From assembly GCA_902579985.1 (NCBI GenBank), contig CACHIV010000001.1, positions 124,001-188,000 on the forward strand: 64,000 bases of DNA. Reading direction: 5' to 3'. Both the position numbers and the translations under genes were made by a program. Shown here in pieces: positions 1-64,000 of the stretch. This DNA is from an uncultured Pelagibacteraceae bacterium (GTDB lineage Bacteria; Pseudomonadota; Alphaproteobacteria; Pelagibacterales; Pelagibacteraceae). The notes below the pieces were generated by a model. It ran no database searches. It saw only the letters and a list, made by a program, of their open reading frames with translations, and was not told where the DNA came from. The stretch's first letter is position 1. Each line of letters opens with the position of its first letter.

Positions 1-668
1 TAAGATTAAAAGAAGAAAAGTTAAGACTAGAATTCTTAGAAAAACAAAGAATAAGACAAGAAAAACAAAAAGAAAGAGTAGAACAAGAAAGACTAAAAAA
101 AATTGAAAGAGAAAAAATCGAAGAAGAAAAAAGAAGAGTAAGAGAAGAAAAACAAAGATTAAAAGATATTGAAATTAATAAACAAAAAGAAGAACAATAT
201 AGATTAGATGAGGAAGAACGTAAATTACAATACCAAGAACAAAAGTTAAAAGAAGCAGAACAGAGATTAAAAGATATTGAAGCTCAAAGATTAAGAGAAA
301 TTGAAATTCAAAAATTAAAAGAAGCGGATCAATTAAGAAATAAAGAAGAAGAACTTAAATTGAAAGAGCAAGAAGAAATTGAGGAATTAAAAGCCTTAAA
401 ACTTAAAGCAGAAGAAAATAAGAAAAGGGAAGAAGAGCAAAAAAAAAGAGAGGAAGAAATTAGAATTCAGGAATTAAAAGAACAAAAAGTAAAAGAAGCT
501 AAAATTGAAGAAGAAATTAGAAGAAAAGTGGAAGATGAGAGAATTAAAGAATGGGAAAGAAAATTTGATGAAGAGCAAAAAAAGAAAGAAGAAGAGCTAT
601 TAAGAAAAATTGAAGAAAGAGAAAATAAAATAAAGCAACAAACTACAAAAGATCATTCTAATAACTAG
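1..668 (+). CDS. Charged coiled-coil protein, 3' part only
   Basis: The reading frame is open from the first full codon at position 3 to the stop at 666-668, so the gene begins upstream of the window and at least 221 residues are present. Almost every residue is K, E, R, Q, L or I in heptad-like patterns, which predicts one long uninterrupted coiled coil. Short units recur, for example QRLKDIE twice near residues 55 and 90. There is no cysteine, membrane segment or recognisable catalytic motif. It ends in a polar tail (TTKDHSNN), 11 bp from the convergent stop of the next gene. Similar charged helices occur in TolA-like and structural proteins, but the composition alone cannot give a family. 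Function unknown. Confidence 0.75.
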   Translation, partial: RLKEEKLRLEFLEKQRIRQEKQKERVEQERLKKIEREKIEEEKRRVREEKQRLKDIEINKQKEEQYRLDEEERKLQYQEQKLKEAEQRLKDIEAQRLREIEIQKLKEADQLRNKEEELKLKEQEEIEELKALKLKAEENKKREEEQKKREEEIRIQELKEQKVKEAKIEEEIRRKVEDERIKEWERKFDEEQKKKEEELLRKIEERENKIKQQTTKDHSNN

Positions 669-679
669 TATAATTAAAT

Positions 680-2902
680 CTAATTAATTAATGGCTTGCC
701 AGTTGCCAAGGTATGTTTAATTCTATCTTGTGTTTTTTGTGTTTCAATTAATCTCATAAAAGAATCTAATTCTAAATTAAATAAATCATCTTCAGATATA
801 GTTTTATCTATAGTTGTATCTCCGCCACTTAAGACATGTGCTAATTCTTTTGCAACTACAACTCCATGATCTAAAATAACTTTTTCATTATAAAGTTTTT
901 CTATAATTTTATTCATTTCTTCTCTAACTCCTTTGCCAGGAAGTTTAAATTGAATTTCATCTGGTGAATTAAAATTTTTATTATCCATAAGAATCTTTTT
1001 AGAAACTTCTAATAAACTATTTCTATTCATTATCTTTTTATCCTCTGGCCTCAAATATTTCATAGGCTCAGCTTCGACTGGAGAGGTAGCAGTTTTCCCA
1101 TAACCAATAATGTCAAAAACTTTTAAAGGTGCATAGTTAGGGTCTGCCTTTCCTTCCTCGGTATTTAACCATCTCGCTAACATTTCTTTACATCCTCCTC
1201 CTGCTGGAATCAAACCTACAATAGTCTCAACTAAACCAACTACAATATTTGTGTGCGACGCAACAAAATTACTTTGAACCATCACTTCAAATCCTCCTCC
1301 TAATGTTAATCCTGAAGGAGCTGAAATGACTGGAAATTTCGAATATTTTAAATGTTTACATGTTTCTTGAAAATATTTTATAAATTTTTCTATAGATTTA
1401 AAATCATTTTTATCAGCAAATTGCATTGTATAAGTTAAATTTACTCCAGCTGAAAATTGCATACTCTCATTAATTATTATAAGTGGTTTATCTGTTGCCT
1501 TTTTAAGAGCATCCATTGAGTCATAATCTAAAGCGTTAGCTTTAGTAGTAAACTCAACAATATTATAACCATTGAACCTATAAATTTTTGCAGAGTCATT
1601 TCCATCTAAACTTAAAGCACTTTTCTTAACTTTTCCCAAAGTTTCAATATTTGTATACTTTTGTCTTTCACCATAAAAATCCTCATTTTCAGATTTTGAT
1701 AATTTTTGTAAAAAATCATTTCCTTCAAAATTATCAATCTTATCAAAGAAGTTTTTTACACCAATTTCTTCAAGCATTTCAAATGGTCCTTTAGCCCAAT
1801 TAAAACCTAATCTCATTGCTTCATCAATGTCATTAAATTCTTTTGTAATTCCTGGAACTAATGAAGAAGCATATTTAATTATTTTGGATAGAACAGACCA
1901 AGCATACTCACCATATTTATCTTTTCTATGAATTAATCCCTTTAGATCTACTTTATCTGACTTAAGGTCAATTTTTTTGCTTGGTGAATAATTTCCAGTC
2001 TCAAGGTTAATTGCCTCCATTATTTTAGTAGCTCCAGATTTATTCATTCTATAAAAGCCACCTTTACCTTTTCTTCCAGTATATCCTGTTTCAATTAACT
2101 TTTTAACTAGTGGAATTTCTTTTGCAACTTCATGAAATTTATCAGTCTCTGGTAACTCCTTAATAAAGCTTTTTAATACATCTGCCATTAAATCTATACC
2201 GATCAAATCATATAAACCAAATACCCCTGTTTTTGGAATACCCATGGGTCTTCCAAAAATTGCGTCTGCTTCTTCAACTGAAAGTTTCATTTTAAAAGCC
2301 TCAGTCATAGCAATTTGCATTGCATAAACACCAACCCTATTACCTAAAAATCCTGGAGTATCATTACAAATAATAGCACCTTTTCCTAATTCAATTTCAC
2401 AAAATTCTTTTAACTGATTAATTTTATTAAGATCATTATTTTCATTTTTAACTATTTCTAGTAAACCCATGTATCTAACAGGATTAAAAAAGTGAGTAAT
2501 ACAAAAATCTTTTTTTTCTATTTCATTCAAATGTTCAGATAAAACTTTAATAGGAATTGATGATGTATTTGACGAGACAATAGCTCCACTTTTTCTTGAT
2601 TTAAAAATTTTTTCATAAATTTGATGTTTAATATCAATCCTTTCAACTACTGCTTCAACTACCCAATCAGCATCTTTAACTACATCAAAATTATCATCTA
2701 TATTTCCAACTTTAATATTGTTGATTTTTGATTTATCAATTAATAATGGCGGTCTAGACTTATAAATTTTTTCTCTAGCCTTTTCACTAATTTCTGTTTT
2801 AAGATCTAATAAAGTAACAGGTATATTTGCATTGCATAAGTGAGCTGCTATACCACTTCCCATTGTTCCTGAGCCAATCACTACTACGTTCTTAATCTTC
2901 AT
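680..2902 (-). CDS. 3-hydroxyacyl-CoA dehydrogenase / enoyl-CoA hydratase, FadN-like
   Basis: Bifunctional beta-oxidation protein of 740 residues. Residues 1-185 form an NAD-binding Rossmann domain starting with GSGTMGSGIAAH; the dehydrogenase signature HFFNPVRYMGLLEIV carries the catalytic His. Residues about 190-390 are the two helical dehydrogenase C-domains (DTPGFLGNRV). Residues about 440-740 are a crotonase domain with the oxyanion segment SAGVNL, GLTLGGGFE and GLIPAGGG. The dehydrogenase lies before the hydratase, opposite to FadB/FadJ and as in Bacillus FadN. It is the last gene of a run that begins at 9381; 12 bp separate it from the upstream permease. No thiolase or acyl-CoA dehydrogenase is adjacent, so its substrate may be a breakdown product of whatever the neighbouring ABC importer brings in (inference). 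Confidence 0.88.
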   Translation of the reverse strand: MKIKNVVVIGSGTMGSGIAAHLCNANIPVTLLDLKTEISEKAREKIYKSRPPLLIDKSKINNIKVGNIDDNFDVVKDADWVVEAVVERIDIKHQIYEKIFKSRKSGAIVSSNTSSIPIKVLSEHLNEIEKKDFCITHFFNPVRYMGLLEIVKNENNDLNKINQLKEFCEIELGKGAIICNDTPGFLGNRVGVYAMQIAMTEAFKMKLSVEEADAIFGRPMGIPKTGVFGLYDLIGIDLMADVLKSFIKELPETDKFHEVAKEIPLVKKLIETGYTGRKGKGGFYRMNKSGATKIMEAINLETGNYSPSKKIDLKSDKVDLKGLIHRKDKYGEYAWSVLSKIIKYASSLVPGITKEFNDIDEAMRLGFNWAKGPFEMLEEIGVKNFFDKIDNFEGNDFLQKLSKSENEDFYGERQKYTNIETLGKVKKSALSLDGNDSAKIYRFNGYNIVEFTTKANALDYDSMDALKKATDKPLIIINESMQFSAGVNLTYTMQFADKNDFKSIEKFIKYFQETCKHLKYSKFPVISAPSGLTLGGGFEVMVQSNFVASHTNIVVGLVETIVGLIPAGGGCKEMLARWLNTEEGKADPNYAPLKVFDIIGYGKTATSPVEAEPMKYLRPEDKKIMNRNSLLEVSKKILMDNKNFNSPDEIQFKLPGKGVREEMNKIIEKLYNEKVILDHGVVVAKELAHVLSGGDTTIDKTISEDDLFNLELDSFMRLIETQKTQDRIKHTLATGKPLIN

Positions 2903-2914
2903 GTGATGATCTTA

Positions 2915-3769
2915 CTATCGGTTGATACCTCTGAGTCTCTCTGATCTTCTTCTTAAGAGTTCAGCCGTAACTAATATTAATGTTGATAAAATAATTAGAC
3001 ATGTTGCAACTGCAAGAATAGTTGGGCTCAACTGTTCTCTTAAACCTGTCCACATCTGGATTGGTATTGTTGTATTCTCTAATCCAGCTAAAAATAATAC
3101 CACTACAACCTCATCAAATGAAGTTACAAAAGCAAATAAACCTCCAGATATAACTCCAGGCAAGATTAAGGGTAAAGTTATTTTCATAAAAGTATTAACT
3201 GGATCACTTCCTAAACTTGCGGCTGCTCTTGTTACACTATGATCAAATCCTGACAAAGTAGCTGTAACAGTAATAACAACAAATGGTGTACCTAAAATAA
3301 TGTGTGCAAGAACTATTCCAGTATGAGTAGCTGCTAATCCAGCTTTAGCCATAAAGAAGAATATTGCTACACCTGAAATAATTAAAGGAACAATCATAGG
3401 GGAAATTAAAACTGCCATTATAAGACCCTTGTAAGGCATATGTCTGCTGCTTAGTCCTAGTGCAGCAACAGTTCCAAGTAAAACTGAACCTATTGTTGCA
3501 AAGATAGCAATAATAAAACTATTTTTTGCAGCTAAGCCCCATGGATTTTTAGTTCCATAAATCATATCTTGATACCATCTCAAAGAGAACGCGTCAGGAT
3601 CTAGACGTTTCATTCCATCAGAAAAAACTAAAAATTCTTCGGCGTTAAATGATAATGGGAAAATTACAAATAAAGGGGCAATAAGAAAAAAGAAAACTGC
3701 TGCACAGATTGTTAAATAAATATAATGCCAAATTCTATAATGTGGTTCTGTATATTTTGGTAAAGCCAT
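2915..3769 (-). CDS. Spermidine/putrescine-type ABC permease (PotC family)
   Basis: Inner-membrane permease of 284 residues with about six hydrophobic segments, the first at residues 17-38. The cytoplasmic loop AAASLGSDPVNTFMKITLPLILPGV is the EAA motif of importer permeases that docks the ATPase (residues about 180-205). Length matches the PotC/COG1177 family. It lies 4 bp after the PotB-like gene and works with the binding protein at 5098-6225 and ATPase at 6326-7411. Family members carry polyamines or other compact amino compounds; the substrate here cannot be read from the sequence. Confidence 0.85.
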   Translation of the reverse strand: MALPKYTEPHYRIWHYIYLTICAAVFFFLIAPLFVIFPLSFNAEEFLVFSDGMKRLDPDAFSLRWYQDMIYGTKNPWGLAAKNSFIIAIFATIGSVLLGTVAALGLSSRHMPYKGLIMAVLISPMIVPLIISGVAIFFFMAKAGLAATHTGIVLAHIILGTPFVVITVTATLSGFDHSVTRAAASLGSDPVNTFMKITLPLILPGVISGGLFAFVTSFDEVVVVLFLAGLENTTIPIQMWTGLREQLSPTILAVATCLIILSTLILVTAELLRRRSERLRGINR

Positions 3770-3773
3770 TTTT

Positions 3774-5027
3774 TTATCCTAATTTAATATTGTCTATTCC
3801 AACTATTTTATTATAAAGCCAATAAATTACTAAAACTCCAGTTAATAGCATTAAGCCCATTGCAGATGCAAAACTCCAATCAAGTGTACTCTTCATATGA
3901 AATGCAATTTGATTACTGATTAAAGTACCTGAGGCTCCTCCAACTAAAGCAGGGGTTATATAATAACCTATGGCTAATATAAAAACTAATAAACAACCAG
4001 CTCCAATACCTGGAATAGTTAATGGGAAATAAACTTTCCAAAAAGCAACGAAAGGTGTACCTCCTAAAGATTTTCCAGCTCTCATTAAACTTGGAGATAT
4101 TGTTTTCATGACGCTATAAAGCGGTAAAACCATAAAAGGCAGCAAAATTTGTGTCATAGCAACATAACTACCTGTCTTATTGTACATCATTTCTGGTCTA
4201 TTATCGTCAGTAACTAATCCTGTCCAAACAAAGAAGTCATTAACAATCCCTTGTTGCTGTAATAAAATCATCCAGCTAGCAGTTCTTACAAGTAAAGATG
4301 TCCAAAACGGAAGCAATACACAGATCATTAATAAATTGCTGTACTTCATAGGTAAAGTAGCTAGCAAATGAGCTATGGGATATGCCATTAAAAAACAAAA
4401 AACTGTTACAAAGAATGCAATCTCTAAAGTTCTTAGCCATAAAATTCTATGAATTCTTCTATCTTTAGGAACGCTAACTATTTCTCCAGTCTCATTTTTA
4501 AACATATCTATACCCTTAAGATATTTCTGACCAGTATATGCTGGAGCTCTTCTTTTAATCGCTTGCCAATATTCAACATTAGCCCATCTTTTGTGCACTG
4601 ACATTATTTGTTCTTTATAATTTCCTTCTTCAAATGATTTTGATTTTCTTCTTAATTTTTTAATAATACTTTTAAATCCATTTTTCGTATAATTAAGTTG
4701 AGTTGATAATTTTCCCTCACGTTTTTCTTCTACTAGCTTTATAAAATCTGAATGAAAAGCTGCAAATACTTCTTCTTCTGGTAATTCGTTACCATCCCAC
4801 TTTTCCATAGCTTTAAAAGTTTTGGGAAGCATTTCAGTTACCATCTTGTCATCAACACTCCTCATAAGCATATCACCAATAGGAAACACATAAGTTATAA
4901 GTAAGAATAGTAATAAAGGAGCAACTAATAAAAAGGCTTTAATCTTATTTTTTCTTTCAGCTTTCTTTAGACTTACTTCTAAAGGAATTCCGTCTGTAGT
5001 TAGAATTTGTTTTGTTTCTGAGCTCAT
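3774..5027 (-). CDS. Spermidine/putrescine-type ABC permease (PotB family) with large loop
   Basis: Inner-membrane permease of 417 residues. After a first membrane segment (residues about 31-50) comes a hydrophilic, Lys-rich stretch of roughly 140 residues (about 55-195), then five further membrane segments. The EAA loop (AGKSLGGTPFVAFWKVYFPL) is at about residues 317-336. Typical PotB proteins are about 280 residues, so the loop accounts for the extra length. By topology it should be periplasmic, between the first and second segments, where it could contact the binding protein (inference). A strong hairpin separates this gene from the upstream binding-protein gene, so the permeases are probably expressed at a lower level. 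Confidence 0.85.
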   Translation of the reverse strand: MSSETKQILTTDGIPLEVSLKKAERKNKIKAFLLVAPLLLFLLITYVFPIGDMLMRSVDDKMVTEMLPKTFKAMEKWDGNELPEEEVFAAFHSDFIKLVEEKREGKLSTQLNYTKNGFKSIIKKLRRKSKSFEEGNYKEQIMSVHKRWANVEYWQAIKRRAPAYTGQKYLKGIDMFKNETGEIVSVPKDRRIHRILWLRTLEIAFFVTVFCFLMAYPIAHLLATLPMKYSNLLMICVLLPFWTSLLVRTASWMILLQQQGIVNDFFVWTGLVTDDNRPEMMYNKTGSYVAMTQILLPFMVLPLYSVMKTISPSLMRAGKSLGGTPFVAFWKVYFPLTIPGIGAGCLLVFILAIGYYITPALVGGASGTLISNQIAFHMKSTLDWSFASAMGLMLLTGVLVIYWLYNKIVGIDNIKLG

Positions 5028-5035
5028 AAATAAAA

Positions 5036-5060
5036 AAGGGCGGTTTAAAAAACCGCCCTT
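5036..5060 (-). terminator. Intrinsic terminator / attenuator after the binding-protein gene
   Basis: A perfect 10-bp inverted repeat, AAGGGCGGTT and AACCGCCCTT, with a 5-base loop. Read on the minus strand the stem is followed by a T-run (positions 5037 down to 5032). It lies 38 bp after the binding-protein stop and just before the PotB-like start, so it should end most transcripts after the receptor gene and let a fraction through into the permeases. Confidence 0.8.
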
Positions 5061-5097
5061 AAATTATAATATATAATTAAGTTGTTTAAAACTTAAA

Positions 5098-6225
5098 TTA
5101 TAGACCAGCTTTCATAGCTTCCCATTTTTCACCAAGTTCTGTACCGTTATCGGCCCAGAATATTGGGTCAACTAGGAAGTAGTTTTTTGTGTTAGCTGGT
5201 GCTGTTGGCATATGAGGTACCATGTTAGTTTTTCCATCTTTATACCAAGGCTCTCCTTTTTTCATAATGTCAATTGAAGATTTTCTCCAAGGAGCGTAAG
5301 CTATATACTTAGCACTTCCTGCTAAACCTTCAGTACTTGTCATTTCTGCAAGAGCTTTTTTAGCCATACCATTTGCATCATTTGGTCCGCCCTTAACTTG
5401 AACAAAATATTCATAGTCAAGACCTTGTGCATCCCAAACTTGAACGATCGGAGCACCTTCTCCAACTGTTGCGTTAAAGAATCTTCCGTTCCAACCTGTA
5501 GCCATAACTACTTCACCACTCATTAACAATTCTGGTGGTTGAGCACCTGCTGACCAAAATACACATCCACCATTAGGGTCTGTGCAAAGTTTCTTGATCT
5601 TATCCATTGCTCTTTGAACACCTTTTTCTGTGTTTAAAGCTTTATAGATTTTTGCTCCACCTTTACCTGGTTTAATACCATCAGCTGCTAAAGCGATCTC
5701 TAAGTTAGTTAAAGCACCTTTATAAATAGCTCTTTTTCCAGGGAATTTTTTAGTGTTAAAGAAATCTTTTATAGTTTTTGGCTTACCTTTAACATTCTCG
5801 CTGTTATAAGCGTAATTCCAAGAATATAAAATATTTCCTACAGCACATTTACTTGGCATTGCAGTAAAGAAATCTTCACTTGCAGGAGTCCCATCTGGTG
5901 CTGGCGGGAAGTCTTTGTCAAAATCAAATTCAACAAATAATCCTTCATCACATCCATTGATAGTATCCATAGCAAATACGTCGATAATATCCCACGTAAT
6001 TTTGCCAGCCTCTTTTTGGGCTTTTATTTCTGATAATCCACCTGAATAGTCTACCCAAGCAATATTAATGCCTAGTTTTTTAGCAGTTGGATCACCATAA
6101 CCTAACTTTTGTGACTCTGTATAAGCTCCACCCCAAGACACTGCTGTAACAGTAGTAGCAAATGCAGAAGTAGTTAAAGAAAGTACAAAAGAAAGGGCTA
6201 GTAATACCTTACTAAGTTTTTTCAT
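5098..6225 (-). CDS. Periplasmic solute-binding protein of the Pot-type ABC importer (PotD-like)
   Basis: 375-residue extracellular solute-binding protein of the spermidine/putrescine family (COG0687). Signal peptide at residues 1-23 (MKKLSKVLLALSFVLSLTTSAFA), mature start TTVTAVSWGG. Two cysteine pairs may form periplasmic disulfides (CDEG/CAVG; CTDPNGGC). A strong Shine-Dalgarno GGAGGA precedes the ATG, and a well-formed promoter lies at 6261-6289. The transcript is bounded downstream by the terminator at 5036-5060. Together this suggests the receptor is produced in excess of its membrane partners, as is usual for such systems. The ligand is not known; the closest family comparisons are polyamines and small organic amines. 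Confidence 0.87.
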   Translation of the reverse strand: MKKLSKVLLALSFVLSLTTSAFATTVTAVSWGGAYTESQKLGYGDPTAKKLGINIAWVDYSGGLSEIKAQKEAGKITWDIIDVFAMDTINGCDEGLFVEFDFDKDFPPAPDGTPASEDFFTAMPSKCAVGNILYSWNYAYNSENVKGKPKTIKDFFNTKKFPGKRAIYKGALTNLEIALAADGIKPGKGGAKIYKALNTEKGVQRAMDKIKKLCTDPNGGCVFWSAGAQPPELLMSGEVVMATGWNGRFFNATVGEGAPIVQVWDAQGLDYEYFVQVKGGPNDANGMAKKALAEMTSTEGLAGSAKYIAYAPWRKSSIDIMKKGEPWYKDGKTNMVPHMPTAPANTKNYFLVDPIFWADNGTELGEKWEAMKAGL

Positions 6226-6260
6226 TATTTCCTCCGTTATAACGTTTTTTTAAAAAACAG

Positions 6261-6289
6261 ATTACAACAAGATCGATAATGAGAGTCAA
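6261..6289 (-). promoter_or_regulatory. Sigma-70-like promoter of the solute-binding protein gene
   Basis: On the minus strand: -35 TTGACT (6289-6284), a 17-base spacer, and -10 TGTAAT (6266-6261). Each box matches five of six consensus bases. It lies in the 100-bp gap between the ATPase gene and the receptor gene, giving a 5' leader of about 30 bases that contains GGAGGA eight bases before the ATG. Confidence 0.65.
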
Positions 6290-6325
6290 CTGCTCTTTTT
6301 TGTTTTTTACTAGTATTTATATATG

Positions 6326-7411
6326 TTATTTAGGGTCTAAGGCTCTAGCGTCTTCGCTATTCCAACCAATTTTTATTTCATTTCCTAATTTAATATCAAG
6401 ATTAGATGAACTATTTGGAACTTTAAGTATGAATTCTGAATTACCTAAAAGATTAATTCTTAGTCGAGTATGGTCTCCATGGTAAATTACCTCTTCAATT
6501 TTTCCCTTATGAATATTGTCCATCTTATCGCTTGGATTAATCAAGGCTCTTTCAGGTCTTAGAGAAACGATTGTTTTTTCTCCTTTGTTTTTTACTGATA
6601 TTGGATTCGCTAAAATTTCAGAATTTGATAATTTAACTTTACATTTTCCTGATGAAATATCTAATACTTCACCTGTAAATGTATTATTCTCACCAATAAA
6701 TTCAGCAACAAAAGAATTTACTGGCTTTTCATATAACTCATCAGGACTTGAAAGTTGTTGAACCTTACCATCATTAAATACTGCAATTCGATTTGACATT
6801 GTTAAAGCTTCACTTTGATCGTGAGTGACATAAACTACTGTTACCCCAATACTTTCATGAATATGTTTAATCTCATATTGCATACTTTCTCTTAAATTTT
6901 TATCTAAAGCTCCAAGAGGTTCATCCATTAGTACTAATTGGGGATCAAATACTAGAGATCTTGCCACTGCTACCCTTTGTTGTTGACCTCCAGACAATTG
7001 TCCCGGCATTCTTGAGGCAAATCCTTGTAATGAGACCATTGATAAAGCTTTTTCAATTTTTTTATCGGCTTCATCCTTTGGAATTTTTCTTACTCTTAGT
7101 GGGAATGCTAAGTTTTCATAAACTGTCATATGTGGAAATAATGCGTAGTTTTGAAATACCATTCCAATTCCTCTTTTATGAGGGGGAATACTGGAAATTG
7201 CATTTCTGTCTAAATAAATTTCACCGTTAGTCGGTGTTTCAAATCCAGCTAACATCATTAAACAGGTTGTTTTACCTGAGCCAGAAGGTCCTAACATCGT
7301 TATGAATTCTCCTTCAGCAATATCTAGTTGCAGATCTTTGACAACTAAAACTTTACCATCATAACTTTTGTCTACTTTATCAAATTTTACGAATTCTTTA
7401 TTTACAGACAT
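6326..7411 (-). CDS. Spermidine/putrescine-type ABC importer ATPase (PotA family)
   Basis: 361-residue ATPase. Walker A GPSGSGKTT (residues about 42-50), Q-loop VFQNYALFPH, ABC signature LSGGQQQRVAVAR, Walker B LVLMDEPLGALD and H-loop YVTHDQSEA are all intact. The C-terminal third is a TOBE/OB-fold regulatory domain (VSLRPERA, YHGDHTRLRI), typical of PotA/UgpC-type ATPases. It is the first gene of the transporter group, 52 bp after the M24 hydrolase gene, and powers the two permeases at 2915-5027. Confidence 0.9.
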   Translation of the reverse strand: MSVNKEFVKFDKVDKSYDGKVLVVKDLQLDIAEGEFITMLGPSGSGKTTCLMMLAGFETPTNGEIYLDRNAISSIPPHKRGIGMVFQNYALFPHMTVYENLAFPLRVRKIPKDEADKKIEKALSMVSLQGFASRMPGQLSGGQQQRVAVARSLVFDPQLVLMDEPLGALDKNLRESMQYEIKHIHESIGVTVVYVTHDQSEALTMSNRIAVFNDGKVQQLSSPDELYEKPVNSFVAEFIGENNTFTGEVLDISSGKCKVKLSNSEILANPISVKNKGEKTIVSLRPERALINPSDKMDNIHKGKIEEVIYHGDHTRLRINLLGNSEFILKVPNSSSNLDIKLGNEIKIGWNSEDARALDPK

Positions 7412-7463
7412 AAATTTAAATATCTTTTAAACATTTGTTAGAATAAATATCAACCATTAATAA

Positions 7464-8633
7464 TTAGCTTTTAATATGAAGTTCTTTTGGAAAATTACAA
7501 AATAATTCTGAACCTTTATCAGTTATTCTTACCGCCTCAGATGCTTCTACTCCCCAATTACCAAATTGCATTACTGCAATCATATGAAAAGTAACGTTAG
7601 GTTGTAATATAGTCTTATCTCCTTTTGATATATTTAATGTATGCTCTCCCCAATCTGGAGGATAACCAATTCCAATCGAATAGCCAGTTCTTGAAGTTTT
7701 TTCAATTCCATATTTATCTAATATTTTCCAAAATGCTTGCGCTACATCATCTGCAGTATTTCCTGGCTTTGCAGAATCTATTCCTTTTTGCAATGCTTCA
7801 TTTGTTCTATTCATAGTATCAATTTTTTTTTGATCAGGTTTGCCAAGTAAAACTGTTCTAGCCATTGGACAATGGTATCTTTGATAAGTACCAGAAAGTT
7901 CTATAATCGTAGCTTCTCCTTTAACAAACACATCCTGAGTAGCTGTTAAATGAGATGCTGAGGTTCCCTTTCCTGTAGGAAGTAATGTTGCAATACTCGA
8001 ATATTCTCCGCCAAATTTTGAAGTTCCATAAAATAAAGCTTTTTGAATTTCTCCAACTGCATCGCATTGTCTGACACCTGGATTTATTACATCAATTGCA
8101 GTTTGCATTGCTTTTTGAGAAATCAATGCTGCAGCTTTCATAAATTCAATTTCAGCATTCGATTTTATTAATCTAACCCAATTAACTAATCTTTCAGAGT
8201 CCTTAATTTTAGAATTAGGTAATCCTTTTTTAATTTTTTCATAACAATAAGCCGTGAAATAATGACTATCCATCTCAAGTCCTATTGAAAGTTTATCCCA
8301 TTTTTTTTCTTTAATTATTTTTACGAGGTTGTCATATGGGTGAAGAGGCCAGGTATGAATATATTTTTCCTCATAAACAATAATATTTTCTTTTTTTAAA
8401 TAGGTTTTTATATAAGCTCCACCAGAGTCTTGTTTTCTAATCCAACACAATGGTTCATCTGCATTTATATGAACCAAAACTGCTTGTGCATAATAAAAAG
8501 ACCAAGCATCATAGCCCGTAAGATAATTCATGTTAGCAGTATCATGTGAAATTAATAAATCTATACCTTTCTCTTTCATTGAGTTTTGTACTTTTTTAAG
8601 TCTTGATTTATACTCTTCTTTAGTAAAGTTCAT
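7464..8633 (-). CDS. M24 family hydrolase resembling ectoine hydrolase (DoeA/EutD)
   Basis: Pita-bread (M24) metallohydrolase, 389 residues from the preferred ATG at 8633; an in-frame ATG at 8660 would overlap the upstream gene by 23 bp. From recall of the family, NYLTGYDAWSFY in the N-domain and the run RTGYSIGIGYPPDWGEHTLNI resemble ectoine hydrolases, which open the ectoine ring to N-acetyl-diaminobutyrate. The usual creatinase/prolidase metal-ligand layout looks altered: ELSG replaces the first D..G region, and HCPMARTV follows. The 5-bp spacing from the EutA/maleate-isomerase-like gene matches ectoine loci, but doeB, eutB and eutC are not in the window. It could act on another cyclic amide or amino-acid derivative. 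Confidence 0.7.
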   Translation of the reverse strand: MNFTKEEYKSRLKKVQNSMKEKGIDLLISHDTANMNYLTGYDAWSFYYAQAVLVHINADEPLCWIRKQDSGGAYIKTYLKKENIIVYEEKYIHTWPLHPYDNLVKIIKEKKWDKLSIGLEMDSHYFTAYCYEKIKKGLPNSKIKDSERLVNWVRLIKSNAEIEFMKAAALISQKAMQTAIDVINPGVRQCDAVGEIQKALFYGTSKFGGEYSSIATLLPTGKGTSASHLTATQDVFVKGEATIIELSGTYQRYHCPMARTVLLGKPDQKKIDTMNRTNEALQKGIDSAKPGNTADDVAQAFWKILDKYGIEKTSRTGYSIGIGYPPDWGEHTLNISKGDKTILQPNVTFHMIAVMQFGNWGVEASEAVRITDKGSELFCNFPKELHIKS

Positions 8634-8637
8634 ATTT

Positions 8638-9381
8638 TTAAGTATTAAATAGTTTTCCAAAACCTACAATATTATCTCTAAAATTGATTTGATTAAGAGA
8701 ATCCCAAATTAAAGTTTGATTACTTGAAAGAACTATCTTCTTTAATTTTTTTTCCAATTTATCAATTATTGATAAAACTGGAAGTGCAGTACAAGAGACA
8801 AACAGGGCGTCACTATTATCTAATTTTATCTCTGATAAAACTTTAAATAAACTATTTTGATCTACTTTTCCTATATCTATATCAGATGGTATACCGTAAT
8901 ATGATAGTGAGTCTATTGATATATTTTCTTTTTCAAAAAATTTAACTACAGAGTCATTTATCTCTTTTGTATAGGGAGTAAAAATAGATATTCTTTTAAT
9001 ATTAAGTTTTTTTAAAGCTTTAATAGTTGAAGTTATAGGAGTCGTTACCTTTGCTTCAGGTTTTGCTAAATTAATTTTTTGTTTAATAGAATTATAACCG
9101 GCTGCAATTGTTCCAGAAGTACATCCGTATGCAACACAATCTATTTTTTGATCAGGAAGGATTTCTTTAGTAACTTTAGTTATGTCATTAGCCATTTTTG
9201 TTAATGTTTCATTTGTTAAAGGATTGTAACAATGTATTCTATTTACATACAAATCAATATTTCTTCCATAAATTACTTTATTAAAATCTTTTTCAATTCT
9301 AAAATCACTTCCTAAAGTGATAAGTCCAATCCTTGGATTAAATTTAGAATTAAAGCTTGGTTCAATTTTAATTAATTTCAT
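8638..9381 (-). CDS. Maleate isomerase / Asp-Glu racemase family protein (EutA-like)
   Basis: 247 residues with the duplicated fold of Asp/Glu racemases and aryl-malonate decarboxylases. The two catalytic cysteines are visible in YGCTSGTIAAG (about residue 97) and VSCTALPVLS (about residue 197); RIGLITLGSDFR near the N-terminus and LSSNQTLIWDSL near the end are typical of the maleate cis-trans isomerase/EutA branch. It is the first gene of the minus-strand run and is read divergently from the monooxygenase operon at 9530. Candidate roles are maleate isomerisation after ring opening (NicE-like) or an ectoine-linked EutA function; the sequence does not decide between them. Confidence 0.75.
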   Translation of the reverse strand: MKLIKIEPSFNSKFNPRIGLITLGSDFRIEKDFNKVIYGRNIDLYVNRIHCYNPLTNETLTKMANDITKVTKEILPDQKIDCVAYGCTSGTIAAGYNSIKQKINLAKPEAKVTTPITSTIKALKKLNIKRISIFTPYTKEINDSVVKFFEKENISIDSLSYYGIPSDIDIGKVDQNSLFKVLSEIKLDNSDALFVSCTALPVLSIIDKLEKKLKKIVLSSNQTLIWDSLNQINFRDNIVGFGKLFNT

Positions 9382-9529
9382 AATTTCCCTGTAATATAAG
9401 GATTAAATATATATTGATTAAGGAGTCTAGTTAAAATAAAGTTCTCAAAAGCGTACATAACTCGTCGTTATTCTTTAATACGAAAGTGGGATCAGTCGTC
9501 TTTAAATGTAATTATTTAAGGAGGTTTGA
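9382..9529. promoter_or_regulatory. Divergent promoter region with an operator-like inverted repeat
   Basis: The 148 bp between the two divergent catabolic operons. For the minus strand, TTAACT and TATATT spaced 17 bases (about 9406-9434) are a plausible promoter. ATAAC-TCGTC-GTTAT at 9457-9471 is an inverted repeat with a 5-base centre that could bind a dimeric regulator of both operons (inference). On the plus strand AAGGAGG lies seven bases before the ATG at 9530. No regulator gene is adjacent. Confidence 0.4.
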
Positions 9530-10696
9530 ATGAAATTTGGATATTTCTGTAATACTACTAACTGGAATCATAAACCATATGATGAATTACTAAATGAAAC
9601 AAAAGAAATCACTACTTATTGTGATGAAAATAATTGGAATTCAATTTGGTATACTGAACATCATTTTAATCATGAAGGTATGGAGTCTTGCACTAATCCT
9701 TTAATGATGGGTGTAGATGCTGCTGCAAGAACTAATCAAATTCGAATTGGACAAGCATGTAATGTAATTACATTTCACAACCCAATACGTTTAGCCGAAG
9801 ATATAGCTTTACTCGATCAATTATCAAATGGAAGAGTTGAAGTTGGAATTGGAAGAGGAATTTATGGAAGAGAAGCCATAAATATGAACAAAGAGGCAGA
9901 TTTAAAAGATCAAGCAAAAAATTTTAGATTATTTGAAGAGACATTAACAATAATGAAAAAAGCTTGGACTGAAAAATTTTTCAGCCACAAAGGAGAATTT
10001 TATACTTATCCTACACCTGGTTTTTCTTGGCAGCATGATATGAGTCCACCTAGTGAAGAATTTTTAGATACAAAATCAAATGAAATTAAAAAGATTAGCA
10101 TAGTGCCAAAACCAAAACAAAATCCGCATCCACCAATATGGCAAGTTGTGGATGGAGCTAGATCAATTGAATGGGCTGCTCGAAATGGATTAAATACAAT
10201 AATGTGGATCCCTACAGTGAAAGCTTTAAAAAAGAGATTTCAGATTTACAAAAATGCAAAATCCGAAACTGAAAATAGAGAAGTTCAATTAGGAGAAGGA
10301 ATATCTTTAGTTAGAGATATGTTCGTTGCGGAAACTATGGAAGAAGCTGAAAAACTCGCAGGCGAACATATAATTAATTATATGAAATGGGTTTGTCATT
10401 GGAGAGGTTTGGGAAATCATATGGATCCAGGAGAGGAACTTCCAGAAACAAAACACAAATTAGACTTACTTAATTACGATTTTCTTCACAAAAGAAATTT
10501 ATTATTTGGGACACCAGAATATGTAATTAATAAAATAAATGAGTTAAAATCAGAGTTAAATTTACAAAATCTTCAAGTATGGTCAAATTTTCCTGGTATA
10601 GATCATAAAGCCTGCATGAGAAGTATAAAACTATTTAATGATGAAGTAATACCAAAAATTAATTTGGATAACTCAAATATAGAAAAAGCAAGTTAG
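9530..10696 (+). CDS. Luciferase-like flavin-dependent monooxygenase
   Basis: 388-residue TIM-barrel protein of the bacterial luciferase-like (LLM) family. Typical features are WYTEHHFNHEG near residue 43, the barrel strand VEVGIGRGIYGRE near residue 103, and a C-terminal helix pair. Such enzymes use reduced FMN and O2 to oxygenate ring, sulfonate or aldehyde substrates. It needs a flavin reductase, and none is encoded nearby. The gene starts the plus-strand operon with a strong Shine-Dalgarno (AAGGAGG), and its TAG stop overlaps the GTG start of the next gene. Together with the hydrolase and aldehyde dehydrogenase downstream it suggests oxidative opening of a substrate (inference). Confidence 0.85.
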   Translation: MKFGYFCNTTNWNHKPYDELLNETKEITTYCDENNWNSIWYTEHHFNHEGMESCTNPLMMGVDAAARTNQIRIGQACNVITFHNPIRLAEDIALLDQLSNGRVEVGIGRGIYGREAINMNKEADLKDQAKNFRLFEETLTIMKKAWTEKFFSHKGEFYTYPTPGFSWQHDMSPPSEEFLDTKSNEIKKISIVPKPKQNPHPPIWQVVDGARSIEWAARNGLNTIMWIPTVKALKKRFQIYKNAKSETENREVQLGEGISLVRDMFVAETMEEAEKLAGEHIINYMKWVCHWRGLGNHMDPGEELPETKHKLDLLNYDFLHKRNLLFGTPEYVINKINELKSELNLQNLQVWSNFPGIDHKACMRSIKLFNDEVIPKINLDNSNIEKAS

Positions 10697-11283
10697 TGAA
10701 ATTAGAACTAAGAAAATTAGCAAAATTTGTTGATAAAACTTTTATTGAGGGCGGAAAAGAAGCTAAGGATCCAGTTTTGCTAGTCTCTGTAGCTGCAGTT
10801 TTTAAAAATCCATGGAATGAAAAAGGTTTTGTTCAAGATTTAAAACCAATCATTTTAGATTTAGCTCCTAAACTGGGTGATATTTTGGTTCCTGAATTAA
10901 TAAAAGAAATAGGCTCAGCAGAAAAAATTTTAGCGTACGGTAAATCTGGTACTGTAGGGCTTGACGGTGAAATTGAACATGCGTCTGCTTTTATTCATAC
11001 TTTAAGATTTGGAAATAAATTTAGAGACGCAGTTGGTGGAACTTCTTATTTAAGTTTTACTAATACTAGGGGTCCTGCTGGATCTAAAATTTCAATTCCA
11101 ATGATGCATAAAACTGATGCTGGTTTAAGACCTTATTACTTAACTCATGAGTTCACTATTCATGATGCCCCTTTCGATAATGAAATAGTTATTGCTATAG
11201 GTGGAGCGACCAGTGGAAGAGCTCATGCTAGGACTGGAGATCGCTATCAAGACATGAAAGAAATGGGACTGGATCCCAAATAA
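10696..11283 (+). CDS. DUF1185-type (amino acid synthesis family) protein
   Basis: 195 residues beginning at GTG (10696), which overlaps the preceding TAG stop by one base (TAGTG), so translation is probably coupled. Segments such as YGKSGTVGLDGEIEHASAFIH, LRFGNKFRDAVGG and AIGGATSGRAHARTGDR match my recollection of the small DUF1185 'amino acid synthesis' family, for which no reaction is firmly known to me. There is no signal peptide or membrane segment, so it should be cytosolic. Members commonly sit beside LLM monooxygenases and aldehyde dehydrogenases, as here. Confidence 0.65.
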   Translation: MKLELRKLAKFVDKTFIEGGKEAKDPVLLVSVAAVFKNPWNEKGFVQDLKPIILDLAPKLGDILVPELIKEIGSAEKILAYGKSGTVGLDGEIEHASAFIHTLRFGNKFRDAVGGTSYLSFTNTRGPAGSKISIPMMHKTDAGLRPYYLTHEFTIHDAPFDNEIVIAIGGATSGRAHARTGDRYQDMKEMGLDPK

Positions 11284-11287
11284 ATCG

Positions 11288-12070
11288 ATGCCTCAAGGTT
11301 TTGATCAAAATCAAAATTATTATTCATTCAATAATAAAAATACAATCCCTACTGTTTTTATTCATGGTGTCGGACTTAATAATGAAATGTGGAAACCTCA
11401 GATTGATAATTTAAAAGAATATTCAACAATAACTTATGATATTTTGGGACATGGCAAGACGCCTTTTACAAAAACAGAGATCACATTAAATGATTTTTCC
11501 AATCAACTTGTTTCACTTCTAAATTTTTTAAAAATTAAAAAAATTAATCTTGTTGGTTTTTCTTTAGGATCTTTAATAGCTATTGATTATGCGTCTAAAT
11601 TTCAAAATAAATTAGAAACACTTATTTTAATTGGTACTACTTATAAAAGAACTGATAAGGAAAAATCACAAGTTATAGATAGATTTAATCAAGCAAAACA
11701 AAATATGCCTATTTCTAAACAAGCATTAAAAAGATGGTTTAGTGAAAAATATCTAAAAAAACATCCAGATATTTATGATCGATTTGTAAAAATATTAAAA
11801 AAAAATCCTGAGGATCATGCCAATTTTTTAAAAGCTTATGAATTATTTGCCTACCATGAAGACAATATTCGAAAAATTAAAAAAATTTTAACTAAAACTT
11901 TAATTATGACTGGCTCAGATGATCCTGGTTCTACAGTTAATATGTCTAAGTCTTTATCTAAAGACTTAATAAATTCAAGTTTTGTTGAGATAAGTAATGG
12001 AAAACATCTTTGTAGTATAGAATGCTCTGATGATGTTAATATAAATATAAAAAAATTTATTAATAATTAA
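11288..12070 (+). CDS. Alpha/beta hydrolase
   Basis: 260-residue alpha/beta-hydrolase fold protein. The oxyanion segment is FIHGVGLNNEMW (about residues 24-35), the nucleophile elbow GFSLGS gives the catalytic Ser near residue 92, MTGSDDPGS supplies the acidic residue region, and NGKHLCSIE carries the His. The size fits small esterases, ring-cleavage hydrolases and deformylases such as RutD or NicD, which also follow flavin monooxygenases in N-heterocycle pathways. It starts 4 bp after the DUF1185 gene, and its stop is directly followed by the next ATG. Substrate unknown. Confidence 0.82.
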   Translation: MPQGFDQNQNYYSFNNKNTIPTVFIHGVGLNNEMWKPQIDNLKEYSTITYDILGHGKTPFTKTEITLNDFSNQLVSLLNFLKIKKINLVGFSLGSLIAIDYASKFQNKLETLILIGTTYKRTDKEKSQVIDRFNQAKQNMPISKQALKRWFSEKYLKKHPDIYDRFVKILKKNPEDHANFLKAYELFAYHEDNIRKIKKILTKTLIMTGSDDPGSTVNMSKSLSKDLINSSFVEISNGKHLCSIECSDDVNINIKKFINN

Positions 12071-13552
12071 ATGACAAAAATTCAAAAATATAAAATGTAC
12101 ATAAACGGCCAGTGGGTTAACTCGGAGTCAGGAAAATTAATTGAAACTTTAAATCCTGAAAATAATAAAATTTGGGCTACAGTTCCTGAAGCTAACACAA
12201 AAGATGTAGATAAAGCTGTCAAAGCTGCTCAAACAGCTTTTAATACTTCTTGGGCAAATTTATATCCTAGAGATAGGGCTAAATATTTAAGATCACTAGC
12301 TGATCTGTTAAGAAAAAATTCAGAACATCTTGGTAAAATCGAAACTATTGACACAGGAAAACTTTTTAGAGAAACAAAAACTCAAGCTAAATATATAGCT
12401 GAATATTATGATTACTTCGCAGGTTTAGCAGACAAAGTCGAAGGCACGGTAGTGCCAATAGACAAACCTGATATGCAAGTAACAACAACAAGAATACCAA
12501 TTGGAGTGGTGGCTGCAATAATACCCTGGAATTCTCAAATGTTGTTGACAGCAGTAAAACTTGCTCCAGCTCTAGCTATGGGAAATACAGTGGTAATCAA
12601 AGCTTCAGAACTTGCTCCAGTTACATTATTAGAGTTTGCAAAATTAGTAGAAAAATCTGGAATACCAAAAGGAGTTGTAAATGTTATAACAGGTTTAGGT
12701 GAGCCTTGTGGAAAGGCTTTAACTGCTCATAAATTAGTTGAAAGAATTGCTTTTACTGGTGGGCCAGAAACTGCAAAACATATTATAAAAAATTCTTCAG
12801 AAAATTTATCTCAAGTTAGTTTAGAGCTTGGTGGAAAAAGTCCTGTTGTAGTATTTAATGATGCTGATCAAGAAAATGCTTTGAATGGAATTACTTCAGG
12901 TATATTTGGAGCTAGTGGTCAAAGCTGTATAGCTGGTTCAAGACTTTATATTCAATCAAAAATATATGATGAATTTTTATATAAATTGGTAAAAAAAGCT
13001 CAGAAAATTAAAATAGGCGCTCCTATGAAAAAAGAAACTCAAATGGGTCCTTTAAATAGTTTTAAACAATTAGAATATATAGAAAAAAATATTAAGTCTA
13101 CAATCGAGCAAGGAGGAAAAATTAAATGTGGAGGAAAAAGATTAAGTATATCTAATGAAGGATACTATTTTCCTCCAACAATAATTGAATGCAAAAATCA
13201 CAATTTACCTTCAGCAAAGAATGAACTATTTGGCCCAGTATTATCTGTTATGAAATTTAAAGAAGAAGAAGAAGCAATTAAATTAATGAATGATAATAAA
13301 TATGGTTTATCATCAGGTGTTTATACTTCAAATTTAGGAAAAGCTATGAGAGTTTCTAAAGCAATCCGTGCCGGAATGGTATTTGTCAATACTTACAGAT
13401 TAATCTCTCCTATGGCTCCTTTTGGAGGTATAAAAGATAGTGGCTATGGTAAAGAAGCAGGAATTGAATCCATTAAAGAGTATACTAGAGTAAAAACTAC
13501 TTGGTATAATTCTTCAGATAAACCAATGACTGATCCATTTACAATGGGGTAA
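12071..13552 (+). CDS. NAD(P)-dependent aldehyde dehydrogenase
   Basis: 493-residue aldehyde dehydrogenase of full family length. IPWNSQM (residues about 153-159) is the cofactor/substrate-binding stretch, LELGGKSPVVV contains the general-base Glu, and GASGQSCIAGSR contains the catalytic Cys (about residue 286). The C-terminal FGPVLSVMKF and PFGGIKDSGYGKE motifs are intact. Its ATG begins on the base after the hydrolase stop, so it is the last gene of a four-gene operon. It probably oxidises an aldehyde made by the upstream enzymes to the acid, feeding central metabolism; the exact aldehyde is unknown. Confidence 0.9.
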   Translation: MTKIQKYKMYINGQWVNSESGKLIETLNPENNKIWATVPEANTKDVDKAVKAAQTAFNTSWANLYPRDRAKYLRSLADLLRKNSEHLGKIETIDTGKLFRETKTQAKYIAEYYDYFAGLADKVEGTVVPIDKPDMQVTTTRIPIGVVAAIIPWNSQMLLTAVKLAPALAMGNTVVIKASELAPVTLLEFAKLVEKSGIPKGVVNVITGLGEPCGKALTAHKLVERIAFTGGPETAKHIIKNSSENLSQVSLELGGKSPVVVFNDADQENALNGITSGIFGASGQSCIAGSRLYIQSKIYDEFLYKLVKKAQKIKIGAPMKKETQMGPLNSFKQLEYIEKNIKSTIEQGGKIKCGGKRLSISNEGYYFPPTIIECKNHNLPSAKNELFGPVLSVMKFKEEEEAIKLMNDNKYGLSSGVYTSNLGKAMRVSKAIRAGMVFVNTYRLISPMAPFGGIKDSGYGKEAGIESIKEYTRVKTTWYNSSDKPMTDPFTMG

Positions 13553-13664
13553 AAAACTATCATTAGGCCTTATAATCGTTATAAGTTAAGCATTTTCTTT
13601 AATAAAATAAGATAATTTACCCATTGAAATATTTAATTAATCATAATTAAATTAGCTTTTTATA

Positions 13665-13678
13665 AATTGTTAACAATT
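13665..13678. promoter_or_regulatory. 14-bp perfect palindrome before the amino-acid receptor gene
   Basis: AATTGTTAACAATT is perfectly self-complementary and lies 19 bp before the ATG at 13698, just upstream of the GA-rich ribosome binding site (AGAGGGAAGAGG). The position overlaps where the promoter or early leader should be, so it could be a repressor operator. Palindromes of this size also arise in AT-rich DNA by chance. Confidence 0.3.
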
Positions 13679-13697
13679 AAGAGGGAAGAGGAAAATA

Positions 13698-14879
13698 ATG
13701 AAAAAACTATTTATTGCTGCAATTATATTCGTTTCTACTTTTACAACGAGTTTATTTGCAGAAGTTAAAATGGGAATTATATTAGGATTTACTGGTCCCA
13801 TTGAATCTCTAACGCCTGCTATGGCTGCGTCTGCGGAGCTTGCATTTAAGGAAGCTTCTGACTCAGGTTCACTACTAGGTGGAGAAACTATTTCAGTAAT
13901 AAGAGCAGACTCAACTTGTGTTGACTCTGCAGCGGCTACTACAGCAGCTGAAGGGGTTGTGTCACAAGGTGTAGCAGCTATAATGGGCGCTGACTGTTCA
14001 GGTGTAACTGGTGCTATTGCATCTAATGTTGCTGTACCAAATGGTGTAGTAATGATTTCACCTTCAGCGACATCTCCAGGACTTACAACTCTAGATGATA
14101 AAGGATTCTTCTTTAGAACTGCACCTTCAGATGCTAGAGGTGGTCAAATTTTAGCTGATATTACTAAAGATAGAAAAGTAAAAAGTGTAGCTATTACTTA
14201 CACAAATAACGACTATGGAAAAGGTTTAGCAGATGTTTATGAAGCAGCTGTCAAAGCACATGGTATCAAAGTTACTACAGTTGCAGCTCACGAAGATGGT
14301 AAAGCTGACTACTCATCTGAAGTAGCAACTCTTGCTTCAGCAGGAGGAGATGCAGTTGCAGTAATTGGTTATCTTGATCAAGGTGGAAAAGGAATAATTC
14401 AAGGATCTTTGGACTCTGGTGCATTTGATAAATTTATTTTATCTGATGGAATGATAGGTGACTCTCTAACTGATGCTTTTGGAAAAAGTTTAAATAAATC
14501 ATTTGGTTCTTTACCTGGTTCAACTGGAAAAGGTGCCGGTGTGTTTGCTAATGTTGCAAAAGCTGCTGGAATTGATTCTTCAGGTCCTTACACGGGAGAA
14601 TCTTATGATGCCGCAGCTTTAATTGTTTTAGCAATGCAAGCTGGTAATTCAGCTGATAGAGCATCTATTGCTAAGAATGTAATGGGTGTAGCAAATGGAC
14701 CTGGTAAGAAAATTTATCCAGGTGAACTTAAGAAAGCATTAGATTTATTAGCTAAAGGTAAAGCAGTTGATTACGAAGGAGCAACTGGTGTTAATTTTAC
14801 TGATGTTGGAGAAGCTTTTGGATCTTTCTTAGAGAAAGAAATTAAAGGCGGAAAATTTAAAACTAAAAAACAAAGATAA
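13698..14879 (+). CDS. Branched-chain amino acid-type ABC receptor (LivK family)
   Basis: 393-residue periplasmic binding protein, type I fold. Signal peptide at residues 1-21 (ending LFAEV), then MGIILGFTGPIESLTPAMA typical of Leu/Ile/Val-type receptors. SPSATSPGLT and YTNNDYGKGLADVYE are the usual ligand-pocket and hinge segments. Its transporter partners livM, livH, livF and livG lie on the opposite strand at 16155-20035, with an MFS gene between. The gene has its own leader with a strong purine-rich ribosome site and ends at a bidirectional terminator, consistent with independent, high expression. LivK-type receptors also bind amides, urea and other amino acids, so the ligand is open. Confidence 0.85.
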   Translation: MKKLFIAAIIFVSTFTTSLFAEVKMGIILGFTGPIESLTPAMAASAELAFKEASDSGSLLGGETISVIRADSTCVDSAAATTAAEGVVSQGVAAIMGADCSGVTGAIASNVAVPNGVVMISPSATSPGLTTLDDKGFFFRTAPSDARGGQILADITKDRKVKSVAITYTNNDYGKGLADVYEAAVKAHGIKVTTVAAHEDGKADYSSEVATLASAGGDAVAVIGYLDQGGKGIIQGSLDSGAFDKFILSDGMIGDSLTDAFGKSLNKSFGSLPGSTGKGAGVFANVAKAAGIDSSGPYTGESYDAAALIVLAMQAGNSADRASIAKNVMGVANGPGKKIYPGELKKALDLLAKGKAVDYEGATGVNFTDVGEAFGSFLEKEIKGGKFKTKKQR

Positions 14880-14891
14880 AATTTAATTTTA

Positions 14892-14923
14892 AAACCCTAG
14901 CGTATTTTTAACGCTAGGGTTTT
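14892..14923. terminator. Bidirectional intrinsic terminator
   Basis: AAAACCCTAGCG and CGCTAGGGTTTT form an 11-12 bp stem around a short A/T loop, followed by a long T-run on the plus strand and preceded by A residues for the minus strand. It ends the receptor gene (+) and the MFS gene (-). The TAG stop of the MFS gene lies inside the right arm of the stem. Confidence 0.85.
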
Positions 14924-16083
14924 TTTTTATCTAAAATTTCAGCTCTGATAGTTGCAAGAATTATCAAAATCATAAATGGAATACAAATTATATTCATTAT
15001 TTTCCAATTAGTTAATGCTATAAAAATTCCAGCAGATAAACTTCCAATAGCGTGAACAGAATAAACTACTGAGTCATTTAATCCTTGTGCTCGATATTTT
15101 TCTTCTTCTTTATAGGTTAAGACAAGCAAACTAGTTCCAGATATAAATAAAAAGTTCCAGCCTAAACCTAAAAATATTAATGCAAACATATAGTTAAAAA
15201 AACTTTGCTCAAAAATACTTGCAATTAAAGTAATACTGTAAAATAAAACACCTGCATAAATTATATTACTATGACCAAACTTTTTTATTAAATATCCAGT
15301 CATTAATGAAGGTAAAAACATTGAAGCTACATGAAATTGAATAACAATACTAGTTTTGCTCAAGCTCATATTTTCCATTATATGCATGCTGATCGGAGTA
15401 GCCGTCATCAAAAAAGTCATTATTGCATATCCAAATGCTGATGCGGCTATGGCTTGAATAAATCTCGGTTGTGAAATTAGTTCTATATAACTTCTTCCTG
15501 AATACTGTAAATTTTTTTCTACTTTCGATTTACCTTCATAAAATAAAAAAAGAAATGATGGTATAAAAGTTAATAAAGCAAGTGCTAGATAAGACCCAAC
15601 ATATAAATTTTCACTAACTAGATCCTTAGAATAATTTGCTAGACTTGGTCCTAAAAAAGCTGAAATAATTCCTCCAAATAATATTATAGAAATAGCTTTT
15701 GGTGCCTTATCTTTTTCGACACTTTCAGCTGCAGCAAAACGATATTGATGGGTAAATGCCATTCCAATTCCAATAAAAAAATTTGCTAAACAAAATAAAG
15801 TAAAGTTTTGATCAAATATTGAATAAGCTGCTAAAATTGAAAATAATGTATTTCCAATTGATGCGCTAATAAAACCATATTTTCTTCCAATTAAACTCAT
15901 TGTTTTAGTGGCTACAATTGCCCCTACTGCTATACCAACAACGGAAATAGACATTGGTAAAGTTGATAAAGATTGAATTGAACTTATTTGAGATCCAATA
16001 ATTCCACTCAAAAAAACTGTAACTGGAGCTGCTGTAAAACTGAAGATCTGACTTAATGTTAATAAGAAAAGGTTTTTATTCAT
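14914..16083 (-). CDS. MFS transporter
   Basis: 389-residue integral membrane protein with about twelve hydrophobic segments. The loop after the second segment (MSLIGRKYGF) resembles the MFS G-X-x-x-D/R-x-G-R-R/K loop, and a central cytoplasmic loop lies near residues 185-200. This is the YcaD/multidrug-like length class. It follows livM with a 22-codon ORF between, and it ends inside the shared terminator. Whether it exports or imports is not evident; its place inside the Liv locus suggests handling of an amino acid or a product of it (inference). Confidence 0.8.
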   Translation of the reverse strand: MNKNLFLLTLSQIFSFTAAPVTVFLSGIIGSQISSIQSLSTLPMSISVVGIAVGAIVATKTMSLIGRKYGFISASIGNTLFSILAAYSIFDQNFTLFCLANFFIGIGMAFTHQYRFAAAESVEKDKAPKAISIILFGGIISAFLGPSLANYSKDLVSENLYVGSYLALALLTFIPSFLFLFYEGKSKVEKNLQYSGRSYIELISQPRFIQAIAASAFGYAIMTFLMTATPISMHIMENMSLSKTSIVIQFHVASMFLPSLMTGYLIKKFGHSNIIYAGVLFYSITLIASIFEQSFFNYMFALIFLGLGWNFLFISGTSLLVLTYKEEEKYRAQGLNDSVVYSVHAIGSLSAGIFIALTNWKIMNIICIPFMILIILATIRAEILDKKKP

Positions 16084-16151
16084 TAAAAAATATATTTATC
16101 ACTTAAATACATTGCAAATGCTAAAGCCATTCCAAGTAAGATATATTTCAT
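16083..16151 (-). CDS. Putative 22-residue membrane peptide
   Basis: A short reading frame from ATG at 16151 to TAA at 16083-16085 encodes MKYILLGMALAFAMYLSDKY plus two residues, a single hydrophobic helix with a charged end. It begins 3 bp after the livM stop, and its stop codon overlaps the MFS start by one base. The tight fit between both neighbours is the main support for translation. No family is recognised, and it may be a chance frame or a coupling leader for the MFS gene. Confidence 0.4.
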   Translation of the reverse strand: MKYILLGMALAFAMYLSDKYIF

Positions 16152-16154
16152 ATT

Positions 16155-17525
16155 CTATTTAACGTTTATTTTTTCAGGTATTAATCCTTTTGGACGGTAT
16201 CTCATTATGACTAATAGTCCAACTCCAATCATTAAAAACCTAAAGTAAGGAGCGCTTTCAATTAAATGAACTTTTAAAGAGTTTGCGTCATCTAAATGTG
16301 TTGTGAAGAAATTAATTAAGAATAATGCTATTGGTGCCGCTTCAACCCATAAAAACCATACAACAAAACCACCTAATATTGCTCCAAAATTATTTCCTGT
16401 TCCTCCAACTATAACCATTACCCATATCACAAAAGTATATCTCATAGGTCTATAACTACCCGGTGTAAACAATCCATCGTTCGTTACCATCATAGCTCCA
16501 GCAATTCCCACAATGGCTGAACCTAATATAAAAATTAACAAATGTTCTTTAACAATATTTTTACCCATCGCTCCGGCTGCTGCTTCATTATCTCTTATAG
16601 CTCTCATTTTTCTTCCCCATGGAGAATAGAGAGCTTTCTGCGTTACAAAAAGTAACATAATTACTACTGTCAGAAAAAAACCAGTCATGCATAACTTTAC
16701 ATAAACAGATGATGCATCTATTACTAATTGATTTAATACATCTCTTTTTTCTGTTACTGAATTTATCAAATTTAATTTTCCTTGATTTAATTTTTCAATC
16801 ATATTGATAAACCATGAGGATGTTTGAAGATCAATCTCATATGGAACTGGTCTTTTTAATCCTATAACATTTTTAACTCCTCTAGCTAACCAATCCTCAT
16901 GTTTAATTATTGATACTACTATTTCTGCAATTAATAATGTTGCTATAGCTAAATAGTCAGCTCTTAAGCCAAGTGCAATTTTTCCAATCACAAAGGCTAA
17001 TCCTGCTGCAAAAAGACCTCCTACTAACCAAGAAAATAAAACAGGCATTCCTAACCCCCCTAGAAAACCTGTTTTAGCAGGGTTAACAGACTCTATTGCT
17101 TCGATACCTTGTGATGCAACAACTCTAATTAAAATTATTCCAAAAATTATCACAAGTGAGATTAAATAATTTCTATATTTATTATTTTTATATTTCTTTA
17201 AAATAAATTTAATACTAAAAACAATTGCAATGATTAAAAATAAACTTATTAACATATTAGTCCCACCAACACTCCAAGCTTCTGGAACAGGTGCGACTGA
17301 AACTAAAACAACAGCTAATCCACCCAAGGCTGTATAACCCATAATTCCAAAATTAATTAAACCTGCGTATCCCCATTGGATATTTGCTCCCATAGTCATT
17401 ACGGCTGAAATTAAACAGTAATTAAGTATGGATAACGCAATAGACCATGATTGAAAAATTCCAACCATTATAATCAAAAATAACATAATAGAATATGCAG
17501 TAATGACATTTAGATAATTTTTCAT
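16155..17525 (-). CDS. Branched-chain amino acid-type ABC permease (LivM family)
   Basis: 456-residue inner-membrane permease. The LivM core is clear: AGLINFGIMGYTALGG near residue 54, GLRADYLAIATLLIAEIVVS near residue 187 and the EAA-like MRAIRDNEAAAGAMGKN near residue 307. It is longer than most LivM proteins (about 330-420) because of extra membrane segments near residues 85-140 and a polar insertion of about 40 residues (about 240-280, with KLNQGKLNLINSVTEKRDV). The livH stop overlaps its start by 4 bp, so the pair is translationally coupled. Confidence 0.86.
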   Translation of the reverse strand: MKNYLNVITAYSIMLFLIIMVGIFQSWSIALSILNYCLISAVMTMGANIQWGYAGLINFGIMGYTALGGLAVVLVSVAPVPEAWSVGGTNMLISLFLIIAIVFSIKFILKKYKNNKYRNYLISLVIIFGIILIRVVASQGIEAIESVNPAKTGFLGGLGMPVLFSWLVGGLFAAGLAFVIGKIALGLRADYLAIATLLIAEIVVSIIKHEDWLARGVKNVIGLKRPVPYEIDLQTSSWFINMIEKLNQGKLNLINSVTEKRDVLNQLVIDASSVYVKLCMTGFFLTVVIMLLFVTQKALYSPWGRKMRAIRDNEAAAGAMGKNIVKEHLLIFILGSAIVGIAGAMMVTNDGLFTPGSYRPMRYTFVIWVMVIVGGTGNNFGAILGGFVVWFLWVEAAPIALFLINFFTTHLDDANSLKVHLIESAPYFRFLMIGVGLLVIMRYRPKGLIPEKINVK

Positions 17526-18532
17526 ATTTTCTTCCCTTCGAAAATACCTGATGGTCTAAACAATAATACAATAACCAAAATTGAAAAAGAAACTGCAAAT
17601 TTATAATCTGTAGATAATAATTGCACTAAAGTATCGGGAGCTAAACTTTCTGGTAACAAATAAGTAAAAAATTTTTTATAAGCATAGGTTATAAAAATTT
17701 CAGCAAATGCAATAACATATCCACCTAAAAAAGCGCCAAATGGATTTCCAATTCCGCCAACTATCGCAGCAGCAAAAATTGGAAGCATATTATTAAAATA
17801 TACAAAGGGCTTATAACTTTTGTCTAATCCATATAAAACTCCTCCTATAGTTGCTAAAAAACCTGCTATAATCCAAGTAAGCATTACAACCTTTTTTGGG
17901 TCTATACCTGATAATAATGCTAAATCCTCATTGTCTGAATATGCTCTCATACTTGTTCCAGTCTTCGTTTTATTTAAAAACCAAAATAATATTGATACTA
18001 AGATTATAGTAATAACAACGGTTATAGCCTGTGTTGATTTTATAGTAAGACCTTCATTTAAACCTGTCATTTCCTTAAATTCTGATGCTTTAAGAATAAA
18101 TTTTTCACCATCTAGAAATCTTCTATCAAAGGGTCCAATTATTATTCTTATTATAGCTTGTGTTACAAACATAACTCCAACACTCACCATCGCTAACTGA
18201 ACTGGTGCACTTTTATTAACTCTATAATATCTAAAAACAAATCTATCTATAAATAGCATATAAAAAATCATTGCAATGATTGCAAAAGGAAGGGTAATCA
18301 ATGCTGTGGGTAAAATACCTAAACCTACTCCAATAGATTGAAAATAGTAAGTTAGCAAAACAGCGAACATGGTTCCAAAAGACATCATGTCTCCTGTTGC
18401 AAAATTTGCAAATCTCAATACTCCATAAATTAAAGTTACAAAAATAGCGCCTAATGCTAATTGAGATCCATAAGTTAAAGCAGGTATGATTGTATAGTTT
18501 AATAGTAATATTATTGCATTTAAAAGTTCCAT
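17522..18532 (-). CDS. Branched-chain amino acid-type ABC permease (LivH family)
   Basis: 336-residue inner-membrane permease with about eight hydrophobic segments. LIYGVLRFANFATGDMMSFG near the N-terminus and TSMRAYSDNEDLALLSGIDP (the ATPase-contact loop, about residue 192) are LivH signatures; AAIVGGIGNPFGAFLGGYVI closes the core. It forms the translocation channel with LivM. It begins 1 bp after the livF stop and overlaps the livM start by 4 bp (ATGA), giving a compact livG-livF-livH-livM order on the minus strand. Confidence 0.87.
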   Translation of the reverse strand: MELLNAIILLLNYTIIPALTYGSQLALGAIFVTLIYGVLRFANFATGDMMSFGTMFAVLLTYYFQSIGVGLGILPTALITLPFAIIAMIFYMLFIDRFVFRYYRVNKSAPVQLAMVSVGVMFVTQAIIRIIIGPFDRRFLDGEKFILKASEFKEMTGLNEGLTIKSTQAITVVITIILVSILFWFLNKTKTGTSMRAYSDNEDLALLSGIDPKKVVMLTWIIAGFLATIGGVLYGLDKSYKPFVYFNNMLPIFAAAIVGGIGNPFGAFLGGYVIAFAEIFITYAYKKFFTYLLPESLAPDTLVQLLSTDYKFAVSFSILVIVLLFRPSGIFEGKKI

Positions 18533-18533
18533 T

Positions 18534-19241
18534 TTATCCTCCTAAAAATGACCTTCTCACCTCTGGATCTTTAAGTAACTCTTCACCAGAACCTTCAAAT
18601 TTATTTTCACCAGTAACTAAAACATAACCACGGTCCGAAATACTAAGAGCTTGTTTTGCATTCTGTTCTACCATTATTATTCCTACATTTGTTTCTTTAA
18701 CTCTTAAAATATGATGAAATAACTCATCCATTACAATTGGAGATACACCAGCTGTCGGCTCATCTAACATTAAAACTGAGGGTTTAATCATTAATGCTCT
18801 TCCTAAAGCCACTTGTTGTCTCTGACCTCCTGACAATTGACCAACTATTTGTGAACTTTTTTCTTTAAGAATTGGAAATAAATCATAAATTTCTTCTATT
18901 ACCCTATTAATATTATCTTCTCTTAAAAAAGCTCCAACTTCTAAATTTTCTTTTACAGTTAATTCAGCAAAAACATTTTTTGTTTGTGGAACAAAAGAAA
19001 TTCCTTTTTTTACTCTATCTTGAGGTGAAAGTTTTGAAATATCCTCACCATTTAATATGACTGAGCCAGATTTTAAAGTTAGTAAACCCAGCATCGCTTT
19101 CATCACTGTTGATTTACCAGCTCCATTAGGACCAAGAATTGCTACTATCTCTCCTCTATCTACATTTATAGAACATGAACTAATGATGTCTGGTCCATTT
19201 CCATATCCGGCAGTCATTTGATTACCAATAAAAAAGGACAT
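18534..19241 (-). CDS. ABC transporter ATPase (LivF family)
   Basis: 235-residue ATPase with Walker A GPNGAGKST (about residues 37-45), Q-loop FVPQTKNVFAELTV, signature LSGGQRQQVALGRAL, Walker B VLMLDEPTAGVSP and H-loop MVEQNAKQALSISD. The small size and MVEQN motif mark the LivF branch. Its start overlaps the LivG stop by one base. It forms the heterodimeric motor with LivG for the LivHM channel. Confidence 0.88.
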   Translation of the reverse strand: MSFFIGNQMTAGYGNGPDIISSCSINVDRGEIVAILGPNGAGKSTVMKAMLGLLTLKSGSVILNGEDISKLSPQDRVKKGISFVPQTKNVFAELTVKENLEVGAFLREDNINRVIEEIYDLFPILKEKSSQIVGQLSGGQRQQVALGRALMIKPSVLMLDEPTAGVSPIVMDELFHHILRVKETNVGIIMVEQNAKQALSISDRGYVLVTGENKFEGSGEELLKDPEVRRSFLGG

Positions 19242-20035
19242 TAACTAATCTCCTTTGCTATTTTTGTTGTACTACGTCCCAGATAGCTTTCGATGACACG
19301 TTCATTCTTTTTTACCTCTTCTGAAGTACCTTCAAATAAAACTGATCCCTCTGACATTACTATTACCGGATTGCACATTCTACTTATAAAATCCATATCA
19401 TGCTCTATCATACAAAAAGTATAACCTTTTTCCTTATTAAGCTTTAAAATAGCTGTACCTAACTCCTTTAATAAAGTTCTGTTAACTCCAGCTCCTACTT
19501 CATCCAATAAAACTAATTTTGCATCTACCATCATTGTCCTTCCAAGTTCTAAAAGCTTTTTTTGACCCCCGGACAAATTACCAGCAAGTTCATTTGCAAG
19601 ATGTTTTAAGTTCAAAAATTCAATTACGTCATAAGCTTTTTTTTTAATTTTTTCTTCTTCTTTTTCTACTAATTTTGGTTTTAATAGTGCAGTCATTAAA
19701 TTTTCACCTGATTGATTTCCAGGTACCATCATTAAATTTTCTAAAACAGTAAGATTTGAAAATTCATGAGCTATTTGAAAGGTTCTTAAAATTCCCTTTG
19801 AGAATAATTCATAAGATGGAATATCAGTAATATCCTCATTATTAAATAATACTTTACCTTTTGAAGACTTTAAATTTCCGGCAATTAAATTAAATAAAGT
19901 AGTTTTACCAGAACCATTAGGCCCAATTATTCCAGTAATTGATCCTTTTTTAATTTTAAGAGAACAATCCGAAACAGCGGCTAATCCACCAAAGTATTTA
20001 GATAAATTTTCAATTTCTAAAATATTTTGATCCAT
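19241..20035 (-). CDS. ABC transporter ATPase (LivG family)
   Basis: 264-residue ATPase. Walker A GPNGSGKTT (about residues 37-45), Q-loop RTFQIAHEFSNLTV, signature LSGGQKKLLELGRTMM, Walker B LVLLDEVGAGVN and H-loop MIEHDMDFISRM. The MIEHDM motif and the C-terminal ESYLG end are characteristic of LivG. The usual E-P-x-A-G after Walker B reads EVGAG here, a mild substitution. It is the first transport gene of the minus-strand set, 5 bp after the reductase-like gene at 20041, so all are probably co-transcribed. Confidence 0.88.
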   Translation of the reverse strand: MDQNILEIENLSKYFGGLAAVSDCSLKIKKGSITGIIGPNGSGKTTLFNLIAGNLKSSKGKVLFNNEDITDIPSYELFSKGILRTFQIAHEFSNLTVLENLMMVPGNQSGENLMTALLKPKLVEKEEEKIKKKAYDVIEFLNLKHLANELAGNLSGGQKKLLELGRTMMVDAKLVLLDEVGAGVNRTLLKELGTAILKLNKEKGYTFCMIEHDMDFISRMCNPVIVMSEGSVLFEGTSEEVKKNERVIESYLGRSTTKIAKEIS

Positions 20036-20040
20036 AAATA

Positions 20041-20808
20041 TTATTTATTTAATCTTTTATGAATACTATTTAATGTTTGTTCGAATTTTTTATAAAACCC
20101 AGCTTTTAAAAGTTCTTTTATCCCTTGTTCATTTAAACCTTTAGGTGTTTGCGATTCTTTTACTAAATATTTTAAGTCTTTATTTGAATTTACTACAGCA
20201 TCTTCTGATAAAGCTAAAAATAATGAAGTAACATATTTTTGTGCTTTATCTCTTTTTACTCCTTTTTTAACTAACCAACTTACCATTATTCTTAACAACT
20301 CATAAAAAGAAGCCATCATGCCTGAAGTTGTCCAAAAATTTATAGATGATTTTTCATTTTTAATTTCAACTGTTGTTCCAATATTGTTAAAAAAATCTTT
20401 TACTTTTTTATTTGGTGGACAAATAGGTATCGGTCCTTTTTTTAATGATATTGGAGGTAAGGGTATCGCTCTTACAATATTTAATTTGACTTTGATCATC
20501 TTTTTCAGCTGGGGCAATGTGATCGTTGATATGAAACTAATAACAGTTTGATTTGATCTAAATTTAAAACTTTTGATAATCTTTCTTCCTACATTAGGAG
20601 TGACTGATAAAAAAACCCAATTACATTCATCAACTATTTCTTGATTATTTTTTGCTATGATAATTTTCTTAAATTTTTTTTTAAGTTTTTTTGCAATTAA
20701 TTTATTTCGTGATGAAATTAATATTTTTTTATAATATATTTTTGAATTACATATTCCTGTAATTACTGATGAAGCTATTTTACCAGTACCTATAAATCCT
20801 AATTTCAT
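20041..20808 (-). CDS. Divergent pyrroline-5-carboxylate reductase family protein
   Basis: 255 residues. The N-terminal Rossmann motif GFIGTGKIASSVITGI and NWVFLSVTPNVG match the ProC family, which reduces pyrroline-5-carboxylate or related cyclic imines with NAD(P)H. The rest is divergent: the usual VVRAMPNTPA is IVRAIPLPPISLKKG, and the C-terminal dimer region with TSPGGTT is replaced by ESQTPKGLNEQG. It heads the livGFHM transcript rather than standing with proline genes. It may reduce a different imine or ketimine derived from the imported compound (inference). Confidence 0.7.
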   Translation of the reverse strand: MKLGFIGTGKIASSVITGICNSKIYYKKILISSRNKLIAKKLKKKFKKIIIAKNNQEIVDECNWVFLSVTPNVGRKIIKSFKFRSNQTVISFISTITLPQLKKMIKVKLNIVRAIPLPPISLKKGPIPICPPNKKVKDFFNNIGTTVEIKNEKSSINFWTTSGMMASFYELLRIMVSWLVKKGVKRDKAQKYVTSLFLALSEDAVVNSNKDLKYLVKESQTPKGLNEQGIKELLKAGFYKKFEQTLNSIHKRLNK

Positions 20809-20843
20809 AATTTTACTATACCAACAAAATTATTATTTTATGT

Positions 20844-20872
20844 AAAAAAAAACCCCCTTGCGGGGGTTTTTT
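20844..20872 (-). terminator. Intrinsic terminator of the outer-membrane barrel gene
   Basis: CCCCC-TTGC-GGGGG flanked by A and T runs (20844-20852 and 20867-20872). On the minus strand the stem is followed by nine T residues, 28 bp past the stop at 20900. This is a textbook Rho-independent terminator and marks the barrel gene as a single transcript. Confidence 0.88.
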
Positions 20873-20899
20873 AAATTTTATTAAATTTTAATAGTTTTA

Positions 20900-21547
20900 T
20901 TAAAATGCTTTACCTATCGAAATTTTTCCGTGAGTATGAGATATATCACCTTTGATAGTTGAAGCTGCATCTGAACCTGTTGATTTTAAAACAACTTCTT
21001 CATAGTCTGTATAACCAACTTCACCTCTGAAAAATAGTCCATTGTCAGCTGTTTTTTGAAATCCAAGAGCAACTGTTCCAAAGCTAACTGAAGCATTTCC
21101 ATATGCTGCACCTGTTCCTAATGTTTCGTTTGTTTCAACGTCAACAGAACCAGCACCTAATTTTAGATAACCTGCGCTCATAACTGGAAGTATTGCATAT
21201 GCAGTTACATGACCAGATATTTCAGCTTGCGCTTTTTGAGTCACAGTAGATGAACCACTAGTTAATTTATCAGTTCTAGATGTTGTCTTAGCTCCTATTT
21301 CTGCTTCACCAGGAATTACTTCAACACCAACTGCAAAACCATTATCATTTTGAGCTTCTATAAAAATTGTTCCAACTGTAGCGTCTTCTGAAACTTTTGT
21401 CATAGACCCAACGTTGTTAGTTTTAAGTTTTTCAGAACCAGACGTTTCAATGTCTAATTGTTTTACACTTATACCAACATTAATACCCGCATTTGCTCCA
21501 ATTGTTAGGAACATAAAAGTGGTAATTAGTACTAATATTTTTTTCAT
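20900..21547 (-). CDS. Small outer-membrane beta-barrel protein
   Basis: 215 residues with a signal peptide (residues 1-20, MKKILVLITTFMFLTIGANA) and alternating polar/apolar strands rich in Gly, Ser and Thr. It ends in phenylalanine (HTHGKISIGKAF), the usual C-terminal signal for BAM-dependent barrel insertion. The size allows about eight strands, as in OmpA/OmpX-like barrels. It has its own promoter (21637-21666) and strong terminator and no co-transcribed partner. No specific function is evident; such proteins stabilise the envelope or form small pores. Confidence 0.7.
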   Translation of the reverse strand: MKKILVLITTFMFLTIGANAGINVGISVKQLDIETSGSEKLKTNNVGSMTKVSEDATVGTIFIEAQNDNGFAVGVEVIPGEAEIGAKTTSRTDKLTSGSSTVTQKAQAEISGHVTAYAILPVMSAGYLKLGAGSVDVETNETLGTGAAYGNASVSFGTVALGFQKTADNGLFFRGEVGYTDYEEVVLKSTGSDAASTIKGDISHTHGKISIGKAF

Positions 21548-21636
21548 AATTTCCCTTACTTATTCTTGTTTATATATATATATTATTCTGATCTTCTAAC
21601 ATGATTCTAGATATTTTGCCTAATCAGTAATTACAT

Positions 21637-21666
21637 ATTATAAAGGTTGTAATTAAAAAAAATCAA
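21637..21666 (-). promoter_or_regulatory. Sigma-70-like promoter of the barrel gene
   Basis: On the minus strand, -35 TTGATT (21666-21661), an 18-base spacer, and a perfect -10 TATAAT (21642-21637). This would give a 5' leader of about 80 bases before the ATG at 21547. The rest of the 219-bp gap is featureless AT-rich sequence. Confidence 0.55.
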
Positions 21667-21766
21667 TAAAATCAACATTAATTTGTTGTAAAAATATCAC
21701 AGTTTTAATAAAAATTAGCTAATAAATTGAATAGAAGTTCTATTTTTAATCAAAAAATTCAAGAAA

Positions 21767-22021
21767 TTATTTTAATAAATCCTGCAATTTATTTTCTTTT
21801 TCTAAACCTCTAATTTCATCATAGCCACCAATATGCTGCTCATCAAAGAATATTTGAGGAATAGTTCTTTTGCCATTTGATTTTTTGATCATTTCATCAA
21901 TTGAACCTTTAACTTTTGAGATATCTATTTCTCTATAAGGGGCATTATTTCTTTTTAGCAATCTCTTTGCTGCATCACAATAATTACAATGTGGACCTGT
22001 ATAAATTGTAATTTTTTTCAT
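21767..22021 (-). CDS. grxC: Glutaredoxin (GrxC type)
   Basis: 84-residue glutaredoxin. The active site is CNYC (residues about 12-15, in place of the common CPYC), followed by the glutathione-binding TIPQIFFDEQHIGGYDE. It is a cytosolic dithiol oxidoreductase. It starts 3 bp after the TIGR03643-type gene stop, so the two are co-transcribed, and MsrB lies just upstream, giving a small redox-repair group. Confidence 0.9.
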   Translation of the reverse strand: MKKITIYTGPHCNYCDAAKRLLKRNNAPYREIDISKVKGSIDEMIKKSNGKRTIPQIFFDEQHIGGYDEIRGLEKENKLQDLLK

Positions 22022-22024
22022 AGA

Positions 22025-22321
22025 CTATAGATAATCCTCTTTTTTAATTTTACTAGTAATTTGTTTTCTAGAATATTCAAATTTTTTTCTGTGCTTTATA
22101 CTTTTTTCATGAACTCTTTTTCTCCATAATTTGAATGATACAGGTTTAAGAGATCGTCTCATAATTTTAATAACATCAGATTCTGAATTACCAGTTTTTT
22201 TTTTAATTTCTTCAAAAGTAATCCTGTCTGCCCATGCCGCCCAAATGACCCAATCTGGACTTTCGACGTTTGGTTCGGGATTTTTGACTCGAGTGATAGG
22301 GGTGTGACCTTTTTTTTTCAT
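22025..22321 (-). CDS. TIGR03643-type small basic protein (DUF2805)
   Basis: 98 residues, very basic, with the family-typical segment PDWVIWAAWADRITFEEIKKK followed by VIKIMRRSLKPVSFKLWRKRV. The middle resembles a helix-turn-helix (FEEIKKKTGNSESDVIKIMR), so nucleic-acid binding is possible, but the function of the family is not known to me. It has no signal peptide or membrane segment. It lies 3 bp before grxC. Confidence 0.75.
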   Translation of the reverse strand: MKKKGHTPITRVKNPEPNVESPDWVIWAAWADRITFEEIKKKTGNSESDVIKIMRRSLKPVSFKLWRKRVHEKSIKHRKKFEYSRKQITSKIKKEDYL

Positions 22322-22385
22322 AAATTCCTTATATTTTTAAAAAAAACAGTAATGCATTTTTTTTTTAAATTGATATATTATATTA

Positions 22386-22442
22386 GATAGTCCTTCTTAA
22401 CCATCTTTAGCTCCCGGTTTTTTTGGACTATCAAAATCATTT
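22386..22442. other. Long-loop inverted repeat between msrB and the TIGR03643-type gene
   Basis: GATAGTCC (22386-22393) and GGACTATC (22435-22442) are perfectly complementary around a 41-base interior that contains a second possible pairing region (TTAACC / GGTT). It sits directly after the msrB stop at 22445, so it could terminate msrB or form a small structured RNA. There is no T-run directly after the stem on the minus strand, so a plain terminator is not clear. Confidence 0.4.
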
Positions 22443-22444
22443 TT

Positions 22445-22816
22445 TTATTTTTTTCTAAATACTAAGCAAACACCATTATTACAATATCTTTTGCCAGTTG
22501 GTTCTGGTCCATCTTCAAAAATATGTCCATGATGACCACCACATTTTTTACAATGATATTCTGTTCTAGCATATCCTAAAAGATGATCTGTTTTAGTTTC
22601 AAAAACATCAGGCAAAGAATTATAAAATGAAGGCCAGCCAGACCCACTCTCATATTTGGTATTAGAGTCAAACAATTTTTCTCCACAATTCGCACAATGA
22701 TAACTTCCTTCTCTCTTCTCATAATTTAATTCACTAGTACCAGGTGCTTCAGTTCCTTCTTCAAACAAAACTAATTTTTGTTCAGCTGTGAGATCTTTAT
22801 TAATTTTTTTTGACAT
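22445..22816 (-). CDS. msrB: Peptide methionine-(R)-S-oxide reductase
   Basis: 123-residue MsrB. Zinc is held by two CxxC pairs (CANCG near residue 38 and CKKCG near residue 87), and the conserved ESGSGWPSFY and HHGHIFEDGPEPTGKRYC place the catalytic Cys near residue 111. A second Cys follows five residues later (NNGVC), a possible resolving residue. It repairs R-methionine sulfoxide in proteins. It lies 3 bp downstream of the D-2-hydroxyacid dehydrogenase gene. Confidence 0.93.
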   Translation of the reverse strand: MSKKINKDLTAEQKLVLFEEGTEAPGTSELNYEKREGSYHCANCGEKLFDSNTKYESGSGWPSFYNSLPDVFETKTDHLLGYARTEYHCKKCGGHHGHIFEDGPEPTGKRYCNNGVCLVFRKK

Positions 22817-22819
22817 AAA

Positions 22820-23770
22820 TTATTCAATTATTCTTATTGGTTTACCTGCTACACATGCCTCTAATCCCTCTATCATTTGTATATAAAATTTACTATAATT
22901 TTCTGCTGTAACATATCCAACATGAGGAAGTAATAATGCATTAGGTAAAAATCTTAGCTTATTATTTTCTGGTAAAGGTTCTTTTTCATATACATCCAAT
23001 CCTGCGCCGGCAATAACATTTGTTGATAAAGCAATAATTAAATCATCTTCATTAATGATAGATCCTCTAGAGGTATTAATCAAAAAAGCTGTTTTTTTCA
23101 TCATATCAAGTTCTTTTAACTTTATCAGTTCTTTATATCTATCTCCTCCTTGAACATGAATGGATATAAAATCAGAAGTTTTAAGTAAGTCTTCTTTACT
23201 ACAAGGAAGTACATTTAATTTTTTACAGATATCTAAATTTAAATTTTCACTCCAAGCAATAACTTGCATCCCAAAAGCTTTGCCAATTTTTGCAACCTCT
23301 GATCCAACACGTCCTAGACCAATTAATCCTAAAATTTTACCCTTTAGTTCAAATCCGATAGTCGTTTGCCAGTAACCTTGATACATGTTGTCTATTTCTT
23401 CTTTAAAATTTCTTGCTAAGCCTAAAATTAAACCCCACGTTAATTCAGAAGTTGGGGTAAAATTTATTTCAGTACCACAGACTATAACTCTTCTTTTTTT
23501 AGCTGCCAGCAAATCAATTGATTTGTTTCTTGTTCCACTTGTTATGACGTACTTAAGATTATTAAGGTTATCAATTAAGTTTTTAGTAATAGGTGTTCTC
23601 TCTCTCATAATTAACAAAGCTTCAAAATCTGATAATTGATCAATAGCATCAGCCTCATCAACAAATGGTTTGCTAAATATTTTAAATTCATATTTTCCAG
23701 ATAGTTTCTTTAAATCTACAAATTCTTTTGAAACATTCTGATAATCATCTAATATCGCAACTTTAAGCAT
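22820..23770 (-). CDS. D-2-hydroxyacid dehydrogenase
   Basis: 316 residues of the NAD-dependent D-isomer 2-hydroxyacid dehydrogenase family. The Rossmann motif is GLIGLGRVGSEVAKIGKAFGM (about residues 147-167); the catalytic Arg is in NTSRGSIINE, the Glu in GAGLDVYEKEPL and the His in LLPHVGYVT. The substrate cannot be told (glycerate, phosphoglycerate, lactate or a longer hydroxy acid). It starts inside the end of the EamA gene (8-bp overlap), and a DadA-like oxidase precedes that, so the trio may process and move D-amino or hydroxy acids (inference). Confidence 0.85.
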   Translation of the reverse strand: MLKVAILDDYQNVSKEFVDLKKLSGKYEFKIFSKPFVDEADAIDQLSDFEALLIMRERTPITKNLIDNLNNLKYVITSGTRNKSIDLLAAKKRRVIVCGTEINFTPTSELTWGLILGLARNFKEEIDNMYQGYWQTTIGFELKGKILGLIGLGRVGSEVAKIGKAFGMQVIAWSENLNLDICKKLNVLPCSKEDLLKTSDFISIHVQGGDRYKELIKLKELDMMKKTAFLINTSRGSIINEDDLIIALSTNVIAGAGLDVYEKEPLPENNKLRFLPNALLLPHVGYVTAENYSKFYIQMIEGLEACVAGKPIRIIE

Positions 23771-24656
23771 TTTTAATTTCCTTATTTGACAATAACAAAC
23801 CTAATATAATCAAAATTGCACCAATCAAATGAAAAAATTGAAATTGCTCCTTAAAAAATATTATTGCCATTATTGTACTAAATAAAGGAATTAATGATAA
23901 AAAAATTCCAGCTCGATTAGCCCCAATAATTGATACTGCACCAGCCCAACAATAATATGAACCAATACTAGGAAATAAAGCTAAAAAAATAAGAATATAA
24001 ATAAAATTTATATCAAACTTTATTGATTGGCCTTGAGACAATTCATAAAAAAACTGAGGAAATACAAAAATTAAACCAAATGTACACAGAACATGAACAA
24101 GTGTAAGAAGTGGTAATTTAAAATTCTTTTTCTTCAAAAAAGATGAATAAAGACCCCATGTAATTACTGCTCCAATCATTACTAAGTCGCCTTTATTAAA
24201 ATTTAATGAGAGTAAAATACTTAAATCAAGTTTTGTAATTATTGACAATATTCCAAATACTGAAAAAAGAAGTCCAAAAATTTGGAATTTATTAGTTTTT
24301 TCAATTTTAAATATAAAACATAATAAAATAATCATTCCTGGAATAGCAGTGTTAAAAAGAGATGCATTAATTACCTGAGTGTGAACTAAAGCTAAATAAG
24401 TAAAAGAGTTAAATAAACCAACACTTGTTAAGGATAAAAAAAATAATAACGGTAAATTACTTAAAATTACACTTTTATATTTCGATATTTCCTTAAAAGT
24501 AAAAGGTAATAAAATTAACCATACAAGCGACCATCTAAAAAATACTAATGACATTGGCGGTATATTCGCTAAAGAAGCAAATTTTCCAATCATAAAATTT
24601 CCAGCCCAAAATAATGTTGCACAGACCAACATTATGTATGCCTTGATATTTTGCAT
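23763..24656 (-). CDS. EamA/DMT-family membrane transporter
   Basis: 297 residues with about ten hydrophobic segments in two similar halves (the EamA repeat), each opening with a motif like LFWAGNFMIGKFA or ITWGLYSSFLKK. Such proteins of about 300 residues usually export amino acids or other metabolites across the inner membrane. The gene lies 3 bp after the DadA-like gene and overlaps the dehydrogenase start by 8 bp. Substrate unknown. Confidence 0.83.
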   Translation of the reverse strand: MQNIKAYIMLVCATLFWAGNFMIGKFASLANIPPMSLVFFRWSLVWLILLPFTFKEISKYKSVILSNLPLLFFLSLTSVGLFNSFTYLALVHTQVINASLFNTAIPGMIILLCFIFKIEKTNKFQIFGLLFSVFGILSIITKLDLSILLSLNFNKGDLVMIGAVITWGLYSSFLKKKNFKLPLLTLVHVLCTFGLIFVFPQFFYELSQGQSIKFDINFIYILIFLALFPSIGSYYCWAGAVSIIGANRAGIFLSLIPLFSTIMAIIFFKEQFQFFHLIGAILIILGLLLSNKEIKNA

Positions 24657-24659
24657 AAA

Positions 24660-25910
24660 TTAATTGAATCTTATTGAGCTATAAGGTTCCAAGTTTAAAT
24701 TGGTATTTTGATTAGCTATCATTCCTGAGACAATCTTTCCAGATATTGGGCCTAATGTCCATCCTAAATGATGATGACCAAAACAATAAAATATATTCTT
24801 ATAGTTTTTGGAAGGCCCCATTACAGGTAAAAAATCTGGTAAAGTTGGTCTAAAACCTAACCATTCATCTTCGTGTTCAGGTAAATCACCCAACATATAT
24901 TTAGCATTATTGATTAAATTTTTTATTCTTGATTTTGAAAGTGAATTATTTAGTCCTCCAAATTCTACAGTTCCAACAACTCTTAAACCCTGCTCCATTG
25001 GAGTAATACCAAATCCTCTATTAGAAAAAATAACTGGTCTTTGCAAAAGATGATCACAATTTTTAAAATGAACATGATAGCCACGTTCTGTATCTAAAGG
25101 TATTTTTTCACCTAAATTATCAGTTAATTTTTTTGAGAAAGCTCCACAAGCAATGACTACTTTATCAAAAGTATATTTTTGTTTCTCTGTAATTAAAATA
25201 GGTCTTTCATCTACAAAATTTATATCCTGAACATTTAGTTTATTAAATTTTCCTCCTTTTTTTAAAAAAAGTTCAAAAAACTTTAATAAAATTTTTTTTG
25301 GATTTTTTGTATGTCTGGCATAAGGATAATAAACTCCAGCATGATAAAAAGGTTTTATATTGGGCTCTAAATCATGAATTTCACTTTTGTTAACAAGCTG
25401 TTGTTTTACACCCAGTTCTTCTCTTACTTGTATTTCTAGTTCTCTGCTTTTCAAATCTTTGTCATTCCATATGTAAAGAATTCCCTTATTTTCAACTAAA
25501 TCTTCCAAATTAATTTCGTTAAATAATTCATCATAAGCTGGCAAAGCTAAATCTAAAATTTGATGCATATTTCTTGCTGTATGCATCATTTTATTTTTAG
25601 ATGTATTTAAAATAAATTTAATAAACCATGGGATCATTTTTGGCACATAATTCCATTTAAGAGCCAAAGGTCCAGTTGAACTTAAAAGCATGGCTGGAAC
25701 ATCTGCTAAAACATCAGTTCTATTTAATGACAATGAGGCATAAGGTGAAAAGTGACCAGCATTTCCATATGAGGCAACAGGACTTCCAGGTTCTTCTCTG
25801 TCAAAAATTGTTACATCAAAACCTTTTTTTTGGAGAAATAATGCATTAGAAATACCTTGAATTCCAGAACCTATAACTCCAATTTTTAATTTGCTTTTCA
25901 TAATAAACAT
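24660..25910 (-). CDS. FAD-dependent D-amino-acid dehydrogenase-like oxidoreductase (DadA family)
   Basis: 416 residues (413 if the ATG at 25901 is used, giving MKSKLKIGVIGSG). The dinucleotide-binding motif GVIGSGIQGISNALFLQKKG is followed by FDREEPGSPVASYGNAG, the FAD contact typical of the DadA family. The C-terminal GFRPTLPDFLPVMGPS and FGHHHLGWTLGPISGK are also characteristic. Family members oxidise D-amino acids to 2-oxo acids and pass electrons to the respiratory chain. It is the first gene of a three- to six-gene minus-strand run with the exporter and the hydroxyacid dehydrogenase. Confidence 0.83.
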   Translation of the reverse strand: MFIMKSKLKIGVIGSGIQGISNALFLQKKGFDVTIFDREEPGSPVASYGNAGHFSPYASLSLNRTDVLADVPAMLLSSTGPLALKWNYVPKMIPWFIKFILNTSKNKMMHTARNMHQILDLALPAYDELFNEINLEDLVENKGILYIWNDKDLKSRELEIQVREELGVKQQLVNKSEIHDLEPNIKPFYHAGVYYPYARHTKNPKKILLKFFELFLKKGGKFNKLNVQDINFVDERPILITEKQKYTFDKVVIACGAFSKKLTDNLGEKIPLDTERGYHVHFKNCDHLLQRPVIFSNRGFGITPMEQGLRVVGTVEFGGLNNSLSKSRIKNLINNAKYMLGDLPEHEDEWLGFRPTLPDFLPVMGPSKNYKNIFYCFGHHHLGWTLGPISGKIVSGMIANQNTNLNLEPYSSIRFN

Positions 25911-25971
25911 ATATTATTTTTTAAAATAAATTTTTCTAGTGGCAAATTATACAAATCTAGTTAATAGATAT

Positions 25972-27093
25972 TTACGCTATTAATTGTTTGTGGTGAATTT
26001 TAGCGCTCATTACAATGCCGAAACCAATCATAGTCGCCAACATTGAGGATCCTCCATATGACATTATTGGTAAAGGTGATCCAACTATTGGAAGTAAACC
26101 TAAAACCATTGCCATGTTTACAACAACATAAAAGAAAATTGCAGAGCCATAACCATAACAAAAAAGTTTAGCAAAATAGCTTTTAGAGATGTAGCCGACT
26201 CTTATAACTCTATAAATTATGATTACGTAAATCAATAAAAGAAACAAGGCTCCTATAAGACCATGTTCCTCTGCGAATAATGTATATATAAAATCAGTGT
26301 GTTTTTCAGGTAAAAACTCTAAGTAACTTTGTGTCCCTTTTAAAAAGCCTTTGCCTGTCAATCCACCAGAACCAATAGCAATTTTTGATTGAATAATTTG
26401 ATAACCCGCTCCTAGTGGATCTCTATCAGGATCTAGAAATGTTAAAACTCTCGTCTTCTGATAGGGTTTTAAAAAAGCAATAGCAAAAGGTAATGAAATT
26501 AATAAAGTTATAAAAGAATAAATAAAATATTTAATATTCAATCCTGCAAGCCAAACTACAACTAATCCACTTAATGCTATTAATATTGCAGTTCCCAAAT
26601 CAGGTTGGCTAATAACAATCATAACTGGTAAAATTAAAATAACACAAGAAATTAAAATTCCTTGAAGTGAGTTGATTTTATTTAATTGTATACGATGATA
26701 ATATTTTGCAAGACAAGCTATAATCGCTACTTTCATCAATTCAGATGGTTGTAAGTTAATAAAATATAAATTAATCCATCTTTGTGATCCTGACGCCTTA
26801 ACTCCATACATAGATGCCCAAACCAAGGAAATTAAAATGATTAAATAAAAAATGTAAGAAAAAAAGTGCCAAAATTTTATATTAAAAAAGGATAGAAGAA
26901 TCATCATCGGAAAAAAAATTAAAAATTTTAATATATGACTTTTCGTATGAAATAAAAATTCTCCTCCATCAGTAGAATACATTGATAAACTGCTAATAAA
27001 TCCTAATAGTAAAATACACATAATTAGAATGTAATCTAGATTTCTTAATTTTTGAAAAAAAGACAATTGACTATTAAGAGATGATTGTAACAT
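25972..27093 (-). CDS. rodA: Rod-shape SEDS peptidoglycan glycosyltransferase
   Basis: 373-residue SEDS protein with about ten membrane segments. SGGLTGKGFLKGTQSYLEFLP and PEKHTDFIYTLFAEEHGLIG contain the conserved W/E/D-rich periplasmic loop, and PLPIMSYGGSSM is the family C-terminal signature. It polymerises glycan strands in the elongation complex with PBP2. Its ATG directly follows the mrdA stop, completing mreB-mreC-mreD-mrdA-rodA. The start context MLQSSLNSQLSFFQKLRNLDY is typical. Confidence 0.93.
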   Translation of the reverse strand: MLQSSLNSQLSFFQKLRNLDYILIMCILLLGFISSLSMYSTDGGEFLFHTKSHILKFLIFFPMMILLSFFNIKFWHFFSYIFYLIILISLVWASMYGVKASGSQRWINLYFINLQPSELMKVAIIACLAKYYHRIQLNKINSLQGILISCVILILPVMIVISQPDLGTAILIALSGLVVVWLAGLNIKYFIYSFITLLISLPFAIAFLKPYQKTRVLTFLDPDRDPLGAGYQIIQSKIAIGSGGLTGKGFLKGTQSYLEFLPEKHTDFIYTLFAEEHGLIGALFLLLIYVIIIYRVIRVGYISKSYFAKLFCYGYGSAIFFYVVVNMAMVLGLLPIVGSPLPIMSYGGSSMLATMIGFGIVMSAKIHHKQLIA

Positions 27094-29061
27094 TTATGCC
27101 TTCAATGATTCTTTAGTTCTTATTTTTTCTCGTAATTTATGTCTATCAATAATCAATTTAAAAAGTTTTTTTGCTATAGGTGCTGCCATTGAACTACCAG
27201 ATCCACCATGCTCAACAACAACGCTAAGAGCATATCTAGGATTTTTATATGGACCAAATGCAATATATAAAGCATGATCTCTCTCATTGTAGGGAATTTC
27301 TATTGTTTTTAATTCTAAAGCTCTTTGTTCTTCTGTTATTCGCTTAACTTGTGATGTTCCAGTTTTACCAGCGAACTGATATTTTGGATCTTTTATTCTA
27401 GATGAAAAAGATGTTCCTCTCACTTCATTTGCTGATGCGAACATTGCTTCTTTTACAATATTTATGTTTTCAAAATTTTCATATAAAGTTTCATATTTTT
27501 TCTCTTTATTAATAGAAAAAATTTCTTCAGTTGCTTCAGCTAAACTATTTTTATTTTCTTTTTGATTTTTAAAATTTTCTTCCATTAAATTTTTAATTTC
27601 TTCAAGAGTATTATCATTTTCATTAATAACTATTTTAGGATAAATTTTATGTCCGCCATTCGCTAATTGAGCTGTCATTAAACATAATTGCAAAGGTGTA
27701 GTTTGCATATAACCTTGACCAATTCCTGTAATTAATGTTTCTCCAATAACCCAACCTTTCCCCAAATTATTAATTTTCCAAAGAGTGTCAGGTACTAATC
27801 CTTTTTTTTCAATTTCATATGTGTCTTGTAGGACCTTGTTTTCTAACCCAAATTTTAAAGCTGTTTTTTTTAATCTATCTACTCCAAGCTTTCTTGCAAT
27901 TTCATAAAAATAAGTATCACAAGATTGCTTAATTGCATCTCTCATATCGACAACTCCATGACCTTTTTTTTTCCAACAATGATAAGTTTGGCCATACATC
28001 TCTATTTTTCCAGTACAATTTACTTTAAAATTTTTGTTTACAATTTTATTTTCTAGAGCTGAAAGAGCTACTATTGGTTTTATTGTTGAGCCTGGTGAGT
28101 ATAATCCAGACAATGTTTTATTAACCAATGGCTTAAGTGGATTATTTTTTATCAATTGCCAATCATCTTGACTTATACCAAAAAGGAATAAATTTGGATT
28201 AAATGAAGGAGAGGAATGCATTGCAATAATTTCACCAGTATAAATATCCATTACACTTATTGATCCTGCCAAATCTTTTAAAAGTTTATTGGATAGTTTT
28301 TGAACTTCAGTATCTATAGTTAATTTGATTTTTTCACCTGGTTCACCGTCTTCATGATCAATTTGATTTATTCTTTTACCATATGCATTTACTTCATATC
28401 TTTGCACTCCATTTGTGCCTAGTAGTTTATTTTCAAATGATTTTTCAAGCCCTATTTTTCCAACTTTTAAACCTGGAACGTGATTATTTTTAATAATTTC
28501 ATTATTTAATATATCTTTTTCACTGGCTTCACTTACATATCCTAAAACATGTGTAAAAGTTTCATTATAAGGATAATTTCTAGAAATTGATAAAACAGGT
28601 TTTGCTCCAGTTAAATCATGTAAAAAATAATTAATTTTTGCAAATTGCTCCCAAGATAAATTTTCAGAAACTACTAGAGTTTCCCAAGGTTTTTGTTTAT
28701 TTTTACGACTTATTATTTTTCTGAATTCTTGATCGTTAAGACTCAATATTTCTTTTAATCTTAACATCAAATATTTAAAATTTTCTACTTGTTCTGGAAC
28801 TACATGAAGCTGATAAACTTTTAAATTCCCAGCAATAATGTTTCCAAAATAATCTAAAAATTGTCCTCTTACTGGTGGTAATCTCCATTCTCGAAGTCTA
28901 TTTTTATCTGAAAGAGTTTTATATTTTTTACTTTCTGAAATTTGTAATGAAAATAATCTTGCTATAATTCCTGTAAATATTACCGCTTTAGCTATTCCAA
29001 CAATAAACATTCGTCTGTTTACTATTTGAAATTTTTTAACATTAAAATTTTCACCTAGCAT
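27094..29061 (-). CDS. mrdA: Penicillin-binding protein 2, elongation transpeptidase
   Basis: 655-residue class B PBP. One N-terminal membrane anchor (residues about 17-37), a dimerisation domain (RLREWRLPPVRGQFLDYFGN), and a transpeptidase domain with SPGSTIKP (nucleophile Ser), SCD (in KQSCDTYFYE) as the second motif and KTGTSQV as the third. About 50 extra polar residues (near 505-555, ENFKNQKENKNSLAEATEE) are inserted between the second and third motifs. It cross-links side-wall peptidoglycan with RodA, directly downstream. Confidence 0.93.
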   Translation of the reverse strand: MLGENFNVKKFQIVNRRMFIVGIAKAVIFTGIIARLFSLQISESKKYKTLSDKNRLREWRLPPVRGQFLDYFGNIIAGNLKVYQLHVVPEQVENFKYLMLRLKEILSLNDQEFRKIISRKNKQKPWETLVVSENLSWEQFAKINYFLHDLTGAKPVLSISRNYPYNETFTHVLGYVSEASEKDILNNEIIKNNHVPGLKVGKIGLEKSFENKLLGTNGVQRYEVNAYGKRINQIDHEDGEPGEKIKLTIDTEVQKLSNKLLKDLAGSISVMDIYTGEIIAMHSSPSFNPNLFLFGISQDDWQLIKNNPLKPLVNKTLSGLYSPGSTIKPIVALSALENKIVNKNFKVNCTGKIEMYGQTYHCWKKKGHGVVDMRDAIKQSCDTYFYEIARKLGVDRLKKTALKFGLENKVLQDTYEIEKKGLVPDTLWKINNLGKGWVIGETLITGIGQGYMQTTPLQLCLMTAQLANGGHKIYPKIVINENDNTLEEIKNLMEENFKNQKENKNSLAEATEEIFSINKEKKYETLYENFENINIVKEAMFASANEVRGTSFSSRIKDPKYQFAGKTGTSQVKRITEEQRALELKTIEIPYNERDHALYIAFGPYKNPRYALSVVVEHGGSGSSMAAPIAKKLFKLIIDRHKLREKIRTKESLKA

Positions 29062-29569
29062 TAGATTTACCTAACAATAAATTATCATAAAGATCAAATA
29101 AACGTGAAAAAAATAAATATAGTAAAAAGGTAAAAGTTATATTTACTATCTGATCAAAAAAACTTACCTCATACTTAAAAATTAACATTAAAACTATAAA
29201 GGAAATAAAATTTAAAAGTGAAATTGTTATTAAAAAAAATATCCAATCTTTAAAAATATTTGGTCTTAAAGTTATATTTCTTAAGTATGCAGTAGCAGCA
29301 CATATTAATAAATAACTTAAACTGCTCGTTCCCATTGGTATACCAATCATAACATCATTAAATAGGCCAGCCGTAAAAATAAAAGTGTAACCTAAACTCT
29401 CCGATCTTTTTAAGCTATAATAAAATATTAAAATATATGCAAAGTTAAATGAAAAATATTTTAATCCTAAATTATTAAAATCAACTTCATTTAATATTGA
29501 AGCAAATAACAACACTACAGGTGAATATTTATATAAAAACGTTTTTATCTTACTTTTTGCGTTTATCAT
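29051..29569 (-). CDS. mreD: Rod shape-determining membrane protein MreD
   Basis: 172 residues with about five hydrophobic segments and a short polar C-terminus. Sequence conservation in MreD is low; the call rests on size, topology, the segment FTAGLFNDVMIGIPMGTSSL, and its place between mreC and mrdA. It overlaps the mrdA start by 11 bp and lies next to the mreC stop. Confidence 0.85.
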   Translation of the reverse strand: MINAKSKIKTFLYKYSPVVLLFASILNEVDFNNLGLKYFSFNFAYILIFYYSLKRSESLGYTFIFTAGLFNDVMIGIPMGTSSLSYLLICAATAYLRNITLRPNIFKDWIFFLITISLLNFISFIVLMLIFKYEVSFFDQIVNITFTFLLYLFFSRLFDLYDNLLLGKSNAR

Positions 29570-30784
29570 TTAGTTTATTTTTTTTCCCTTATTTAAAATA
29601 CAAGCTTTATATTCAGGAGTTCCGACCTTATATAATTTATTATAGAAATTCTTTCTGCATTTATGAGCATATAAAAGGTTGAGTCTCAGAAAATTTATCT
29701 CTTCTTGATCAATTTTAATTTGTTTATTTATATCTTGTAATTTTTGTAATTCACTTTTGGATAAAGCAAGTTCTTTTTTTAATTCACTATTTTCATTCTC
29801 AATCTTAAGTCTTATTTCTTCTAGAATATCTTTTTGTTGTTTAAGCACTTCAAAATTTTGTTGTTGATTATTGAATTTTGAAATCTGTTCACTATTTAAT
29901 TCAAATTCTTTTTTACTAGTTTCATCGACTATTTGTTTTTCATTTGATACTACTTTGACATATTCTAATTGAGTAAAATCCTTATAAAATTTAACTACTA
30001 TATCTTTATTATTTAAATTTGTTTCTACAGTTATTTTACCTATAGGAATTCCACTGTTAAATACTGAGCCAGCTCCAGAAGTTATAACCAAAAGATCTTC
30101 ATCTTTATTTTCAATACTCTCGTCGTTAATGTATTGTATAATACCATTTTGATTTCCATTTCCAGACATAATTGCTTGTATGCCAATAGGTTCTATTGAA
30201 ACAGGAACTTTAGAATTAATATCTGATGCTAAGAGTACACGTGAAGTAAGATAATTTACCTCCACAATCTTACCTATCAAATAAACATCATCTAAAACAA
30301 TCATTCCCTTTTTAATGCCATTTTTACTACCTTTATTTAAAACTATTGATCTTAAAAAAGGACTTTCTTTATCTAAGAGAACTTTAGCGTAAGTTTCATT
30401 ACTAGTTGTAAAATAATCATCAATTACTTTTTTTAATTTAATATTTTCAAACATAATTATTTGTTTCGACAAATCTTTTGTTTTAAATATTTCTAATTCG
30501 CTTTTAATTTTCTTATATTCTTCATAATGTTTATAGTGATTTGATATATTTTTATAAGAAATTTGAATTACATTTTCTGGGATAGACGCTATAAATGAAG
30601 AAGTATAAATAACGTCTTTAATTATATTTTTTAAATAATCTACAGCTTTTAAATTAAAACTTCCTAGAATTAAGAAAATAATTGAAACTAATATTAAACT
30701 TAATATTGAGAATCTTTGTTGTGTGCCTCTTTTTAAAAAAGCAGATCTAATTGCTATTACAAAATCGTCTCTACCTTTTTCCAT
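29570..30784 (-). CDS. mreC: Rod shape-determining protein MreC with C-terminal extension
   Basis: 404 residues. One membrane segment near residues 24-48, a short coiled coil (about 75-105), then the beta-rich MreC domain (VLDDVYLIGKIVEVNYLTSRVLLASD; SGNGNQNGIIQYI). The domain ends near residue 275; a further 125 residues form a long, charged coiled coil (ISKFNNQQQNFEVLKQQKDI) and a tail with two Cys (HKCRKNFY, YKACILN). Most MreC proteins are near 280-330 residues. It links MreB to the periplasmic wall enzymes; the extension is unusual. Confidence 0.9.
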   Translation of the reverse strand: MEKGRDDFVIAIRSAFLKRGTQQRFSILSLILVSIIFLILGSFNLKAVDYLKNIIKDVIYTSSFIASIPENVIQISYKNISNHYKHYEEYKKIKSELEIFKTKDLSKQIIMFENIKLKKVIDDYFTTSNETYAKVLLDKESPFLRSIVLNKGSKNGIKKGMIVLDDVYLIGKIVEVNYLTSRVLLASDINSKVPVSIEPIGIQAIMSGNGNQNGIIQYINDESIENKDEDLLVITSGAGSVFNSGIPIGKITVETNLNNKDIVVKFYKDFTQLEYVKVVSNEKQIVDETSKKEFELNSEQISKFNNQQQNFEVLKQQKDILEEIRLKIENENSELKKELALSKSELQKLQDINKQIKIDQEEINFLRLNLLYAHKCRKNFYNKLYKVGTPEYKACILNKGKKIN

Positions 30785-30789
30785 TTTTT

Positions 30790-33394
<2,605 letters not shown>

Positions 33395-33500
33395 AACAAA
33401 TAATTTTAGAAAGCTTATAATACAATCTATAAGAGAGATTGCAAAATAATTGTTAGATTATATTTATAATTTTTTGATCGTTTTAGGTCTTTAATAAAGA

Positions 33501-34523
<1,023 letters not shown>

Positions 34524-34542
34524 TTATTTTCTCCTTTGATAA

Positions 34543-35091
34543 CTAATTAAATATTTCTGATCCCCTAGTCATTGCAACTGCGCCAGTTCTTGAAGCGCTA
34601 ATAAGACCAAGCGGTTTTAAATTTTTACTCATTTTATCTATCTCTCTTCTTAGAGCTGTAATTTGAATTACAACTGATTTATTTGTTTTATCTAGTATAA
34701 CTGGATTAAATTTTTTACAAACATTTAAAGCTTTTTTAATTTTTGTTGAGTTTGCTACTATTTTTAACAAAGCCATTTCTTTAAATATAACTCTTTTGTC
34801 CTCTCTTTTAAAATTTGCTACTTTATGTACTGGTACCAATTTTTTTAATTGTAAAGTAATTTGTTCAATTACTTGTGGGGTTCCTGTAGTTACAATCGTA
34901 ATTCTTGATAGACTTTTTTTTTGATCAACTTCAGCTACTGCTAGTGATTCTATATTGTAGCCCCTGCCAGAAAATAAACCAACAACTCTAGCTAATACTC
35001 CAGCCTCGTTATCTACCCATACTACAAAAATATGAGTGTCCAGTTTTCCTAGTTTCGTTGGTGTGCTATAGGCTGATTTAGATTTTGTCAT
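34543..35091 (-). CDS. ilvN: Acetolactate synthase small (regulatory) subunit
   Basis: 182 residues. An ACT domain occupies about residues 17-90 (VDNEAGVLARVVGLFSGRGYN), followed by the second regulatory domain (MALLKIVANSTKIKKALNVC). It binds valine and activates the large subunit encoded 1 bp upstream. The length fits the IlvH/IlvN proteins that carry the C-terminal domain. Confidence 0.93.
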   Translation of the reverse strand: MTKSKSAYSTPTKLGKLDTHIFVVWVDNEAGVLARVVGLFSGRGYNIESLAVAEVDQKKSLSRITIVTTGTPQVIEQITLQLKKLVPVHKVANFKREDKRVIFKEMALLKIVANSTKIKKALNVCKKFNPVILDKTNKSVVIQITALRREIDKMSKNLKPLGLISASRTGAVAMTRGSEIFN

Positions 35092-35092
35092 T

Positions 35093-36859
35093 TTAAACTA
35101 ATTCTTTTCCCTTGCCTGTAATTTTATTTTCACTTTGATCTTTTGGCCCCAAAAGCATTTGGTTATGTGGTTTTCCTGAAGGTATCATTGGAAAACAATT
35201 TTCATTTGGATCAACTAAACAATCAAAAATTACTGGTTTATCAGTATTAATCATCTCTTCAATTTTTTGATCTAGTTCGTTTGGAGTTTTGGCCCTAATT
35301 CCCACACATCCGTAAGCCTCAGCTAATTTGACAAAATCAGGTAATGCAGCAGTATAACTTTCAGAATAATTTTTTTCATGAAGTAATTCTTGCCATTGTC
35401 TAACCATTCCCATGTATTCATTATTAAGAATAAATATTTTTATTGGTAAATTATATTGTACGGCGGTAGACATTTCTTGAATAGTCATCAAAACTGAAGC
35501 TTCACCAGCTATGTCAACTACTAATTTTTCTGGATGAGCTATCTGAACACCAACAGCTGCTGGTAATCCATACCCCATTGTACCTAGACCACCTGAAGTC
35601 ATCCATCTATTTGGCTTATTAAATTTGTAATGTTGTGCTGCCCACATTTGATGTTGTCCCACTTCAGTTGTAATATAGGTATCTTTATTTTTTGTTAATT
35701 CATATAATCTTTGAACAGCAAATTGAGGTTTAATAATTTTATCACTATTAATAAAGTTTAGTGATTTTTTTGTTTTCCATTTTTGAATCTGTTCCCACCA
35801 TTTAGATATTTTTTGTTTATTTGATTTTTCTAAATTTAGATTTTTCTTTTTTAATGTTTTAGTTGTTATATTAATAACTTCCGCAACATCCCCTTCAATT
35901 GCTAAATCAACTTTAACAATTTTGTTTATTGATGATGGATCTATATCAATATGAACTTTTTTTGATTTTGGAGAAAATTCATCGATCTTTCCTGTTATAC
36001 GATCATCAAACCTTGCTCCTATATTGATTAACAAATCACAATCATGCATGGCATTATTTGCTTCGTAAGTTCCATGCATTCCAAGCATTCCAATAAATTG
36101 ATTATCATTTCCAGGAAAAGCTCCAAGTCCTTGAAGTGTAGAGGTTATTGGAAACCCGGTTAACCTCACCAACTCTCTTAATAATTCACTAGCTTTTGGT
36201 CCTGAATTTATTACTCCTCCACCAGTATAAAAAATTGGTTTTTTAGCTTTACTCATTAATTCAATGAGTTGATCAATATCTTTTTGATTAAATCTATTAT
36301 TTAATTTTCCATTTAATTTTTTTTCTTTTTTTGGAGATGAATATTTTGTTTTTGCAAACTGAATATCTTTTGGAATATCAACTAATACTGGTCCTGGTCT
36401 ACCAGTTGTTGCTACCTTAAATGCTTCATGTATTACTCTTGATAAATCTTTTATATCTTTCACTAACCAATTATGTTTTGTACACGGTCTTGTGATACCT
36501 GTTGTATCACATTCTTGAAAAGCATCTGTTCCTATTAGGTGCGTTGGAACCTGACCTGATATACAAACTAAAGGGACAGAATCCATGTAGGCATCTGTTA
36601 AAGCTGTAACAACATTTGTAGCTCCTGGACCAGAAGTAACTAATACAACTCCCGGTTTACCGGATGATCTTGCATAGCCCTCGGCAGCATGACCTGCGCC
36701 TTGCTCGTGCCTAACCAAGATATGTTTTATAGTTGGATGATTCTTTAATTCATCATATATAGGAAGTACTGCTCCACCAGGATATCCAAAAATATGTTTT
36801 ACTTTTTGGTCTTCCAAACACTTAAATACAATTTCTGCTCCTGAATATAAATTCCCCAT
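35093..36859 (-). CDS. ilvB: Acetolactate synthase large subunit
   Basis: 588-residue ThDP enzyme. The catalytic Glu is in ILVRHEQGAGHAAEGYARSS (residues about 48-67). The ThDP/Mg motif near residue 448 reads AGEASVLMTIQEM and runs to ILNNEYMGM; the usual GDG/GDA has Glu in place of the metal-binding Asp. The rest of the domain is normal (GGLGTMGYGLPAAVG; MVRQWQELLH). It makes acetolactate from pyruvate with IlvN. It stands 19 bp from miaA. Confidence 0.94.
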   Translation of the reverse strand: MGNLYSGAEIVFKCLEDQKVKHIFGYPGGAVLPIYDELKNHPTIKHILVRHEQGAGHAAEGYARSSGKPGVVLVTSGPGATNVVTALTDAYMDSVPLVCISGQVPTHLIGTDAFQECDTTGITRPCTKHNWLVKDIKDLSRVIHEAFKVATTGRPGPVLVDIPKDIQFAKTKYSSPKKEKKLNGKLNNRFNQKDIDQLIELMSKAKKPIFYTGGGVINSGPKASELLRELVRLTGFPITSTLQGLGAFPGNDNQFIGMLGMHGTYEANNAMHDCDLLINIGARFDDRITGKIDEFSPKSKKVHIDIDPSSINKIVKVDLAIEGDVAEVINITTKTLKKKNLNLEKSNKQKISKWWEQIQKWKTKKSLNFINSDKIIKPQFAVQRLYELTKNKDTYITTEVGQHQMWAAQHYKFNKPNRWMTSGGLGTMGYGLPAAVGVQIAHPEKLVVDIAGEASVLMTIQEMSTAVQYNLPIKIFILNNEYMGMVRQWQELLHEKNYSESYTAALPDFVKLAEAYGCVGIRAKTPNELDQKIEEMINTDKPVIFDCLVDPNENCFPMIPSGKPHNQMLLGPKDQSENKITGKGKELV

Positions 36860-36878
36860 TTGAGCAATCTATTCGACT

Positions 36879-37820
36879 TTATATTAATTGGTCAAGTTTA
36901 AGAGACGATTTATTTAATTTTTTTATATATTTACTGAAGTTGATCGGATGAATTTTTTTCCAAGACCCCATTCTGCTTCTAGCCCATGTAGCTTGTCTTT
37001 TGGCATATTGTCTTGTTTTAATAGAGATTAACTCTTGTGCTTTCTCCAAATTAATTTGTTTTTTTAAGTATTGGGTCAATTCAGCTATCCCAATTATTTT
37101 TTTTACACTATGATCTTTTTGAATCTTTAAATTAAGATAGGTTTTAACTTCTCCAATCGCACCTTCCTCAATCATTTTATTTGTTCTTAATAAAATTTTC
37201 TTAATAAGATCTTCCTTTTTTAAATCAATATATAATTTTAAAAATTCATTTGCTTTGAATTCTGGTTTAGTTTTATTCATCCAATCATACATAGATATTT
37301 TCGTATAATACTTTATTTCATAAGCTCTAGTTGATCTTTGAGCATCATTCGAATTAATTCTATCTTGAATTTTTGGATCAATCTTAATAAGTCTCTTATA
37401 AAATTTTTTTTGGCCTTCTTTTTTTTGTAATAATCTAATTTTTTTTCTAATCTTTATTGGAATTTCTGGAATTTCTACTAAACCATTTATTAAAGATTGA
37501 AAATATAAACCTGTACCTCCAACTAAAATTGGTATTTTTTTTCTTTTTCTAATATCTTTAATAATTTTAATTGCTGATCTTAGCCACTGTCCTGTTGAAT
37601 AATTTTTATTTAAATTGACAATTCCGTACAAATGATGTCTAATTTTTTTTTGATCCCGTATTTCCGGTCTAGCTGTTAAAATTTTAAATTTTCTATAAAC
37701 TTGCATACTATCAGCATTTACAATCTCGCCATTAATTTTTTTAGCTACTTTGATAGCAAAATTTGATTTACCTGATGCGGTTGGTCCTGATATTAAAATA
37801 ATTTTGGACATTTTGTCCAT
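36879..37820 (-). CDS. miaA: tRNA dimethylallyltransferase
   Basis: 313 residues. P-loop SGPTASGKSNFA (residues about 10-21), substrate motif NADSMQVYR, DPP-binding GGTGLYFQSLINGL and the tRNA-binding RQYAKRQATWARSR. It prenylates A37 of tRNAs that read UNN codons, an important class in an AT-rich genome. An alternative ATG lies three codons downstream. It sits between the Do protease and ilvB. Confidence 0.94.
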   Translation of the reverse strand: MDKMSKIILISGPTASGKSNFAIKVAKKINGEIVNADSMQVYRKFKILTARPEIRDQKKIRHHLYGIVNLNKNYSTGQWLRSAIKIIKDIRKRKKIPILVGGTGLYFQSLINGLVEIPEIPIKIRKKIRLLQKKEGQKKFYKRLIKIDPKIQDRINSNDAQRSTRAYEIKYYTKISMYDWMNKTKPEFKANEFLKLYIDLKKEDLIKKILLRTNKMIEEGAIGEVKTYLNLKIQKDHSVKKIIGIAELTQYLKKQINLEKAQELISIKTRQYAKRQATWARSRMGSWKKIHPINFSKYIKKLNKSSLKLDQLI

Positions 37821-37822
37821 AA

Positions 37823-39235
37823 TTAATCTAACTTAACTCCAATGTATCTTTTTTGGTTCTGATTATTATAAATTACAATTAAAATTGTTTTTTGATTAGA
37901 TTTTAAAGTAGTATCAATTATATCTTCAAGATCTTTTACAGACTTAATTTTTTTCTTTTGTGCTTCAATAATTATATTATCTACGTTTAAATTTTTTACA
38001 GGACTGTTTTCATCTATATTTGTTATAACTAATCCTGTCGTTTGGTTTGGAAGTTTTCTTTGTTCAATATCTTTTTTATTTAGAAGTCTAACCTTAATTT
38101 TTAATGATTTGATTTCAAATGTTTCTGGTTTCTTATTTTCTATCTCCTTTTTTTTTTCTTTAAAATCTTCAGAAGTTTCAAGTCTACCTAATGTAATATT
38201 TTTAATTATTTCTTTTTTATTTCTCCAAATTTTTACTTTTACTTTTTTTCCAACTTCAGTCTTTGCAACTATCATTGGAAGTTCTTTCATTTCTTTTATT
38301 TTTTCACCATTAAATTCTAAAATTATATCTCCTGCTTTTACGCCAGCTTTATCTGATGGGCTATTTTCTGCTACGCTTGCAACTAAAGCACCTCTTGGTT
38401 TATCTAATTTTTCTACTTCAGCTATTTCTTTTGTAACGTCTTGAATCCTAACTCCTAGCCAACCTCTTTTTGTTTCCCCAAATTCTACTAGTTGATCTAT
38501 TACAATTTTTGCACTGTTAGATGGTATTGAAAAACCTATTCCAATAGAACCACTTCTTCCTAAAATTGCTGTATTAATTCCTATCACGTCTCCGTTCATA
38601 TCAAACAAAGGACCTCCAGAATTTCCTGAATTTATTGAAGCGTCTGTCTGTATATAATCTTCATATCTTGATAATCCTATTGATCTATTTCTAGCAGAAA
38701 TTATTCCTGATGTTACTGTACCACCCAAACCAAATGGATTACCAATTGCAATTACCCAGTCACCAATTCTAGCATTATCTGAATTACCAAACTTAATGGG
38801 AATAAATTTTTCTTTTGTATCCAATTGTAGAACTGCAATATCAGATAAAGGGTCTGCACCTATAACTTTAGCTTTAAACTCTTTATCACCATTTACTCTA
38901 ACAATAATGTCTTCTGCATCCTGAATTACATGATTATTAGTTACGACTAGCCCCTTTTCATCAATTATAAATCCTGAACCTAAAGCTGAAGACTGTCTTT
39001 CTTGAGGAACTCCAAACTCTTTAAACATATCTTCAAGTGGTGAACCAGGAGGGAATTGAAAATTTGGAAAAGGATTACTTCTAGTAACTATTGTTTGAGT
39101 TGTTGAAATATTTACTACAGAAGGCATCAATTTTTCTGCTAAATCAGCAAATGAAGCTGGAGTATCTTTTGCGTAAATTTTTGGAAAGTAGCCGATTATA
39201 AAAAATACTATTAATAATTTTTTTATTTTATTCAT
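37823..39235 (-). CDS. Do-type periplasmic serine protease (DegP/MucD family)
   Basis: 470 residues with a signal peptide (residues 1-22). Trypsin-like domain with the triad His (VTNNHVIQDA), Asp (DPLSDIAVLQL) and Ser (SGNSGGPLFD), followed by two PDZ domains (about 265-350 and 380-465; GALVASVAENSPSDKAGV marks the first). It degrades or refolds damaged envelope proteins. It follows the DUF2065 gene by 1 bp in the usual alphaproteobacterial hflK-hflC-DUF2065-Do order. Confidence 0.93.
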   Translation of the reverse strand: MNKIKKLLIVFFIIGYFPKIYAKDTPASFADLAEKLMPSVVNISTTQTIVTRSNPFPNFQFPPGSPLEDMFKEFGVPQERQSSALGSGFIIDEKGLVVTNNHVIQDAEDIIVRVNGDKEFKAKVIGADPLSDIAVLQLDTKEKFIPIKFGNSDNARIGDWVIAIGNPFGLGGTVTSGIISARNRSIGLSRYEDYIQTDASINSGNSGGPLFDMNGDVIGINTAILGRSGSIGIGFSIPSNSAKIVIDQLVEFGETKRGWLGVRIQDVTKEIAEVEKLDKPRGALVASVAENSPSDKAGVKAGDIILEFNGEKIKEMKELPMIVAKTEVGKKVKVKIWRNKKEIIKNITLGRLETSEDFKEKKKEIENKKPETFEIKSLKIKVRLLNKKDIEQRKLPNQTTGLVITNIDENSPVKNLNVDNIIIEAQKKKIKSVKDLEDIIDTTLKSNQKTILIVIYNNQNQKRYIGVKLD

Positions 39236-39236
39236 T

Positions 39237-39422
39237 CTATTTTTTAATGTACCAAATAATAATAAATCCTATAATACTAAATATTAGCCCACCTACTCTA
39301 AGTTGACTACTTCCAACATCATTTAATTTTAACAACATAGATTTCATTTTTGATGGAAATAAGGCGTACAAAATTCCTTCAATAAAAAGAAAAAGCCCAA
39401 AAGCTATAATAAGCTCCTTCAT
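39237..39422 (-). CDS. DUF2065 small membrane protein
   Basis: 61 residues from the ATG at 39422 (MKELIIAFGLFLFIEGILYA), 7 bp after the hflC stop. A start at 39473 is also in frame but would overlap hflC by 44 bp and add a polar segment not typical of the family. Two membrane segments (residues about 3-21 and 40-58). The family is almost always found beside hflC; its role is unknown. Confidence 0.83.
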   Translation of the reverse strand: MKELIIAFGLFLFIEGILYALFPSKMKSMLLKLNDVGSSQLRVGGLIFSIIGFIIIWYIKK

Positions 39423-39429
39423 TGTAAGG

Positions 39430-40293
39430 TTATTGTTTTTGTTTAATATTTCCGAAGAATTTAAAAAACTCACTATCTGGAGATAAGATTAATGATGTAT
39501 CTCCACCTATTAACGCTGTCTCATAAGCTTGCATTGCTCTATAAAATGCAAAAAACTGAGGATCTCTTCCAAATGCTTCAGCAAAGATTTTATTTCTTTG
39601 ACCATCACCTTCACCTTTCATAATCTCAGATTTTTTTTGAGCATCGGCCAAAATTACTGTTACTTCTTTATCAGCAGTTGATGTAATAGTAACTGCCATT
39701 TCCGCACCTCTAGCTCTAAATTCTTTTGCTTCTCTTTCTCGTTCAGTTTGCATTCTTCTATAGATCGCTTCACTATTCGCTTGTGGAAGATCTGCTCTTT
39801 TAATTCTTACATCAACAATTTTAATTCCAAAATTTTCAGCTTCAGTATTTACTCCTTCTTGTATTAAAGCCATCTGTTTGGTTCTATCTTTAGATAATAA
39901 AGTTTGTAATTCTTGTTGACCTAAAACATTTCTAATTCTTGAGTTAATAATTGTTGATAATCTTGATCTTGCAACTCTTTCATTTCCAACAGAAATATAA
40001 AATTTTAAAGGATCTACAATCTTGAACCTTGCAAATGCATCTACAATTAATCTTTTCTGATCCGAAGCAATTACTTCTTCAGGGGGAGTGTCTAAGTTTA
40101 AAATTCTTTTATCTAAAAAAACTACATTTTGAATAAAAGGAATCTTAAAATTTAAACCAGGTTTTAATATTATTCTTTTTGGATCACCAAATTGTAGTAC
40201 AATTGCCTGATTAACTTCTTTAACAATAAATATTGAGAAAAAAGCAGTCGCTGCTAATACAAGAATTACAGGTAATAATATTTTTTTTGTCAT
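39430..40293 (-). CDS. hflC: Membrane protease modulator HflC
   Basis: 287 residues: one N-terminal membrane segment (about 4-23), then an SPFH/band-7 domain (VNQAIVLQFGDPKRIILKPG; DKRILNLDTPPEEVIASDQKR) and a helical tail. With HflK it forms a periplasmic ring around FtsH and restrains its proteolysis. Its ATG directly follows the hflK stop. Confidence 0.92.
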   Translation of the reverse strand: MTKKILLPVILVLAATAFFSIFIVKEVNQAIVLQFGDPKRIILKPGLNFKIPFIQNVVFLDKRILNLDTPPEEVIASDQKRLIVDAFARFKIVDPLKFYISVGNERVARSRLSTIINSRIRNVLGQQELQTLLSKDRTKQMALIQEGVNTEAENFGIKIVDVRIKRADLPQANSEAIYRRMQTEREREAKEFRARGAEMAVTITSTADKEVTVILADAQKKSEIMKGEGDGQRNKIFAEAFGRDPQFFAFYRAMQAYETALIGGDTSLILSPDSEFFKFFGNIKQKQ

Positions 40294-41400
40294 TTAATTA
40301 GTAGCTTTCTTTTTATTTAACTCAGGAAGTGGAAGATAAGGAACTACTCCTGATCCTGCGTTCTTTTCAATAATTACTTTTTCAATATCAGCTAAAACTT
40401 TTTCCATGGTCTCTAAATACATTCTTTCTTGAGTGACCTCTTTAGCTTTGACATATTCATTATAAATTGAAACAAATCTGCTAGCTTCACCTTCTGCTTT
40501 TGCTACTACTTCTTTTTTGTAAGCTTCAGCTGCTTGTAAAATTTTTTGTGCTTCCCCTCTTGCTCTTGGAATTACATCATTAGCATAAGCTTCGGCTTCG
40601 TTTTTAGATCTTTCCATATCAGCTCTAGCAGCTTGAACATCTCTAAATGCGTCAATTACTTGATCAGGTGGATCCGCTTTTTGAGTTTGTACTTGAGTGA
40701 TTTGAATACCACTATTATATTCATCCAAAATCGCTTGAATAATTTCTTGTGTTTCAATCTCAATTTTTGCTCTTCCTTCAGTTAAGATTGGTTGAATAGC
40801 ACTTTTCGCAATAACTTCTCTCATGGCAGTTTCTGCTGCTGCTTTTACTGTTCCTTGAGGATCTTGTATTTGGAATAAAAATTTTCCTGCATCTTTAATT
40901 ACCCAAAAAACAGAAAAATCAATGTTTACGATATTTTCATCTCCTGTTAACATTAAGCTTTCTTGTGGAACATCTGCTACTCCACCACCTTGTGAAAAGC
41001 CGCTATCTCTCTCAGATCTAAATCCGATATCCATTCTATTAACTTTAGTAACTTTAGGTGTTTGAACTGATTCAACTGGAAAAGGAATATGATAATTTAG
41101 CCCTGGCTGAGTAGTTTTTACGAACTTACCAAATCTTAAAACTACGCCCTGTTCGTCGGGTAAAACTCTATAAAGGCCACTTGCCAACCAAACAAAACCC
41201 AAAATTATTAAAACTAAAACAGCTTGTTTACCACCCGAAGAACCTCCTCCAGGTAAAAATTTTTTTATCTTCTCTTGAAATTCTCTTATAATTTTTTCTA
41301 TATCAGGGGGTGTGGGACCTCTTCTAGATCCGTTACCATTACCGCCTCCAGGAGGTGTTCCCCAAGGGCTTCCACCTCTTTGTTGAAAATCGTCAGACAT
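40294..41400 (-). CDS. hflK: Membrane protease modulator HflK
   Basis: 368 residues. The N-terminus is Gly/Pro-rich (QRGGSPWGTPPGGGNGNGS), then a membrane segment near residues 58-78 and a band-7 domain (PDEQGVVLRFGKFVKTTQPG) and long helix. It is the first gene of the minus-strand run hflK-hflC-DUF2065-protease and is read divergently from mrp with only 50 bp between. Confidence 0.92.
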   Translation of the reverse strand: MSDDFQQRGGSPWGTPPGGGNGNGSRRGPTPPDIEKIIREFQEKIKKFLPGGGSSGGKQAVLVLIILGFVWLASGLYRVLPDEQGVVLRFGKFVKTTQPGLNYHIPFPVESVQTPKVTKVNRMDIGFRSERDSGFSQGGGVADVPQESLMLTGDENIVNIDFSVFWVIKDAGKFLFQIQDPQGTVKAAAETAMREVIAKSAIQPILTEGRAKIEIETQEIIQAILDEYNSGIQITQVQTQKADPPDQVIDAFRDVQAARADMERSKNEAEAYANDVIPRARGEAQKILQAAEAYKKEVVAKAEGEASRFVSIYNEYVKAKEVTQERMYLETMEKVLADIEKVIIEKNAGSGVVPYLPLPELNKKKATN

Positions 41401-41418
41401 ACACTATCTATATAGTGT
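41401..41418. promoter_or_regulatory. Inverted repeat between hflK and mrp
   Basis: ACACTAT-CTAT-ATAGTGT, a perfect 7-bp inverted repeat with a 4-base centre, begins one base before the hflK ATG (minus strand) inside the 50-bp divergent region. It would lie in the hflK leader and could be an operator or a leader hairpin covering the ribosome site. Confidence 0.35.
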
Positions 41419-41450
41419 TTAATTCTCTAAAAACAAGTTAAGATAAAAAT

Positions 41451-42275
41451 ATGACCGATAAAAAGCCTGAACTAAGTGCCGCAATGAAAAAGAGGCTTGA
41501 GCCAAAGAAATTCACTAAAAATCCTATATTGGGAACAAAATTTACGATAGCAATTTCAAGTGCCAAAGGAGGCGTAGGTAAATCTACCTTTGCTACTAAC
41601 CTAGCCTTGGCACTAAAACATATTGGATGTAAAGTTGGTTTACTTGATGCTGACATCTATGGTCCTTCTATTCCCAAGATGTTTGATATTAACGAAAAAC
41701 CCAAAAGTGACGGCAAAACATTAACTCCGATAGTTAAATATGATATTCAATGTATGTCGATAGGTTTTTTAGCAGATCAACAAACACCTATGATTTGGCG
41801 TGGTCCAATGGTTACGAGTGCTATTAAAACTTTTACACAAAAAGTTTCATGGAAGGATTTAGATTTTATAATTGTAGATATGCCTCCTGGAACAGGTGAT
41901 ACACAATTAACTTTTTCACAAGAAATTAAAATGGATGGAGCGATTATAGTATCCACTCCTCAAGAAGTTGCCTTATTAGATGTAAAAAGAGGAATAAAAA
42001 TGTTTGATAAACTAGGTGTAAAAATTTTAGGGTTAGTTGACAATATGAGTTTTTTTACTGGAGATGATGGAAAAAAATATAAAATTTTTGGAGATGGAGG
42101 AGTTAAAAAAACTGCTGAAGAATTCAATAAAGAATTTCTTGGAGAAATTCCAATTAATCCAGAAGTTGGAAAATGTGCTGATGAAGGAAAACCTCTAGTT
42201 GAGTTTGACCCCGAACATGAAATTTCAAAAATATATATTGATTTTGCGAATAAAATTAAATCAATTTATCTTTAA
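41451..42275 (+). CDS. Mrp/NBP35-type iron-sulfur carrier P-loop ATPase
   Basis: 274 residues. Deviant Walker [21 protein letters not shown] (residues about 33-52), then [16 protein letters not shown] and [18 protein letters not shown], the defining Mrp/ApbC motifs. It carries Fe-S clusters between scaffold and targets. The usual C-terminal CxxC is not evident; VDNMSFF replaces VENMS-F-C-P-C. The N-terminal DUF59 domain is also absent. It is convergent with thyX, with a 20-bp overlap of the coding ends. Confidence 0.87.
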
Positions 42276-43203
42276 GATCGAAAGCAATCATTAATTCATT
42301 CCATTCTCTTTTTGATAAACCAGACTCATCAATCTTAACTTCTTCACCCTTAATAAGTTTTTGAATTATAATTTTTCCTTTAGCAGAAACTTCTGTACCT
42401 CCAACTCTATAATCCATAAATGCGTCATATGTTATTGGAACCCATTTTTTTACTGTATCCAACATAATATCTGCATACACTCTAATCTCATACTGTGCAT
42501 GGCTATCTGCCCTCAATCTTAAAAAATTCATTAAATTTAATAAATCTGTTTTCCAATACCACTGAGTGTAAGTATTTAAAGTTAAATTCATTCTAGCCAA
42601 TTCTCTAGCTAGTCCTTTTTTATTTTCATCAATAGTAGTGCCATCATATCTTTCATTAAGCATTGTCTCATAATTTTTATAAGTTCTTTCAGCATCATTT
42701 TTAAGAAGATCTAAAACATCCTTTGCTTGATCTCCTTCAAGAATGTCGCCTCTACCTTGTCTATTATTTTTTGACTGAGCTGCTAAATTCTCATTTGTTG
42801 GTAAATAAAATTCTTTATCTAAAATAGAATATCTGGCAGAATATTCATTTACGTTTGCTGTTCTGTGTCTTATCCATTGACGCGCAATAAATATAGGCAA
42901 CTTTACGTGATATTTAATCTCACACATTTCAAAAGGTGTACTATGCCAATGTCGCATTAAATATTTTATCAAGCCCTTATCGGTAGAAACTTGTTTCGTA
43001 CCTTTTCCGTATGAAACTCTTGCTGATTGAACAATTGATGTATCATCTCCCATGTAATCAACAACTCTAACAAAACCATGATCAAGAGCTGGAATAGCCT
43101 CATATAAAATTTTTTCTAATTCAGGGACAGTCACCCTTTTAGTTTTATTACTTTGTAATTGTTGATTTTTAATCTCTTCTGATTGTTCTTTAGTTAATTT
43201 CAT
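42256..43203 (-). CDS. thyX: Flavin-dependent thymidylate synthase
   Basis: 315 residues from ATG at 43203 ([15 protein letters not shown]). The signature [15 protein letters not shown] binds FAD and d[16 protein letters not shown] precedes it. The reading frame stays open to 43332, but those 43 extra codons are the complement of the tmRNA acceptor piece, so the longer form is not credible. ThyX makes dTMP using methylene-tetrahydrofolate and NADPH and replaces ThyA; no folA/thyA is near. Confidence 0.92.
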
Positions 43204-43239
43204 TAATGGTGTTGAATCTATTGTAATTCCTTTTATATT

Positions 43240-43505
43240 AATAAAGTTGGTTTTCCAACTATGACGATAAACGAATTTCGTAATAACCATTGCGGACGTG
43301 GGGGCAGTACCCACCACCTCCACCATTTTCAACTTATGGGGGTGAACTAGATTCGACGAGTGACTAAAAGTTGTTCTTTCGTTCGGAATTGTTCCTCCGA
43401 AAAGGGCTATTTTATAAATGCTAACGAAAGTTACGCAATTGCTGCTTAATTAATTTATTAATTAAGTAAACGGGGTTCGGGGCACCTGGCAACAGAACGC
43501 CCCTT
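43240..43505 (+). ncRNA. ssrA: Transfer-messenger RNA, circularly permuted two-piece type
   Basis: The 3' acceptor half precedes the 5' half. T-stem GTGGG/CCCAC with a 7-base loop (43298-43314), acceptor strand CACCTCC plus encoded ACCA (43315-43325), a 12-base intervening segment, then GGGGGTG at 43338-43344 pairing as seven acceptor pairs. The third pair is G-U, the alanine identity element. GATTCGACG follows at 43350. The tag frame starts GCT at 43420 and reads A-N-E-S-Y-A-I-A-A-stop (TAA 43447). The stop lies in a 9-bp hairpin (43445-43466). The gene ends in the hairpin at 43479-43503. The 5' boundary is approximate; a hairpin AGTTGG/CCAACT is at 43245-43260. It rescues stalled ribosomes. 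Confidence 0.93.
43475..43505 (+). repeat. Repeat A, copy 1: 3' end of the tmRNA gene
   Basis: The 31 bases run from GTTCGGGGCACC to GAACGCCCCTT and fold as GGGGC/GCCCC with an inner CTG-GCAA-CAG stem closed by a GNRA tetraloop. This copy is the original end of the tmRNA. Exact copies lie at 44350 and 45059, all in the same orientation. Confidence 0.9.
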
Positions 43506-43588
43506 CCTATTTTAAAATAAGTTTTGATTTTCAACGTAAATTTAAAAATACAACTTTGTTGGACGACTATGAGTCAGAATTGTAATCT

Positions 43589-43936
43589 TTAGCAACCTGC
43601 TTCTGACATACCTTCCAAAACTCCACCCCAAAAACCAGTTGGCTGTCTATTTGGATCGCTATTAGCTTTTTTAATTCTTTCACACCTCAAAACTTTTTTC
43701 AAAGCTTCCTCTTCTTGTCTAGCCATATCTAGTTGCATCATGCAACCAGAGAAAGATTCAGAGTCATCCTTAAAACCATAATTTCTACATTTAATTTTGT
43801 CTCCTTCAATTATTTGTCTTTGCATTTCTAGCTCTCTTTCCTTTCTATCTGCTTCATTTTGAAGGGCCCATTCATTCATTTGAGCACAACTTAATAAAAA
43901 TAAGTTTAAAAAGATTAGACAAAAAATTTTTTTCAT
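43589..43936 (-). CDS. Small secreted lipoprotein
   Basis: 115 residues with a lipoprotein signal peptide (residues 1-17, lipobox LLSC). The mature part is polar with a helical ERELEMQRQIIEGDKIK stretch and CRNYGFKDDSESFSGCMMQ, a Cys-pair motif seen in many small uncharacterised bacterial lipoproteins. Its ATG overlaps the TAA of the next gene upstream by one base (TAATG). It lies inside the segment bounded by repeat A copies 1 and 2. Function unknown. Confidence 0.75.
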   Translation of the reverse strand: MKKIFCLIFLNLFLLSCAQMNEWALQNEADRKERELEMQRQIIEGDKIKCRNYGFKDDSESFSGCMMQLDMARQEEEALKKVLRCERIKKANSDPNRQPTGFWGGVLEGMSEAGC

Positions 43937-44205
43937 TAATTAAAAATACTAATAAGGTTATATTTGTCTAATCCTACTAAAATTAAAAAGATTACTGCCG
44001 CAAAAATTATACTCCAAAATAAATTCATATAAAATTGAGAATGAACCATACTTGTCATTCTCTCATATCTATCATGGATAATATCAGCACTAAATTTTTT
44101 TTTATTTTGCAAGTCGTAAGTTTCATTTTGCCATAATAATTGACTTAAAAATAAACAAGCACAAATTAGCAAAATTATAATTACGAATAATAAAGCATTT
44201 GTCAT
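43936..44205 (-). CDS. Small membrane protein of unknown function
   Basis: 89 residues with two hydrophobic segments (about 4-24 and 61-83) joined by a charged loop (NKKKFSADIIHDRYERMTS). No family recognised. It is coupled to the lipoprotein gene by a TAATG overlap, so the two form one unit within the first segment after the tmRNA. The 144 bp upstream contain a hairpin CGACCA/TGGTCG at 44253-44270. Confidence 0.65.
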   Translation of the reverse strand: MTNALLFVIIILLICACLFLSQLLWQNETYDLQNKKKFSADIIHDRYERMTSMVHSQFYMNLFWSIIFAAVIFLILVGLDKYNLISIFN

Positions 44206-44349
44206 ATCATTCCTTTTGTATATCCAAGGTTATCAAATCATGTGCTCTGTGACGACCATATTTTTGGTCGGCATTTAGTCGGAATTATTCTATAAATTAC
44301 GTAATTTAATTATTGCTAATTGCTCAAATATAAGGATTATTGAAACAAA

Positions 44350-44380
44350 GTTCGGGGCACCTGGCAACAGAACGCCCCTT
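44350..44380 (+). repeat. Repeat A, copy 2
   Basis: Identical over 31 bases to the tmRNA end; the identity with copy 3 extends five bases further left (ACAAA). It lies between the promoter region of the small membrane protein and the cupredoxin gene. On the plus strand it is followed by five T residues. Confidence 0.92.
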
Positions 44381-44422
44381 TTTAATCAAATATTTTCTAT
44401 ATTTTATTCTGTTAAATTTATC

Positions 44423-44444
44423 TTTGGCACACTAGTGGCACAAT
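44423..44444 (+). repeat. Repeat B, copy 1 (TGGCACA direct repeat)
   Basis: 22 bases containing TTGGCACA, CTAG, TGGCACAA: two direct TGGCACA half-sites spaced one helical turn apart. It touches the stop codon of the cupredoxin gene. Copy 2, one base different, is 560 bp away on the other side of that gene. Confidence 0.85.
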
Positions 44445-44941
44445 TATAAATTATTTATTTTTGCAATCATGCCCGCCTCGTAGTGACCGGGTACGTTACA
44501 CGCTGCCTCAAGATCAGCATTAGTATAAAATTTCCAAATTAATTCAGCACTCTGGTTCGGCTCTAACAACACACTATTAGAGTGAGAATGACTCATAGAA
44601 TGATCTTTTTTTGATAATTCTTTCATTTTTTTTTTATCAATTCTATCAACTAACAATATTTCATTTTCTACCATTTTCATCATTTCTGGTTGATGTTTCA
44701 GGTGCATAGCTTTAGTAGCAATATTAAATTCATGAACTAGTTCCCCATAATTATAAACAATAAACTTTATAGTTTGGTTTTTCTTTATTTCAAATTTATT
44801 TGGCTCATAATAATTGTCATACATTTTAACTAAGATAACTTTAGAAACTTCAGCTGGATCTCCTTTTTCACCTATCATATTCATCGTGCCACCAAAAGAG
44901 ATGCTTGGTATTAAAATTAATAATAATATAATTTTTTTCAT
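44444..44941 (-). CDS. Periplasmic cupredoxin-domain protein
   Basis: 165 residues with a signal peptide (residues 1-18). The cupredoxin copper site is visible: His in LVHEFNIATK, Cys and His in ACNVPGHYEAGM, and the terminal Met. Between them is a Met/His-rich insertion (MHLKHQPEMMKM; DHSMSHSHS), which could bind further copper. Likely a periplasmic copper carrier or copper-tolerance protein. It is the only gene between repeat A copies 2 and 3 and is closely flanked by the two B repeats. Confidence 0.83.
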   Translation of the reverse strand: MKKIILLLILIPSISFGGTMNMIGEKGDPAEVSKVILVKMYDNYYEPNKFEIKKNQTIKFIVYNYGELVHEFNIATKAMHLKHQPEMMKMVENEILLVDRIDKKKMKELSKKDHSMSHSHSNSVLLEPNQSAELIWKFYTNADLEAACNVPGHYEAGMIAKINNL

Positions 44942-44982
44942 GTTCTATAATAAAATTCTATATAAAATTTAATATTGTGAAT

Positions 44983-45004
44983 TTTGGCACAGTAGTGGCA
45001 CAAT
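44983..45004 (+). repeat. Repeat B, copy 2 (TGGCACA direct repeat)
   Basis: TTGGCACA, GTAG, TGGCACAA within a 22-base unit that matches copy 1 at 21 positions and has the same orientation. It lies 41 bp upstream of the cupredoxin start and 54 bp before repeat A copy 3. Confidence 0.85.
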
Positions 45005-45058
45005 ATTTATTAAATTATAGATTTTTCAATTCAAATTATTCTCGAATAATGCTACAAA

Positions 45059-45089
45059 GTTCGGGGCACCTGGCAACAGAACGCCCCTT
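45059..45089 (+). repeat. Repeat A, copy 3
   Basis: Exact 31-base copy of the tmRNA end, 6 bp past the stop of the minus-strand gene at 45096. As RNA on either strand it can form the same hairpin. Confidence 0.92.
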
Positions 45090-45095
45090 AATAAC

Positions 45096-45473
45096 TTACT
45101 TACAAACTTTTTTATAAGTTAAATATCTTATCGTATTAGGTTCAGCAGTAACCCAAATATTTGGTGGATTATGATCACCTAAAAATTCACCCTCTCCCAT
45201 AAATTCTGAATAAAAATTAAATACGTGATCCTTCCCGCTTAAATTATTACAGTTTACTTCTGTATAAGTTAGAGAAGATTTCCAAAATATGTCTTCGTTT
45301 TGAATAAGATAATTTACCAAATGCCAAAAATGAATATTTGTTCCCTCTTTCTTTAATTTGGTCATATCTATATAATGTTCGCTATTTTGATCAGAATGAA
45401 TTTTATTCCACTCAGCAAAACCAATAGTGCTCCAAAACAAACTTAATATAATACATAGGTATATTTTTTTCAT
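45096..45473 (-). CDS. Small secreted protein, possible adhesin-E-like fold
   Basis: 125 residues from the ATG at 45473, giving a proper signal peptide MKKIYLCIILSLFWSTIGFA. A longer frame to 45587 adds 38 residues but destroys the signal peptide and covers tandem repeats. The mature part, with WNKIHSDQNSEHYIDMTKLK, VNYLIQ, a Cys pair (EVNCNN, KKVCK) and beta-rich pattern, resembles the small 'surface-adhesin protein E' type domain, but this is a loose resemblance. Only gene between repeat A copies 3 and 4. Confidence 0.6.
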   Translation of the reverse strand: MKKIYLCIILSLFWSTIGFAEWNKIHSDQNSEHYIDMTKLKKEGTNIHFWHLVNYLIQNEDIFWKSSLTYTEVNCNNLSGKDHVFNFYSEFMGEGEFLGDHNPPNIWVTAEPNTIRYLTYKKVCK

Positions 45474-45544
45474 AACATCATTTTTATCAAATCTACAATG
45501 AAGTATAAGATTTAAAAAGCAACTAAAAACAAAATAAGTCATTC

Positions 45545-45568
45545 TAGCAATGAAGTTAGCAATGAAGT
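45545..45568. repeat. Tandem 12-bp direct repeat
   Basis: TAGCAATGAAGT occurs twice without a gap, and CAATGAAGTAT appears again at 45496. The repeats lie in the upstream region of the small secreted protein gene, between its start and repeat A copy 4. Confidence 0.6.
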
Positions 45569-45613
45569 ATTTTGATAAAACGAGCAAATATGCTATTTTC
45601 TTATCTATTGCCA

Positions 45614-45631
45614 GGCAACAGAACGCCCCTT
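45614..45631 (+). repeat. Repeat A, copy 4 (truncated)
   Basis: GGCAACAGAACGCCCCTT, the right 18 bases of repeat A, identical to copies 1-3. The left 13 bases have been replaced (TTGCCA precedes), so the outer stem is lost. It lies 5 bp past the peroxiredoxin stop and marks the far edge of the repeat array. Confidence 0.75.
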
Positions 45632-45636
45632 ATTAA

Positions 45637-46122
45637 TTAAATAAGATCTAATATTCCTTCTGCGGAGGAAATACCACAACTTTTAGTTTCTTCTTCCTCT
45701 TGAATATTCAAAACTTTCATATTTTGAATGATCATTGCGTAACGACTTGATCTAATTCCCATCCCTTTAGAATTTCTATCAACTTCTGCACCAATTGATT
45801 TTGTAAATGATAAATATGGATCTGCTAACATAGATATGTTATTTTCAACATTATTGGCTTCACCCCAAGCATTCATCACATGAGGATCGTTCACAGATAT
45901 ACAAAATATTCTATCAATTCCCTTAGATTTTAATTTTTCAACATTTTTTACATACCCAGGTAAATGAAGTTTAGAACATGTATGGGTATAAGCTCCTGGT
46001 AATCCAAACAATAATATTTTACTGTTTCCTAAGGTTTCTTTGATGCTTTGCTCCTTTGGTTCACCATCTTTTAAAATATAGATTTGTACCTCTGGTATAG
46101 AATCGTTTACTTTTAATTTCAT
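45637..46122 (-). CDS. Peroxiredoxin (Prx5 family)
   Basis: 161 residues. The peroxidatic Cys is in FGLPGAYTHTCSKLHLPGY (about residues 39-57), the Prx5 signature, with the catalytic Arg in IRSSRYAMII. A further Cys is in TKSCGISSAEG, a possible resolving residue as in atypical 2-Cys enzymes. It reduces peroxides and alkyl hydroperoxides with thioredoxin or glutaredoxin. The start overlaps the stop of a 33-residue ORF upstream (ATGA). Confidence 0.9.
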   Translation of the reverse strand: MKLKVNDSIPEVQIYILKDGEPKEQSIKETLGNSKILLFGLPGAYTHTCSKLHLPGYVKNVEKLKSKGIDRIFCISVNDPHVMNAWGEANNVENNISMLADPYLSFTKSIGAEVDRNSKGMGIRSSRYAMIIQNMKVLNIQEEEETKSCGISSAEGILDLI

Positions 46123-46220
46123 TTTTTGCTTCTAGCAGAGTTTTTTACTTCTTCAATGTCACTTTTTAACACTTCAAAGTTTTCATCTTTGTCATTAAAT
46201 AATAAGCGACGATCTAACAT
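46119..46220 (-). CDS. Putative 33-residue protein coupled to the peroxiredoxin
   Basis: Reading frame from ATG at 46220 to TGA at 46119-46121, giving MLDRRLLFNDKDENFEVLKS followed by DIEEVKNSARSKK. It is hydrophilic and helical. The TGA overlaps the peroxiredoxin ATG (ATGA), a common sign of translational coupling. It has no known family; it could be a small accessory protein or a leader peptide. It lies under the non-coding start of the plus-strand frame at 46126. Confidence 0.5.
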   Translation of the reverse strand: MLDRRLLFNDKDENFEVLKSDIEEVKNSARSKK

Positions 46221-46257
46221 CTATAAACTTAATTTAAAATTTTTTATAAATTTGAAT

Positions 46258-46434
46258 ATGACTTATTTAAATGGAACTATTGAACCAGTATATTTTTTAT
46301 TAACATCGATAGCATTTATAATATTAAGTGCAATTCAATATACGAAAGTTGGAAAAACTATAGAAACAATTTATCTCGCAATTTTGTCTGTTTTCTTCCT
46401 GATTTGTTATTTTACTGTTATTCTTTTAACTTAA
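46258..46434 (+). CDS. Small membrane protein, two segments
   Basis: 58 residues from ATG at 46258 (MTYLNGTIEPVYFLLTSIAF), with hydrophobic segments at about residues 12-28 and 38-57. The longer frame from 46126 is rejected because its first 44 codons cover the opposite-strand ORF. No Shine-Dalgarno is obvious and no family is recognised. Confidence 0.55.
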   Translation: MTYLNGTIEPVYFLLTSIAFIILSAIQYTKVGKTIETIYLAILSVFFLICYFTVILLT

Positions 46435-46542
46435 TAAATGAATGATAAACAGATCAACTTTAACGTCTCTGCGACATAAATTTTAATGATATTCTTTATA
46501 ATAAAGAACATTATTTTAAAAAAACTTTATAGAAGGTATCAA

Positions 46543-46746
46543 ATGAAAAAAATATTATTTACATTTATATTATTAATGTTTGCAAATACTGCTTACGCAG
46601 GTTCTTGTATGACAATGGCTTCAAAAATAGATGCTAAAATTGAAGAAGTTCAAAAACTTCGTGATCAAGCAATGAAAGCTCATGAAGCTGGTGATCATGC
46701 AAAATCAGATGAATTATTTGCAAAAGCTATGGAACTTTTAAAATAA
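46543..46746 (+). CDS. Small periplasmic helical protein
   Basis: 67 residues from ATG at 46543, preceded by AGAAGG. Signal peptide MKKILFTFILLMFANTAYAG; the 48-residue mature part is a single Ala/Lys/Glu-rich helix with one Cys (GSCMTMASKIDAKIEEVQ). A hairpin follows at 46754. The frame from 46486 lacks a proper signal start and is not used. Function unknown; possibly Lpp/metal-associated, but no evidence. Confidence 0.7.
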   Translation: MKKILFTFILLMFANTAYAGSCMTMASKIDAKIEEVQKLRDQAMKAHEAGDHAKSDELFAKAMELLK

Positions 46747-46753
46747 TTAAATC

Positions 46754-46786
46754 TTAAGGGGCTTCTTATAGATAGATGCCCCTTAA
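46754..46786. terminator. Hairpin between convergent genes
   Basis: TTAAGGGGC and GCCCCTTAA form a perfect 9-bp stem with a 15-base loop, 7 bp after the stop at 46746 and 11 bp before the end of the MazG-like gene. It has no long T-run but is well placed to end both transcripts. Confidence 0.6.
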
Positions 46787-46796
46787 CTATAAAATT

Positions 46797-47168
46797 TCAT
46801 TCAATAAATTTACTTAAGTTTGGTTTAAAATAATTAGGACCTTTCATTACTTTACCAAATTCATTATAAATTGGTTTACCGTCTTTACCTAACTTACTCA
46901 TATTTGAATTCTGAACTTCGTCAAAGCATTTATCTAAATCAATACCAAAGGCATGTCCTGCTCCGTAGGTCACATAAAGAATATCGGTCAATGCATCAGC
47001 TACCTCAAGTAAATCTTTATTGTTCATGGCTTCTGTAAGTTCATTCAATTCTTCTCTTATGAGATTTAACCTAAGTTTATTGATTTTGTCTGAGCTAAAT
47101 GAGGGTTTCTCTTTAACTTCTTGCCCAAAAGTTTTCATAAAAATTCCTACCTTACTAAAATTTGACAT
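46797..47168 (-). CDS. MazG-like / all-alpha NTP pyrophosphatase family protein
   Basis: 123 residues. The metal-binding helices are seen as LIREELNELTEAM (about residues 35-47) and EVADALTDILYVTYGAG (about 55-71), the E-x-x-E and E-x-x-D pattern of the all-alpha NTP pyrophosphatases that hydrolyse non-canonical nucleotides. The C-terminal KDGKPIYNEFGKVMKGPNYF is typical of the phage/bacterial branch. It is divergent from fumC with 65 bp between. Confidence 0.85.
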   Translation of the reverse strand: MSNFSKVGIFMKTFGQEVKEKPSFSSDKINKLRLNLIREELNELTEAMNNKDLLEVADALTDILYVTYGAGHAFGIDLDKCFDEVQNSNMSKLGKDGKPIYNEFGKVMKGPNYFKPNLSKFIE

Positions 47169-47233
47169 ATTGCTCCTGTAAGTTTTATAAAATTAATGTA
47201 TATTATAATAATTTATTAATTACTTATTAATCA

Positions 47234-48622
47234 ATGAAATTAAGAAAAGAATTCGACAGTATAGGCTCTATCAATGTACCAAATGATAAATATTGGGGAG
47301 CATCAACACAAAGATCAAAAAAATATTTTGATATTGGTGAATTTTTAGTAAGGCCTGTCTTAATTAGGTCAATTGCAATAATAAAAAAAGCTGCTGCAAT
47401 AGTTCATGCAAAAGAAAAACAAATTTTACCACATATTTCTAAGTCGATAGTTAAAGCCTCTAATGAAATAATTTCTGGTAAGTTAGACAAACACTTTCCT
47501 TTAAAAGTTTGGCAAACAGGTTCTGGTACTCAAACAAATATGAATGTAAATGAAGTTATTGCTAATAGAGCTATCGAGATACTTGGAGGAAAAAAAGGAT
47601 CAAAAAAACCTGTCCATCCTAATGATCATGTAAATAAATCACAATCAACTAATGATGTATTTCCTACAGCTATGCATATAGCGATAGCAATAGAAACAAA
47701 AGCAAAGCTCTTGCCCTCACTTGAGTTATTAAATAAAGAACTAAAGAAAAAAATTTCACAATTTAAAAAAATAGTTAAAGTTGGGAGAACTCATTTACAA
47801 GATGCAACTCCGTTATCCTTAGGTCAAGAATTTTCAGGCTATCAATCTCAATTAGAAGATTGTATAAAAAGAATAAAAAATGCAATTAATGAAATATATT
47901 ATTTAGCTCAAGGAGGCACTGCAGTAGGTACTGGTATTAATAGCAAAAAAGGTTTCGACAAAAAAATTATAACTGAAATAAAAAAAATAACTAAGCTTCC
48001 ATTTAAGCCAACAAAAAATAAATTTGCTGCTTTAGCTGCTCACGATGAAATTGTAAATTTTTCTGGTACATTAAATACTACTGCAGTTTGTTTAATGAAA
48101 ATTGCTAATGATATAAGATTTCTTGGATCTGGTCCTAGAGCAGGTTATGGTGAATTAATTTTACCTGCTAATGAGCCAGGTTCTTCAATTATGCCGGGCA
48201 AAGTAAATCCTACTCAATCAGAAGCAGTAACTATGGTTTGTGTAAAAGTGATTGGAAATCATAATGGTATTACAATGGCAGGCTCGCACGGCCATTTTGA
48301 ATTAAATGTTTTTAAACCTTTAATTGCACATAATATTTTACAATCTATAGATCTATTAGCAGACAGTTCTAAAAATTTTGGTTTATATTGTGTTAAAGGA
48401 CTAAAGGCTGACAAAAACAAAATAAAAGATTATTTAGAAAATTCTTTAATGTTAGTTACTGCTTTAGCGCCAAAGATTGGATATGACAATGCTGCAAAAA
48501 TAGCAAAAGCAGCTTTAAAAAATAAAACAACTTTAAAAGCTGAGGCTCTAAAGTCAGGATTAATCAATGAAAAAGATTATAATAAAATTGTTGATCCTAA
48601 AAAAATGATTTATCCTTCGTAA
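47234..48622 (+). CDS. fumC: Fumarate hydratase, class II
   Basis: 462 residues. GSGTQTNMNVNEVIANRA and the signature GSSIMPGKVNPTQSEA (about residues 316-331) define the class II fumarase/aspartase family; HPNDHVNKSQSTNDVFPT carries the fumarase-type His. It converts fumarate to malate in the TCA cycle and is iron-independent. The last 13 bp overlap the convergent AsmA-like gene. Confidence 0.95.
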   Translation: MKLRKEFDSIGSINVPNDKYWGASTQRSKKYFDIGEFLVRPVLIRSIAIIKKAAAIVHAKEKQILPHISKSIVKASNEIISGKLDKHFPLKVWQTGSGTQTNMNVNEVIANRAIEILGGKKGSKKPVHPNDHVNKSQSTNDVFPTAMHIAIAIETKAKLLPSLELLNKELKKKISQFKKIVKVGRTHLQDATPLSLGQEFSGYQSQLEDCIKRIKNAINEIYYLAQGGTAVGTGINSKKGFDKKIITEIKKITKLPFKPTKNKFAALAAHDEIVNFSGTLNTTAVCLMKIANDIRFLGSGPRAGYGELILPANEPGSSIMPGKVNPTQSEAVTMVCVKVIGNHNGITMAGSHGHFELNVFKPLIAHNILQSIDLLADSSKNFGLYCVKGLKADKNKIKDYLENSLMLVTALAPKIGYDNAAKIAKAALKNKTTLKAEALKSGLINEKDYNKIVDPKKMIYPS

Positions 48623-50109
48623 ATTTCTAATAATTCATTAATCAACCTTCTCCCTCTAGTAATATTGTTTAAATTATTATCATTAAAACCTGTCATTATT
48701 CTTAAAAATTGTTCATCTACCTTGTTATTATCTACTCTTACATTGTTAAATCTAATTTGATTGCTTAAAAAATCATAATCTAGATTTACTATAATTTTTT
48801 TAATTAATTTTCTTGATTTCTTACTTGTATTTAAAAAAGTGAATAAATTATTAATATCTTTTATATCTATAAGTAAATCTGTATTTAATAATAATTTATT
48901 ATTTTTAACAAATAAATTACTATTATTTAGTTCTAAAATACCAATCTTATCGTTAATAAATTTTGTGTTATTAAAATTAATTCTTCCATTAACGATATTA
49001 AAGTTAATTTTAGCATTTTGAAAAATTTTGTTGCTAAATTTTGATTGTGTTTTTGCAGAAATTTTAACACTTATATTATCATTTGTGAGTAATCCTGATT
49101 TTATTAATTCAGTAAAAATTGAATTAATATTAAATAATTTTAATACATCGAAATTACCTAAATCAATATTTAAATCTAAATCAAAAGGGTTAATTGAAAG
49201 CTTTCCCTCATAATATGGTTCTAAATTTTTTATTTTTGAGTTCTCTGACTTAAAAAAAACCAAATTATCTTTTACATAATATTCCGAAGTCATTGAGGAA
49301 TTAATAAAAGAAACAATATTTTTTCCTTTAATAGATTCATTTTTATCTTTAGTTGATTTATTAAAAACATTTAATTTAAGAGATTTAGATTTAAAATTAA
49401 TTTCCTTTATTAATTTAGATTCATTTTGGCTATTAAAATTAAAAATAAAAGGTATCGCAAAAATTTCTCCATTTAATTTGAAAAAATTCAATAATTTTTC
49501 ATTATCAAAAAAAAGTTGTGCGTCTTTTATTTTAGCAATTGCAAGTATTTGATCTAAATTATCTTTAAAAAAAATTTTACTATTATTAATCTTGACCTTT
49601 TTATGTGAAAATTGCCTATTGCTAAATTCATTAAGTATTTTAAAATCATTTCTTATCAGAGAAAAATTGGCATTTTTTATAACTACTTTTTTAATGCTCA
49701 TTTTTTCTTTATCAAAAAAATTTTTCTGATTTAAAAATATTTTTAAATCTTTTATTTCAGCTATCGATTTAGACTCTTTCATATCTTTAACTAAAATTTT
49801 AGAATCTTTTATTGCAAAATGAGGTGCTGGAAGAATACGATATGTAATATCAGCTGAAGAACTTACGTTGATTCTAAATTCGTTAAGAAGTTTATTCTCA
49901 ATTTTGTTTTGTACCCAATTTTTTTCATATAAAAGAGGTACTAATAAGTAAAATAAATAAATAAATATTGAAATAAATATAATTATAAAATATCTATTAA
50001 AATTACTTATTTTAATATTATTTACTTTTATATTATCATTTGTTTTATTCTGAACTTTGAATATTCTCTTACTAACAAAGTTATTAAAATTTTTAATAAT
50101 ATTTTTCAT
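48610..50109 (-). CDS. AsmA-like envelope protein
   Basis: 499 residues: a polar N-terminus, one membrane segment (about 39-58), then a long beta-rich, Asn/Lys/Ile-rich periplasmic region. NVSSSADITYRILPAPHFAIKDSKI resembles the N-terminal domain of the AsmA family, and FNNVRVDNNKV the C-terminal repeats. AsmA/TamB-type proteins are thought to move lipids between membranes. It is divergent from the uvrD-type gene with 43 bp between. Confidence 0.65.
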   Translation of the reverse strand: MKNIIKNFNNFVSKRIFKVQNKTNDNIKVNNIKISNFNRYFIIIFISIFIYLFYLLVPLLYEKNWVQNKIENKLLNEFRINVSSSADITYRILPAPHFAIKDSKILVKDMKESKSIAEIKDLKIFLNQKNFFDKEKMSIKKVVIKNANFSLIRNDFKILNEFSNRQFSHKKVKINNSKIFFKDNLDQILAIAKIKDAQLFFDNEKLLNFFKLNGEIFAIPFIFNFNSQNESKLIKEINFKSKSLKLNVFNKSTKDKNESIKGKNIVSFINSSMTSEYYVKDNLVFFKSENSKIKNLEPYYEGKLSINPFDLDLNIDLGNFDVLKLFNINSIFTELIKSGLLTNDNISVKISAKTQSKFSNKIFQNAKINFNIVNGRINFNNTKFINDKIGILELNNSNLFVKNNKLLLNTDLLIDIKDINNLFTFLNTSKKSRKLIKKIIVNLDYDFLSNQIRFNNVRVDNNKVDEQFLRIMTGFNDNNLNNITRGRRLINELLEIYEG

Positions 50110-50152
50110 AAATAATATTTAAATTTAATTAGCTTATAATGAATTTTTAAAA

Positions 50153-52189
50153 ATGATAAACTCTGAATACTTAAATAATCTTAATAATGCTCAAAAGGAG
50201 GCTGTTTTACACATTGATGGACCTTTATTAATAGTTGCAGGAGCTGGATCTGGAAAAACTAAAGTTTTAACATCTAGAATCGCACATATCATAAAAGAAA
50301 AAAAAGCATTTCCTAACCAAATTTTAGCAGTAACTTTTACCAACAAAGCGGCAAAAGAAATGCAAAATAGAGTAAGTAAAATGCTTAAATCAACCGCAAC
50401 AGGTTTATCATGGTTAGGCACTTTTCACTCTATTTGTGCAAAATTATTAAGAAAGCATGCCTCAGCAGCTAACCTAAATTCAAATTTTACAATTATAGAT
50501 ACAGATGATCAAATCAGGCTAATTAAAAATATTTGTAAAAGTGAAAACATTGATGTCAAACAACTATCACCAAGATTTATACTTGCAATAATAGATCGTT
50601 GGAAAAATAAAGGATACTATCCAGCTGAAGTTATAATAAATAAAAAAGATATTTATGAAAAAACTATTTTACCTTTATATAAAATATACCAACAAAAACT
50701 AATAGATTTAGATTCTTGTGATTTTGGTGATTTAATTTTACATACTGTAAAAATTTTAGAAAACAATCCAGATATAAGAAAAATATACACTAATAATTTT
50801 AAATATATTCTTGTTGATGAATACCAAGATACAAACTTTATTCAAAGTAAATGGCTAAATTTATTATCTGAAAAATATAAAAATATATGTTGTGTCGGTG
50901 ATGATGATCAATCTATTTATAGCTGGAGAGGTGCTGAAATAAAAAATTTTTTAGAATTTGATCAGGTTTATAAAAATACGAAAGTAATTAGACTTGAAGA
51001 AAATTATAGATCCTCTCAAAATATTTTATCTGTAGCTTCAAATCTAATAGCAAATAATCAAAATAGAGTTGGAAAAACATTAAAAACTTCTATGAAAGAA
51101 GGTGATTTGGTTAAATTGAATTGTTTTAAAAATGGCAAAGATGAAGCTATTGGGGTTTCTGATGAAATAGAAAAAAAATTAAAAAAAAAGTTTTCTTATA
51201 ATAATATTGCAATTTTAGTTAGAGCTATATTTCAAACTAGAGAATTTGAAGAGAGATTTTTAAAAATTGGTATGCCTTATAGAATTTTAGGAGGAACAAA
51301 ATTTTATGAAAGAGCTGAAATCAAAGATTGTGTTGCTTATTTAAGATTAATTTATCAAAAAAAAGATGATTTAGCTTTTGAAAGAATAGTGAATAATCCT
51401 AAACGATCTGTAGGAGATAGCACTTTGAAGATTATACACGAATTTGCAAAAAAAAATAGTTTAAGCTTAGAGATGGCCTCTGAAAGAATGATAGAGATAA
51501 ATTTAATTAAACCTAAAACAAAAGTTGGGCTTAATTTGTTTTTAAACTTATTAAATAAATGGAGAAATGATTTAACAATAAAAAAAATAAATCATATTAA
51601 ATTATTACAAATTATTTTAGATGAATCAGGATACTCAGCTTTTTTGAAAAATAAAAAAGATGTTGATAATGAAAATAGATTAGAAAATATAAAAGAATTG
51701 CTAAGTGCAATGAAAGAATTTGATAATTTAGAGAGTTTTTTAGAACATGTTTCGCTTGCGACATCTATTGATCAAAAATGGGACGGAGAAAAAGTAAATA
51801 TGATGACAATGCATGCTGCTAAAGGATTAGAATTTGATGTAGTTTTTTTACCTGGTTGGGAAGAAGGATTATTTCCTCATCAAAAATCAATTGAAGAAAA
51901 AGGACAAAACGGCTTAGAGGAGGAGCGACGTTTAGCCTATGTAGGAATTACTAGAGCGAAAAAAAAAGCTATAATATCATTTTCTATGAATAGATTTTAT
52001 CAAGGCGATTGGATAGATAGTATGGCATCAAGATTTATAGAGGAATTACCAGAAAAACATTTAGAAAAAAATTCATTTTTTGACGAAGAAAATAATCAAG
52101 ATCAGGATTTTGATTTTAATCAAGATTTTGAAATAGAAGAAGGCACAAGAAGCCCTGGATGGATAAGATACCAAAAAAGAATAAAATGA
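50153..52189 (+). CDS. UvrD/PcrA-family DNA helicase
   Basis: 678 residues, superfamily I. Motif I GAGSGKTKVL (residues about 27-36), Ia TFTNKAAKEM, II VDEYQDTN, III GDDDQSIYSWRGA, IV EENYRSSQNIL, V MTMHAAKGLEFDVVFLPG, VI EERRLAYVGITRAKK. 3'-5' helicase in nucleotide-excision or mismatch repair or replication. Its C-terminal tail is short. Its TGA overlaps the next ATG (ATGA). Confidence 0.93.
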   Translation: MINSEYLNNLNNAQKEAVLHIDGPLLIVAGAGSGKTKVLTSRIAHIIKEKKAFPNQILAVTFTNKAAKEMQNRVSKMLKSTATGLSWLGTFHSICAKLLRKHASAANLNSNFTIIDTDDQIRLIKNICKSENIDVKQLSPRFILAIIDRWKNKGYYPAEVIINKKDIYEKTILPLYKIYQQKLIDLDSCDFGDLILHTVKILENNPDIRKIYTNNFKYILVDEYQDTNFIQSKWLNLLSEKYKNICCVGDDDQSIYSWRGAEIKNFLEFDQVYKNTKVIRLEENYRSSQNILSVASNLIANNQNRVGKTLKTSMKEGDLVKLNCFKNGKDEAIGVSDEIEKKLKKKFSYNNIAILVRAIFQTREFEERFLKIGMPYRILGGTKFYERAEIKDCVAYLRLIYQKKDDLAFERIVNNPKRSVGDSTLKIIHEFAKKNSLSLEMASERMIEINLIKPKTKVGLNLFLNLLNKWRNDLTIKKINHIKLLQIILDESGYSAFLKNKKDVDNENRLENIKELLSAMKEFDNLESFLEHVSLATSIDQKWDGEKVNMMTMHAAKGLEFDVVFLPGWEEGLFPHQKSIEEKGQNGLEEERRLAYVGITRAKKKAIISFSMNRFYQGDWIDSMASRFIEELPEKHLEKNSFFDEENNQDQDFDFNQDFEIEEGTRSPGWIRYQKRIK

Positions 52190-53877
52190 GTAAAAAAATC
52201 AAAATTTTAAGAGGTAAGTTTGAAAAATATAATATTGATGGATATGTTGTTCCTAAAAATGATGAATATTTCAATGAATATTCAAAAATTAACAGACTAA
52301 AAATTATATCTAATTTCAGCGGTTCAGCTGGGATAGCAATAATTTTAAAAAATAAAAATTATTTATTCACAGATGGAAGATATACAATTCAAAGTCAAAT
52401 CGAATCTGGAAAAAATTTTAAAATAGTAAATTATGAAAAAATTATTGATTGTAATTTGTTTAAAAATTTAACTTTAGGTATTGACCCAAAGTTATTTACA
52501 TACAATCAAATAAATAAATTTTTTAATAAAAATAATAAAATTAAATTTATTAAAAATAATTTAGTCGATGAAATTAAGATTAATAAAATTAGTAATAATA
52601 TTCCATTTTTTTCATTAAATAAAAATATAGTAGGAGAAAGTAGTGCTTCTAAAATTAATAGAATAAGTAAATATCTAAAAAAAAAAAATTCAGATTATTT
52701 ATTTGTAAGTGCTCCTGAAAATGTAGCCTGGATTTTAAACATTAGAGGAAAGGATGTTTCTAATAGTCCAATTCCAAATTGTAGACTAATTATTAGTAAA
52801 ACAAAAAAAAAATTTTTAATATGTAGACCTAAAAAAATTAATAAACTTATCAATAAAAAAATAATTAACTCAAATGAATTTATTGATACTAATAATTTTT
52901 CAGAAAAAATTATCCAACTTAAAGGAAATAGATTTATAATAGATAATAAATCTTGCTCAATTTTCCATGAGGATATCATTAAATCTAAATTTAAAATTAT
53001 AAGAAGAGAAGATCCAACATACCTTTTAAAAGCTATAAAGAATAAAATAGAAATAAAAAATATGATTGATACACATATTTTAGATGGTGCTGCATTAACA
53101 AAATTTATCTATTGGATAAAAAAGATTAATAAAAAACAAATAAATGAAGTACAGGCACAAAATAAACTAGAAAGTTTTAGAAGAATGAATAAAAATTATT
53201 TATATCCAAGTTTTGATACAATTGCTGGTTCAGGAAAGAATGGTGCTATAGTTCATTATAGAGCTAATATAAATAACTGTAAAACTATAAAAAAAAAGGA
53301 TATTTTTTTGTGTGACTCTGGAGGTCAATACAAGTATGGAACCACAGATGTGACAAGAACAATTTGTTTTTCAAATCCTAAAACACACATCAAAAATATT
53401 TTTACTAAAGTTTTAAAAGGACATATTGCTGTAGCTACTACCAATTTGAAAAAAGATAATATTGGAAAAAAAATTGATAAACGTGCTAGAAAATTTCTAA
53501 AAAAAAGTAATTTAGATTATGCACATGGGACTGGCCATGGTGTAGGCTTTTTTCTGAATGTTCATGAGGGACCTCAATCGATATCCCAAATTAATAAAGT
53601 TAAAATAATGGAAGGAATGATTTTAAGCAATGAACCTGGTTATTATAAAAAAGATAACTTTGGAATACGAATTGAAAATCTTATATATGTAAAAAAGAAT
53701 AAAAAACTTTTTTTTGAAAATTTAACCTTAGCTCCTATCGAAAAAGAATTGATTAATTATAATCTTTTAAACACCCTTGAAAAAAATTATTTATTAAAAT
53801 ATCATCTTGAAGTTTATTCTAAAATTTCAAAGTATTTAAATTTAAAAGAACGTAAATGGTTAGCTAGTTTTATTTAG
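52186..53877 (+). CDS. Xaa-Pro aminopeptidase (M24B)
   Basis: 563 residues from the ATG at 52186, which overlaps the helicase stop (ATGA); a start at 52159 would overlap by 31 bp. Two creatinase N-domains and a C-terminal catalytic domain. Metal ligands: Asp in CDSGGQYKYGTTDVTRT, His in YAHGTGHGVG, Glu in SNEPGYY and IRIENL. Removes N-terminal residues before proline. The last 18 bp overlap the convergent ligA. Very Lys/Asn/Ile-rich N-domains. Confidence 0.92.
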   Translation: MSKKIKILRGKFEKYNIDGYVVPKNDEYFNEYSKINRLKIISNFSGSAGIAIILKNKNYLFTDGRYTIQSQIESGKNFKIVNYEKIIDCNLFKNLTLGIDPKLFTYNQINKFFNKNNKIKFIKNNLVDEIKINKISNNIPFFSLNKNIVGESSASKINRISKYLKKKNSDYLFVSAPENVAWILNIRGKDVSNSPIPNCRLIISKTKKKFLICRPKKINKLINKKIINSNEFIDTNNFSEKIIQLKGNRFIIDNKSCSIFHEDIIKSKFKIIRREDPTYLLKAIKNKIEIKNMIDTHILDGAALTKFIYWIKKINKKQINEVQAQNKLESFRRMNKNYLYPSFDTIAGSGKNGAIVHYRANINNCKTIKKKDIFLCDSGGQYKYGTTDVTRTICFSNPKTHIKNIFTKVLKGHIAVATTNLKKDNIGKKIDKRARKFLKKSNLDYAHGTGHGVGFFLNVHEGPQSISQINKVKIMEGMILSNEPGYYKKDNFGIRIENLIYVKKNKKLFFENLTLAPIEKELINYNLLNTLEKNYLLKYHLEVYSKISKYLNLKERKWLASFI

Positions 53878-55890
53878 CATTTTTAGGAATTGATTTTGAT
53901 CCAAAATACTTATTTTAAGCTCTTTTGCTGTTTCTACTTTTCTCTTAGTTGGTTTTTCACCAACTATTAAATAATCTAATTTTTTTGAAACAGTACTAAT
54001 AGTACTTCCAGAATTTTCTTCAATTAAAGATTTTGCTTCTACTCTACTAATTCCATTAAGTTTTCCTGTTAACAAAAATGTTTGATTTTTTAATAATCCG
54101 TTTTTTTTTTGAAATAATGAATCTTTTATAGTTAATATTTTTTGCAATTTTTCTATTACATTTAAATTAGCTTTATTATTGAAAAAATTTTTTACCGAAT
54201 TTACTTGGGTCTCTCCAATACCATCAATATTTAATAATTCATTATATTTATTATTTTTGGATAGTTCTTTCAAATTTGAAAAAGACTTAAAATATTTTGA
54301 TAAAAGTTTTGCATTTTCTAAGCCAATGTGTCTTATGCCTAAAGAATAGATAAATTTTTCTAAAGATATATTCTTTTTTTGTTCAATTGAATATTTTAAA
54401 TTTGCAACAGATTGCTTTCCCCACCCTTCCATTTTTTCAATTTTTTTAAAATCTAATAAAAAAATATCCTGAGGTAATTTAATTAATTTTAATTTCCAAA
54501 AATTTTCTACTATTTTTTTTCCAAAACCCTCGATATTAAAAGCTTCTTTTGATACAAAATGTTTCAATTTTTCTATTGCAATTTTTTTACACTCATAACC
54601 CTCACTAGTACATCTTCTTACTGCATCATTTTTTTTTGTAATTTCATTAAATTCCTTAATAGTTTTTGATCCACATGATGGACATTTATTAGGAAATAAA
54701 AACTTAGAACTATTTTTGGATCTTTTTTTAACATCTACAGACAAAATATGTGGTATCACATCTCCTGCTCTTTCAACTGTTACAATGTCTCCAACTCTGA
54801 TATCTTTTCTATTAATTTCATCTTCATTATGCAAAGTTGCATTAGATACTAAAACTCCTCCTATACTTATAGGTTTTATTTTTGCAACTGGGGTTAAGGC
54901 ACCAGTCCTCCCAATTTGAATCTCTATACCTAAAATTTTCGAAATTGCTTTATTAGATGCAAATTTATGAGCAATAGCCCATCTTGGAGCATTAGCTACA
55001 TTACCTAATCTTTTTTGTAATTGAAAATTATTAATTTTATAAACTATACCATCAATATCAAAATTTAATTGGGTTCTTTTTTTTTCAATCTCGTAATAAT
55101 TAATCATTAAATTTTTAACTCCATTAATTAATTTATTCATAGGATTTGTTTTGAAACCCCATTCATTTAATTTTTTCAAAAATTCAAATTGATTTCCAAC
55201 TTTTAATCCTTTTTCAAAACCAAAAGTATATGCAATAAATTTTAAAGGAATTTTTTTTGTATCCTCAGGATTTTTTTGTCTTAAAGAACCTGATGCAGCA
55301 TTTCTTGGATTTGCAAATTTTTCTTTTAAAACTTCAAAATCACTATTTTGTATAAAAACTTCTCCTCTAATATCAATTTCTTCTGGAAAATCTTTTGATA
55401 AGATTTTTTTGGGAATGTCTTTTATTGTTGCAAGATTTGTAGTTATATCTTCACCTTCTTTTCCATCCCCCCTAGATAAACCAGATATAAACTTTCCATT
55501 CTTATAAATTAATGAAGCTGAAATACCATCTATCTTTGGCTCTGCACTATAAAAAATTTCAAAATTTTCTTTCTGAGATATAAAATTTAAAATCCTTTTT
55601 TCAAAATTTAACAAATCTTGTTCAATAAAAGCATTTCCCAAAGAAAGCATTGGAACTTTATGTTTTATTTTTTGAAAATTTTTTGATGGTTTAAATCCAA
55701 CACTTGATGAGGGAGAATAAGGATTTTTTAAAAATTTGTATTTTTTTTCTAAATCTAAAATTTCAACTTTGAGATTATCAAATTCAGCATCAGCAACCAG
55801 AGATTTGTTTTTATCATAATAATTTTGGTTGTAATGTCTAAATTTTTTTATTTTTTCTAGGTAATTTTTTTTAATTTCTTCTTTTCCCAT
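53860..55890 (-). CDS. ligA: NAD-dependent DNA ligase
   Basis: 676 residues. Adenylation Lys in SAEPKIDGISASLIY (about residue 118), OB-fold, four-Cys zinc finger (KCPSCGS; RCTSEGYECKK), helix-hairpin-helix repeats (GWGKQSVANL; IDGIGETQV) and a terminal BRCT domain (LLTGKLNGISRVEA). Joins Okazaki fragments. One base separates it from bamD upstream. Confidence 0.95.
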   Translation of the reverse strand: MGKEEIKKNYLEKIKKFRHYNQNYYDKNKSLVADAEFDNLKVEILDLEKKYKFLKNPYSPSSSVGFKPSKNFQKIKHKVPMLSLGNAFIEQDLLNFEKRILNFISQKENFEIFYSAEPKIDGISASLIYKNGKFISGLSRGDGKEGEDITTNLATIKDIPKKILSKDFPEEIDIRGEVFIQNSDFEVLKEKFANPRNAASGSLRQKNPEDTKKIPLKFIAYTFGFEKGLKVGNQFEFLKKLNEWGFKTNPMNKLINGVKNLMINYYEIEKKRTQLNFDIDGIVYKINNFQLQKRLGNVANAPRWAIAHKFASNKAISKILGIEIQIGRTGALTPVAKIKPISIGGVLVSNATLHNEDEINRKDIRVGDIVTVERAGDVIPHILSVDVKKRSKNSSKFLFPNKCPSCGSKTIKEFNEITKKNDAVRRCTSEGYECKKIAIEKLKHFVSKEAFNIEGFGKKIVENFWKLKLIKLPQDIFLLDFKKIEKMEGWGKQSVANLKYSIEQKKNISLEKFIYSLGIRHIGLENAKLLSKYFKSFSNLKELSKNNKYNELLNIDGIGETQVNSVKNFFNNKANLNVIEKLQKILTIKDSLFQKKNGLLKNQTFLLTGKLNGISRVEAKSLIEENSGSTISTVSKKLDYLIVGEKPTKRKVETAKELKISILDQNQFLKMLNKTS

Positions 55891-55891
55891 T

Positions 55892-56740
55892 TTAAAAAAA
55901 AGATCTAATTTTCTCTATTAATTTTTCCTTTTTATTTTCTTGTTTTATTTTCTTTCTTTTCTCATATTTTTTATTAAATACTTGATAAGATTGTTCATAC
56001 CACTCACTCGAATTATAGTTATATCCAAGAGTTTTTGCATATTTTTTTGCTTCACTCTCTAACCCAATTATATAATGGACTTCAACTAGTCTATGAAGTG
56101 CTTCTTCAATATATATTGTTGTATCATAATTATTAACAATATTTTTTAACCTATTTATAGCAGCTACCCATTTCTTTTTTTTAATATAATGTCTAGCAAT
56201 GTATAATTCTTTTGCTGCTAGAAAATCATGTATTAAGTCTATTTTATATTTTGCATCTAAAGCATAATCAGTATCTGGAAATTGATTTAAAATTATTTCA
56301 AAATATTCTTTTGATTTCAATAAATGTAACAAATCTTTTTTCTCGTCTACTATGCTATCATAATAACATATAGCTAAAAGATAATACGCATAATCCAAAT
56401 TTTCATTAGTTGAATATAATTTAATAAATCTTTTGAGTTCACTTATAGAATTACTATAATATTGATAAGACCAATAACTATAAGCAGACATTAATGATGC
56501 TCGTGAAGCCCATTCTGATTGAGGAAATAAAATCTCTACTTCATTAAATTTTTTTGCAGCATAATTTGCATCTCCCATGTTTAAAGCTTCCAATCCTTCA
56601 TTATAAGCTTTTATCATTTCAGTTTCTATGTCATCGCTTACAATAGTATTCTCAGCCACTTTTTGTGAAGAACAAGAATTTAAAATTATAAAAAATAATA
56701 TAATTATTATATTTAAAAACCTCATAATAATTTTTAACAA
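55892..56740 (-). CDS. bamD: Outer-membrane assembly lipoprotein BamD
   Basis: 282 residues, or 277 from the ATG at 56725 (MRFLNIIIILFFIILNSCSS), which gives a better lipoprotein signal; the lipid-bearing Cys follows LNS. Five TPR-like helical repeats (YNEGLEALNMGDANYAAKKF; LKRFIKLYSTNENLDYAYYL). It works with BamA to insert outer-membrane barrels. It stands between lpxC and ligA. Confidence 0.9.
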   Translation of the reverse strand: MLKIIMRFLNIIIILFFIILNSCSSQKVAENTIVSDDIETEMIKAYNEGLEALNMGDANYAAKKFNEVEILFPQSEWASRASLMSAYSYWSYQYYSNSISELKRFIKLYSTNENLDYAYYLLAICYYDSIVDEKKDLLHLLKSKEYFEIILNQFPDTDYALDAKYKIDLIHDFLAAKELYIARHYIKKKKWVAAINRLKNIVNNYDTTIYIEEALHRLVEVHYIIGLESEAKKYAKTLGYNYNSSEWYEQSYQVFNKKYEKRKKIKQENKKEKLIEKIRSFF

Positions 56741-56762
56741 ATTTTTTAGAAAATTTATAGTT

Positions 56763-57683
56763 TTAAGCTATAGATTTTAGCTGGTTTCTATTTAAAAGTG
56801 TGTGTGGAAGGTTCTTTTCTTTAATTTCAAATAAAGAATAATTACCATTATTTGAAAAAACTTTTCTTAAAAGTTGATTAGTTAACTTATGGCCTCCTTG
56901 AGAACAAGTTATTTTTCCTATTATTTTATGTCCCGTTAAATAAAGATCCCCAAGACAATCTAAAATTTTATGATTTACAAATTCTTTTTTGTTTCTAAGT
57001 CCCTTTTGATTTAAAATTTCATTATTTTTTACAACAATCGCATTTTCTAAATTTCCACCTTTTGCTAATCCTAATTCTTTTAACTTATTAATATCCTCGA
57101 ATAAACAAAATGTTCTTGAATTATAAATTTCTGTTAAATCAGACTCAAAAACTTTTACAACATTTCTTTGAGTTCCTATTAAAGGATTTTCATACTTTAA
57201 TTCAAAATCTATGTCTAAACTAATTTTAGTCGGCTCAATAGAAATTGTTTTTTTTCCATCTTTAAATTCTATTTTTTTTTCAATCTTAATGATTTTTATA
57301 GGTGTGTCACTATTTTGAATTCCACTTTTGGAAAAAGCTTCAACAAATAACTTTGCTGAACCATCAAGAATTGGAACTTCTTTATTGTCTATCTCTATTA
57401 AAGCGTTATCTATACCCATACCATATAAAGCACCCATTAAATGTTCAATTGTAGAAACGCTTGCACCGCTTTCGTTAGATATGGTTGTGCAAAATAATGC
57501 ATTAGAAACATTAAAAATATTTGGAATTATAATATTATCTTTTTTTAGATCAGTTCTTTTAAAAATTATCCCAGTATTTGGCTCTGCTGGTTTAATTGTT
57601 AAATTCGCATGTAAACCAGTATGAAGACCAACACCTTTAAAATAAATATTCTTATTAATGGTTTTTTGGCTTAATATTGACAT
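56763..57683 (-). CDS. lpxC: UDP-3-O-acyl-N-acetylglucosamine deacetylase
   Basis: 306 residues. Zinc ligands in STIEHLMGALYGMGIDNA (His), and VNHKILDCLGDLYLTGH (His, Asp); EIDNKEVPILDGSA is typical. First committed step of lipid A synthesis, so the cell has a Gram-negative outer membrane with LPS. The 64 bp upstream, where ftsZ normally ends, hold no gene. Confidence 0.95.
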   Translation of the reverse strand: MSILSQKTINKNIYFKGVGLHTGLHANLTIKPAEPNTGIIFKRTDLKKDNIIIPNIFNVSNALFCTTISNESGASVSTIEHLMGALYGMGIDNALIEIDNKEVPILDGSAKLFVEAFSKSGIQNSDTPIKIIKIEKKIEFKDGKKTISIEPTKISLDIDFELKYENPLIGTQRNVVKVFESDLTEIYNSRTFCLFEDINKLKELGLAKGGNLENAIVVKNNEILNQKGLRNKKEFVNHKILDCLGDLYLTGHKIIGKITCSQGGHKLTNQLLRKVFSNNGNYSLFEIKEKNLPHTLLNRNQLKSIA

Positions 57684-57747
57684 TAAGAACTTATAAGATC
57701 TTGAATTAAATTAAGAAAAACAAGAAATGTTACAAGAAAATACTGTT

Positions 57748-58857
57748 TTATTTAAAAAAATGAAAAAGTTTTTCGAAAAAACCCTGTTTTATTTGTTTTT
57801 TGGGTATCAATACAACCTCTTGTTTATTTATACCCATTCCAAATTGAAATCCTGATTGGCAAATATCCTCATTTGTTTCCTCTAAAAAGTCTACATCTTT
57901 TAAAAGTGAGATTTTATTTTTATATCCATTTCTCAGTATTTTGGATCCCCCGCCAGTTAAAATAATTTTAAAATAACCAGAATTAAATGAATTTGATTTA
58001 ATAGATTTAATAGATAGTTCTAAAATCTCCTCAATTCTAGAAAAAATTATTTTTTCTACTGTTTCAATTGAAAAATTCTCTTTACTAATAATTTTTTGAT
58101 TTTGAGTAAAGTTTATTTTTAAAGTCTCAGATTGTTCAAGATCGATCTTTAAGATTTTAGAAATATCTTTAGTAATATGATTGCCTCCAATCGGTAAAAT
58201 ATCTAATGATATTACTTTATCATCATAGAAAGAAATTATTGATGTTTTATTAAATCCAATATCGATGAAAGATATTTTACCACTAAAATTAAGATTATTT
58301 TTATGATTTATAGATTTAGCATAACTTGAACAAATAATTTGATTTATAAGAATATTAAAATTTGAAAAAATTTTTTTAAAGTTCAAAATTGTATCATTTG
58401 ATAAACAAATAAAAATAATATCCAAAGATATTAAATTACATTTAATTTCATTTGGTAGATACGAATAGTCATCACCATTAATTTTATAATTATTAATAAT
58501 AATATGAATAATATTTTGATCTTGATAATTTTTTGAAATTTGTTGTTTTGCTTCTTGAATCAAAAACTTTATGTCAGAATTTTTAAGCAAATTTCCATCG
58601 AGTTTTTTAGATATAGACATACCAATTGATAACATTTTTTCACTATCTACCATTAAATTTATATTTTCTATGTACTCATTTGCTCTCTTCTCAAGAGAAG
58701 AAACCATATTATGGATTGTTTCATTTAAGTTAGAATGATTTAGTAATAATTTACTTTCATCAAATAATACGTTGCTATGATCGCTTTCGATAAAAAGACC
58801 AGCTCTTATTTTTGAATAGCCGCAGTCAAAGTATGTTTGAATACTTTTATCACTCAT
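57748..58857 (-). CDS. ftsA: Cell-division protein FtsA
   Basis: 369 residues of the actin-like fold: YFDCGYSKIRAGLFI (phosphate 1), FIDIGFNKTSIISFYDDKV (phosphate 2), ILTGGGSKILRNGYKNKI (adenosine). The C-terminal KQIKQGFFEKLFHFFK is the amphipathic membrane-targeting helix. It anchors FtsZ at the membrane. It overlaps the ftsQ stop by one base. It is shorter and more divergent than typical FtsA (about 410). Confidence 0.88.
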   Translation of the reverse strand: MSDKSIQTYFDCGYSKIRAGLFIESDHSNVLFDESKLLLNHSNLNETIHNMVSSLEKRANEYIENINLMVDSEKMLSIGMSISKKLDGNLLKNSDIKFLIQEAKQQISKNYQDQNIIHIIINNYKINGDDYSYLPNEIKCNLISLDIIFICLSNDTILNFKKIFSNFNILINQIICSSYAKSINHKNNLNFSGKISFIDIGFNKTSIISFYDDKVISLDILPIGGNHITKDISKILKIDLEQSETLKINFTQNQKIISKENFSIETVEKIIFSRIEEILELSIKSIKSNSFNSGYFKIILTGGGSKILRNGYKNKISLLKDVDFLEETNEDICQSGFQFGMGINKQEVVLIPKKQIKQGFFEKLFHFFK

Positions 58858-59537
58858 TATTTTATAATTAATTGATTATTTACTCTTAAATCAATAAAAT
58901 TTTTTTCTTTAAGATAATCTTGACTTATAATCTTATGTGCAAGGTCAAGAGATTTAGTTAAATTTTCTTTAGGTAATTTTATCAAAATATCATTTGTTGT
59001 TAAAACATCCCATCTTTTTAATGGAAAAAAATATAACATTTTAAATTCTGAAATACTAAATTTTGATCGTTCTACATTTTCCTTAAAAATTAAAAACTCT
59101 TTAGTTTTAAATTCTCCAAATATATATGGTAATTCTTTATCATATCTTTTATTTTCAATAAGTTTTCCATTTGAACCTACTAACAGTTGATGTTTGTCAG
59201 AAATTCTAGCAATAAATTCTGTAGGTTTAATCTTTATTCTAATTATAGAGGGATAAACTTTTTTAATATTATATTCTTCTACAATATTATATTTAGAAAT
59301 GATTTTTTTAATTTCTTCTTTATCTACATTAAATATATTGTTAGACAAAATATTATCCAACTCATCAGAAATTTCTGAGTTTTTACTATTTGAAAGCCCT
59401 TCAACATCTACTTTGATTTTATTATTTTCTGAAAAATAATTTTTATTTTCTATATACTTTCCACTAGTAGTACTAAGTATAAATAGAAATATTACGTAAA
59501 TGATTATCTTATATTTTTTATCTATTAATTGATGCAT
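58857..59537 (-). CDS. ftsQ: Cell-division protein FtsQ
   Basis: 226 residues: short cytosolic start, a membrane segment (residues about 10-26), then a POTRA domain (NKIKVDVEGLSNSKNSEISD; NIKKVYPSIIRIKIKPTEFI) and FtsQ beta domain. It links early and late divisome components. The start lies inside the end of ddl (20-bp overlap). Confidence 0.88.
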   Translation of the reverse strand: MHQLIDKKYKIIIYVIFLFILSTTSGKYIENKNYFSENNKIKVDVEGLSNSKNSEISDELDNILSNNIFNVDKEEIKKIISKYNIVEEYNIKKVYPSIIRIKIKPTEFIARISDKHQLLVGSNGKLIENKRYDKELPYIFGEFKTKEFLIFKENVERSKFSISEFKMLYFFPLKRWDVLTTNDILIKLPKENLTKSLDLAHKIISQDYLKEKNFIDLRVNNQLIIK

Positions 59538-60435
59538 CTTTTAAAATCCATTCAATTAATTTAATAAATGTTATTCCTTTATATGCGGCTATTTCTGGAA
59601 CTAATGAAAGTTTAGTCATACCAGGCTGTGTATTGATTTCTAATAAATAAAATTTACCGTTATGAAATTTAAAATCAGATCTTGTTACACCTCTACATCC
59701 AATTATTTTATGAGCTTTGAGAGCAATATTTAAAATTTCATTTTGCTTTTTTTTATCTAAATTTATTGGTATTATATGTTTTGTTTTTGCATTAGAATTA
59801 TATTTTGCCTCATAATCATAAAATTTTCTTTTAGGTTTCAATTCTATTGCACCAAGTTTTTTTTTACCCATAATAGCAACTTGAATTTCTCTGCCAGGTA
59901 TAAATTCTTCTATTAAAATTTGATTATATAATTTTAGTTTTTTTAAATTTTTAATTATATTTTTTTTATTACAAATATAAACATTGACGCTAGACCCCTC
60001 ATTGATTGGTTTAATTACAATTGGAAATTTTAATTTTTTTTCAATTATCTTAATGATATTTTTGCTATTTTCTTTTTGATCTAATTTAATATATTTTGGA
60101 GTCAAAATATTATTCTTTATAAAAATATTTTTTGAAATTACTTTATCCATAGCTACAGCTGAAGCGATAACTCCTGAATGAGTATAAGAAATTTTTTGAG
60201 TTTCTAATATTGTTTGAATATACCCATCTTCACCAAATTGTCCGTGTAGAGCATTAAATATAATATTTGGTTTAAATAATTTTATATTTTTTAATAAATT
60301 ATTGTCAGGCTCACATACTTTTACTTTATAATGGTTTTTTTTTAATTCTTTAGCAACTTGCCTTCCAGTATCTAAACTTATTAATCTTTCTCTAGATATT
60401 CCACCACAAAGGATTAAAATCTTTTTTTTTACCAT
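59518..60435 (-). CDS. ddl: D-alanine-D-alanine ligase
   Basis: 305 residues, ATP-grasp. GGISRERLISLDTGRQ at the start, FNALHGQFGEDGYIQTILE (about residues 59-77), VIKPINEGSSVNV, and C-terminal EINTQPGMTKLSLVPEIA. Makes the dipeptide for muramyl pentapeptide. One-base overlap (TAATG) with murB. Confidence 0.93.
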   Translation of the reverse strand: MVKKKILILCGGISRERLISLDTGRQVAKELKKNHYKVKVCEPDNNLLKNIKLFKPNIIFNALHGQFGEDGYIQTILETQKISYTHSGVIASAVAMDKVISKNIFIKNNILTPKYIKLDQKENSKNIIKIIEKKLKFPIVIKPINEGSSVNVYICNKKNIIKNLKKLKLYNQILIEEFIPGREIQVAIMGKKKLGAIELKPKRKFYDYEAKYNSNAKTKHIIPINLDKKKQNEILNIALKAHKIIGCRGVTRSDFKFHNGKFYLLEINTQPGMTKLSLVPEIAAYKGITFIKLIEWILKDASINR

Positions 60436-61343
60436 TATTCCAATATCTTAATTTCTTTTTCTAGTTTAACACCAGTTTTTTTTTCAACATTATCTATTAC
60501 AAACTCTATTAATTTATTCATATCATTAAAGCTTGCATTTTTTTCATTTATAAAAAAATTGTAATGTTTATTTGAGATACCAGCACCACCAAATTTTGTA
60601 TCCAATGGAACAGATTCTTTAATTAATTCCCAAACTTTTTTGTTTGTTTGATTAATTGGATTTTTAAATGTACTACCACCAGTCTTAATCCTATTTGGTT
60701 GAGATTGATTCTTTTTATTTTTTAATTTATGAATTTCTTTTTTAATTTCATTTTTATTTTTTTTCAATCCTTTAAAAGATGCACTTAAGAAAATTAAATC
60801 ATCTGCCAAATCGTTGCTTCTATATTCGAATAAAACTTTTTTAGCTGGTATAGTTATAACTCTTCCAATTCGATCTATTGCTTGAATTGAAATAAGAATA
60901 TCTTTAAATTCTTTATCAAAACATCCTGCATTCATTCTAAGTCCTCCCCCTATAGTTCCAGGAATACAGGACAAAAATTCAAAACCCCCCACTTCATTTT
61001 CTAAAGCATAGTCCGATAATTTTTTATCTGTACAAGAGCTACCAGCAACAATAATATTATTAGGAAGAATTGTAATGTTTGAAAAATTTTTACCTAATTT
61101 GATTACTACCCCATCAAAAATCTTATCGCTAATAAGAGTATTTGAACCTGCTCCTAAAACAAAAATTTTTTGTTTTTTTCCAAATTTTTTTAAAAATAAT
61201 ATTAGATCTGCTAAAGATTCTACTTTGAAATAAACTTTAGTTTTTCCTCCTATATTGAACCAATTCAATTTTTTTAAATCGTAATTGAAGTAAAATTGAC
61301 TTTTAAGTTTTTTTGAAAAATTTTTGATTTCTTCAATTTTCAT
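60435..61343 (-). CDS. murB: UDP-N-acetylenolpyruvoylglucosamine reductase
   Basis: 302 residues from ATG at 61343 (MKIEEIKNFSKKL), which overlaps the murC TAA by one base; a start at 61373 would overlap by 31 bp. FAD-binding VLGAGSNTLISDKIFDG, GIPGTIGG-like CIPGTIGGGLRMNAG, and GGSTFKNP with the catalytic Ser. Forms UDP-MurNAc. Confidence 0.93.
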   Translation of the reverse strand: MKIEEIKNFSKKLKSQFYFNYDLKKLNWFNIGGKTKVYFKVESLADLILFLKKFGKKQKIFVLGAGSNTLISDKIFDGVVIKLGKNFSNITILPNNIIVAGSSCTDKKLSDYALENEVGGFEFLSCIPGTIGGGLRMNAGCFDKEFKDILISIQAIDRIGRVITIPAKKVLFEYRSNDLADDLIFLSASFKGLKKNKNEIKKEIHKLKNKKNQSQPNRIKTGGSTFKNPINQTNKKVWELIKESVPLDTKFGGAGISNKHYNFFINEKNASFNDMNKLIEFVIDNVEKKTGVKLEKEIKILE

Positions 61344-62737
61344 TATACTAATTTTGGCAATTCTTTCATCCAATTTGATATAGTTCCTGCACCCATGCCA
61401 ATAACAATTTTTTTTCCATAAATATTACCTTTTATGAATTTAGCTAATTGATATTGATTATTGACTAAAAATAATTTCACTTTAGATTTTTTTATAATTT
61501 CTTTTGCAAAATTATTATAATTAAATCCTAATTTTATTTTTTCACCAGCAGCATAAACAGGACATAAAATAACTATATCTGCTTTTTTAAATGATTTACT
61601 AAATTCTTTTTTAAGATCTTTTAATCTAGATATTCTGTGAGGCTGAAATACACAAACTACTTCATAATCTCTATAAGCAGCTTTCACTCCATTTAATACT
61701 TCTTTAATTTCTGTTGGATGATGAGCATAATCATCATAAAAATCTGTTTTTCGATAGCTAAAAATTTTATTAAATCTTCTTTGTACACCCTTAAATTCTC
61801 TTAAACCTTTTTTAATAATTTCTTTTGATATTCCAATTGTATGAGCAATAGCAACAGCAGCAGTTGAGTTTCTTATGTTGTGAATACCAAGAAGGGGTAT
61901 TTTAATTTTCTTAATTAATATATCTTTCTTTCCAAATAATCTAATAAGCAAATCATACTCAGAAAATTCTTTTTTTTGATTTATATTTTTTATACAAAAT
62001 TGAGCTTTAACATTAGTACCATATGTATAATAGTTTTTTATTCTAATTTTTTTTAACAGTTTATTATTATTTTGATCATCAATACAAATAAATGATTTTC
62101 CAAATGAAGGAACTTTATAAATAAATTGGGTAAATAAATTTTTAAGATCATCCATAGATTTATAAAAATCCATATGTTCTCTATCAATATTAGTGATAAT
62201 TGAGTATGTAGGAGGAACATGGATGAAGCTTCCATCCGATTCATCTGCTTCTAGTATACACCAATCACTTTTTCCAAGTTTAGCTGAATTATTTAATGAG
62301 TTTAAAACTCCTCCATTTATTATTGTTGGATCCAATTTTGTTTTAGAAAATATTGAAGCTAATAAAGATGTGGTTGTTGTTTTGCCATGAGAACCCGTTA
62401 CGACAATATTTTTTGTTAATGAAACAATATGTGCTAACATTTCTCCTCTCTTATAAATTGGTAAATGTTTCTTTTTTGCTTCAATTAATTCTAAATTATT
62501 TTTTTTTATTGCAGAGGAAACAACTATAATTGTTGCATTCTTTAAATTTTTTTTTGCATGTTTAGTAGAAACTTTAATTTTATTTTTTTTAAGACGTTCA
62601 ATATTTTTGTTATTTGAAATATCACTACCCTGAACGTTAAAGCCCATTCCTTTCATTATCAATGATAGGCCGCTCATACCAATACCTCCGATGCCGATAA
62701 AATGTATAACTTCAGCTTTTGCTAATTCAATTTTCAT
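61343..62737 (-). CDS. murC: UDP-N-acetylmuramate-L-alanine ligase
   Basis: 464 residues. N-terminal UDP domain HFIGIGGIGMSGLSLIMKGM, ATP loop VTGSHGKTTTTSLLAS (about residues 112-127), ligase core ILEADESDGSF, and C-terminal YDDYAHHPTEIKEVL. Adds L-Ala to UDP-MurNAc. Its start overlaps murG by 11 bp. Confidence 0.95.
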   Translation of the reverse strand: MKIELAKAEVIHFIGIGGIGMSGLSLIMKGMGFNVQGSDISNNKNIERLKKNKIKVSTKHAKKNLKNATIIVVSSAIKKNNLELIEAKKKHLPIYKRGEMLAHIVSLTKNIVVTGSHGKTTTTSLLASIFSKTKLDPTIINGGVLNSLNNSAKLGKSDWCILEADESDGSFIHVPPTYSIITNIDREHMDFYKSMDDLKNLFTQFIYKVPSFGKSFICIDDQNNNKLLKKIRIKNYYTYGTNVKAQFCIKNINQKKEFSEYDLLIRLFGKKDILIKKIKIPLLGIHNIRNSTAAVAIAHTIGISKEIIKKGLREFKGVQRRFNKIFSYRKTDFYDDYAHHPTEIKEVLNGVKAAYRDYEVVCVFQPHRISRLKDLKKEFSKSFKKADIVILCPVYAAGEKIKLGFNYNNFAKEIIKKSKVKLFLVNNQYQLAKFIKGNIYGKKIVIGMGAGTISNWMKELPKLV

Positions 62738-63794
62738 TAATAATAGTTATTATTTTTTGATTTATATTATTCCATGTATTTTGATAATTAAAATTTTTCA
62801 TATTCTTTTTTTTATCTGAATATTCACTTTTATTCTCGATAATATTAAATAATTTTTCTGTCAGATTTTTTTTATTGGTTTCATTTTGATTAATAATCCA
62901 GTTACATCCTTTATTTTGATAAAATAATGCATTTTCAAATTGGTGATTATCTTTAGCACTGGGTAAGGGAATAGTAATATGAGCTAAATTCAAAAAAACT
63001 AATTCAGCCAATGTAGATGCGCCAGCTCTTGTTATACATATGTTAGACTTACTCATAAATTTTAAAATGTTATCATTAAAATTAAATAACTCATTTTCAA
63101 TATTATTTTTAGAATAAAAGTTTTTTAAATTATCAAAATTTTCATTACTTGTTTGATGAAAAATTTTTAATCTATATTTTTTTGATAACTCTAAAGCTGA
63201 GTCTTTAATTATTGTATCAAATATCTGCGCTCCTTGACTTCCCCCAATTACTAATAATCTAATTTCATCATCTATATCATTTATTATTTTTGATGAATAA
63301 AATTCTTTTCTCAATAAAGTAGGTATTACAGATATATTTTTTTTAAATTTTTTCGGGAAATTTTTTATATTCTCAGAGTAACAAAAAATTTTTTTACAAG
63401 AACTTATAAATAAACTATTTGATCTTCCAAGAACCATATTTGGCTCAAATAAAAATAATTTAAGATTAAGAATTTTAGATGCAATGCATAAGGGTAAAGA
63501 CATATAGCCACCTGTTGAAATAATTATTTCAATTTTTTTTTTTTTTAATAAAAATATAGACTTCAAAGTTAAGAAAAATATTGAAAAAATTTGAAAAGGT
63601 AATAAAAAAATATTTTTTGATATTTTTGGAACATTAATAATTTCTATATTAAATTTATCTTTATTTAAAAATTCAACTCCTCTATTATCGGATGACAGAA
63701 AAATATTAAAATCTTTTTTTAAATGTTCATAAAAAATTGTTGCTGGAATAACATGTCCTCCAGAACCTCCTGTACTAATTAAAATATTTATCAT
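62727..63794 (-). CDS. murG: Undecaprenyl-PP-MurNAc-pentapeptide GlcNAc transferase
   Basis: 355 residues, GT-B fold. GGSGGHVIPATIFYEHLK at the N-terminus, second glycine-rich VIGGSQGAQIFDT, and donor-site RAGASTLAELVFLNL with PLPSAKDNHQFENA. Makes lipid II at the inner membrane. It starts 1 bp after the ftsW stop. Confidence 0.94.
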   Translation of the reverse strand: MINILISTGGSGGHVIPATIFYEHLKKDFNIFLSSDNRGVEFLNKDKFNIEIINVPKISKNIFLLPFQIFSIFFLTLKSIFLLKKKKIEIIISTGGYMSLPLCIASKILNLKLFLFEPNMVLGRSNSLFISSCKKIFCYSENIKNFPKKFKKNISVIPTLLRKEFYSSKIINDIDDEIRLLVIGGSQGAQIFDTIIKDSALELSKKYRLKIFHQTSNENFDNLKNFYSKNNIENELFNFNDNILKFMSKSNICITRAGASTLAELVFLNLAHITIPLPSAKDNHQFENALFYQNKGCNWIINQNETNKKNLTEKLFNIIENKSEYSDKKKNMKNFNYQNTWNNINQKIITIINEN

Positions 63795-63795
63795 A

Positions 63796-64000
63796 TTAAT
63801 TTACTTTTCTTTTTGTTAAATTAAGAATTATACCTGAAAGAATAGACACACCTATAATAGACGAACCACCATAACTTAAGAAAGGCAATGTCATACCAGT
63901 TGTAGGAAACAATCTTATATTAACTCCTACATGTATTAAGGCTTGAACAGCTATAAGAGTGATTGAACCTACTAAAACTAATTTAACTTTTTCATTTTCC
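63796..64000 (-). CDS. ftsW: Division SEDS protein FtsW, C-terminal part
   Basis: The frame is open from the window end to TAA at 63796-63798 (68 codons). It reads ALIHVGVNIRLFPTTGMTLP then FLSYGGSSIIGVSILSG, the conserved last two membrane segments of FtsW. The N-terminal part lies beyond the window. It sits directly before murG, as in most division clusters. Confidence 0.93.
   Translation of the reverse strand, partial: ENEKVKLVLVGSITLIAVQALIHVGVNIRLFPTTGMTLPFLSYGGSSIIGVSILSGIILNLTKRKVN

Follow-up and report, generated by a model that had tools for sequence, protein, structure and literature searches.

The locus examined here raises the question of why a single cupredoxin gene should be closely framed by two short direct repeats, within a 64,000-nt stretch of DNA (hereafter the window) from an uncultured member of the Pelagibacteraceae, in the SAR11 group. 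The original prediction, made by reading the letters of the window, held that two 22-bp units, identical at 21 of 22 positions and in the same orientation, bracket the cupredoxin gene, that they lie inside longer outer repeats (the A repeats) so that the segment is doubly framed, that one unit touches the stop codon of the gene, and that the units are arm sites of the kind bound by tyrosine recombinases. The first three claims held, and the fourth is supported and largely right, binding being inferred; what had not been foreseen is that the A repeats derive from ssrA, whose 3' end they reproduce, and that the element has no integrase of its own. The most probable explanation is an integrative cassette that has a complete attP but lacks an integrase, and that a tyrosine integrase encoded elsewhere mobilises in trans, although both binding and movement are inferred.

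Each unit contains two TGGCACA half-sites, spaced 11 bp start to start. When the two-half-site pattern was searched in the whole window with up to two mismatches, two sites were returned, both exact, against 0.12 expected, and two such sites were reached in 2 of 100 shuffled windows. The whole genome assembly (1.16 Mb, 95.3% complete) added one match, with two mismatches, and the backward-read pattern, used as control, also matched once in the same assembly. The units bracket the cupredoxin ORF, the left one sharing one base with its stop codon and the right one lying 42-63 bp upstream of its start, and both are nested inside perfect copies of GTTCGGGGCACCTGGCAACAGAACGCCCC, a 29-bp sequence that occurs three times in the array (Table 1). 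These outer repeats reproduce the 3' end of ssrA, a gene that ARAGORN recognised as a permuted tmRNA gene with the tag ANESYAIAA. An ssrA gene followed by tandem core copies bears the signature of site-specific integration at a tmRNA gene, with the gene's 3' end as attachment site in the chromosome; each integrated element adds one more copy of the ssrA end, leaving the chromosome's ssrA intact.

Table 1. Features of the ssrA array and the cupredoxin cassette, in window positions.
Feature	Position	Strand	Remarks
ssrA, permuted alphaproteobacterial tmRNA gene	43208..43507	+	Rfam RF01849 217 bits, RF04321 129 bits
att core copy 1, genuine ssrA 3' end	43475..43503	+	Perfect GTTCGGGGCACCTGGCAACAGAACGCCCC copy
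First cassette	43504..44349		Two small ORFs, 43589-43936(-) and 43936-44205(-)
Second att core, attL of cupredoxin cassette	44350..44378	+	Perfect 29-bp repeat
Left unit TTTGGCACACTAGTGGCACAAT, arm site pair TGGCACA-CTAG-TGGCACA	44423..44444	+	Starts 75 bases after core start
Cupredoxin cargo, 165 aa	44444..44941	-	Pfam Cupredoxin_1, 28.2 bits (cut-off 27)
Right unit TTTGGCACAGTAGTGGCACAAT, arm site pair TGGCACA-GTAG-TGGCACA	44983..45004	+	Starts 74 bases before core start
Conserved right-end block TTTTCAATTCAAATTATTCNCGAATAATG	45023..45051	+	Occurs across several arm classes
Third att core, attR of cupredoxin cassette	45059..45087	+	Perfect 29-bp repeat
Fourth core, partial, decayed, CCAGGCAACAGAACGCCCC	45611..45629	+	Array end, beside peroxiredoxin-like gene

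The N-terminus of the cupredoxin, judged by eye, is signal-peptide-like. The first cassette of the array has its own, partly decayed arm class, with a best left-right match of 13/18, and neither of its two small ORFs was matched by comparison with Pfam and PHROG.

Two further observations concern the remainder of the array. The third interval (45088-45606) holds a gene resembling that of surface-adhesin protein E (Pfam Adhesin_E, 66 bits), and the partial core with the peroxiredoxin-like gene occupies 45607-46122 of the window. A homologue of the latter gene was seen in L148, L151, L157, L158, L160, L161 and L167, loci with ssrA-type cores where no tmRNA was found in the stretch; the peroxiredoxin-like gene is a possible second attachment site.

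Across 397 genomes of the order Pelagibacterales, the exact TGGCACA-N4-TGGCACA pattern occurred 17 times, in 12 genomes, while the backward-read pattern had no match in the same set. Eleven of these matches lie within arrays of ssrA-type cores, ten being 74-75 bases from a core start and the other, in G348, inside an element; a further five (in five genomes) sit beside tRNA-Thr genes, 66 bp from the gene end, and one is 74 bp from a tRNA-Gly gene. Enrichment of the motif at att sites or integrases, which the original prediction proposed as a check, was thus found, and its occurrence upstream of many unrelated genes, which would have refuted the prediction, was not seen among the 17 exact matches in the 397 genomes. 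The idea that the tRNA-Thr and tRNA-Gly matches are ssrA cassettes was rejected: their inner sequence, inspected by eye, is without the ssrA right-end backbone, and they are regarded as arm-like pairs belonging to other RNA genes. Separately, a signal-peptide-like start of the MKKLLGIVVLGLLLS type, followed by variable mature parts, was observed in cargo genes at tRNA-Thr (L088, L091, L087, L089) and in the core array of G028 (L040).

The position of the repeats relative to the cores was scanned in 40 array loci comprising 91 core copies, allowing up to one mismatch per heptamer; these loci were picked for the core, the right-end motif or the repeat, and do not constitute a random sample. Among 27 repeats in core orientation, 13 stood at exactly -74 and 10 at exactly +75 from a core start, the others being two in G028 (-84 and +86) and two without a core within 150 bp; one further copy, in G400, had the opposite orientation. 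Both ends were at the standard offsets (right 13, left 10 overall) in ten genomes, including that of the window (G000), which together carry eight different cargoes: the cupredoxin cassette is common to G000, G319 and G594, and seven of the eight cargoes consist of a single ORF of at least 70 aa. In G348, G617 and G516 the right arm is present and the left arm is absent at the preceding core. ARAGORN found a tmRNA gene in 18 of the 40 loci, and at six of the ten two-ended TGGCACA cassettes; 19 loci had cores but no tmRNA in the fetched stretch, and the core search found none in three (G208, G497 and G523). Not every array has been shown to be at ssrA, and ssrA-type cores are also used at places not shown to be ssrA.

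Other elements of the arrays have the same core, and many have the same right-end backbone, together with a different heptamer (TGGCGTC, CGGGATA, CGGAATA, CCGCACT or CGGCC-like). Left and right arms matched at 15 or more positions of the best 18-bp match in 26 of 54 core-to-core intervals, compared with 6.9% for end pairs taken across genomes; the 54 intervals include probable non-single elements (e.g. 121, 160 and 222 bp) as well as three two-ended copies of the cupredoxin cassette. The right-end block was detected, with up to three mismatches, in 36 of 399 genomes of the window's genus (no listed match for the backward control), and the right-end motif was found in 33 stretches of genome contigs, 32 from Pelagibacteraceae and one from Pelagibacterales. 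A perfect 16-bp palindrome, ATTATTCGCGAATAAT, was also observed in 20 of 39 listed right-end blocks, the window copy (45035-45050) being one base off; it might serve as the site of a directionality factor or a host factor.

Comparison between genomes bears on whether the cassette moves. The cupredoxin cassette of the window is 97.06% identical over 680 bp to that of G319, 96.96% over 658 bp to that of G594, and 91.3% over 609 bp to that of G516, whereas in the same comparisons the flanking genes thyX and mrp are 81-82% and 79-82% identical, with fumC at 79-80% and ssrA at 84-85% in G319 and G594. The cassette is second in the window array and first in G319 and G594; in G516 it lies in the last of four intervals, and both cores there are degenerate. 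The same flank can follow the last core despite different array length, as in G634 versus G504 (89.5% over 590 bp). This pattern is what transfer of a bounded unit would leave, and the near-identical cupredoxin cassettes of other SAR11 species suggest movement by a borrowed integrase; the movement itself is inferred. The search for an empty site, requiring more than 70 aligned bases starting no more than 60 bases from the last core, yielded no one-core locus matching the flank of a longer array, but arrays of two and three cores did match. A downstream tRNA-Leu(gag) gene is common to G012 and G004, with one core each, and G029, with two; G012 was rejected as a clean empty site, an apparent left-end remnant being present.

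Cargo ORFs are on the strand opposite to the cores in 81 of 88 cases. The contact between repeat and stop codon seen in the window is a common layout: eight intervals, of which seven are TGGCACA cassettes, have the cargo stop codon directly at the left arm, at offset 95. Samples of ten of the 88 proteins each were compared with Pfam and with PADLOC, five proteins being in both samples: HNH, LAGLIDADG and GIY-YIG domains, a UvrD-type helicase and HATPase were recognised, and NOV_C and MrcB_N proteins matched defence models, with three of ten lacking a match in Pfam and four of ten in PADLOC.

A cassette of this type would depend on an integrase encoded elsewhere, since none was identified by the integrase profile among the 88 cargo ORFs (≥70 aa) of the 54 intervals, the window's included. 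The window genome has one PF00589 gene, which is Xer-like and also present in relatives; a PF00589 gene of Xer-like look, beside the same small ORF, was found in five of ten integrase loci examined, that of the window genome included. At least one PF00589 match occurred in 216 of 300 genomes, and most of those inspected have the length of the Xer-like gene. An integrase located at ssrA was found in two genomes, G504 and G167, and both of these ssrA integrases of the genus are PF00589-type tyrosine integrases, serine recombinases not being covered by the search. The G504 element (L202) measures 6.2 kb core to core at ssrA. Its integrase has 332 aa; it also encodes a primase-like protein of 733 aa (PHROG DNA primase, 8e-25) and several small ORFs for which no clear match was obtained. 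No structural phage gene was found among seven ORFs compared with PHROGs, and the element is satellite-like. Its left arm is imperfect (5/7), and a matching right pair was not seen. The G167 integrase (330 aa) is 52% identical to that of G504 and is preceded by TGGCGTC-ATGG-TGGCGTC, a pair located 38 bases ahead of the integrase gene and 85 bases past the start of the core; the right end of this element is off the contig, and the exact arm pair also occurs at both ends of an element in G334 and at right ends in G318, G034 and G651. In a further locus, L217 (G165), an integrase gene fragment with a stop codon in the match was observed beside a homologue of the ssrA-flanking mrp-type gene, and is probably a decaying ssrA integrase element.

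Perfect 7-mer repeats are frequent upstream of integrases of this family in the order, two of which are at ssrA, within 150 bp before the match start: among 25 loci the period was 11 in 16 and 12 in 6, the corresponding rates for random windows from the same loci being 3.3% and 2.0%. These counts are not exclusive, since a locus may show both periods; the 25 also include close relatives, and four loci are from outside the window's genus. A TGGCACA-armed SAR11 integrase at ssrA was not found by PF00589 searches of 24 genomes and, in part, of 300 genomes, nor by protein searches of 28 and 397 genomes. Tyrosine recombinases with and without an arm-binding domain have been described (PMC8138268). 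The sole integrase modelled, that of G167, belongs to another arm class than TGGCACA; its model (mean pLDDT 87.6) starts with strand-strand-strand-helix at a pLDDT of about 88. Three strands and a helix are the layout expected of an arm-binding domain. The best matches of the fold search with this model were the Tn1549, XerA, integron and lambda integrases, and the best solved sequence match of the SAR11 integrase profile was 5c6k, the P2 integrase catalytic domain, leaving the N-terminal domain uncovered.

The motif was also sought in viral contigs, from which at least 119 motif loci were taken, the scan being incomplete and near-copies being kept. Among loci with both a TGGCACA pair and a family integrase, 37 of 39 have the repeat within 400 bp of the integrase, against 12.6 expected from position; for the reversed motif, 80 of 94 loci were analysed, of which seven had an integrase and three of these lay within 400 bp (2.5 expected). 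In many viral loci the repeat comes after the integrase gene, not before it. The presence of the TGGCACA pair near integrases in viral contigs therefore indicates an arm-type sequence that extends well beyond SAR11. The exact right-end motif had no match in viral contigs and no cupredoxin relative was confirmed there, thus no carrier has been seen. The right end of the cassette had no match in INPHARED and its left end gave short matches alone (22-35% coverage), the viral-source search with the G504 integrase returned no confirmed relative, and no core within two mismatches was found for the viral-contig integrase relatives examined by alignment (80 of 130). Eight viral contigs with the exact 25-bp core were rejected as proviruses, as they appear to be phages encoding their own permuted tmRNA. 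In these contigs (L073-L080), the tag is ADENLALAA in seven and was called as AKTINADENLALAA in one, and the tmRNA 3' end is the identical 25-bp ssrA core; the phage-encoded tmRNA gene could possibly be an attachment site itself.

The geometry of the repeats, the matching arms, the conserved ends, the transfer-like identity and the presence of integrase genes with like arms at the same site are shown. The mechanism proposed to account for them is inferred, as regards arm binding, integrase action in trans, excision and the passage of a circle between cells. The repeats would serve as arm sites, arranged in pairs, to which a tyrosine integrase binds through an N-terminal arm-binding domain, and the circular 709-bp cassette would present a full attP, consisting of an arm pair, 56 bp, the ssrA-derived core, 46 bp and the other arm pair. 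The cassette holds the cupredoxin cargo alone and sits at the 3' end of ssrA, leaving ssrA intact. The integrase would be supplied by a co-resident satellite or phage whose attP has the same heptamer, and would bind arms and core and either excise the cassette or integrate the circle into the ssrA 3' end, with host factors perhaps acting at the conserved right-end block.

Alternative explanations were weighed against this one. The repeats could be operator boxes of a transcription factor regulating the cupredoxin gene: OmpR/PhoB-type factors bind 7-bp direct repeats with an 11-bp period, to which the 7+4+7 layout is similar, the right copy lies upstream of the gene start, and minus-strand promoter-like matches are found near it, yet the whole region has 9 such matches versus 5.5 (sd 2.5) in shuffles. 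Against this reading, the genome contains two exact sites only, all 17 exact sites of the 397 genomes are in ssrA-type core arrays or beside tRNA genes, the site is at both cassette ends, one of them downstream of the gene, and the heptamer changes in concert at both ends between cassettes; a regulatory role of this kind is very unlikely and has been largely refuted. A sigma-54 promoter was likewise rejected. TGGCAC-N5-TGGCA does resemble a -24/-12 (sigma-54) promoter, but neither copy shares the strand of the cargo gene, and the same motif is met again at att sites (no rpoN search was made).

Passive duplication, in which cassettes are shuffled as ssrA fragments recombine by homology while the inner repeats have no role, gains some support from the perfect 29-bp tandem cores, which could recombine. 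It leaves unexplained, however, the exact arm spacing with different cargo, the paired switching of arm class, and the same repeat type upstream of integrases at other attachment sites, and is considered very improbable. A less remote alternative, though still an unlikely one, is a decayed cis-mobilisable element, namely a former satellite or island without integrase whose arms and cores are fossils, and which moves only when a neighbour excises the whole tandem. Possible cis-mobilisation has been proposed for integrase-less tandem ssrA islands in Dehalococcoides (PMC3146451), decay is part of the definition of CIMEs (PMC5704250), some cores and arms are degenerate, and the cognate integrase is missing. 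On the other hand, ten genomes have both arms at identical offsets with eight different cargoes, the cassette is 97% identical where flanking genes differ by ~20%, it is core-bounded and found at different array positions, and fossils would not be expected to keep left-right arm matching. Mobilisation in trans of an integrase-less cassette remains the preferred reading.

A bolder version of the trans-mobilisation reading can be formulated, which as a whole we hold to be rather more doubtful than probable: SAR11 cassettes would represent an integron-like economy run on phage-type integrases, based on small cassettes, often of a single gene, that have in common an end backbone and an ssrA core but differ in interchangeable arm 'codes'. 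The arm code would set which visiting integrase moves which cassette, species would exchange copper proteins, nucleases and defence-like genes in trans, and an integrase bound to the arm near the cargo start may also switch cargo expression. SAR11 bacteria are among the most abundant cells on Earth, and in their streamlined genomes few mobile elements have been recognised. A minimal cassette, in which all the att DNA is present and no enzyme is encoded, would help explain the gain and loss of single genes in such genomes. The arm heptamer would predict which integrase moves which cassette, making the question testable, and the arm classes offer a natural data set on sequence choice by the arm-binding domains of tyrosine integrases.

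Several known systems resemble the SAR11 cassettes in part. P2-like phages have two arm sites of two direct repeats each (PMC3931495), and in both cases the core is flanked by two arm sites of paired direct repeats; in SAR11, however, this layout is on an element without integrase, several heptamers go with one and the same core, and integration is targeted to a permuted ssrA, at its 3' end. Like CIMEs (PMC5704250), the cassette lacks integration and transfer genes and keeps attL and attR, with one ORF and intact cores and arms, but CIMEs are decayed and moved in cis, whereas the SAR11 cassettes look intact and recently moved, with conserved ends; the apparent recent transfer as a bounded single unit argues against CIME-type decay and cis movement. 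CALINs, which are integron cassette arrays without integrase, and MITEs similarly combine a cargo or element with a recombination site served by an enzyme in trans (PMC11389934), the SAR11 site differing in that it reads as a phage-type attP, with arms and an ssrA core, and not as attC or the ends of a transposon. Among proposed satellite families, tycheposons and VEIMEs (PMC11389934) are likewise marine satellite-like integrative elements. Both are associated with RNA genes, and tycheposons are larger and encode their own recombinase. No report of SAR11 ssrA cassettes was found in the open-access literature searched, most subscription papers being outside its scope. The ssrA islands of Dehalococcoides, 15 of which are without an integration module (PMC3146451), are also tandem and bounded by copies of the ssrA 3' end, some having no integration genes. 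Their enzyme is a serine recombinase, DsiB, encoded at attL where an integration module is present, and the relevant sections of that paper mention no arm repeats, whereas the SAR11 side has small, often one-gene cassettes with matched arm pairs, and its two ssrA integrases are tyrosine recombinases. Integrase-less ssrA islands as such are already known from Dehalococcoides.
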